From NCBI GenBank assembly GCA_035764935.1, contig DASTYK010000075.1, positions 1-37,939 of the forward strand: a stretch of DNA of 37,939 bases, written 5' to 3'. The stretch is from Longimicrobiales bacterium (GTDB lineage Bacteria; Gemmatimonadota; Gemmatimonadetes; Longimicrobiales; RSA9). Below, in pieces: positions 1 to 37,939 of the stretch (position 1 is its first letter; each line of letters starts with the position of its first letter). The notes under the pieces are model-generated. The model was given only the letters and a program-made list of their open reading frames with translations, did no database searches and was not told the origin of the DNA. Made by a program: the position numbers and the translations under genes.

Positions 1-53
1 CCGCTGAGCACTGCGAAAAACGCCCCGATGCTTCCGATGACAGCGTTGAACAC
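1..53 (-). CDS. 5' end of a possible membrane protein (partial)
   Basis: Read on the minus strand, a GTG at 53-51 opens a frame that begins MFNAVIGSIGAFFAVLS and runs off the left edge. The visible residues are strongly hydrophobic, as in a first membrane segment. A GGAGG-type ribosome binding site lies about 11 bases upstream, at roughly positions 65-69. Only 17 codons are visible, so no family can be named. The gene would be divergent from tdk. The call rests on the ribosome site and the hydrophobicity alone and could be chance. Confidence 0.35.
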   Translation of the reverse strand, partial: MFNAVIGSIGAFFAVLS

Positions 54-381
54 CAGCTCACCCCCCTCCGGAAGTCATGTCGGTAGCTAGAAAACCGCAT
101 CACTCCGCTAGGCCGCTGGTCCGCTATGATCGACCCTTGCCCGCCTTTCCAGGTACAGGTAGACGTCCGTCCGACCTGATATGACATCACCGCCAAAGTT
201 ATAGTGACTGGATACACACGCGCCCCACGTTAGGCGACATTATCCTTCGGCGGCAGATCTGTGTAGTCTGGGGAACCATTTAATTATGCTGACGGGATGC
301 AAGGTAAGTCAAGCTTTGAGAATCCTTTGGATGGAGCGGCTGCGTCTGTCCCGCCCTCGACCAACCTATTAAACTCGCCCC
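54..381. other. intergenic region upstream of tdk
   Basis: These 328 bases hold no convincing gene or RNA. The stretch is visibly less GC-rich than its surroundings. A TATAGT at 200-205 could serve as a -10 element for tdk, but no good -35 lies at the right distance, so no promoter is called. Short reading frames here do not look like protein. No repeats, integrase-type sites or hairpins with T-tracts were seen. Confidence 0.5.
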
Positions 382-990
382 ATGGATTACCCAGGCAGAG
401 ACGGCTGGGTGGAAGTCATCAGCGGCGTCATGTTCAGCGGCAAGTCCGAGGAACTGCTGCGCCGGGTCCGACGTGCCACCCTGGCCCGGAAGTGCGTCCA
501 GGTCTTCAAGTCACACCTGGACGAACGCTACGGCGGACTTGGATTTGTAAGCACACACGACGGCGGTCGGATCGAGTCCGAGCCGGTCTCGACATCCGCG
601 GAGATCGCGGAACGTGTTCGGGGCGATACACAGGTCGTGGCGATCGACGAGGTACAGTTCCTCGATAGCGGAATCGTCGCCGTCGTGTCGGAGCTGGCTG
701 ACCGGGGCGTACGCGTGATCGTCTCGGGAACCGACATGGACTTCCGGGGGGAGCCGTTCGGCCCGATACCTCAACTGCTGGCCATCGCCGAGAAGGTCGA
801 CAAACTCTACGCGATCTGCGTCGTCTGTGGGCAACTGGCAACCCGGAACCAGCGCCTGATCGACGGCAGGCCCGCGCCTGCGGAAGGGCCCACGATCCAG
901 GTCGGTGGGACCGAAACGTACGAGGCGCGGTGCCGCAATTGCCACGTCGTACCCAGCCGGGATCGCGCGCAGATTCGACTTCTTGACTGA
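382..990 (+). CDS. tdk: thymidine kinase (type II, bacterial/human TK1 fold)
   Basis: This cytosolic salvage enzyme phosphorylates thymidine to dTMP with ATP. The 202 residues match the usual length of the family. A P-loop GVMFSGKS is at residues 15-22. The Walker B region IDEVQF has D89 and E90, the glutamate being the expected catalytic base. The C-terminal lasso region carries four zinc-binding cysteines in two CxxC pairs, C146/C149 and C184/C187. The ATG at 382 is used because the P-loop then sits at the normal distance from the N-terminus; no strong ribosome site is visible. The gene reads in the same direction as the methyltransferase operon 62 bases downstream and might be co-transcribed, but functionally it looks unrelated. 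Confidence 0.96.
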
Positions 991-1052
991 AGCAGCCGTA
1001 ACGTCCCGCCGAGCCATTCCGGCGCCCCGCGCCGGGGGCAGAGTTCCGCCGC

Positions 1053-4000
1053 ATGCAAGACTCCATGCGCGCGGCGCTGCAGGCCTGGAAGGCAGGGGAC
1101 ACCCAGCCGCTCATCGAACTCCTCGGCTTTCGCCCCGAAGCCGGCGCAACCAGTGAGGCGATTGCCACGATCGGGCGTGCCGGTACGACGAGCGCCGTCC
1201 TGCTTCGCTGCGAGGCTTCGGAGGCGCCTGCCGTTGCCAGGACCGTTCGGGCCCGCGACGGCATCCGCCAGCACCTCTTCATCATCCGCACGCCGGACCC
1301 TGACCGCCTCGAGCTGATCGCGTTCCGGCCGGACGGCGAGCCATGCCGGCTCGCGGCAGGAATAGACCAGATCCGGCCCGCCGACCTGGACACCCTGCGT
1401 GAGATGGCATCGGAGGGCGAGGTGGGCATTGCGCTCTTCCTGAAGCACCTTCGTGCACTCGATCGACGTCGTGTAACGCGCCGATTCTTCGAGGCGTTCC
1501 GCGCCATGCGCTCCCGTGTTGCCGCGGAGTGGACCGGTGTTCCCACGACTCGCCGCCGCGAGCGCGAGCGCCTCGCGCTGCTGTTTCTGTCCCGACTGAT
1601 GTTCCTCTACTTCCTGCAGCGGGAGGGCCGGCTTGCCGGTCGCACAGACTATTTCCGTTGGTTGCGCGGCAGGTATGCCCGCCTCGGCACGGAGCGCAGC
1701 TTCTATCGGGCGGTCCTGGTCCCGCTCTTCCACGGTGCGCTGAATCGCCGCCCCGCTCATCGCACCGGGCCAGCGAGACGACTCGGACGCCTGCCGTACC
1801 TCAACGGGGGCCTGTTCGAGCGGGATCCACTGGAGCATCGCTACAAGGGCCTGGACCTGCCGCTGCCGGTAAGCGATGCCGTGTTCGATGAGCTGCTGGA
1901 GCGCTACCGCTTCACGACCCGCGAGCATGCCGCCACGCTGGGCGAGGGCGGCGACGGCGCCGTGGATCCGGAGATGCTGGGCAGGGTCTTCGAGGGCTTG
2001 ATGGACAGTGACGAGCGAGGTCGCACCGGCACGTTCTTCACCCCGGCACCTCTCGTCGACGAGGTCGTCCGTCACGCGCTCGCCGCGCGCATCGCCGACC
2101 GTTGCTCCGTTGCTGCGGATACGGCGCTGGAGTGGCTCGGCCGTCCCGAGACGGCACCATCCGCGGCGACCGAAGCGATCAGCGGCATACGCGTCCTCGA
2201 TCCGGCCTGCGGCTCGGGCGCGTTTCTGCTCGGCGTGCTCACACGCATCGCTTCGTTGCGCTCGGGGAGCACCCGACAGCCCGATCTGCAGCAGATCGTT
2301 GGTGAGGCGCTGCATGGCGTCGACCTCCAGGATGATGCCGCCCTGCTGTGCGCACTTCGCCTCTGGCTCGCCCTGACGGCCTCCGCCGGTCGCAGGACGC
2401 CGCGACTTCCCAACCTGGAGCGTCGAATCCGGCAGGGTGACGCGCTGCTCGATCCGCTGGATCTGTGTGTGACCCCACGGGGCGCGCAATCGCTGACACG
2501 GGCACCGGACCCGCGGCTGCGCAAATCGATCAACGAGCTGTCCGCCGCGGCGCGCGCTTTCCTGACGGCTGAACCCGCCGACAAGCGGTCGCTCGCGCAT
2601 GCGATCCAGCACCTGGAACGACAGGTCGCCGAGCACTGGGCGGACACACACCTTCAACGCCTTCACCGTGCCGAGCGCGAGCTGCGCGTAACACTCGATT
2701 CGCCCGACCTGTTCGGTCAGCGAGTCTCACCGCGACATCCGCTCCAGCATGATCTCGTCGAGATCCGGCGTCAGATGAAAGAAGCGCGCGCCCTGCAAGC
2801 TCGCCTGCGCCGCCGCGGGAACCTCCCGTTCTTCAGCTATGTCGTTCACTTCGCCGATGTGATGCCGGACGGCTTTGATGTCGTCGTGTCCAATCCACCA
2901 TGGGTGCGCGCGCACAAATGGCCCGCCTCGACCGCGGCGCTGGTGCGCGAACGCTACGCGACCTGTGCGTCGCCTGGATGGGAGTACGGCGCGCGTGCTG
3001 TCGGGGTGAGCCGCGGCGTCGGTGCGCAGGTCGACCTCGCGCTGCTGTTCCTCGAACGCGCAGTCCGGGTGCTCGCCTCGGGTGGAGTCGTCGCGATGCT
3101 GCTTCCGGCCAAGCTGCTGCGCTCGCTCTATGCCGCGGGAGCACGTCGACTGCTGCTCACGGAGACTGACGTGCTGCGCATCGAAGATCGCAGCCTCGAT
3201 GCGCGGACGGGCTTCGATGCGGACGCATTCGTCGTCACGATCGTCGCACGGCGAAAGCACGCACGCGATCTCGGGCAAGCCCGTGTTCAGGTCGTGATGC
3301 ACCGCGCCAACGCTCCGCGTATGCAATGCTCGCTCAGCCCCGGTGAGCTCCCGTTGATCGCGAGTGACGTGGACGCTCCCTGGCTGATCGCGCCGGACGA
3401 GGTGCGACCAATCCTGCGCCGCATGCAGGAGGCGGGCGCGGCAATCGGCAGGCATTCCGGCGTACGGATTCGTCGCGGAGTAATGACCGGGGCGAATGAC
3501 GTGATGCTGCTCGAACAGGTGGAGCACGTGCTCGGCGGCCTTGCGCGGGTCCGCTCTCAAGGATGCCGTGGTGCCGAAGACGAGTTCAGTGCTACGATCG
3601 AGAGCGATTGTATTAGACCGGTGCTGCGCGGCGCGGACGTACGCGCCTGGCAATGCACACCGTCGTGCCACGTCATCTGGCTCTACGATCAGCACCTGCG
3701 TTTGCGGCATCCTCCCCGACACACACAGCGCTACCTCGAGCGCCACGCGGAGCGGCTCGGCAAACGGCCGGGCAACGCGGCGCACGGTGCGCTCTTCCGT
3801 CTTTCGGGAGCATTGCTCGAGAGCATGGTCGTATGGCGGGACATCGCGCCTTCACTTCAGGCTGCAGCGCTCCCGCGCTGTGACGGGCGGCCTGTGCCCC
3901 TCAACTCGGTGTATTTCATCAGCGTCGGCCGCGACGATGACGCGGCATTGCTTCTCGCCGCGTACCTCAACTCGCTGCCCGTTCGCGTCTTCGCCCGCAC

Positions 4001-4256
4001 GGTCGCCGAGCGTGCCAAGGACGGATTCTTCCGGTTCTTTGCGTGGACCATTGCCGTGACGCCGCTTCCACGGTCATGGAGGCAGGACACTGCACGTGAG
4101 CTGATTGCCCTGACCCGGGCTGCTCACACTGCGGGTGCTGCGCCGGACATTCTCTCCCGCATCGATGCCGCAGTCGGCGCCGTGTACGGGCTCACCTCTG
4201 AGGATCTGGCCACACTGCGGCAGTTCGATGCATGGCTGTCCGGCGAACCGAGATGA
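1053..4256 (+). CDS. Eco57I-type N6-adenine DNA methyltransferase of a restriction/defence operon
   Basis: This large protein (1067 aa) is predicted to methylate adenine in DNA using S-adenosylmethionine. The SAM-binding motif I, DPACGSGAFLLG, is at about residues 383-394, preceded by a GTFFTP segment near 325-332 typical of Eco57I-type enzymes. The catalytic motif IV, NPPW, is at 614-617. The C-terminal third has a GVMTGANDV segment and a late LNSLPVRVF region, like the TaqI-type specificity domain that reads the target sequence. The first ~150 residues show no PD-(D/E)xK nuclease motif that I can see, so this appears to be a methylase without its own nuclease. The stop overlaps the next start (ATGA, 4253-4256), giving tight translational coupling. 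The family is clear; the role in defence is inferred from its neighbours. Confidence 0.9.
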   Translation: MQDSMRAALQAWKAGDTQPLIELLGFRPEAGATSEAIATIGRAGTTSAVLLRCEASEAPAVARTVRARDGIRQHLFIIRTPDPDRLELIAFRPDGEPCRLAAGIDQIRPADLDTLREMASEGEVGIALFLKHLRALDRRRVTRRFFEAFRAMRSRVAAEWTGVPTTRRRERERLALLFLSRLMFLYFLQREGRLAGRTDYFRWLRGRYARLGTERSFYRAVLVPLFHGALNRRPAHRTGPARRLGRLPYLNGGLFERDPLEHRYKGLDLPLPVSDAVFDELLERYRFTTREHAATLGEGGDGAVDPEMLGRVFEGLMDSDERGRTGTFFTPAPLVDEVVRHALAARIADRCSVAADTALEWLGRPETAPSAATEAISGIRVLDPACGSGAFLLGVLTRIASLRSGSTRQPDLQQIVGEALHGVDLQDDAALLCALRLWLALTASAGRRTPRLPNLERRIRQGDALLDPLDLCVTPRGAQSLTRAPDPRLRKSINELSAAARAFLTAEPADKRSLAHAIQHLERQVAEHWADTHLQRLHRAERELRVTLDSPDLFGQRVSPRHPLQHDLVEIRRQMKEARALQARLRRRGNLPFFSYVVHFADVMPDGFDVVVSNPPWVRAHKWPASTAALVRERYATCASPGWEYGARAVGVSRGVGAQVDLALLFLERAVRVLASGGVVAMLLPAKLLRSLYAAGARRLLLTETDVLRIEDRSLDARTGFDADAFVVTIVARRKHARDLGQARVQVVMHRANAPRMQCSLSPGELPLIASDVDAPWLIAPDEVRPILRRMQEAGAAIGRHSGVRIRRGVMTGANDVMLLEQVEHVLGGLARVRSQGCRGAEDEFSATIESDCIRPVLRGADVRAWQCTPSCHVIWLYDQHLRLRHPPRHTQRYLERHAERLGKRPGNAAHGALFRLSGALLESMVVWRDIAPSLQAAALPRCDGRPVPLNSVYFISVGRDDDAALLLAAYLNSLPVRVFARTVAERAKDGFFRFFAWTIAVTPLPRSWRQDTARELIALTRAAHTAGAAPDILSRIDAAVGAVYGLTSEDLATLRQFDAWLSGEPR

Positions 4257-4813
4257 GGTTGCACGCGCCCGGCCTGGTCGTGATATCCGGTGCTGCGGAA
4301 CCGGAGCTGATGGAATCCACGATGCGAGACCTGCTGGCTGCATCGTCCGACGTGGCGCTGGCCGTGGAGCATGTTCGTCTGCCGTCGCTGCACCGCGTCA
4401 TCGATGTGCTGGAGCACGTCGGTCACTGTCGCATGGCACTCGCGCGACTCGAGCTGCACCACCTGGGCATCGGCCCTCGGCCGGATGGTGCGGACCGCAA
4501 GGGCGTCGAGCGACTGCTGGCCTACGCAGCCAGCGGCCGGCTCGAGATCCGGTCCGCAGGTGCGATGCGCTGGGATCCTGATTTCTCGCTGTTCAGGATG
4601 GCGGATCGACGCTGCGGCACGTTTTGCCTGTTCGGTGCACACTACCTTGCACCGCCGCATCCCGGGCTGGACTGGCCGCTTACATGCCTGCTCACCCGAC
4701 GCGCCGCCGTCAGGCGAGTGGCAGCTCATTTCGAGCAGCTGTGGGACGCAGCCCATGATGTGCTCGGACCGGTTGTGGAATCGCTGGAGCGGGAGCTCTG
4801 CGGTTCACGCTGA
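4253..4813 (+). CDS. PLD-like domain protein, apparently without catalytic residues
   Basis: A 186-residue protein starts at the ATG that overlaps the methyltransferase stop. An in-frame ATG at 4232 would add seven residues and is less likely. The overall pattern resembles the N-terminal PLD-type domains of phage-defence helicases: alternating strands and helices, a late FSLFRMADRRCGTFCLFG strand pair where the HxK motif normally lies, and a closing FEQLWDAAH helix. The HxK(x4)D catalytic signature itself is absent: at the expected place the sequence reads FSLF. This points to a structural or DNA-binding role, perhaps as a detached N-terminal domain of the helicase that follows 14 bases later. 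The family assignment is by eye and uncertain; the protein could belong to an unrelated small family. Coupling to both neighbours makes it part of the same system. Confidence 0.7.
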   Translation: MRLHAPGLVVISGAAEPELMESTMRDLLAASSDVALAVEHVRLPSLHRVIDVLEHVGHCRMALARLELHHLGIGPRPDGADRKGVERLLAYAASGRLEIRSAGAMRWDPDFSLFRMADRRCGTFCLFGAHYLAPPHPGLDWPLTCLLTRRAAVRRVAAHFEQLWDAAHDVLGPVVESLERELCGSR

Positions 4814-4827
4814 CTCCGCCGGCCGAA

Positions 4828-7362
4828 GTGTGGTCGATTCTCGCGCGGACCCTCATCGGTCCGCAGGACCATGCCCCGGATGGCCAGCGGCTGCCGCTCA
4901 CGCGCCTGCAGGAGGAGGGCGCCCGACGAGCAATCGGGATCATGACGCGGTACGGCGGCGTGATCGTCGCCGACAGCGTCGGCATGGGAAAGACGTTTGT
5001 CGCGCTGCGAATGGTCCGGGACGCGCTCGCGCGTGACTGGAACATCATCGTCGTCGTTCCTGCAACACTGCGACGGAAGTGGTGGGCAGCGCTCGGATCC
5101 GCTGGTGCTGCTCCGCAGATGGCGCCTCCGGCCGGGCAAGCCCCTGCGAGTCGCGTCATTCTCACATCCCATGCGCGCGTTCATCATCTCGGGATTGCTC
5201 GCGATGACCGGCCGCGCCTTGTAATCGTCGACGAGGCCCACCAGTTCCGGAACCCGCGCACCGCCCGGTATCGTGCGCTGGCACGGGTTACGGCCGATGC
5301 CCACGTAGTGCTGCTGACGGCCACACCGATCAACAATCGTGCTGCGGACCTGTACTGGCTGCTGCGGTTGTTTCTGGGTGACGGCGCCCTTGCCGGAGTG
5401 GGTGTGCCCGATCTCAGAGCCGCTCTGCTCGAGTCGGACTCGCGGGACGATGCGCTCATGCGACGCGCAGCGGCAGCAATCGTCGTGCGCCGCACGCGCG
5501 CGGACTGGGCTCGCGCCGGCGAAGATAATGTCGCAAACGTCCGGTTCCCCCGGCACCATCCGCCGCGCGCCGTGGCATACGAACCGGACATGGATGAGTT
5601 GGGCCTCCTCAGCTCCATAGAGCAATCATTGCCGCGACTGCGGCTCTCCGCGTTCGAAGTGCCGCGCCGGCATATGCACCGCGCACCGGGAAGCACCGCG
5701 ATGCTCGTGCGCTTCGGGCTGCTGAAGCGGGCCGAGTCCAGCACGGCTGCGCTCCGCGAGTCGCTTCTGCGACTCCTGCGGTTCCTGGATGCGTTTGCCG
5801 ATGCCGTTGCGTGCGGAGGGTACATCCGCGCAGGGGACATGCGTGAGCGCGATGCGCTGCAGCTCGCATTGACGGCACTGGTCGCACGACCGCTGCCCCG
5901 CTCCGCTGACCGCGCAGCCCTGCACGAGGACGTGCTCCACGACAGCGAACTCGTCCGGCAGATGCTCGCAGCCGTTCCATCCGGCGTTCCGGCCAAGCTG
6001 AGAGCACTGCGCGCACTGCTGCGGGAGCTGGACGACTCCAGGTGTGTGGTTTTCACGGAGTACACTGAAACGGCGGAAGCACTGTTCACTGCACTGCCGC
6101 GTGCTGGTACTGCACTGCTGCACGGAACCCGTGCAGCGGTTGCGAGCGGTGCCGCCAGCCGCAGGTCGGTCCTGGAAGCCTTTGCCCCCATCGCCTCCGG
6201 CTGCGCCTCGCCGCAGCTGCACGAGCGCATCCAGACCCTGATTGCGACTGACGTCCTCGCCGAAGGACTCGACCTCCAGGATGCGAACCACTGCATCAGC
6301 TACGACCTGCCCTGGAACCCCGTCCGGCTGATGCAGCGGGCCGGTCGAATCGACCGGCTCGGCTCGCCTCACTCGGACGTGTACGTCTGGTACTTCCAGC
6401 CGCGCAACGAGATCGAACGGTGGATCGGGCTCATGCGGCGGCTGCGCGGAAAGGTCGAAACCATCGCGCGCGCCGTCGGCGCAGAGCACGGAGTCGTCGG
6501 CGAAGGAGACGGCGAGGGCAGCGCAGCGCCCGGAGCCATCGTCGCGGCAGCCAGCGAGGTCACCCCGGAGAAGCGAATTGGCGCACGACGCGGAGCGGCC
6601 GGTGCTGAGCACGACGATGCCGTCCTCAGGATGTTGGGTGCATTGCTCGATCGTGTCGCGCCGCATTCCCCTGAACGCCGGCAAGCGTGCGACGTGGATG
6701 TGACAAAGTCGGCCAATCCCGTGAGAGGCGCCGTGATCGCCATCGACGCCAGTGTGCTCGACGACCTCGTCGGAGCATGCGGCCAAAGCGCGGCCCACCT
6801 GCCCGAAGATCGTGACGCCATGCCCGGCACGCGCCCGGTTCCGCACGTTGATCGCCTGCTGCTCGTTCGGCGCGAGGCGGGTGACGGCGCATGGGTCGAC
6901 TGCCTCGCGCTGCGTACGAGCGATGCGGGCAGGCCCACGATGCTTGACCCGCCGTCCACCCTGCGGATGACGCTCCGCCTGGGCGAGTTGCTCGCCGCAG
7001 GACGATGGTCGCAGCCGGACGGTGGCGTCGCACTCCTGCCGGCTGCGTGCGAGACAGTCGGCGCAGCCGCCGACGTGGTCAACCGTGACCCCGCCGCCCG
7101 GGCCGTGGCCGATCGGATCCGGTCCGTGCTCCTCCGCAGCGGTGGCTCGGCCGACCCGGTCAGCCTGGCGCGGGCCGATCGGCTGCTGCAATGCCTGGAG
7201 CCCGGGGTTCCTGCCGCTACCGCGAACGCGCTCGCAACCCTCCTCCGACGTTCCGGCCAGTCCGATCTCGGGCTCCTGCTCGACCGGCTCGAGACGCTGC
7301 TCCCCTCAGGGCGCCGCCCGCGCGTCACGGTCGCGTTGCTCATCTGCGCCCGCAACGGATGA
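4828..7362 (+). CDS. SNF2/RapA-type DEAH helicase of a restriction/defence operon
   Basis: An 844-residue ATP-dependent DNA translocase. Walker A is DSVGMGKT (residues 49-56), the DEAH box is at 135-138, and motif III, TATPINN, is at 164-170. Helicase-C motifs V and VI appear as ATDVLAEGLDLQ and QRAGRIDRLG (503-512). The order and wording fit SNF2 superfamily 2 enzymes of the RapA/DrmD sort. The last ~270 residues match nothing I recognise. The GTG at 4828 is the first standard start after an in-frame stop. The preceding sense codons read LRFTLTPPAE, so a CTG at 4810 is a possible alternative. Helicases of this group often carry a PLD domain fused at the N-terminus; here the small upstream gene may supply it. 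Confidence 0.9.
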   Translation: MWSILARTLIGPQDHAPDGQRLPLTRLQEEGARRAIGIMTRYGGVIVADSVGMGKTFVALRMVRDALARDWNIIVVVPATLRRKWWAALGSAGAAPQMAPPAGQAPASRVILTSHARVHHLGIARDDRPRLVIVDEAHQFRNPRTARYRALARVTADAHVVLLTATPINNRAADLYWLLRLFLGDGALAGVGVPDLRAALLESDSRDDALMRRAAAAIVVRRTRADWARAGEDNVANVRFPRHHPPRAVAYEPDMDELGLLSSIEQSLPRLRLSAFEVPRRHMHRAPGSTAMLVRFGLLKRAESSTAALRESLLRLLRFLDAFADAVACGGYIRAGDMRERDALQLALTALVARPLPRSADRAALHEDVLHDSELVRQMLAAVPSGVPAKLRALRALLRELDDSRCVVFTEYTETAEALFTALPRAGTALLHGTRAAVASGAASRRSVLEAFAPIASGCASPQLHERIQTLIATDVLAEGLDLQDANHCISYDLPWNPVRLMQRAGRIDRLGSPHSDVYVWYFQPRNEIERWIGLMRRLRGKVETIARAVGAEHGVVGEGDGEGSAAPGAIVAAASEVTPEKRIGARRGAAGAEHDDAVLRMLGALLDRVAPHSPERRQACDVDVTKSANPVRGAVIAIDASVLDDLVGACGQSAAHLPEDRDAMPGTRPVPHVDRLLLVRREAGDGAWVDCLALRTSDAGRPTMLDPPSTLRMTLRLGELLAAGRWSQPDGGVALLPAACETVGAAADVVNRDPAARAVADRIRSVLLRSGGSADPVSLARADRLLQCLEPGVPAATANALATLLRRSGQSDLGLLLDRLETLLPSGRRPRVTVALLICARNG

Positions 7363-7375
7363 GCGGTACGGCAGC

Positions 7376-7405
7376 TTGACCGCCCTGCGCAACCGCTTGT
7401 ATATT
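7376..7405 (+). promoter_or_regulatory. sigma-70-type promoter of tRNA-Asn
   Basis: TTGACC (7376-7381) and TATATT (7400-7405) are separated by 18 bases. They lie in the short gap after the helicase gene and about 16 bases before the mature tRNA 5' end. The tRNA therefore has its own strong promoter and is not only read through from the defence operon. Confidence 0.7.
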
Positions 7406-7420
7406 TGGAGGCTCGGATAT

Positions 7421-7493
7421 TCCCGCGTAGCTCAGTTGGTAGAGCAGGTGACTGTTAATCACCGGGTCAGAGGTTCGAGTCCTCTCGCGGGAG
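7421..7493 (+). tRNA. tRNA-Asn (anticodon GTT)
   Basis: The 73 bases fold as a standard tRNA. The acceptor stem is TCCCGCG with CGCGGGA, and the D arm has AGCTCAGTTGGTAGAGC. The anticodon loop CTGTTAA gives GTT, and the T arm is AGAGGTTCGAGTCCTCT. The discriminator base is G, as expected for asparagine tRNA. The CCA end is not encoded, since the next bases are CT. No second tRNA follows. Confidence 0.97.
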
Positions 7494-7515
7494 CTACATA
7501 ACGACGCGGCTTTTC

Positions 7516-7547
7516 GGGCCGTCTGGGTTCTCTCAGGCGGCCCTTTT
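7516..7547 (+). terminator. Rho-independent terminator after tRNA-Asn
   Basis: A 10-bp stem, GGGCCGTCTG with CAGGCGGCCC (one G-U pair), encloses an 8-base loop and is followed by TTTT. It sits 22 bases after the tRNA and also protects against run-on into the convergent pyruvate oxidoreductase gene. Confidence 0.85.
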
Positions 7548-7672
7548 CGCGTCTCTGTGTGCCGGGAGTGTGTACCGCTGGCGACCGGCACCACTTACTC
7601 TCACTCGCCATACCGGCGTCAAGTGCGTGGACTTGCAGACGCCGGCCGGTTCGCTGCGGGCTCAGCCCGTTG

Positions 7673-11274
<3,602 letters not shown>

Positions 11275-11278
<4 letters not shown>

Positions 11279-12951
11279 CGCCCGGCTCCTGCAGCGGGAA
11301 GGAACACGTTGTACGGCAGTGGATCCAGCTCGCCGATCATCTCGATCGCGTGGACCGGGCACTGGCGGGAGCACGTCGCGCAGCCCGTGCATCGGTCGTA
11401 ATCGAATGCATACCGCTGCCCGGCACCGAGCTTGACGATCGCGTCCTCCGGGCAGGAGCCGAGACAGCCATCGCACTCGAAGCAGTTGCCGCAGGAGAGG
11501 CAGCGCCCTGCCTCGAACTCCGCTTCCGATGCGGACAGCCCGGCCATCACCTCGTCGAAACTCCTGACCCGCGCCGCCGGATCGAGCGCCTCCTGTTCGC
11601 GACGTGCATGGTCGCCGAAATACCAGAGGTTGAGCCTGTCGAGACTGACTTCGGGATGCCTGGGTCGCGGCTGATGGACGCGCCCGCGCAGCCATGCGTC
11701 GATGTTACGCGCGGCTTTTTTGCCGTGACCGACACCCACGGTGACGGTGCGCTCGCTCGGCACGGCATCGCCGCCTGCAAAGACACCGGGCGCGCCGGTC
11801 ATCAGTGTCGCCGGATCGACCTGCACGACGTCACCGTCGAAATCGATCCCCGGCAGCGCGGCGAGGAAGCGGGTGTCGCTCTCCTGGCCGAGCGCGAGGA
11901 TGACCGTGTCGGCCTCGAGCGTCTCGAACTGGCCGGTCGGTCGGGGTTTGCCTTTTTCGTCGAGCTCCTGGATCTCGACCGTGAGGTCGCCCGCGCCCAT
12001 CGATGCGATCGTGCGCAGCCAGTTGATGCGGATGCCCTCCGCCTCGGCGTCGCTCGCCTCCTCCTCCTGCGCAGGCATCTGCTCGCGCGTGCGCCGGTAG
12101 ACGATGATCGTGTCGTCCGCGCCGAGCCGGCGCGCGACACGCGCCGCATCCATCGCGGTGTTGCCACCACCATAGACCGCGACGCGGCCGAGCGAACCGG
12201 TACTCTCACCGGACTCGACACCGCGCAGGAAGGAAACCGCATCGAGAATGCGGCCCGCGTCCTGGTTGGGGATGTCCACGCGCTTCGACAGGTGCGCGCC
12301 GACTGCGACGAAGGCCGCGTCGAAAGCGCCGCGCTCGATCTCGGACTGCAGGTCCGTCACGACGTGGCGCTGCTCGAACTGAATGCCGAGGTCCCCCAGC
12401 CGGGCGATCTCCGCGTCGAGCACGCCGCGCGGAAGGCGGTAACTCGGGATACCGTACCGCATCATTCCGCCGGGAAGCTCGCTGTTGTCTCGGACGACCA
12501 CGTCGTGACCCAGCATGCTCAGGTGGTACGCGGCGGAAAGGCCGCTCGGCCCGGCACCAACGACGAGAACGCGCTTGCTGGTCCGGACTGGCGGGCGGAC
12601 GAACGTCCAGCCCTTCTCTATCGCGAGGTCGCCCAGGAACCGCTCGACGGAATGGATCGAGACCGCGCCGTCCATGAATCCGCGGTTGCAGGCGGTCTCA
12701 CACGGGTGATAGCAGACGCGACCGTGGATCGAGGGGAACGGGTTGTCCGCCGTGAGCTGGCGCCAGGCCGCCTCATGATTGCCAGCCTTCGCGTGCGCCA
12801 GCCACGCCTGGATGTTCTCACCGGCCGGGCAGCCGGCGTTGCAGGGCGGCAGCAGATCGACATAGACCGGCTTCTGCGTCCGGACCGGTCCGGCTCGGCG
12901 CCGGCCAGATCCCAGCGATGACAGTGGAGCGATATCCCGCTGCTCGTCCAT
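11275..12951 (-). CDS. GltD-like FAD/NAD(P)H oxidoreductase with ferredoxin-type Fe-S domains
   Basis: A flavoprotein of the glutamate synthase small-subunit family (558 aa). Conserved cysteines near the N-terminus (CNAGCP at about 37-42 and CYHPCETAC at about 80-88) bind Fe-S clusters. An FAD-binding VVGAGPSGLSAAYHL segment follows at about 130-144, then a second Rossmann motif, VYGGGNTAMDAARVARRLG, for NAD(P)H. The C-terminus adds a ferredoxin-like domain with CLSCGNCFECDGCLGSCP and CTGCATCSRQCP. No GltB subunit is nearby, so glutamate synthase is unlikely. Fusion to extra clusters and the ATGA overlap with pyruvate:ferredoxin oxidoreductase suggest that it moves electrons between ferredoxin and NAD(P)H. 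A GGAGG lies 9 bases upstream of this ATG; a GTG one codon earlier is equally possible. Confidence 0.9.
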
Positions 12952-13138
12952 CACGACGCACCTCCACCGGCGGTTGGGACATCCACGGAATCGCTGCTAT
13001 TGCATGATAGTCCGCCGCGATTGGCTGCCTAGGGAGCAATGGCCTTCGGCGCGCCGGTCTGCCGCTTACGCCGTGTGGGGCCTTTCCCTGCCGGACACTT
13101 TCCTGCTGGCGCGGCCTGACCTCGAGCGTGGTGGCTTG

Positions 13139-13168
13139 TTGACGAGGAAATTGTGCGCGTGGTACATT
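13139..13168 (+). promoter_or_regulatory. putative promoter of the lipoprotein/PPC-like gene pair
   Basis: TTGACG (13139-13144) and GTACAT (13162-13167) are 17 bases apart; TACATT one base later is an alternative -10. Transcription would start near 13174 and give a leader of about 340 bases ahead of the gene at 13513. The element lies within a 561-base gap. The gap's left part (12955-13138), upstream of the oxidoreductase operon, contains nothing I can name. Confidence 0.45.
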
Positions 13169-13177
13169 TCTCTGTGT

Positions 13178-13318
13178 GAGATGGGAATTGAACGGGAGTG
13201 GCCCCTTTCTCCCGCCCATTTCTCTCGTGGGGAGCTGAACGACCCCCGGTAGTACACGCTTCCGGGGTCGTTGCACAGACGGCGGAGATTCCTCTGCGTG
13301 AGAGCCGGCGTCCGGCTC
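13178..13318 (+). ncRNA. structured leader with four consecutive hairpins (candidate cis-acting RNA)
   Basis: Four stems follow each other just after the putative promoter. H1 (13178-13224) is a two-part stem, GAGATGGG with CCCATTTCTC around CGGGAG with CTCCCG. H2 (13238-13272) pairs AACGACCCC(C)GG with CCGGGGTCGTT. H3 (13282-13297) pairs GCGGAG with CTCTGC across a 4-base loop. H4 (13302-13318) pairs GAGCCGG with CCGGCTC around CGT. CTGAACG (13234-13240) can alternatively pair with CGTTCAG (13324-13330), competing with H2. None of the stems is followed by a T-tract, so they are not simple terminators. I do not recognise a known riboswitch class. GC-rich DNA yields hairpins by chance, so this is a candidate only. 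Confidence 0.35.
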
Positions 13319-13512
13319 CCGACCGTTCAGACAAAAAACGCAAACGCGTGACCATTCAGGCGATGAAGCCTTTGATGCGACGCTGTCCCGGGCCGGTCGT
13401 GTGCCCGTCCGTCGGCGCTTCGGCTGTTCACCACTTCCCGCAACAGCGCGTGGCGCCGTCTCGGCAACGGGGCCGTCGGCATTCCGCGCGCCCTGTACCG
13501 GAACGTTGATTC

Positions 13513-13893
13513 ATGCGACGCAACCGCATCACGCTGGTCCTGCTGGGCATCCTTCTCGTCACGACGAGCGGCTGTGCCTCCGTCATCAATCCGATCGGAG
13601 ACCTGATGTACGGTGTGGCCGACAGCGGCACGGAGTACGAAAACGACCAGTGGACGCAGTACTCGACCTGCGATGACGGCAGTCAGTTCCGCCTCGTGTT
13701 CAATGTTTACAACAACGAGCAGTACGCGAACATCCGCAACCTGACGAACGGTCGGCTGCGGGTGATCTTCAAGTGGGACAACGGCGTGACCGACACCTTC
13801 ACGCTCGAGCCAGACGAGTGGCAGCAGACGAGCCGGGTGCACGCCCGCCACGATGCCACATGGTCGTTCACGTGCAACTACCGGGCTGGTTAA
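13513..13893 (+). CDS. small lipoprotein of unknown function
   Basis: A 126-residue protein with a clear lipoprotein signal: charged MRRNR, a hydrophobic stretch, and a lipobox ending TTSGC with the acceptor cysteine at position 21. The mature part has about 105 residues. It is rich in aromatic and polar residues and includes two cysteines (in STCDDGS and FTCNYRAG) that could form a disulfide. No enzyme motif is visible, and I do not recognise the family. The product is expected to be anchored to the outer or inner membrane facing the periplasm. The next gene starts 23 bases later on the same strand, so the two probably form an operon behind the long structured leader. Confidence 0.8.
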   Translation: MRRNRITLVLLGILLVTTSGCASVINPIGDLMYGVADSGTEYENDQWTQYSTCDDGSQFRLVFNVYNNEQYANIRNLTNGRLRVIFKWDNGVTDTFTLEPDEWQQTSRVHARHDATWSFTCNYRAG

Positions 13894-13916
13894 CCAATCA
13901 ACCGTTGGAGATCCGA

Positions 13917-14360
13917 ATGCGTGCGACGAAGCTCGCGATCCCGCTGTTTGCAGCGGGCCTGTTCCTCAGTGCGTCCGCACACGACGTGCAGGCGCAGTCC
14001 TACGCCGAGACCGTCTGGACTCAGCTGCAGCACGTCTACAGTGCAGTGAACGAGAACGACTACCGGCTCGAGAACTACATCATCGGCCGGCTCGACGACT
14101 CCGCGACGGACTCCTGGTCTTTTCAGCTCTCGGCGGGCACTACCTACATGGTCATTGGTGCCTGCGACGAGGACTGCTCGGACCTCGACATCGCGGTGCG
14201 CGACGAAGCCGGCGACGTGGTCGCTCAGGACAACCTGGACGACGATGCCCCGGTCGTGACCTTCACGCCGTCGAGATCCGGCCGGTTCAGCATCAGGACC
14301 AGCATGTACGAGTGCAATGCGTCGTACTGCTATTTCGGGTTCGGCCTCTTCAAGCGTTGA
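13917..14360 (+). CDS. secreted PPC-like domain protein with paired cysteines
   Basis: The ATG at 13917 follows a GGAG ribosome site (GTTGGAGATCCGA) and gives 147 residues beginning with a signal peptide that probably ends after VQAQ (residue 27). The frame is open further upstream, but that part overlaps the lipoprotein gene. The mature chain has the beta-sandwich look of bacterial pre-peptidase C-terminal (PPC) domains: WSFQLSAGTTYMVIGAC, SDLDIAVRDEAGDVVAQD and VTFTPSRSGRFSIRTSM. Four cysteines come in two pairs (CDEDC and CNASYC). It may bind a partner or ligand outside the cytoplasm. The function is unknown. Its last 11 bases overlap, tail to tail, the end of the convergent cyclase gene. 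Confidence 0.8.
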   Translation: MRATKLAIPLFAAGLFLSASAHDVQAQSYAETVWTQLQHVYSAVNENDYRLENYIIGRLDDSATDSWSFQLSAGTTYMVIGACDEDCSDLDIAVRDEAGDVVAQDNLDDDAPVVTFTPSRSGRFSIRTSMYECNASYCYFGFGLFKR

Positions 14361-15453
14361 CGTGGCTCGCGGCGGCGCCCTCAATGGCGTCGCCGCGTTC
14401 CGGAACCAGGCCGAGCAGCGCCACGGCCTCGGACTTCCCCCGCAACGAGACCGGCGAGACCGCCTGAAAGCGCGCGCGCTGAGCCGGATCCAGTGAAGCC
14501 ACCGCCTGGTTCGAGGCCAGGAGCGCGAAGCCGAGCTCGTTGCACCTCGACTGTATGCGCGCTGCCGTATTCAGCACGTCACCGTGGTAGACATGCGCCC
14601 GCTGCAGCGTGCCGACTTCCGTGATCACGACGCGGCCCGCGTGCACACCAGCCTTGAATCCGGGCGCCAGGCCGTAGAGCTCCACGTAACGCCGGTTGCC
14701 CGCGATGACCACCGCGCGCATCCGGTCGAAGCAGTCCAGCCACCGCCCTGCAGCCCGCCGCCCCTGCCAGACGATCAGTGCCGCATCCCCGATGTACTGA
14801 CACACCTCGCCCCGCGATTCGTGGATCGGCGCGGAGATGTCCACGAAGAAGTCGCGCAGCAGGGCGCTGAAGCGCTCGTCGCCGAGAACCTCGGCGGCCG
14901 TTGTCGAGCCGCGCAGGTCGACGAACATGAACTCCGCGTACACCGTCTGGGGGCGGTGGTACCGGCCGGTGAGCAGCCGTGCCACGTTGCGCGGACCTAC
15001 CAGCAGGACGAGCTGCGCCAGGAAGCTCGCGCTGAAGGCGAACGCCGTCGAGAACACCAGGTCGCGCGCGAACGGCGGGCTGCCCAGGTATGCCGCGACG
15101 CATGCCGCATACTCGCACTCACCGAGGGTGGCCGGCTCGACGGACAGCACCAGCGACAGCGTCAGCGCCACGCCGAACGAGTAGGCCAGCGTGCGGATAA
15201 GGATCGCGCGCGCAAAGGAGTGGCGCTGGAACCAGCGGCGCAGCGATGTCTGGTGCTCGGCAAGGCCGATCGCCGTGCCGAGCAGCAACCCGATCGTCCC
15301 GGCCTCCAGGTACTCGACCAGCGTGCGTGGATAGAACAGGGTGTTGTAAAGGATGCCGAACATGATGCCGGCGGCTGCAAACGGCAGAATGCCCTCTGCC
15401 GCAAACCGGAGGCGGCCTCGCCCCGGAGAGACCTGGATCGGTGCAGTGCTCAC
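14350..15453 (-). CDS. membrane-anchored class III adenylate/guanylate cyclase
   Basis: A 367-residue protein. Residues ~20-155 contain about four to five hydrophobic segments, then a class III nucleotidyl cyclase domain begins. Metal-binding aspartates are D179 in FVDLRGST and D223 in IGDAALIVW. Catalytic N295 and R299 lie in GDVLNTAARI. The position that is usually a purine-selecting lysine before the second aspartate is Gln219 (CQYIGD). The product nucleotide (cAMP or another) therefore cannot be told from the sequence. The GTG at 15453 is chosen because a GGAGG lies 4-5 bases upstream and because the longer frame (to 15561) adds a poor-looking N-terminus. It is divergent from the iron transporter. 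Confidence 0.88.
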   Translation of the reverse strand: MSTAPIQVSPGRGRLRFAAEGILPFAAAGIMFGILYNTLFYPRTLVEYLEAGTIGLLLGTAIGLAEHQTSLRRWFQRHSFARAILIRTLAYSFGVALTLSLVLSVEPATLGECEYAACVAAYLGSPPFARDLVFSTAFAFSASFLAQLVLLVGPRNVARLLTGRYHRPQTVYAEFMFVDLRGSTTAAEVLGDERFSALLRDFFVDISAPIHESRGEVCQYIGDAALIVWQGRRAAGRWLDCFDRMRAVVIAGNRRYVELYGLAPGFKAGVHAGRVVITEVGTLQRAHVYHGDVLNTAARIQSRCNELGFALLASNQAVASLDPAQRARFQAVSPVSLRGKSEAVALLGLVPERGDAIEGAAASHVNA

Positions 15454-15507
15454 ACTGCCTCCGCCATGGAACCTGCTCAGCCCACCGCCGTCCTGGCACC
15501 TCGCCGC

Positions 15508-15513
15508 AATATA
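15508..15513 (-). promoter_or_regulatory. possible -10 element of the cyclase gene
   Basis: On the minus strand TATATT stands out in very GC-rich DNA, about 55 bases upstream of the GTG start. No good -35 hexamer is seen 16-18 bases further upstream, so this is a weak call. Confidence 0.25.
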
Positions 15514-15682
15514 CGGCCGGCCTGATCCGGCGAGGCCGACGTCGTGTCCGCAGCCGTCCATGCCCCGACGCCTGACCCAGCGCCCCGTCCCGCTGCCCTG
15601 AACAGGTCCGCCGGTCTACGTGTCGGCCCGCTCGCTCGCCTTGACACCCCACCCTCCACGCCCCAAGCTTGGTGTGTTAGAT

Positions 15683-15697
15683 TGAGACTCATTCTCA
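15683..15697. promoter_or_regulatory. Fur box upstream of the ferric iron transporter
   Basis: TGAGACT-C-ATTCTCA is a 7-1-7 inverted repeat with six of seven positions paired. It extends to TTGAGA...TCTCAA at 15682-15698. It matches the Fur consensus TGATAAT-N-ATTATCA at the TGA-A-T and ATT-TCA positions. It lies only 9 bases before the ATG of the binding-protein gene, where bound Fur would block initiation or early elongation. A perfect TTGACA sits at 15641-15646, but no -10 at the right spacing was found. Confidence 0.75.
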
Positions 15698-15706
15698 ACG
15701 AGCAAG

Positions 15707-16777
15707 ATGACCAGAGCGATCCGTGTATTTGCCGCAGCCGCGGCGGTCCTGGCGACCGCTGCCTGCGTGGACGATACGAGCGAGCAGGCCGGGGCGACCG
15801 GCGAGGGGGCGACATCGGCGGAGGCCGGCGTCGTCAACGTGTACTCCCACAGGCATTACGACACGGACCAGGAGCTCTTCCGGCGCTTCACGGAGCAGAC
15901 GGGGATCCAGGTCAACGTGGTCACGGCAGGGGCGGACGAGCTGATCGCGCGGCTGGAGTCGGAGGGGTCCTCCACCCAGGCGGACATGCTGATCACGGTG
16001 GACGCCGGCCGGCTGCACCGTGCCAAGGACCGGGGGCTGCTGCAGCCGATCACGTCGGAGACGCTGGAGCAGAACGTGCCCTCGCACCTGCGCGATCCCG
16101 ACAACACCTGGTTCGGCCTCACGCGCCGCGCGCGGATCATCGCCTACGCGAAGGACAGGGTGCAGCCGTCCGAGCTTTCCACGTACGAGGCGCTGGCGCA
16201 GCCGGAGTGGCAGGGTCGTGTGACGGTCCGCTCGTCGGACAACGTCTACAACCAGTCGCTGCTGGCATCGCTGATCGCGCATGATGGTGCGGATTCGGCG
16301 CGTGCGTGGGCGCAGGGCATTGCGAGCAACCTGTCGCGCGAGCCTAGCGGTGGTGACACGGACCAGATCAAGGCGGTCGCGGCGGGCACCGGCGACGTCG
16401 CGATCGTGAACAGCTACTACCTGGCCCGGCTGCAGTCCTCGGACGACGCGGAGGAGCAGCGCATCGGCAACATGATCGCGCCGTTCTTCCCGAACCAGGA
16501 CGACCGCGGCACGCACGTGAACGTGAGCGGCGCCGGTGTCACGACGCACGCGAAGAACCGTGACAACGCCGTCCGCCTGATCGAGTTCCTGTCGAGCCCG
16601 GAGGCGCAGCAGCTTTTCGCGCAGGGGAACCAGGAGTACCCGGCCAACCCGTCAGTGCAGCCGTCCGCGACGCTGGCGGCATGGGGCGAGTTCCGGGCTG
16701 ACACGCTGAACCTTTCGACGCTCGGCGAGCTGAACGCCGAGGCCGTCCGTATCTTCGACGCTGCGGGATGGAGATAA
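15707..16777 (+). CDS. fbpA: Fe(3+) ABC transporter substrate-binding lipoprotein (FutA/FbpA type)
   Basis: This 356-residue protein captures ferric iron outside the cytoplasmic membrane and delivers it to the permease. The signal ends in a lipobox, LATAAC, with C20 as the lipid attachment site, followed by a short Ser/Thr/Gly-rich linker. The mature protein starts with VVNVYSHRHY (42-51), the family's iron-site segment. It later has NSYYLARL (235-242), where the tandem tyrosines bind Fe(3+). The length and the final FDAAGWR are typical. A Fur box directly in front indicates repression by iron. The stop overlaps the start of the permease gene, so the three genes form one operon. Confidence 0.94.
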   Translation: MTRAIRVFAAAAAVLATAACVDDTSEQAGATGEGATSAEAGVVNVYSHRHYDTDQELFRRFTEQTGIQVNVVTAGADELIARLESEGSSTQADMLITVDAGRLHRAKDRGLLQPITSETLEQNVPSHLRDPDNTWFGLTRRARIIAYAKDRVQPSELSTYEALAQPEWQGRVTVRSSDNVYNQSLLASLIAHDGADSARAWAQGIASNLSREPSGGDTDQIKAVAAGTGDVAIVNSYYLARLQSSDDAEEQRIGNMIAPFFPNQDDRGTHVNVSGAGVTTHAKNRDNAVRLIEFLSSPEAQQLFAQGNQEYPANPSVQPSATLAAWGEFRADTLNLSTLGELNAEAVRIFDAAGWR

Positions 16778-18525
16778 GCTCTGCTGCGGTGACGCGTGCG
16801 CGCACACACGCGCGCATGTTTCCGGCGCGATCGGTTCCGGTCGCGCCGCCGCGGCGTGATGTACGTGATCGTATCCGCGCAATGCCTGCGCGCGTCGGCT
16901 TCGGTCCGCGTGCGTGGGCATTTGCTGCGCTCGCGGTAGCGAGCCTGCTGTGGATCCCGATTCTGGTGGTCGGCGCCCATGTCCTGACGCCGGCGGGCGA
17001 GACCTGGGCCCACCTGGTCGACACCGTCCTGTTCCGCTACGTCGGCAGCAGCGCCCTGCTCGTGGCTGGCACCGTCGCGCTCGCCTTCACGATCGGTGTG
17101 GGTGCGGCGTGGCTGGTGACCGCGACTGAATTCCGCGGTCGCCGCATCGTCGAGAGCATGCTGATCCTGCCGCTCGCGGTACCGGCGTACGTCGCTGCCT
17201 ACACGTACTCGGGCATGCTGGACGTGACCGGTCCGATGCAGCGCGTGGTGCGCGCACTGGTGCCCGCGCTCTCCGACAGTGTGCTGCACGTGACGGTCGC
17301 CGGGCCGAAGGCGGCGATGCTGATCTTCGGGATGGTGCTGTACCCGTACGTGTACGTGATCGCGCGTGCGAGCTTCCGCCGCCAGTCGCGCACCGTGCTC
17401 GAGGCGTCGCGTGTCCTCGGCCGCAGTGCCTGGACGACGTTCCTGCGCGTTGCGCTGCCGCTCGCGCGGCCGGCCGTCGTCGCAGGGCTCGTGCTGGTCG
17501 CGCTGGAGGTGCTGAACGACTACGGCACGGTCCGCTTCCTCGGCGTGACGACGTTCACGACCGGCATCTTCCGCGCATGGTCCGGGATGGGCGACCTGGA
17601 CGCGGCGATCCGCCTTGCGGGGATGCTGCTGCTGTTCGTGCTGGCGGTGCTGCTGATCGAGCGAGTGCAGCGCGGCCGCCGGCGCACGGACGCCGGTATC
17701 GAGACGGACATGCCGATGCGCCGCTGGCAGCTGCGCGGCGTGCGCGGGGCTGCGGCGTTCCTGTTCTGCGCGCTGCCGATCCTGTTCGGCTTCCTGGTGC
17801 CGGTTGCACAGCTCGGCTACTGGGCGCTCCGCACAGCCTCGCGCGTGGTCGACGCGCGGTTCCTGCAGCTCATCGTGAACAGCTTCTCGCTCGCGATCGG
17901 TGCCGCCGTCCTCGGTGTCGGCCTCGCGCTCATCGTCGCGTACGCGACGCGCGTGGTGAACGGGCGCGCCGTGAAGGCAGCCGCACGCGTCGCGGTGCTC
18001 GGCTATTCCGTGCCCGGTGCGGTGATCGCCATCGGTGTGCTCGCACCGCTCAGCGCGCTGGACCGCGGGCTCGGCTTCATGAGCGCTTCAGTGTTCGGCA
18101 TCTCGACGGGTATCCTGCTCGGCGGCACGGTGGCCGCCCTGGTTTACGCGTACGCGGTCCGCTTCATGGCCGTCGCGTACCTGCCGATCGAGGCCGGCTT
18201 CGACCGCGAGTGCCGCGACCTGGACTCGGCCTCGCGCACGCTTGGCGTCGGCACGACGGGGACGCTGCGGCGCGTCGGGCTGCCGCTGCTGCGTGCCGCG
18301 CTGCTCGGCGCGGCGATCCTGGTGTTCGTCGATGTCCTCAAGGAGCTGCCGGCCACGCTGATCCTGCGACCCTTCAACTTCGATACACTGGCGACCAGGG
18401 CGTTCCAGCTCGCCTCCGACGAGCAGATTGCCGAGTCCGCATGCGCAGCACTGATCCTGATCGGCGCCGGCGTGCTGCCGGTGATCGGGCTGGACCGACT
18501 GCTCGGGGGGCGCAACAGCCGGTGA
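16768..18525 (+). CDS. fbpB: Fe(3+) ABC transporter permease, two fused membrane domains
   Basis: The 585-residue inner-membrane permease forms the iron channel. About twelve hydrophobic segments fall into two homologous halves. Each half carries an EAA-type loop that contacts the ATPase: EASRVLGRSAWTTFLRVALP near residues 211-230 and SASRTLGVGTTGTLRRVGLP near 490-509. The ATG at 16768 overlaps the end of the binding-protein gene by 10 bases. The first ~40 residues are basic and hydrophilic, so an internal start (for example the ATG at 16816 or 16882) is possible. The stop overlaps the ATPase start as GTGA. Confidence 0.94.
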   Translation: MEISSAAVTRARTHARMFPARSVPVAPPRRDVRDRIRAMPARVGFGPRAWAFAALAVASLLWIPILVVGAHVLTPAGETWAHLVDTVLFRYVGSSALLVAGTVALAFTIGVGAAWLVTATEFRGRRIVESMLILPLAVPAYVAAYTYSGMLDVTGPMQRVVRALVPALSDSVLHVTVAGPKAAMLIFGMVLYPYVYVIARASFRRQSRTVLEASRVLGRSAWTTFLRVALPLARPAVVAGLVLVALEVLNDYGTVRFLGVTTFTTGIFRAWSGMGDLDAAIRLAGMLLLFVLAVLLIERVQRGRRRTDAGIETDMPMRRWQLRGVRGAAAFLFCALPILFGFLVPVAQLGYWALRTASRVVDARFLQLIVNSFSLAIGAAVLGVGLALIVAYATRVVNGRAVKAAARVAVLGYSVPGAVIAIGVLAPLSALDRGLGFMSASVFGISTGILLGGTVAALVYAYAVRFMAVAYLPIEAGFDRECRDLDSASRTLGVGTTGTLRRVGLPLLRAALLGAAILVFVDVLKELPATLILRPFNFDTLATRAFQLASDEQIAESACAALILIGAGVLPVIGLDRLLGGRNSR

Positions 18526-19571
18526 GCCGGCTGGTCCTGCGCGACGTCGGGAAGACGTACCCCGGGGCCGCGCGCGCCGCACTCCGCGCCGTCGACCTCC
18601 TGGTGGAGCCGGGCGAGCTGGTCGGCGTCGTCGGTGAGAGCGGCTCCGGCAAGACCACACTCCTCCGCACGATCGCAGGTCTCGAGTCGCCGACGACCGG
18701 CACCATCGTGATCGATGACCGCGTCGTCTCGCGCCCGCGCGACGTGGTCCCGCCCGAGCAGCGCGGCGTCGGCCTCGTCTTCCAGGATTACGCGCTCTTC
18801 CCGCACCTCACGGTCGAGCGCAACATCGCCTACGGCCTGCACCGGCTGAAGCGGCCACAACGCCTGCGGCGCGTGCAGGAGCTGCTCGAGCTGGTCGGCC
18901 TGGCGGGCCTCGGCGGGCGCTATCCGCACGAGCTGTCGGGCGGGCAGCGCCAGCGCGTCGCAATCGCGCGCGCGCTCGCACCCGATCCCGCCGTCCTGCT
19001 GCTGGACGAGCCGTTCAGCAACCTGGACACGGCACTCAAGGACGAGCTGCGCGCCGAGGTCGGCCGCATCCTGCGCGAAAGCGGCACGACCGCGCTCATC
19101 GTCGTGCACGATGCAGACGACGTCCTGGCACTGGCCGACCGTGTCGCGATCCTGCGCGACGGCGACCTCTGGCAGATCGGTTCGCCGCGCGAGCTGTACG
19201 AGCGGCCGCGCGACGCGTACGTCGCACGCTTCTTCGGGCCGACCAACATCATCCCGGCAATCGCGCGCGACGGCGTGTTCGAAACCTCGCTGGGCGACGT
19301 CGTCTCGCGACTCGCGGCAGGAAACGGCGCGCCAGTCATGCTGTCGGTGCGACCGGCGGACATCGAGCCTGCACCGGGCGGTGCAACGGCGACCGTGCTG
19401 CGCGCGAGCTACCGCGGCGCATTCGTCGAGTTCACCGCGACACTGCAGGACGAGAGTGGCACCGGACTGCAGGTCGTCGGCAATGCGCCGGCCGGTGCGA
19501 ACCTGACCGTGGGGCAGGAAATCGGGCTCAGGATCCGGCAGAACGGCGTACAGCTCCTGGGCGGGGCATAG
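18522..19571 (+). CDS. fbpC: Fe(3+) ABC transporter ATP-binding protein
   Basis: The 349-residue ATPase powers ferric iron import. Walker A is GESGSGKTT (38-46), the signature LSGGQRQR is at 138-145, and Walker B ends in DE at 162-163, followed by an H-loop (VVHDADD). A C-terminal extension after residue ~240 matches a TOBE-type regulatory domain, as in FbpC and other CUT1-like importers. The frame is open far upstream, but that part is antisense-like sequence inside fbpB. The GTG at 18522 overlaps the permease stop and starts directly at MSRLVLRDVGKTYPG, the normal N-terminus. The gene ends 14 bases from the end of convergent pdeM. Confidence 0.95.
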   Translation: MSRLVLRDVGKTYPGAARAALRAVDLLVEPGELVGVVGESGSGKTTLLRTIAGLESPTTGTIVIDDRVVSRPRDVVPPEQRGVGLVFQDYALFPHLTVERNIAYGLHRLKRPQRLRRVQELLELVGLAGLGGRYPHELSGGQRQRVAIARALAPDPAVLLLDEPFSNLDTALKDELRAEVGRILRESGTTALIVVHDADDVLALADRVAILRDGDLWQIGSPRELYERPRDAYVARFFGPTNIIPAIARDGVFETSLGDVVSRLAAGNGAPVMLSVRPADIEPAPGGATATVLRASYRGAFVEFTATLQDESGTGLQVVGNAPAGANLTVGQEIGLRIRQNGVQLLGGA

Positions 19572-19585
19572 CGATGGAACGCTGA

Positions 19586-20257
19586 TCAGCCGGCGCCCAC
19601 CACCTGCACCACCTCCGTCCCCGCGATCACGAACACCCGGTCCCCGTCCGCCGGCTCGATCTCGGCCATTCCCGTGAAGTCGCCGAACGCGGGCAGCACC
19701 GCTCCCGCAGCACCGATGCGGAAGCAGGGCAGCCGCGCGCGCATGCGTGCCCGCCCGCGCAGGGTGACACCCGGATGCACGTGCCCGGCGATCACGTAGC
19801 CGAGCGGTGACTCCGCCGGATGGTGCGTCAGCACGAAGGGCGCCTCGATCATGGGCGCATCGACGCACGTGATCCCGAGCGACGCGGGCGGATCACCCGC
19901 CTCGCGGTCGTGGTTCCCGCGCACGAGCACCATCTCGACCGTGCCATGCCGGAACCGCCACTGCTCGATGGCGTCCAGCGTGGCCGGCGCGCGTCCGGCG
20001 CGAGCGTGCAGGAAATCGCCGAGAAACAGGATGCGCGCAGCATGTGTCCGCTCCAGCAGCACGTCGAGCCGCTGCAGTGATGCGTGCGTGGTACCGTGCG
20101 GCACCGGCACGCCATGCGCGCGAAACGTCGCGGCCTTGCCGAAGTGGGTATCCGCAACGATCAGCGTGCGCGTGTGCTCCCACAGCACCGCGCGTTCGGG
20201 GTGCAGCCGGAGCACCTCACCACGAACCCGCGCCTCGGCGGGAGTCGCGTCACGCAC
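19586..20257 (-). CDS. pdeM: ligase-associated DNA damage response endonuclease PdeM
   Basis: A calcineurin-like metallophosphoesterase of 223 residues, the last gene of the four-gene repair operon. All metal-site motifs are present in order: ADTHFGK with D36 and H38, GDFLHA, RGNHD, HHP and AGHVHPG. Members of this family sit next to the ATP-dependent ligase, exonuclease and Lhr-like helicase in many bacteria and are thought to act in DNA break processing. The GTG at 20257 overlaps the helicase stop by 8 bases, indicating translational coupling. Confidence 0.93.
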   Translation of the reverse strand: MRDATPAEARVRGEVLRLHPERAVLWEHTRTLIVADTHFGKAATFRAHGVPVPHGTTHASLQRLDVLLERTHAARILFLGDFLHARAGRAPATLDAIEQWRFRHGTVEMVLVRGNHDREAGDPPASLGITCVDAPMIEAPFVLTHHPAESPLGYVIAGHVHPGVTLRGRARMRARLPCFRIGAAGAVLPAFGDFTGMAEIEPADGDRVFVIAGTEVVQVVGAG

Positions 20258-22691
20258 CGGCGGCGCGCTCCAGCGTCGCCTGCATCCTGCGCACGCGCGT
20301 CTCCAGCGTTTCCGACGAGACGCGCTCGCGCGTGCGGTCGACCAGCAGCGGAAACGCGAGCGGCGGGGTGCGCTTCGGCGTGGTGATCACGACACGCGCG
20401 GCCGACAGTCGCTCCAGCGTGCGGCCGAGCCGTGAGCTCTCGAGCTGGCGCTCCAGCACTTCACGGTGCGCCTGCGAGACCAGCAGGTTGCCCGGATCGA
20501 AGCGCGTGAACACGTCGAAGAACAGCCCTGCCGAGGCCTGGAGCTGGCGCGCCGTCTTGCCGGAGCGGGGAAAGCCGGGAAAGACGAGTCCCGCGACGCG
20601 CGCGATCTCGCGGAACTGCCGCTTCGCCATCTCGGTCGCATTGAGCGACGCCGTCACGTCGTCCAGCAGGTTGCGTGGCGCGAGCAGCCCCTGCTCGAGC
20701 GCTTCTTCGAGCGGCGCCTCGTCCGGCGCGAGCAGCTCCATGCCGTAGTCGTTCATGGAGAACGCAAAGCTGATCGGCTGCAGTCGCGAGATGCGATACG
20801 CGAAAAGGGCGGCCAGCCCCTCGTGCACGAGCCGCCCCTCGAACGGGTAGATGTAGTAGTGATGCCCCTCGCGCGTGCGCACGTGCTCGATCAGCAGCTC
20901 GTCGCTGGTCGGGATGCGGGACCACCTCCGCTGCACCTCGAGGATCGGCTTCACCGCCTGCATCTCCGGCCCGCGGTACTCGCCGCGCGCCGCCTCCTCG
21001 AGGCGCATGCGGAGCATGTGCGCGAGCTCGCCCGACAGCGGCAGCCGGGCTCCCATCCAGCGCGGGATCGCGCCCTTTGCCGATTGCGCGCGCCGCACCC
21101 AGGCCTTCATGTCGCGCACGCGCACGAACTCCAGCGGCTTGCCCGCGAAGATGAAGCGGTCACCCGGCGTCAGTCGCGCGATGAACGATTCCTCGACGGA
21201 ACCCAGCCGCCCGCCACGCAGGTAGTGAACGGCGATCTCGGCGTCGCCGGTGATCGTGCCGATCGACATGCGGTGGCGCCGCGCGATCTGCTCGTTTGCA
21301 ACGACCCACCGCCCCTCACGCTCGACGATACGCGCGTACTCGGGGTACGCCGTCAGTGCGCCGCCACCGCTGCGCGCGAAGTCGAGCACCCACGCCCACT
21401 CGTCGTCGCGCAGCTCCGCATACGCGCGCGTAGTGCGCACCTCGTCGCGCAGTGCATCCGCCTCGAAGCCGCCGCCCAGCGCCACGGTGATCACGTGCTG
21501 CACCAGCACGTCCAGCGGCCGCTCGACGGGGTAGCGCGATTCGATTGCGCCCCGCTCGATGCCGTCGCGCGCGGCCGCGACCTCGATCAGCTCGAGCGAG
21601 TGCGTCGGTACGCAGGTGACGCGGCTGACCGCGCCCGGCTGGTGGCCGCTCCGCCCGGCGCGCTGCAGCAGCCGCGCGACGCCCTTGGGGCTGCCGACCT
21701 GCAGCACGCGATCGACGGGGGAGAAGTCTACACCGAGATCCAGTGACGATGTCGCAACGACGCAGCGCAACGTCCCTTCGCGCAGCCCGCGCTCGACCCA
21801 GTCCCGCCGCTCCCGGTCCAGCGACCCGTGATGCAGTGCGATCCGGCCGGCCCAGTCGGGTCGCGCGCCGAGGATCGCCCGATACCAGATCTCCGTCTGC
21901 GAGCGCGTGTTGGTGAAGACGATCGCGCTCGCCCCCTCCTCGATCGCGGTCACCACGTGCGGCAGCATCTGCGTGCCCAGGTGACCCGCCCACGGGAAGC
22001 GCTCGATCGAGTCGGGGATCAGCGCATCGACCACCACGCGCTTCGGCTCCTGGCCACGCACGATGCAGGCGGACGCCGGCTGCGTGCCGAGCAGCGTCGC
22101 CAGCGCGTCGTCGAGGTTGCCGATCGTGGCGGACAGGCCCCAGGTGCGCAGCCCCGGTCGAAGCGCACGCAGTCGCGCGAGCGCGAGCTCCACCTGCACA
22201 CCGCGCTTGGTGCCCATCAGCTCGTGCCACTCGTCCACCACCACGAGCTGCAAGGACGAGAAGAGCCCGGCAGGATCGGCCATGGAGAGAAACAGCGACA
22301 GCGACTCGGGCGTGGTCACCAGTGCCGTGGGCAGCCGCCGACGCTGCCGTGCACGCGTTGCCGAAGACGTATCCGACGTGCGTGTCTCCAGCGTCCACGG
22401 TATGCCCATGCCCTCGATCGGCAGGCGCAACGCCTCGGCCGTGTCCGCCGCCAGCGCCCGTAGCGGCGTGATCCAGAGCACCCGCAGCGGCGGCGTGGAC
22501 GAGTGGTCAGAATCGTTCAGCCATTCGATGAGCGCAGCCAGCCACACCGCGTACGTCTTGCCCGTCCCCGTCGCGGCATGCACCAGCCCGCTCTGGCCGC
22601 GCGCGTACGCCTCCCACACCTCGCGCTGAAACGCAAAGGGACGCCACCCCCGCGCCCTGAACCACGACTCGACTCGCCGCGCCCCGCTCAA
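20250..22691 (-). CDS. ligase-associated DNA damage response DEXH helicase (Lhr-like)
   Basis: An 813-residue superfamily 2 DNA helicase of the Lhr group. The N-terminus WFRARGWRPFAFQREVW is characteristic. Walker A is ATGTGKT (40-46), the DExH box is VVDEWH, motif III is SATIGN, and a C-terminal motif has QRAGRSGHQPG. The Lhr-type winged-helix and DUF-like regions follow, giving the full family length. The TTG at 22691 is used because the conserved N-terminus begins only eight residues later and no ATG or GTG is available. It is third in the order exonuclease, ligase, helicase, PdeM. Unlike the other junctions, which overlap, it is separated from the ligase gene by 113 bases of repeats. Confidence 0.93.
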   Translation of the reverse strand: MSGARRVESWFRARGWRPFAFQREVWEAYARGQSGLVHAATGTGKTYAVWLAALIEWLNDSDHSSTPPLRVLWITPLRALAADTAEALRLPIEGMGIPWTLETRTSDTSSATRARQRRRLPTALVTTPESLSLFLSMADPAGLFSSLQLVVVDEWHELMGTKRGVQVELALARLRALRPGLRTWGLSATIGNLDDALATLLGTQPASACIVRGQEPKRVVVDALIPDSIERFPWAGHLGTQMLPHVVTAIEEGASAIVFTNTRSQTEIWYRAILGARPDWAGRIALHHGSLDRERRDWVERGLREGTLRCVVATSSLDLGVDFSPVDRVLQVGSPKGVARLLQRAGRSGHQPGAVSRVTCVPTHSLELIEVAAARDGIERGAIESRYPVERPLDVLVQHVITVALGGGFEADALRDEVRTTRAYAELRDDEWAWVLDFARSGGGALTAYPEYARIVEREGRWVVANEQIARRHRMSIGTITGDAEIAVHYLRGGRLGSVEESFIARLTPGDRFIFAGKPLEFVRVRDMKAWVRRAQSAKGAIPRWMGARLPLSGELAHMLRMRLEEAARGEYRGPEMQAVKPILEVQRRWSRIPTSDELLIEHVRTREGHHYYIYPFEGRLVHEGLAALFAYRISRLQPISFAFSMNDYGMELLAPDEAPLEEALEQGLLAPRNLLDDVTASLNATEMAKRQFREIARVAGLVFPGFPRSGKTARQLQASAGLFFDVFTRFDPGNLLVSQAHREVLERQLESSRLGRTLERLSAARVVITTPKRTPPLAFPLLVDRTRERVSSETLETRVRRMQATLERAAGA

Positions 22692-22711
22692 CCGCGTCCG
22701 TGCCCCTGAAT

Positions 22712-22804
22712 CCCGCTGTTAACCCGCCATCAACCCGCTGTCGACCCGCTGTCGGCCCGCTTCGAACCCCGGCCCCGGCCCCGGGCCCCGGGCCCCGGCC
22801 CGCC
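22712..22804. repeat. GC-rich tandem repeats inside the DNA repair operon
   Basis: Five consecutive 11-base units of the form CCCGCtgtcga (starts at 22712, 22723, 22734, 22745 and 22756) are followed by several CCCCGG/CCCCGGG units up to about 22800. The tract fills the gap between the ligase stop and the helicase start, so on the minus strand it is transcribed. The GGGCCCC-type units are self-complementary and could form a very stable RNA structure just ahead of the helicase ribosome site. Confidence 0.8.
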
Positions 22805-24397
22805 TCACTGCGAGATCAAGCCCCGCAACGTCCCCAGCGAGTCCGCATCGCGCACCACCTTGTCGGTCCGCCAGCGCAGGATACGCGGGAACCGCACCGC
22901 AATGCCCGACTTGTGCCTCGTCGACTCCTGGATCCCCTCGAACGCCAGCTCGAAGACGTGCTCGGGCTTCACGTGCCGCACCGGCCCGAACTTCTCGATC
23001 GTGTTCCGGCGGATCCACGCGTCGAGCTTCCGGATCTCCGCGTCCGTGAGCCCGGAGTACGCCTTGGCGAACGGGACCAGCTCGCCGTCGTCGTTCCACA
23101 CGGCGAACGTGTAATCGGTGTGCAGCGATGCACGGCGGCCACTGCCGGGCTGCGCATAGATGAGCACCGCATCGGCCGTGTACGGCTCCACCTTCCACTT
23201 CCACCACGGCCCCTTGCGACGTCCGACGCCGTACGGCGCGTCGCGCCGCTTCAGCATCAGCCCTTCCGCGCACTCGTCGCGTGCGCGTGCCTGCTCCCGC
23301 CGCAGCTCGTCCCACGACGATGCAGTCACGACCGGCGACACGCGGAACCGATCGGTGCCACGCACCTCGGCGAGCAGCTGCACCAGCGTGTCGCGCCGCC
23401 ATGCGAACGGCCGCGCCCGCACGTCCTCCCCCGCGCACTCGAGCAGATCGTACGCCACGAGCACGACCGGCACCTCGGCGAGGATCTTCGGTCCCAGCTT
23501 CGTCCGCCCGATGCGACGCTGGAGCTGCGCAAAGGGAAGCGGCGCGTCCTCGCGCCATGGCAGGATCTCACCGTCCAGCACCGTGCCGTCCGGAAGCAGC
23601 CGCGCGGCTTCCGCGATTTCCGGGAACCGCTCCGTAACCAGCTCCTCGCCACGCGTCCACAGGAACGTGCGACCGCGCCGCCGCACGAGCTGCGCGCGGA
23701 TGCCGTCCCACTTCCACTCCGCCTGCCATTCGCTCACGTCGCCCAGCGCGGCGAGGTCGTTCTCGAGCGCATAGGCGAGGAAGAAGGGGTAGGGCCGGGA
23801 AAGATCGGCATCGTCGGTATCGGCAGAGACGAGCTGCGCGAACCCGCTTGCCGTCGGCTCCCAGTGGCCGGACAGCCGGTGCGCGATCGTCGGCTCGTCG
23901 ATCCCGCTCGTGCCTGCCAGTGCGCGGATCACCAGGCTGCGCGACACGCCGACGCGAAACGCGCCGGTGATCAGCTTGTTCCAGACAAATCGTTCCGTGC
24001 CGTCCAGCGCACGCCATGCGCGCAGCATCGCACTGCGCTGTGCAGCCTCATCGACATTCGCGAGCGGCAGCAGCCGCTCCTCGATCCAGACGTGCAGCGG
24101 CTCGTCGCTCGTTTCCGGCGCGGCGGGAAGCAGCAGTGCGATCGTTTCTGCCAGGTCACCGACCGCGCTGTAGCACTCCTCGAACAGCCACTCGGGGACG
24201 TCCGCTTCGGCCAGTGCCCACGCGGCCAGCTTGCGCACGCCGATCAGCCGCTTCGGCCGGTTGCCGGACAGGAAATGCACCGCCCACGCAGCATCCGCGG
24301 CCGGTGCATCGCCGAAGTAGTGCACCATCGCGGCGACCTTCTCACTGGTGCGCGTCGTCGCGTCGAGGGCCTCGTAGAGGGCGGCAAACCGTTTCAT
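22805..24397 (-). CDS. ATP-dependent DNA ligase of the ligase-associated repair operon
   Basis: A 530-residue ligase that seals nicks with ATP. The adenylated lysine is K229 in motif I, EWKWDGIR. An N-terminal DNA-binding domain occupies residues 1-200. Motif III-like sequence LDGEIL and motif IV/V segments ECAEGLMLKR and GPWWKWKVEPY follow, then an OB-fold domain. The layout is that of the LigB/LigC-like bacterial enzymes found with the exonuclease, Lhr helicase and PdeM. The ATG at 24397 overlaps the exonuclease stop (ATGA). It probably acts in a back-up break-repair pathway distinct from the NAD-dependent replicative ligase, which is not in this window. Confidence 0.95.
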   Translation of the reverse strand: MKRFAALYEALDATTRTSEKVAAMVHYFGDAPAADAAWAVHFLSGNRPKRLIGVRKLAAWALAEADVPEWLFEECYSAVGDLAETIALLLPAAPETSDEPLHVWIEERLLPLANVDEAAQRSAMLRAWRALDGTERFVWNKLITGAFRVGVSRSLVIRALAGTSGIDEPTIAHRLSGHWEPTASGFAQLVSADTDDADLSRPYPFFLAYALENDLAALGDVSEWQAEWKWDGIRAQLVRRRGRTFLWTRGEELVTERFPEIAEAARLLPDGTVLDGEILPWREDAPLPFAQLQRRIGRTKLGPKILAEVPVVLVAYDLLECAGEDVRARPFAWRRDTLVQLLAEVRGTDRFRVSPVVTASSWDELRREQARARDECAEGLMLKRRDAPYGVGRRKGPWWKWKVEPYTADAVLIYAQPGSGRRASLHTDYTFAVWNDDGELVPFAKAYSGLTDAEIRKLDAWIRRNTIEKFGPVRHVKPEHVFELAFEGIQESTRHKSGIAVRFPRILRWRTDKVVRDADSLGTLRGLISQ

Positions 24398-25425
24398 CCG
24401 GCGACGTCCCCGCCGCCGGAGTCATCCTCTGCCACGGTCTCCGACTCCAGCTCGCCTTCCCACCGGCTCATGACGGCCTCCGCCTCGAGGCCGTGTTCGC
24501 GCAGCCAGCGCACGACGGGCTCGCGGTAGCCGTGCGTCACCCACACGCGCTCGGCGCCGGTCGCCTCGATGGCGGCGAGCAGTGCGGGCCAGTCGACGTG
24601 ATCCGACAACACGAAGCCGCGGTCGACGCTGCGACGACGTCGTGTGCCGCGGATCTGCATCCAGCCGGAGACGAATGCGTCGGAGTGCGGGCCGAACCGG
24701 CGGAGCCAGGTGCTGCCCATCGCGGAGGGCGGGGCGACGATCAGTGCGCGCGCGAAGTCGCCTTTCTTTCCGGCCGATGCATGCATGGTCGGTGGCAGTG
24801 CGACGCCGCTAGCCCGGTAGTCCGCGTTGAGCCGCTCGACCGCGCCATGCGTGTAGATCGGCCCGATGCCGGCGTCGATTACGCCCGCGAGGATGCGCTG
24901 CGCCTTGCCCAGCGCGTAGCCGTAGACCACGGACGCGCGGCCCGCGTCGGCGTTCGCGGCCCACCACTCGCGCAGCGCCGCGAACGTTTCCGCCTGCGGT
25001 CGCCACCGGTAGATCGGCAGCCCGAACGTCGACTCGGTGATGAACGTGTGGCAGCGCAGCGGCTCGAAGGGTGTGCAGGTCGGGTCGGGCTCCGCCTTGT
25101 AATCGCCGGACACGACCCAGACCTCGCCCCTGTGCTCGATGCGGACCTGTGCGGAGCCCAGGATATGGCCGGCGGGGTGCAGCGAGACTCGCACGCCGTT
25201 CCGCTCGACGACCTCGCCCCATGCGACGGTGCGGATCTGCGCGTCAGGGCCCATGCGAGTGCGCAGCACACGCTCGCCCTCCGCCGCGGCGACATACAGC
25301 TCCGAGCCCCAGCGCGCATGGTCACCATGTGCGTGGGTGATGACCGCGCGCGGCACCGGGCGCCACGGATCGATGTGGAAGTCGCCGGCAGCGCAGTACA
25401 GGCCGGAGTCGGTCAGCTCGAGCAA
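24394..25425 (-). CDS. ligase-associated DNA damage response exonuclease (MBL fold)
   Basis: A 343-residue metallo-beta-lactamase-fold nuclease of the beta-CASP/SNM1 type, first gene of the repair operon. The zinc motif THAHGDH gives H31, H33, D35 and H36. Further conserved elements are HPAGHILGSAQ, VVSGDYKAE, TESTFGLP and a late LSDHVDW. The family is annotated from its resemblance to mRNA 3'-end processing factors and works with the adjacent ligase. The TTG at 25425 is the only plausible start. The codons upstream (PTQDDPP) keep the frame open but offer no ATG or GTG, so the true N-terminus is uncertain by a few residues. No promoter was recognised in the 94 bases before the cheA end. Confidence 0.93.
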   Translation of the reverse strand: MLELTDSGLYCAAGDFHIDPWRPVPRAVITHAHGDHARWGSELYVAAAEGERVLRTRMGPDAQIRTVAWGEVVERNGVRVSLHPAGHILGSAQVRIEHRGEVWVVSGDYKAEPDPTCTPFEPLRCHTFITESTFGLPIYRWRPQAETFAALREWWAANADAGRASVVYGYALGKAQRILAGVIDAGIGPIYTHGAVERLNADYRASGVALPPTMHASAGKKGDFARALIVAPPSAMGSTWLRRFGPHSDAFVSGWMQIRGTRRRRSVDRGFVLSDHVDWPALLAAIEATGAERVWVTHGYREPVVRWLREHGLEAEAVMSRWEGELESETVAEDDSGGGDVAG

Positions 25426-25475
25426 GGGTGGGTCATCCTGCGTGGGACTGCTGGAGCGAAATCGCCCGTGAGACC

Positions 25476-25506
25476 GAAAGCCCGACCGCAGCGGCTGCGA
25501 TCGGGC
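25476..25506 (-). terminator. terminator of the chemosensory operon
   Basis: On the minus strand GCCCGA pairs with TCGGGC and CGCAG pairs with CTGCG inside it (one C-A mismatch, 3-base loop), followed by TTTC. It starts 13 bases after the cheA stop. The T-tract is short, so termination may be partial. Confidence 0.65.
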
Positions 25507-25519
25507 CTGATCTACATAA

Positions 25520-27301
25520 TCAGCGGGCTGACCGTGCCGTCAATGGGGCGGGGTCCGTCGCGCGGGCCGCCGGGGCGATCTCCGCGGGGTCCAGGATCAG
25601 CCCGACACGCCCGTCGCCCAGGATTGCGGAGCCGCTGATGCCCGCCGGAACGCGCAGTCCGCTGGTCAGCGGCTTCGCCACGAACTGCTGCTGGCCGAGC
25701 AGCTCGTCGACCAGGAGCGCGAAGCGACGCGGACCGTCCTCCATCACCACGAGCACCGCGCGCGCCGGATCGACCTGCGCGTCCGCCACACCGAAATGCT
25801 CGTGCAGGCGCACGATGGGCACTGGCCGCTCCTGCACGATCACCATCTCGCCGCGTGACTCGCCGCCGATCGTCGCGGCAGCCACGACGGCATCCTCACG
25901 CGGCCGGAAGCTGGAGATCACGTGCAGCGACGGAAGGATGTAGCGCTCCGCGCCGACCCGGACGAGCAGGCCGTCCGTGATCGCGGTCGTGAGCGGCAGC
26001 CGGATCGTGAACGTGGTGCCTGTGCCGGTGGCGGACTCGATTTCGATCCGGCCGCGCAGCGCCTCGATGCTGCGCAGCACCACGTCCATCCCGACACCGC
26101 GGCCGGACAGGTCGGTCACGCGTTCCGCTGTCGACAGCCCGGGCGCGAAGATGAGGCGCCAGACCTCGGCGTCGCTCAGCGTGTCGCCATCCGCCACGAG
26201 CCCGCGCTCTTTGGCGATCGACAGGATGCGCTCGCGGTCGAGTCCCCTGCCGTCCTCCTGCAATTCCAGCACGACGGCACCACCCGCATGCGCTGCGGCC
26301 AGGCGCAGCGTCGCCTCGGGCGGCTTGCCACCTGCGACGCGCTCGTCCGGCCGCTCGATGCCGTGGTCGATCGCATTGCGCACCATGTGCACGAGCGGAT
26401 CGGCTAGCGCCTCGACCATCCTGCGATCGATCTCGGTATCCGCGCCCTCCGTGACCAGTCTCACCTGCTTGCCGGACTGCTGCGACAGTTCGCGGACGAG
26501 CCGCTGCATGCGCTGGAACAGCGGCCGCAGCGGGATCATGCGCAGTCCCAGGCTGAGCGATTGCAGCTCGCGAACGATCCTGGACGTCTGCAGCACCTTG
26601 CCGGCGAGCGGCCCGTGCCGCTCCCGGACCACCGACTCGTCCTGCGCAACCATCGACTGCGCGACGACAAGCTCACCGACCAGGTCGAGGAGCTGATCGA
26701 GACGACGCGTTCGGACACGCGTCCATTCGCCATCCACCCCGCGTGCCTGCGCGTGCCCGGGAACGACGTCCTGCCCGCCTGCGCCGCTCGCGCCGCCACT
26801 GCGATCCGGCGCGGTGCCCACGTCGTCTGCGCCCGCGTCACTGGTGCCGCCCCGTTGATCCCGGGTGGCAGTCGGATCGTGTTCGGCCGCCGCGCGCAGC
26901 CCCGAACGCAGCGCCTGGTACTCGTCCGACGTTCCCGCCGCCTTGCCATGCATCACCCGCTCGCGCGCATGCCCGAGCAGCACGCGCGTCGCATCGGTTG
27001 CTGCCAGGAGGAGGTCGGCGTGTGCGCGCGTGAAGGGTGCTCCGCCATCGCGCACGGGGATCAGCAGCGATTCCGCGTCGTGCGCCAGGCCGGAGACCGC
27101 ATCGAGCCCGAGAAACGCGGACGTGCCCTTGACCGTGTGGAACGCCCGGAGCACGACATTCACTGCCTCGATGTCCCCGGGATCGTGCTCCAGCTCGAGC
27201 AGGGCGGCCTCCGCCTGCGCCATCCAGTCCAGCGACTCCTGCATGAACTCCGGCAGGATCTCCCGCATCGCCTCGGGCGGCAGCCCGGCACCGGAGCTCA
27301 T
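25520..27301 (-). CDS. cheA: chemotaxis histidine kinase CheA
   Basis: A 593-residue kinase that autophosphorylates in response to receptor signals and passes phosphate to CheY and CheB. The Hpt domain has the phospho-acceptor H55 in AFHTVKGT. A low-complexity Gly/Ala/Asp linker (about 135-195) replaces an obvious P2 domain. The dimerisation helices come next, then the ATP site: N box LVHMVRNAIDHG, EDGRGLD and GRGVGMDVV. The CheW-like regulatory domain ends the protein. The ATG at 27301 overlaps the cheB stop (ATGA); the longer open frame to 27385 lies inside cheB. It is the last gene of the operon. Confidence 0.95.
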   Translation of the reverse strand: MSSGAGLPPEAMREILPEFMQESLDWMAQAEAALLELEHDPGDIEAVNVVLRAFHTVKGTSAFLGLDAVSGLAHDAESLLIPVRDGGAPFTRAHADLLLAATDATRVLLGHARERVMHGKAAGTSDEYQALRSGLRAAAEHDPTATRDQRGGTSDAGADDVGTAPDRSGGASGAGGQDVVPGHAQARGVDGEWTRVRTRRLDQLLDLVGELVVAQSMVAQDESVVRERHGPLAGKVLQTSRIVRELQSLSLGLRMIPLRPLFQRMQRLVRELSQQSGKQVRLVTEGADTEIDRRMVEALADPLVHMVRNAIDHGIERPDERVAGGKPPEATLRLAAAHAGGAVVLELQEDGRGLDRERILSIAKERGLVADGDTLSDAEVWRLIFAPGLSTAERVTDLSGRGVGMDVVLRSIEALRGRIEIESATGTGTTFTIRLPLTTAITDGLLVRVGAERYILPSLHVISSFRPREDAVVAAATIGGESRGEMVIVQERPVPIVRLHEHFGVADAQVDPARAVLVVMEDGPRRFALLVDELLGQQQFVAKPLTSGLRVPAGISGSAILGDGRVGLILDPAEIAPAARATDPAPLTARSAR

Positions 27302-28362
27302 GCCCCGCTCACCTCGCCGAGCAGGATCGATGTCGCGGCATTGAGCGCAGCGGCGGGAATGTGTGCGAGCGGCAGGACGTCGCATGCACCGCCGCGCCGG
27401 ATCGCTTCTTCCGGCATGCTGAACACGACGCAGCTCTTCTCGTCCTGCGCGATCGTGTGCGCGCCGGTGTCGCGCATGGTGCGCATGCCCACGGCGCCAT
27501 CGCTGCCCATTCCCGTGAGCAGTACGCCCACGGCTTCGGGTCCCACTGTCTTTGCGATGGAGTGAAAGAGCACATCGACGGACGGCCGCGCGTGGTGCAC
27601 GGGCGGTCCGTCGTGCAGTGCCACGCGCAGCTCGTCGCCGCGCCGCACCACGGTCATGTGGCGGTCACCGGGCGCGATGAGTGCGACGTCGGGCTCGACA
27701 CGATCGCCGTCGCGTGCCTCGCGCACGTTCATCGCCGAGCGCGCATCGAGCCGGCGCGCAAAGGCGTCGGTGAAGCCCGGCGGCATGTGCTGCACGATCA
27801 GGATCGGCGGTGACCCGGCCGGCATGGCCGCGAGCAGCCGCTCGATGGCGGCCGGCCCACCCGTGGACGCGCCGATCGCGATCAGGTTCTGGCGGATGCG
27901 CGCGCGCAGGGCGGGGTTCATGCGCGGCATGTCAGGCCTGGAGTCGGCGCCGTCGTCGGGCTCATGACGCAGGTTGGCGGCGGCCGCGGCGCGGATGCCG
28001 CGCACGAGCTGCTGCATCGCCAGTCTGGCATCGCTGCCCACGCCCGGCTTCGCCACGACCTCGACCGCGCCGAACGACAGTGCCTGCAGCGCTGCCTCGC
28101 TGTTGGGCGCCGTCACCGAGCTGAAGATCACGACGGGCAGGGGATGGTACATCATGAGGCGCTCGAGGAAGTCGATGCCGTTCATGCGCGGCATCTCGAC
28201 GTCGAGCGTGATCACGTCCGGCGCGATGCGGAGGATCTGCTCGCGCGCGTCGTATGCGTCCTCGGCGACGCCGACGACTTCGATGTCGCGCTCCGCATCC
28301 AGCTCCCGCTTCAGGATCGCGCGCACGACGGCGGAGTCATCGACCACGAGCACGCGAATCAT
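27298..28362 (-). CDS. cheB: chemotaxis methylesterase/deamidase CheB
   Basis: A 354-residue response regulator-esterase that removes methyl groups from the receptor. The receiver domain has VVDDSAVVR with the phospho-acceptor D54 in TLDVEMP. The catalytic domain shows IGASTGGP (active serine), QHMPPGFT (active histidine) and GMGSDGAVGM (active aspartate). The full family length is present. ATGA overlaps exist with the CheX-like gene upstream and cheA downstream. Confidence 0.96.
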   Translation of the reverse strand: MIRVLVVDDSAVVRAILKRELDAERDIEVVGVAEDAYDAREQILRIAPDVITLDVEMPRMNGIDFLERLMMYHPLPVVIFSSVTAPNSEAALQALSFGAVEVVAKPGVGSDARLAMQQLVRGIRAAAAANLRHEPDDGADSRPDMPRMNPALRARIRQNLIAIGASTGGPAAIERLLAAMPAGSPPILIVQHMPPGFTDAFARRLDARSAMNVREARDGDRVEPDVALIAPGDRHMTVVRRGDELRVALHDGPPVHHARPSVDVLFHSIAKTVGPEAVGVLLTGMGSDGAVGMRTMRDTGAHTIAQDEKSCVVFSMPEEAIRRGGACDVLPLAHIPAAALNAATSILLGEVSGA

Positions 28363-28817
28363 GATGTGCCTGCCGGTTCGGGTTCCAGGAACAGGAGCAG
28401 CTCGGCGCGGCTCGACTCGAGGCCGAGCTCGATGCGCGCGGATGGCACCTGCTCGTCATCGCTGCCGGTCCCGGTGACGACGCGCGGCGGCATGTACTCG
28501 AACGCGCTGACGGGATGGAGCGCGGGCAGCACCTGCCCGCAGATCACGTTGGCGATCTCGCCCAGCGCATCGAGCTGGAGCGCTTCGGGCGCGACGTCCA
28601 TGCCCATCATGTTCGCCGTGAGCCGTGGCAGCAGCCCCTGGCCGGCGTGCACCTGCAGCCTGCCACGGGCGGGACCGGAGAACGAGATCGTGGCAACCGC
28701 CTCCACGTTCTGGCGGCGCTGGATCTCGTCGGGCGGGATGTCCGGCAGCAGGAAGACCATGCGCTCGAACGTGTAGATCGCGGCCGAGCACAGCGTCTGC
28801 TCGAGTGTCGCGCTCAT
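28359..28817 (-). CDS. CheX/CheC-like chemotaxis phosphatase
   Basis: A 152-residue protein of the CheC/CheX/FliY phosphatase group, expected to dephosphorylate CheY-P. One ExxN active-site motif is seen, E87-I-A-N90 in DALGEIANVICGQ, as in CheX, which has a single site. It sits between cheY and cheB with ATGA overlaps at both ends. Because cheD is also present, and CheD works with CheC in several bacteria, a CheC-like role is possible. The exact subfamily is inferred from the single motif. Confidence 0.85.
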   Translation of the reverse strand: MSATLEQTLCSAAIYTFERMVFLLPDIPPDEIQRRQNVEAVATISFSGPARGRLQVHAGQGLLPRLTANMMGMDVAPEALQLDALGEIANVICGQVLPALHPVSAFEYMPPRVVTGTGSDDEQVPSARIELGLESSRAELLLFLEPEPAGTS

Positions 28818-29194
28818 TTCTTCGCTCCCGTGAGCTCGATGACCACGTCCCGGAGCTGCTCCGGCAGGAACGGCTTGGGCAGGTAGACGGCGCCGAGCGA
28901 TTCCATGTGCGTGACGCGCTCCGTCATGCGCTCGCTCGAAATGACCAGGACGGGCACCTCCGCCGTTGCAGGCTGCGCACGCATCCGCTCCAGCATCTCG
29001 TCGCCACGCATCCCCGGCATGCTGATGTCGAGCATCACGAGGTCGATCGCCTGCTCCTCCAGGAGCGCGAGGCCCTGCTCGCCATTCGCCGCCTGGTGCA
29101 CCGCGCCCAGCGGGACGCCACTCATCTCGAGCGACTTCAGAATCATTGCGCGCATGACCGCGCTGTCATCGATCAGGAGTACGTTGATGGCCAT
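28814..29194 (-). CDS. cheY: CheY-type response regulator
   Basis: A 126-residue single receiver domain. The acidic pair is D9-D10 in IDDSAVMR, the phospho-acceptor D56 lies in LDISMPG, the switch serine is in VLVISSE, and the conserved lysine is in LPKPF. Position between cheD and the phosphatase gene supports its role as the output of the CheA kinase. Whether it targets a flagellar motor or another system cannot be said, since no motility gene lies in the window. The start at 29194 is 6 bases after the cheD stop. Confidence 0.92.
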   Translation of the reverse strand: MAINVLLIDDSAVMRAMILKSLEMSGVPLGAVHQAANGEQGLALLEEQAIDLVMLDISMPGMRGDEMLERMRAQPATAEVPVLVISSERMTERVTHMESLGAVYLPKPFLPEQLRDVVIELTGAKK

Positions 29195-29200
29195 GGTGCC

Positions 29201-29737
29201 TCACAGGTGGATGCTGCCGCCGCCTGCGCTGCGGACCTTCACAGCGCCACTGCCGACGTGCAGACTGAGCGTGCGCGACGCGGTGCCACCCACGTCCTGC
29301 GCGCTGACGAGAACCCCGTTCTTCCAGAACAACTGCCGCGCGATCAGCAGGTTGCGCCTGCCGATCTCGAAGTGGTCGCGCTCGACGTCCGCGCTGGTGC
29401 CGGCGCCGGCGATGCGGACGACCAGCCGCTCCTTGCGCGCACCACGCGCGTAGCACGCGCGGAACAGCGCGGGCAGGCCACTCTCGACGAAGACCGCCGG
29501 CTCGGTGCGCGCACGCAGCGGGTCCAGCTCGATGCGCGGGTGCACGGCGTGCAGCATCCCGCCGACGCGCGCGACCGGGTCATGCACTGCGACGCCCAGG
29601 CAGCTGCCGAGCGCGTACGTGATCAGCGTCTCACCGGGCTCCGTGCTCACGTACAGCTCGCCGAGCCCGACGACGACGAGGCGCCTGGTTGCCGGCGCGC
29701 CCCGCTCCTTCTTCCTCAGGCGATCTTCGACGTCCAT
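29201..29737 (-). CDS. cheD: chemoreceptor glutamine deamidase CheD
   Basis: A 178-residue deamidase that converts receptor glutamines to glutamates. The catalytic triad can be placed at T40 and C46 in ITYALGSCLGVAV and H63 in GGMLHAVHP. It also ends with the SGAVKVRS-type segment seen in the family. The gene lies 7 bases after cheR and 6 bases before cheY, so it belongs to the same transcript. CheD is often paired with CheC-type phosphatases; here the phosphatase-like gene is two positions downstream. Confidence 0.93.
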   Translation of the reverse strand: MDVEDRLRKKERGAPATRRLVVVGLGELYVSTEPGETLITYALGSCLGVAVHDPVARVGGMLHAVHPRIELDPLRARTEPAVFVESGLPALFRACYARGARKERLVVRIAGAGTSADVERDHFEIGRRNLLIARQLFWKNGVLVSAQDVGGTASRTLSLHVGSGAVKVRSAGGGSIHL

Positions 29738-29744
29738 CCGGATC

Positions 29745-30542
29745 TCACAGCCGCTGGTAGACTGCCGGTCGTACGTAATGAAACGCGTGCTCCAGGCCGG
29801 CCAGGCTCTCGGAATGCCCGGTGAACAGGTAGCCTCCCGGCCTCAGCCGGTCCCACATCCGCTGCACCAGCGTCTGCTGCGTCGCCTTGTCGAAGTAGAT
29901 CATCACGTTGCGGCAGCAGATCAGGTCGAATGTGCCGCGCATTGGCCAGGTGTCCACCAGGTTGAGCCGCGCAAAGCGGACGAGGCGGCGCACTTCACCG
30001 GCGATCTCGTAACTGCGCGGATGCCGCGGCTGCACGCAGCGGAACCAGCGCTGGCGAAGCAGGGGGTGCACCGGCTCGATCGCGTCCTCCGTGTAGACCC
30101 CGCGACGGGCACGCGCGAGCATGCGCGCAGATATGTCCGTGCCCAGGATGCGCGCGTCGGCGTCCACACCGAGCATGTCCGCGAGCACCAGTGCCAGCGT
30201 GTATGCCTCCTCGCCCGACGAGCAGCCGGCGCTCCAGACGGTGAGCGGTCGATCCGCCGGCTGCAGCTCGGGCAGCACTGCACGCAGCAGGGTGAAGTGC
30301 TGCGGCTCACGGAAGAACGCGGTCTTGTTCGTGGTCAGCGCGTCGACCAGCCGCGCCATCTCCGCCCCGCCGCCGGGCTTCGTGAGCCCGGCCAGGTAGC
30401 CGTCGACGTCGTACGTGTCGAGCTCGCGCAGCCGGCTGGCCAGCCGCGACTGCACCAGGCCGATCTTGCCCTGGTGCAGGTGGATGCCGCTGCTGCGATG
30501 CACGAGGGCGCTCAGCGTGCCGAACTGATCGGGTGTGAGCAT
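29745..30542 (-). CDS. cheR: chemotaxis protein methyltransferase CheR
   Basis: A 265-residue SAM-dependent enzyme that methylates receptor glutamates. The N-terminal helical domain is followed by NKTAFFREP, the SAM motif WSAGCSSGEEAYT, ILGTDIS and the late CRNVMIYFD. The frame is open to 30788, but that part overlaps cheW. The ATG at 30542 is preferred over the one at 30545 because GGAG then sits five bases upstream. It is separated by 31 bases from the cheW stop and 7 bases from cheD. Confidence 0.95.
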   Translation of the reverse strand: MLTPDQFGTLSALVHRSSGIHLHQGKIGLVQSRLASRLRELDTYDVDGYLAGLTKPGGGAEMARLVDALTTNKTAFFREPQHFTLLRAVLPELQPADRPLTVWSAGCSSGEEAYTLALVLADMLGVDADARILGTDISARMLARARRGVYTEDAIEPVHPLLRQRWFRCVQPRHPRSYEIAGEVRRLVRFARLNLVDTWPMRGTFDLICCRNVMIYFDKATQQTLVQRMWDRLRPGGYLFTGHSESLAGLEHAFHYVRPAVYQRL

Positions 30543-30573
30543 CATCGCTCCGGCTCGCTTCCAGTTCGTCCGA

Positions 30574-31137
30574 TCAGATCGCCGGCGCTGCCTCACGACC
30601 GATAACCCCGGCGGCCGACTCCTGCAGCGCACCCGTGGTTTCTGCCGGCAGTGCCCGCTCGACATCGAGCAGCAGCAGCACACGATCGCCGTGCTGTGCC
30701 ACGCCGAGCATGTAGTCGGTGTCGATGCCGCTGCCGAAGTGCGGCGCATCCTCGATGCTGCCGGCATCGAGCTGCACGACCTCCGCAACGCGGTCGACCA
30801 CCAGGCCGAGCTCCATCTCGCCCGCGCGCACGACGATGATGCAGGTGCGCTGCCCGTGGTCCACGGCGTCCAGGCCGAACTGGATACGCAGATCGACCAC
30901 CGGAATGACCCGGCCCCGCAGGTTGATCACGCCGCGCACGGCGTCCGGCAGCAGCGGCACACGCGTGACCGGCAGCAGCCCGATGATCTGCTGCACACAG
31001 CCGATGTCCACACCGTACTCGGTCCCGCCCAGCCCGAACACCAGCCACTTCGTGGCGGCTGCATCGCCTGCGAACCCGGCCCGCTGTTCCCGCCCCGACG
31101 GCCCCACCGGCCCCGACTGCCCGGTCGGCCCCACCAC
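30574..31137 (-). CDS. cheW: chemotaxis coupling protein CheW with collagen-like N-terminus
   Basis: A 187-residue adaptor linking the receptor to CheA. The CheW domain begins near residue 30 (WLVFGLGGTEYGVDI) and includes VRGVINLRGRVIPVVDLR and a late DYMLGVAQHGDRVLLLLD. It starts with a GTG that immediately follows the MCP stop TAG, with no spacer. Unusually, residues 3-17 form five Gly-X-Y triplets (GPT GQS GPV GPS GRE). If translation began later, this segment would be lost, but no better start with a ribosome site is visible before the domain. Confidence 0.92.
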   Translation of the reverse strand: MVGPTGQSGPVGPSGREQRAGFAGDAAATKWLVFGLGGTEYGVDIGCVQQIIGLLPVTRVPLLPDAVRGVINLRGRVIPVVDLRIQFGLDAVDHGQRTCIIVVRAGEMELGLVVDRVAEVVQLDAGSIEDAPHFGSGIDTDYMLGVAQHGDRVLLLLDVERALPAETTGALQESAAGVIGREAAPAI

Positions 31138-32910
31138 CTAGAACTCCTCCAGCGTGCGCAGGTCGTCCTCGTCGCTGAACGGGATCACCGACTCGGGATG
31201 AATGTTGTGCAACGGTGCTCTCCCGTTCGGCTGCACGGTCACTCCGCCGCCCTGCCGGCGCACCGCGAAGCGGCGCGGCGAGTTCGTGCCGTGACGGACG
31301 CCGCCACCCTGCCAGGACGCACGCTCCGCAAGCCGGAACTCGCCCACCAGGCTGCGCATCACCAGCGCCTGGCTGGACAGCTCCTCCGACGCGCTCGCGC
31401 TCTCCTCGGAGTTCGCCGCAGCGGTCTGCGTCACCGCGTTCACCTGCTCCACCGACGACGTGATCTGCGCGATGCCGCCGCTCTGCTGCTCCGTGGATCC
31501 GGCGATCTCGCCGACGACCCGGCGCACCTGGTCCGCGCGATCGGCAATCGCGCGCAGCTGCCCGGCAACCACACCGCTCAGGTCGGCGCCCTCGCGCGCA
31601 CTGCCGATCGCATCCTCGATCAGCTCCGATGTAGTGCGGGCTGCCTCGGCGCTGCGGAGCGCGAGCGAGCGAACCTCCTCGGCCACCACCGCGAAGCCGC
31701 GGCCCGCCTCACCGGCCCGCGCCGCTTCCACAGCCGCATTCAATGCGAGCAGGTTCGTCTGGAACGCGATCTCGTCGATCGTCTTCACGATCTTCGCGGT
31801 CTGATCCGACGACGCGCGGATCCGCTCCATCGCCTGTGCCAGGCGCGTCATGCTCTGCACGCCCTCGTGCGCCATGCCGCGTGCGCCTTCCGAGAGATCG
31901 TCGCACTCCTGCGCGTGTGCGGCGCTCTGCCGCGTCATCGACGTCATCTCCTGCAGGCTCGCAGAGATCTCCTCGAGCGAGCTCGCCTGCTCGCTCGTGC
32001 CGTGCGCGAGCACCTGGCTCCCTGCACCGACCTGCGTCGCCGCAGAGGCGACCTGGTCCGCCGACGCCGCGATCTGCGCCAGCGCCTCCTCCATGTGGTC
32101 CATTGCGGTGTTCAGCGCGGCCATGATGCGCGCATGGTCGCCCTGGTAGCTGCCGCTCATGCGTACGGTCAGGTCCTTCGCGGCCAGCCGCTCGAGCACC
32201 TGCACCGCCTCGTTCAGCGGCGCGGCCATGCCGTCGATGATCCCGTTGATCCCCGCAACGACGTCGCGGTATGCACCATCGAAGCGCGCCACGTCTCCGC
32301 GCTTCGCCAGATCACCCGCAACCGCGGCTTCGGCAAGCGAGCGCGCTTCTGCAGTGACGCTCCGAACGGAGTCGCGCAGCGTGATGAAGGACCGGGCGAG
32401 CACGTCGTGCTCCGAGCGAGCCTCGACCGTGACATCCAGGTTGCCCGCCGCGATCTCCGCCGCCGCAGCGGCGATCTCCTTCTGCGCAGCAGCCATCCGC
32501 CGGAACGAGTCCGCCAGCCGGCCGACGTCGCCCTTGGATTGGAATGTCACGTGAATGTCGAGATTGCCGCTCGCGAGAGCGTCCGCGGCGCGCCGCATCT
32601 GGCCGAGCGCGTTGGTGATCGCGCGGCTCACGATCCAGCCGAGCCCGAGCGCGATGCTCATCGCGAGCAGTACGATCCCCCACATCGTGCGTCGCGCCTC
32701 GCTGAAGGCCGCATGGGCCGCGGCCGCGTCAGCATTGGCCGACGCTACCTCCAGCGCGAGCAGCTCCGCATGCAATCGCTCGGCATGCTCGCTGATCCGC
32801 ATCATGCCGCCGATGCCGACCGCACCGGTCAGCGCGCACAGGAGTGCGACGGCCAGGAACAGGCCAAGGAGCGTCTGCGAAACGCTCAGGTCTTTCAGCC
32901 ACCTGATCAT
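31138..32910 (-). CDS. methyl-accepting chemotaxis protein with very short external loop
   Basis: A 590-residue chemoreceptor. The ATG at 32910 has AGGGG upstream; the open frame before it is non-coding. Membrane helices lie at about 14-36 and 76-95, so the outside loop has only ~40 residues, too short for a normal four-helix sensor. HAMP-like repeats follow ([18 protein letters not shown] and AKDLTVRMS regions). The signalling hairpin has [20 protein letters not shown]. The tail ends in TLEEF, a possible though Trp-less CheR/CheB docking site. It is the first gene of the che operon and the only receptor here, preceded by a sigma-54-type promoter. Confidence 0.95.
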
Positions 32911-32977
32911 CCGTGAACCCCTTCGTCGGGTGTTCTCGATGTCTGTTGTCCAGTGAAGGGCAGGGGCGGCCACAGGA

Positions 32978-32993
32978 GGCCAGTCGCGTGCCA
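32978..32993 (-). promoter_or_regulatory. sigma-54 (-24/-12) promoter of the chemosensory operon
   Basis: TGGCACGCGACTGGCC on the minus strand matches TGGCACGrNNNTTGCW at nearly every defined base, with the essential GG and GC at the right spacing. Transcription would start near 32967, leaving a leader of about 57 bases before the MCP start. An NtrC-family gene and palindromic sites lie directly upstream. Confidence 0.75.
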
Positions 32994-33073
32994 CCGCGGC
33001 CGTATCCGGTACAAGCCGTTACATCACAACGGCATGCGACCCGCCGCACGCACCTCGCATCAGTGCATGACAA

Positions 33074-33093
33074 GTGTCAGGGAACCCTGACAC
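33074..33093. promoter_or_regulatory. upstream activator palindrome, site 1
   Basis: GTGTCAGGG-AA-CCCTGACAC has perfect 9-bp arms. Its centre is about 116 bases upstream of the predicted sigma-54 start, a usual enhancer distance. It is a probable binding site for the NtrC-type regulator encoded next to it. Confidence 0.7.
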
Positions 33094-33142
33094 TCCGCCG
33101 GAGTTGCCTGCTAAGCCGATGCGGGACTGTGCGTTGGGTCGA

Positions 33143-33157
33143 GTGTCAGGAGAACAC
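33143..33157. promoter_or_regulatory. upstream activator half-site, site 2
   Basis: GTGTCAGGAGAACAC repeats the left arm of site 1 exactly for eight bases; the right arm is degenerate apart from ACAC. It lies between the two full palindromes. Confidence 0.45.
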
Positions 33158-34572
33158 TACAGTATGTCAGGCGCGCCTGACACTTCGGGAGCCTGTGAAA
33201 GGCCGTGGCGACGGAGCTTGTCGTACAGCGTCGCACGGGAGATGCCGAGCATGCGGGCCGCCCGGGCGCGGTTGCCGGCCGCGCGTTGCAGTGCACCAGC
33301 GATGAATTCACGCTCTGCACCGGCCAGGTACTCGGCGAGTGTCGTGTGCTCGCCCGCCGGAGCGTGAGGTGTCGGCCCGTTGGATGCCGCGCGCAAGCCA
33401 CGCACCTCGACGGGCAGCATCGCGGGCAGCAGCACCTGGGCGTCGCCGGCGTTGAGGGCGGCGTGCTCGAGCACGCTGCGCAGCTCCCGGACGTTGCCGG
33501 GCCACGAGTAGTGCAGGATCAGCTGGAGCGCCTCGCCGGAGAATTCGCGGGGTCCCCGTCCCAGCTCGCGTCGCACGGCGGCAAGCAGGTGGTGGGCGAG
33601 ATCGGCGACGGCTTCGTCACCGCGCTCGCGGAGTGGCGGCAGCGTGATGACGTGGGGCGCGATGCGGTAGTACAGGTCCTCGCGGAACTCCCCCGTGCGG
33701 ATGCGCTCGCGCAGGTCTCGATTCGTTGCGGTGATGACGCGCACGTCGACGGAGATCTCGCGTGTTGCACCCAGGCGGCGGAAGCGTCGTGTCTCGAGCA
33801 CCTTGAGCAGCTTGGGCTGCAGCTCGGAGGCGAGGTCGCCGATCTCGTCGAGGAAGAGAGTGCCGCCGTGCGCGACCTCGAAGAGTCCGCGCTTGGGCGT
33901 CTTCGCATCGGTGAACGCGCCCTTCTCGTGACCGAAGAGCTCCGAGTCGAGGAAGGTGGCGGACAGTCCCGCGCAGTTGATCTCGACGAACGGCCCCTCG
34001 GCGCGTGGTGAGAGCGAATGCATCAGCTCGGCAAGGCGCCCCTTGCCCGTGCCGGTTTCGCCCTGCAGCAGCACGGTCGCCTCGACCGGTGCGAGCACCT
34101 CGACCCGCTGTGCGACGTCGCGCATCACAGGTGTGTCACCGAGCTCTGCGAATGCGCGCGCGTCGAGCTGGCGACGGCGGAGCAGGTATTCGGTGCGACG
34201 TCGCAGGTCCGCCTTTTCGATTGCGCGGCGCATCAGCGCCTCGAGGTGGCGCAGGTCGAAAGGCTTCTCGAGGAAGTTCTCCGCACCGAGCTGCATCGCC
34301 TCGACGGCCGGTGCGACACCGCCGTACCCGCTGAACATGATCACGGGGATGTTGGGATCGCGCTCGCGCAGGATCTGCAGTACTGCGAGGCCGCTGATGG
34401 TGGGGAGCTGGAGATCCAGCAGGACGATGTCGAACGCGCCGCCGGAGAAGCTTTCGAGTGCGTCCTCCGCCGTCGCCACGGTGGTGACGTCCCAGTCCGG
34501 CGGTGGAAACGCCAGCTCGATCATCCGGCGGATCTCGGAGTCATCGTCGACGACCAGTACGCTCGAGCTCAT
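33157..34572 (-). CDS. NtrC-family sigma-54-dependent response regulator
   Basis: A 471-residue activator with three domains. The receiver domain has VVDDDSE and phospho-acceptor D53. The AAA+ domain has Walker A GETGTGKG (171-178), Walker B LFLDEIGD (239-246) and the loop GAFTDA (218-223). The C-terminal Fis-type helix-turn-helix is NRARAARMLGISRATLYDKLRR. The loop that touches sigma-54 is usually GAFTGA; here its fifth residue is Asp. The ATG at 34572 starts directly at the receiver domain. No histidine kinase gene is in the window. The gene ends at the palindromic sites ahead of the che operon and probably controls it. Confidence 0.93.
   Translation of the reverse strand: MSSSVLVVDDDSEIRRMIELAFPPPDWDVTTVATAEDALESFSGGAFDIVLLDLQLPTISGLAVLQILRERDPNIPVIMFSGYGGVAPAVEAMQLGAENFLEKPFDLRHLEALMRRAIEKADLRRRTEYLLRRRQLDARAFAELGDTPVMRDVAQRVEVLAPVEATVLLQGETGTGKGRLAELMHSLSPRAEGPFVEINCAGLSATFLDSELFGHEKGAFTDAKTPKRGLFEVAHGGTLFLDEIGDLASELQPKLLKVLETRRFRRLGATREISVDVRVITATNRDLRERIRTGEFREDLYYRIAPHVITLPPLRERGDEAVADLAHHLLAAVRRELGRGPREFSGEALQLILHYSWPGNVRELRSVLEHAALNAGDAQVLLPAMLPVEVRGLRAASNGPTPHAPAGEHTTLAEYLAGAEREFIAGALQRAAGNRARAARMLGISRATLYDKLRRHGLSQAPEVSGAPDIL
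33164..33183. promoter_or_regulatory. upstream activator palindrome, site 3, inside the regulator's 3' end
   Basis: TGTCAGGCG-CGCCTGACA (33165-33182) is a perfect 18-bp palindrome with the same arms as site 1. It is centred 90 bases from site 1 and about 206 bases from the predicted start. It also encodes the last residues (VSGAPDI) of the regulator. Confidence 0.65.
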
Positions 34573-34723
34573 GGCTGCAAGGTAGGAGCGGGTGCGCGGC
34601 GCGAGCAAACCGGGGCGACCGTCGGGTATCCAGGCGCGGCGGAACTGGCTGTCGGGCAGCGGGACCCCGGACCGTCCGGGGGCTGCTCCTGGCAGCTGGC
34701 CCTGTTGTCGATCCGGCCGACCG

Positions 34724-34731
34724 TATACAAT
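34724..34731 (+). promoter_or_regulatory. possible -10 region of the receiver-domain gene
   Basis: TATACAAT stands out in GC-rich DNA about 70 bases before the gene at 34799. No convincing -35 is seen at standard spacing. It is followed by a GGCGCCG...CGGCGCC hairpin (34732-34752) in the leader. Confidence 0.3.
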
Positions 34732-34798
34732 GGCGCCGACCGCGACGGCGCCTGGTCCAGCACCGGGCGCCGTCTCTTCGTGATGGTTACACAGGCAA

Positions 34799-35173
34799 AT
34801 GAACGGACCTGCGCGAATCCTGGTCGTCGACGAGGACGCCGACCACCTCGAGATTGTCGCAACCCTGCTCGATCACCACGGCTACCGGGTCGCGTGTGAG
34901 ACGTCGCCTGGCACCGGACTCACGACGGCCCAGGTCAGGCGCCCCGATATCATCGTGACGGCCCTGCATTTCGGCGGGCTTCCAGCCGGCCTTTCCTTCA
35001 TCGACCTGCTGCGGGAACGGCCTGCGACGGCCTCCATCCCGATCGTCGTCGTCAGCTCCTTCACGGACATGCATGAGCAGGAGCTGCGCGCGCGAAACGT
35101 CCGCTGCGTCCAGAAGGGCGGCCATCTCGGCCGTATCATCGAGGAAATCGAGTCGCTGCTGGACCCGGGCTGA
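34799..35173 (+). CDS. stand-alone receiver-domain protein lacking the phospho-acceptor Asp
   Basis: A 124-residue protein with the receiver fold: ILVVDEDADHLE at the first strand, PIVVVSSF for the switch strand and a conserved-type lysine at K106 in CVQKGG. Where the phosphorylated aspartate should be (PDLIxxDL pattern), the sequence reads PDIIVTAL, with Ala55. It therefore cannot be phosphorylated in the normal way and may act as a constant or differently controlled partner domain. It is divergent from the NtrC-type regulator, with 226 bases between the starts, and not obviously in an operon. Confidence 0.85.
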   Translation: MNGPARILVVDEDADHLEIVATLLDHHGYRVACETSPGTGLTTAQVRRPDIIVTALHFGGLPAGLSFIDLLRERPATASIPIVVVSSFTDMHEQELRARNVRCVQKGGHLGRIIEEIESLLDPG

Positions 35174-35252
35174 CGGGGCCGCATTGCCCGTGTTTCGTTG
35201 CGGCTCCTTGCGGGGGAGATGTTGCTGAGTGGCGACGACTCCCCTGCGGCAG

Positions 35253-35303
35253 CTATCCCGGAGCCGCCTCGGGTCCTGCATCATCTGCGGCACTCTGATC
35301 CTG
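35253..35303. repeat. decayed duplicate of the 3' end of the neighbouring receiver gene
   Basis: These 51 bases match 35311-35362 in 41 positions with one single-base gap, in the same orientation and 58 bases apart. The second copy is the real 3' end of the response regulator gene. The first copy still carries a TAG in the corresponding place but is not in a usable frame. It lies in the 137-base gap between the two receiver genes, which otherwise holds nothing recognised. Confidence 0.75.
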
Positions 35304-35310
35304 GGTTGAA

Positions 35311-35715
35311 CTACCCGGGAGCGGCACCGGGCCCTGCACCGTTCTGCGGCGCTCCGATCCTGCGCCGGACTTCAGCCGCGAGCGCACGCGGCTCGACCGG
35401 TTTCGCGAAATAGCCGTCACACCCCACGGCAAACGCCATGTTGCGGTCGCCCTCCATGGCCAGCGCCGTCACCGCGATCACCGGGATCGATGCGGTAGTC
35501 GGGTCCTTCTTCAACCGCTCCGTAGCCTGAAAGCCGGTAACGCGCGGCATCTGCAGATCCATGAGGATCAGGTCGGGATGCTCGGCGTGGGCCACCTGGA
35601 TGGCTTCCGCCCCATCCGCGGCCTCCAGCACGCGGTAGCCGAAGTGCGTGAGCACCATCACGTAAACCGCCCTGTTGTCGGCATTGTCGTCGGCGACCAG
35701 CACCGTCAGCTCCAT
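35311..35715 (-). CDS. stand-alone response regulator (receiver domain)
   Basis: A 134-residue CheY/DivK-like protein. The acidic pair D9-D10 in VADDNADNR, phospho-acceptor D53 in LMDLQMP, switch threonine in AVTALAM and lysine in FAKPVEP are all present. The wording LMDLQMPRVTGFQATERLK is typical of receivers in multi-step phosphorelays. A low-complexity Gly/Ala/Pro tail (GAPQNGAGPGAAPG) ends the protein. The ATG at 35715 is chosen because GGAGG lies nine bases upstream; the ATG at 35721 is only three bases from it. The targets are unknown. The gene converges on the receiver gene at 34799. Confidence 0.9.
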   Translation of the reverse strand: MELTVLVADDNADNRAVYVMVLTHFGYRVLEAADGAEAIQVAHAEHPDLILMDLQMPRVTGFQATERLKKDPTTASIPVIAVTALAMEGDRNMAFAVGCDGYFAKPVEPRALAAEVRRRIGAPQNGAGPGAAPG

Positions 35716-35857
35716 CCGCATACTCCTCCGGGATTGCAGACATTGCATGTGCGGCAAACGGTGTGCCCTCGACGGCACCGCTCCCCGCGCCGCAACCGCT
35801 TCAAAAAACCGCCTGTCCTGCTATTGTTCCGCCGACGACTCCTGTAACTGAGATCGC

Positions 35858-36616
35858 ATGGCACGGCTGGCGCAGCAGATCGGCTCGGCAATCCTCTGGT
35901 TGCTCTATACAGTTCTCGTGATCGTGTGGACGCCCCTCCTGGCGGTGCTCTACATCTTCACCGTGCCTGGTGATCCCGGTCGGTACACGGTCGGCCTCTG
36001 GTTCCGGCGCGCGGCCCGCGTGGCGGTGTGGATGAACCCCGCCTGGCGGTTCCGCACGTCCGGCGTGCGCATCAGCAACCCGCGCCGCCCCTACATCGCG
36101 GTTTCGAACCACGAGTCCTACGCCGACATCTTTCTCATCAGTCATCTGCCCTGGGAAATGAAGTGGATGTCCAAGCAGGAGATCTTCAACATCCCCTTCA
36201 TGGGCTGGATGATGCGCCTCGCCGGTGACATCCCGGTCCGCCGGGGCGAGGCGCGCAGTCGTGCAGCATCGCTGCGTGAGGTGCGCGACCGGCTGGCGAA
36301 GCGTGTCTCCGTGATGATCATGCCGGAAGGCACGCGCTCGAAAACCGCGGACCTCCTGCCCTTCCGGGATGGTGCGTTCCGCGTGGCCATCGAGACCGGC
36401 ACCCCGATCCTTCCAATGGCCGTCGCCGGCACGCGCCACTGCATGGCGAAAGGCTCGTTTCTGTTCTGCCGCGCGAACGCGGAGGTGCGTGTGCTGGAGC
36501 CGATCGAGACGGGCGGCATGACGCTGGACGACGTCGCATCCCTCCGTGACCGCGTGCGTGACATGATCATCCGTACGCGCGCCGATCTGCAGCAGGAGCT
36601 GGGCATCGCGGGGTGA
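35858..36616 (+). CDS. plsC: 1-acyl-sn-glycerol-3-phosphate acyltransferase
   Basis: A 252-residue membrane-associated acyltransferase that converts lysophosphatidic acid to phosphatidic acid in phospholipid synthesis. An N-terminal hydrophobic segment covers about residues 8-35. The catalytic HX4D motif is H85-D90 in SNHESYAD. The acceptor-binding motif is MPEGTRS (155-161), and there is a late ILPMAVAGT segment. Length and motif spacing are typical. The gene ends 6 bases from the end of the convergent tryptophan dioxygenase gene, with no terminator between them. Confidence 0.95.
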   Translation: MARLAQQIGSAILWLLYTVLVIVWTPLLAVLYIFTVPGDPGRYTVGLWFRRAARVAVWMNPAWRFRTSGVRISNPRRPYIAVSNHESYADIFLISHLPWEMKWMSKQEIFNIPFMGWMMRLAGDIPVRRGEARSRAASLREVRDRLAKRVSVMIMPEGTRSKTADLLPFRDGAFRVAIETGTPILPMAVAGTRHCMAKGSFLFCRANAEVRVLEPIETGGMTLDDVASLRDRVRDMIIRTRADLQQELGIAG

Positions 36617-36622
36617 GGATCG

Positions 36623-37420
36623 CTAGAGCTCGGTCCGGATCTCCCACAGGTCTGGGAAGGCGGGCTTCATCAGCGTGGTCATGAGGTAGGCGGCGCCGGC
36701 AGAGCCGCCGGTGCCGACCTTCGCGCCGATCGTACGCTCGACCATCTTCACGTGCCGGTAGCGCCACTCCTGCACACCCTCGTCCAGATCGACCAGCCGC
36801 TCGCACAGCTCGCGCGCGTTGGCATCGCTGCGATACACCTGGAGCAGCACCTCCTGGAGCTCCGGGTCGGGCTCGATCCTCTGTCGCACGTCGCGTTGCA
36901 GCTGCGCGACCGGCACGTCGTACCCGGCGCGGGCCAGCCAGGCGAGGAACGCGTCCCAGAGCGTGGGCTGCTCGTAGAGCTCGGCCAGTCGCTGCCTGGC
37001 CGCCGTGCCTTCCGGGTAGTGCTCCACTGCCGGCAGCCGCTTGTTGCCCATCATGAACTCGAGCGCACGGAACTGATACGACTGGAACCCGCTGCCGGAC
37101 TCGAGACGATCACGGAACGTGAGGAACTCGAGCGGCGTCATCGTTTCGAGGATATCGATCTGCGCGACGAGCACCTTGAGAATCGTGAGCACGCGCTTCA
37201 GCGTGTGGCGCACCCGGACAGTGTCGTCCTGCGCTAACAGCGCCTGCATGCGATTCAGCTCGTGCAGGATCTGCTTGAACCAGAGCTCGTACGCCTGGTG
37301 CACGACGATGAACAGCATCTCGTCGTGCTCCGGACCGTGCGGACCATCGGAGCGCGGGGACTGGAGCGACAGCAGCTCGTCGAGGCGAAGGTAGCTCGAA
37401 TAGTTCAGTGGCTCGGCCAT
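36623..37420 (-). CDS. kynA: tryptophan 2,3-dioxygenase
   Basis: A 265-residue heme enzyme that opens the indole ring of L-tryptophan to N-formylkynurenine, the first step of the kynurenine pathway. The active-site H41 lies in FIVVHQAYELWFKQ and the substrate segment is SGFQSYQFRALEF. The heme ligand is H223 in WRYRHVKMVERTIG, followed by GTGGSAGAAYL, which binds the substrate carboxylate/amine. The length agrees with bacterial enzymes. No other kynurenine pathway gene is within the window, so it may be used alone or with genes elsewhere. The ATG at 37420 gives the expected N-terminus. Confidence 0.96.
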   Translation of the reverse strand: MAEPLNYSSYLRLDELLSLQSPRSDGPHGPEHDEMLFIVVHQAYELWFKQILHELNRMQALLAQDDTVRVRHTLKRVLTILKVLVAQIDILETMTPLEFLTFRDRLESGSGFQSYQFRALEFMMGNKRLPAVEHYPEGTAARQRLAELYEQPTLWDAFLAWLARAGYDVPVAQLQRDVRQRIEPDPELQEVLLQVYRSDANARELCERLVDLDEGVQEWRYRHVKMVERTIGAKVGTGGSAGAAYLMTTLMKPAFPDLWEIRTEL

Positions 37421-37540
37421 GGAATGTCGCGGGCGGGTGGACGCTCACGCGCGAGGTGCGCGGACCGTGCCCAAGCATAATGTCGGCACGGTCGGCACGC
37501 GAATGCCAGACCCGATGATCGGCAGGTCGCGATTACACCG

Positions 37541-37939
37541 CTATCTGCGCTCCCCCCGCAGAGCGGCCACCCGCGCCTCGATCCACTTCGCCAGTCCCGG
37601 ATGCGGCAGCAGCGCCTCGCCCGTGTACACGACCGGCAGTCCCGCCAGGTCCGCAGGGAACTTCTCGCGGCTCACCGATCCAGTGGAGATCAGGGCCGGA
37701 ATGACAATGACGTCTCGGCCGGTGAGCTCGTGCTGCAGCTCGATGATCTCGCGAACGTGGCGCACAGCCTCGGCACGAACAGGCGCGGGCGCGTCGTCCC
37801 GGACCAGTCCGACCTTCACGTCACGAAAACCGGTGAGCGCCGCCACTGTATCTGCCACGGGCCGCAGATTCTGCATCCACATGGCGTTGTCTTCCGCACT
37901 GTTCGGCCCGTGGCCCAGGATGAACAGCGCACGTGAAGC
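37541..37939 (-). CDS. CbiX/SirB-like sirohydrochlorin chelatase-type protein (N-terminus beyond edge)
   Basis: The reading frame runs from the right edge (visible start ASRALFILGHGPNSAEDN) to a stop at 37541, about 132 codons. An ATG at 37882 is internal, since the conserved LGHG strand lies before it. The pattern fits the CbiX/SirB family, which inserts cobalt or iron into sirohydrochlorin or related tetrapyrroles: a ...ILGHG strand with the metal-site histidine, a VKVGLVRDD strand, VIVIPALISTG, and a final GEALLPHPGLAKWIEARV. The missing N-terminus is probably short. The metal and exact substrate cannot be told. The gene is 120 bases downstream of the kynA start on the same strand. Confidence 0.75.
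   Translation of the reverse strand, partial: ASRALFILGHGPNSAEDNAMWMQNLRPVADTVAALTGFRDVKVGLVRDDAPAPVRAEAVRHVREIIELQHELTGRDVIVIPALISTGSVSREKFPADLAGLPVVYTGEALLPHPGLAKWIEARVAALRGERR

Follow-up and report, generated by a model that had tools for sequence, protein, structure and literature searches.

The locus studied here raises the question of whether an adenine methylase, a small PLD-like protein and a SNF2 helicase, encoded side by side, constitute a defence system of their own. A preliminary description proposed a minimal methylation-based exclusion system with a different effector logic, or a relative of type IIG/helicase restriction units. The window, the whole 37,939-nt stretch of DNA analysed, is contig G000:C75 of a 3.83 Mb genome in 195 contigs (96% complete), whose nearest named relatives, in a scan with the methylase alignment, are Gemmatimonadetes metagenome bins. 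Our preferred reading, which we hold to be evenly balanced between right and wrong, is that the trio is a nuclease-dead form, passed on vertically, of an RM-like system that is widespread and pairs a type IIG-like adenine methylase with an HKD(PLD)-Snf2 helicase. The architecture, the fold, the loss of the HKD motif, the fixed address, the co-inheritance of methylase and helicase, and purifying selection are established.

Organization of the locus

The three open reading frames described previously were confirmed (Table 1). Together with tdk they are co-directional and point to tRNA-Asn(GTT), and the ATGA overlap between the first two is present. The 14-base gap reported in front of the helicase exists if GTG 4828 is the start codon and vanishes if translation begins at CTG 4810. 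In L024, the helicase homologue starts inside a GTGA overlap (GTGACTCCGC), and the window carries the counterpart of this start at 4810 (CTGACTCCGC). Judged from these aligned sequences, CTG 4810 may be the true start of the window helicase, overlapping the PLD stop codon, and the gap is perhaps not real. Further along, on the minus strand (7673-12954), genes for a 2-oxoacid:ferredoxin oxidoreductase and a glutamate-synthase-like flavoprotein with ferredoxin motifs were recognised by eye and point to ordinary metabolism.

Table 1. Coordinates of the trio and its borders in the window.
Feature	Position	Strand	Remark
tdk (thymidine kinase)	382-990	+	Pfam TK E 2.5e-49; left border of the fixed address
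Type IIG-like N6-adenine DNA methyltransferase, 1067 aa	1053-4256	+	
ATGA, methylase stop overlapping the PLD-like start	4253-4256	+	
186-aa pseudo-PLD protein	4253-4813	+	PLD fold predicted, HKD lost
CTGA, candidate 4-base overlap of the PLD-like stop and a CTG helicase start	4810-4813	+	homologous to GTGA in L024
SNF2/RapA-type translocase, 844 aa from GTG 4828 (850 aa from CTG 4810)	4828-7362	+	
tRNA-Asn(GTT)	7421-7494	+	right border of the fixed address

Methylase and helicase motifs are intact

The methylase had been called an Eco57I-type adenine methylase, and this assignment stands: it matches the Eco57I methylase family (PF07669, E 9.3e-14), and motif I (DPACGSG, residue 383) and motif IV (NPPW, residue 614) are both intact. 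The Eco57I-type N6-adenine methylase core is a type IIG feature, and the type IIG profile is also the best match in PADLOC (118.6 bits, versus 69.1 bits for DrmMI). The PglX models of BREX score 53 and 43 bits on the window, below their cut-offs of 400 and 500. The helicase is of the SNF2 type, as described (Helicase_C, E 6e-18; SNF2, E 4e-11), with the motor motifs GMGKT, DEAH, TATP, and QRAGRIDR intact. Its best NCBIfam model is DrmD, at 143 bits with a cut-off of 610; the PADLOC DrmD model gives 118 bits.

The placement of the methylase in the type IIG group by PADLOC profiles would suit conventional restriction, in which the trio cuts unmethylated DNA by means of a divergent nuclease hidden in the methylase N-terminus or the helicase C-terminus, or acting in trans. 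A model of the methylase N-terminus (pLDDT 78) yields DrdV, a type IIG enzyme, as a weak, non-significant top match (E 0.017), along with resolvases, and no match below E 0.001. The motif (D/E)xK does not occur in the 1067 residues of the methylase, and across 12 relatives the first 130 positions contain neither an acidic residue nor a lysine that is conserved throughout. A type IIG nuclease in the methylase N-terminus was rejected for lack of a motif. The missing motif and conserved residues, and a PLD protein that lacks HxK, make conventional restriction improbable in our view.

The 186-aa protein is a pseudo-PLD by its predicted fold and motifs

Searches of Pfam, NCBIfam, and PADLOC gave no usable family match for the 186-aa protein, and PDB sequence searches with the protein or its profile of 20 relatives returned nothing or noise such as phycocyanin. 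An AlphaFold model built on the alignment of these relatives (pLDDT 86.8) matches PLD-superfamily structures with a probability of 1.0. All its significant PDB matches have the PLD fold: TrmBL2, the NgoAVII R protein, SauUSI, FAM83, Zucchini, and Nuc. The top match, TrmBL2, is a chromatin protein of archaea whose fold is PLD-like; FAM83, among the best matches, is itself a pseudo-PLD.

The label PLD-like is thus appropriate for the fold and fails for a recognisable nuclease, as the HxK of the catalytic HxK(x4)D motif of PLD nucleases is absent from the window protein. Where active relatives have HAKAYIFD ... GSSNLT, its family has W.P[DN]F[ST]VF ... G.H[WYF]. An active PLD nuclease was rejected on the absence of HxK, so that, as far as its motifs and the model tell, the protein is a pseudo-PLD and not recognisable as a nuclease. 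Since HxK is missing here and (D/E)xK is missing from the methylase, no nuclease appears recognisable in the trio, a weaker claim than that no nuclease is present.

The PLD-like domain, a separate gene in the window, is joined to the helicase N-terminus in two sister genera (G143 and G283). In addition, the window PLD profile matches the HKD domains of helicases from outside the window's clade, with E values down to ~1e-11. By these sequence comparisons the 186-aa protein began as the N-terminal domain of the helicase and is now separate and catalytically dead.

Many related methylase-helicase pairs carry an HKD nuclease motif

Scanning 84,980 genomes with the methylase alignment yielded 80 loci from many phyla, and where enough flanking sequence was available, the methylase usually adjoins a SNF2 helicase on the same strand. 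A regular-expression test on the 61 helicases found detected HKD and GSSN motifs in 36, none of which belongs to the window's clade; the rest include the 20 members of that clade (three of them, L041-L043, on contigs of the window's own family, f1) and several more that are cut by contig ends. In relatives outside the clade, the helicase next to the methylase bears HAKAYIFD...GSSNLT at its N-terminus. The methylase and helicase trees agree, with f1, L044/L045/L058/L061, and the HKD clades recovered in both; the two proteins are co-inherited. That a homologous methylase adjoins a homologous SNF2 helicase in relatives bears out the kinship to type IIG/helicase restriction units suggested earlier. 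The notion of a free-standing minimal system gives way to kinship with a widespread methylase + HKD-Snf2 pair, whose helicases PADLOC labels C3a139 'HKD+Snf2' and whose methylases it labels REase_MTase_IIG.

HKD-form pairs cluster distant phyla, Planctomycetota with an archaeon and Verrucomicrobiota with Chloroflexota. The main HKD-less clades are specific to Gemmatimonadota or Acidobacteriota, with neighbours common within each. PIN, HEPN, AbiEii, IrrE/HTH or OLD-TOPRIM genes often sit inside or next to HKD-form pairs, and such nested genes are typical of defence loci; in the window's clade none lies between methylase and helicase.

Individual loci show further arrangements. Toxin-antitoxin-like genes (HEPN, PIN, AbiEii, IrrE/HTH) separate methylase and helicase in L080, L104, L115, and L120, and OLD-like ATPases occur at the HKD-form loci L066 and L070. 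In five Acidobacteriota loci (L049, L050, L052, L053, and L055) the methylase adjoins a 540-630-aa helicase without any PLD domain. In Brasilonema (L116, 2964-7565) one 1534-aa frame joins the methylase to the motor-bearing C-terminal half of the helicase, through either a fusion or a deletion.

The trio occupies a fixed address

Recurrence of the trio in other genomes had been set as a check. We sampled 12 f1 genomes; since these are drafts or assemblies from metagenomes, an isolated loss may be a gap in the assembly. The full trio is found in seven, with the PLD gene separate in G000 (the window genome), G147, G286, G299, and G300 and fused in G143 and G283. Gene order is constant in all seven, with open frames and undamaged methylase motifs; recurrence on this scale is far beyond chance. 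Purifying selection acts on each of the three genes in the one pair compared, G147 versus G300, with dN/dS ~0.2. Another f1 genome, G301, has the methylase and helicase and no PLD match, G051 has the PLD gene only, and none of the trio genes was found in G084 or G298. The parts are separable because G301 lacks the PLD gene while G051 and the sister family f2 have it alone. In G006 the PLD gene is intact, while the motif I region is missing from the methylase and the first motor motifs (the Walker A part) from the helicase; this locus (L022, 4108-10321) may reflect decay or an assembly error.

The address in f1 reads tdk-MTase-PLD-helicase-tRNA-Asn. Where the PLD gene is missing beside tdk, no tRNA-Asn lies within ~1.5 kb of that tdk locus, and the 'empty' ancestral site is therefore unreadable there. 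In its behaviour the trio resembles not a mobile defence island but a chromosomal locus that stays in place and is inherited vertically.

The sister family retains an orphan pseudo-PLD gene

The PLD gene is present in 38 f2 genomes of the sample and, at a profile threshold of E 1e-6, was not found in the phylum outside f1 and f2; G039, G270, and G282, which gave E ~1e-4 in a single-sequence search, disappeared at this threshold and were dropped. The f2 address reads tdk-PLD-tRNA-Asn (L132-L158), the methylase and helicase being gone. The tRNA-Asn gene lies 3' of the PLD gene in 26 of 27 f2 loci, and tdk lies upstream, within the fetched flank, in 16 of the 27. Genome-wide, a methylase of this kind is missing at E 1e-30 from 26 of 28 f2 genomes with the PLD gene, and in the remaining two, weaker and incomplete matches turn up on other contigs. 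The f2 orphans group together in a single clade (support 100/100), and dN/dS of ~0.09-0.3 between close pairs indicates purifying selection. G165 and G226 each have a broken copy of the gene, and f2 genus g9 has none.

The simplest account would be that the common ancestor had the trio at this address and that f2 lost the methylase and helicase once and kept the pseudo-PLD. A possible extension, which we propose tentatively, is that the split-off pseudo-PLD was domesticated, in f1 as a subunit of a nuclease-free methylation/translocation complex and in f2 as a lone new DNA-binding or regulatory protein between tdk and tRNA-Asn, where it is under purifying selection.

Defence systems are seldom confined to one address and inherited vertically, which counts against the RM-like reading, as does the separability of the parts. 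Because of the fixed address, the strongest competitor is a domesticated host role: the trio would act on the host chromosome, in epigenetic regulation, nucleoid organisation or repair, and f2 would have kept only the DNA-binding pseudo-PLD. A single copy at the same tdk/tRNA-Asn site across both families, the restriction of HKD-less clades to single phyla, selection on the orphan, and the chromatin protein TrmBL2 as top structural match are all consistent with such a complex. However, its distribution is patchy, with genes absent or decayed in G084, G298, G006, G051, and genus g9 and broken in G165 and G226, and the HKD-bearing relatives resemble defence loci. On balance we regard a host complex as unlikely.

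The same losses could be read as the decay of a former RM-like system that is shedding parts and has no present function: G006 has an incomplete methylase and helicase, both genes are missing in G051 and f2, and the PLD gene is broken twice. Yet open frames and intact methylase motifs persist in seven genomes, and dN/dS is low for the trio (~0.2, one pair) as well as for the orphan (0.09-0.3), which makes a functionless remnant highly improbable.

Proposed mechanism

We infer a defence role for the trio. In the nuclease-dead RM-like variant that we favour, the methylase, given its intact motifs, would mark the host's own sites, and the SNF2 motor would load on DNA without the mark and translocate. 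The pseudo-PLD would no longer cut and, like inactive PLD folds elsewhere, would most likely help the motor to bind DNA or to dimerise. Exclusion might then result from blocking or stripping foreign DNA or from passing it to host nucleases, by analogy with the DISARM core: in DISARM the PLD nuclease DrmC is dispensable, and the DrmAB core is proposed to block or recruit (PMC9142583).

If correct, the loci would line up as natural steps in the history of an RM-like methylase/helicase system: the nuclease is lost, transfer between phyla ceases, the locus settles at one chromosomal site and, in the end, the dead nuclease domain is all that survives. Whether a methylase and a SNF2 motor exclude DNA nuclease-free, as has been argued for BREX and DISARM, would become testable, as would the way in which defence parts become domesticated. 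For annotation there is a caution: proximity to a methylase does not by itself make a PLD-like gene a nuclease or a component of DISARM.

Comparison with known systems

Class 1 DISARM (DrmD, DrmMI, DrmA, DrmB, DrmC) has an adenine methylase, a SNF2 helicase and a PLD-fold protein in common with the window, and the helicase scores best with DrmD models, as a stripped DISARM locus would. The preliminary description was right that DrmA and DrmB are missing from the trio. DrmB (DUF1998/MZB, PF09369) has no match in the 96% complete window genome, and the control search matched 8 of 14 genomes. The DrmA model scores highest on the SNF2 helicase of the window itself (56 bits), with weaker matches elsewhere, and it matches 13 of 14 controls, as expected of generic helicase matches. 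DrmA and DrmB are the core of DISARM, and the DrmD and DrmMI scores are far under cut-off or under that of type IIG, respectively. Membership was rejected on these grounds; the dead PLD protein, derived from a helicase N-terminus, is a further difference. We give a stripped DISARM hardly any credence.

Type-2 BREX-related (BR) systems, which are defined around DUF499, combine an N6-methylase with an HKD-Swi2/Snf2 helicase (PMC12839542). The methylase and Snf2 helicase set resembles that of the window, but the DUF499 ATPase is theirs alone: PF04465 has no match in G000, G147, G286, or G300, and membership was rejected.

SauUSI and the NgoAVII R protein are active HKD enzymes. Both restriction PLD nucleases are close structural matches of the window PLD fold, and SauUSI carries its PLD on an SF2 motor, but neither has a type IIG-like methylase partner of the window's kind. 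Type IIG and type ISP enzymes share with the window a gamma-type adenine methylase with a TaqI-like target region, and ISP enzymes have a motor (PMC3874165); in the window, by contrast, the methylase chain lacks a nuclease motif and the motor resides on a separate SNF2 protein. HKD-SF2 helicases are also described in Dnd-linked and CxC systems (PMC10853773), and ARMADA and its relatives have been reported (PMC12458937).

The closest counterpart is the methylase + HKD-Snf2 pair, in which a homologous methylase and helicase are adjacent and co-inherited, as in the window, and the helicase N-terminus is homologous to the window's PLD protein. The window differs in that HKD is lost, the PLD is a separate gene, no toxin or OLD genes are nested, and the address is fixed. 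In the open-access literature we found no paper naming the plain pair or its HKD-less form, which is not proof that none exists. The parent pair is already covered piecewise by database models (C3a139, REase_MTase_IIG), and NCBIfam NF042964, a phospholipase D-like anti-phage protein, is a weaker relative.
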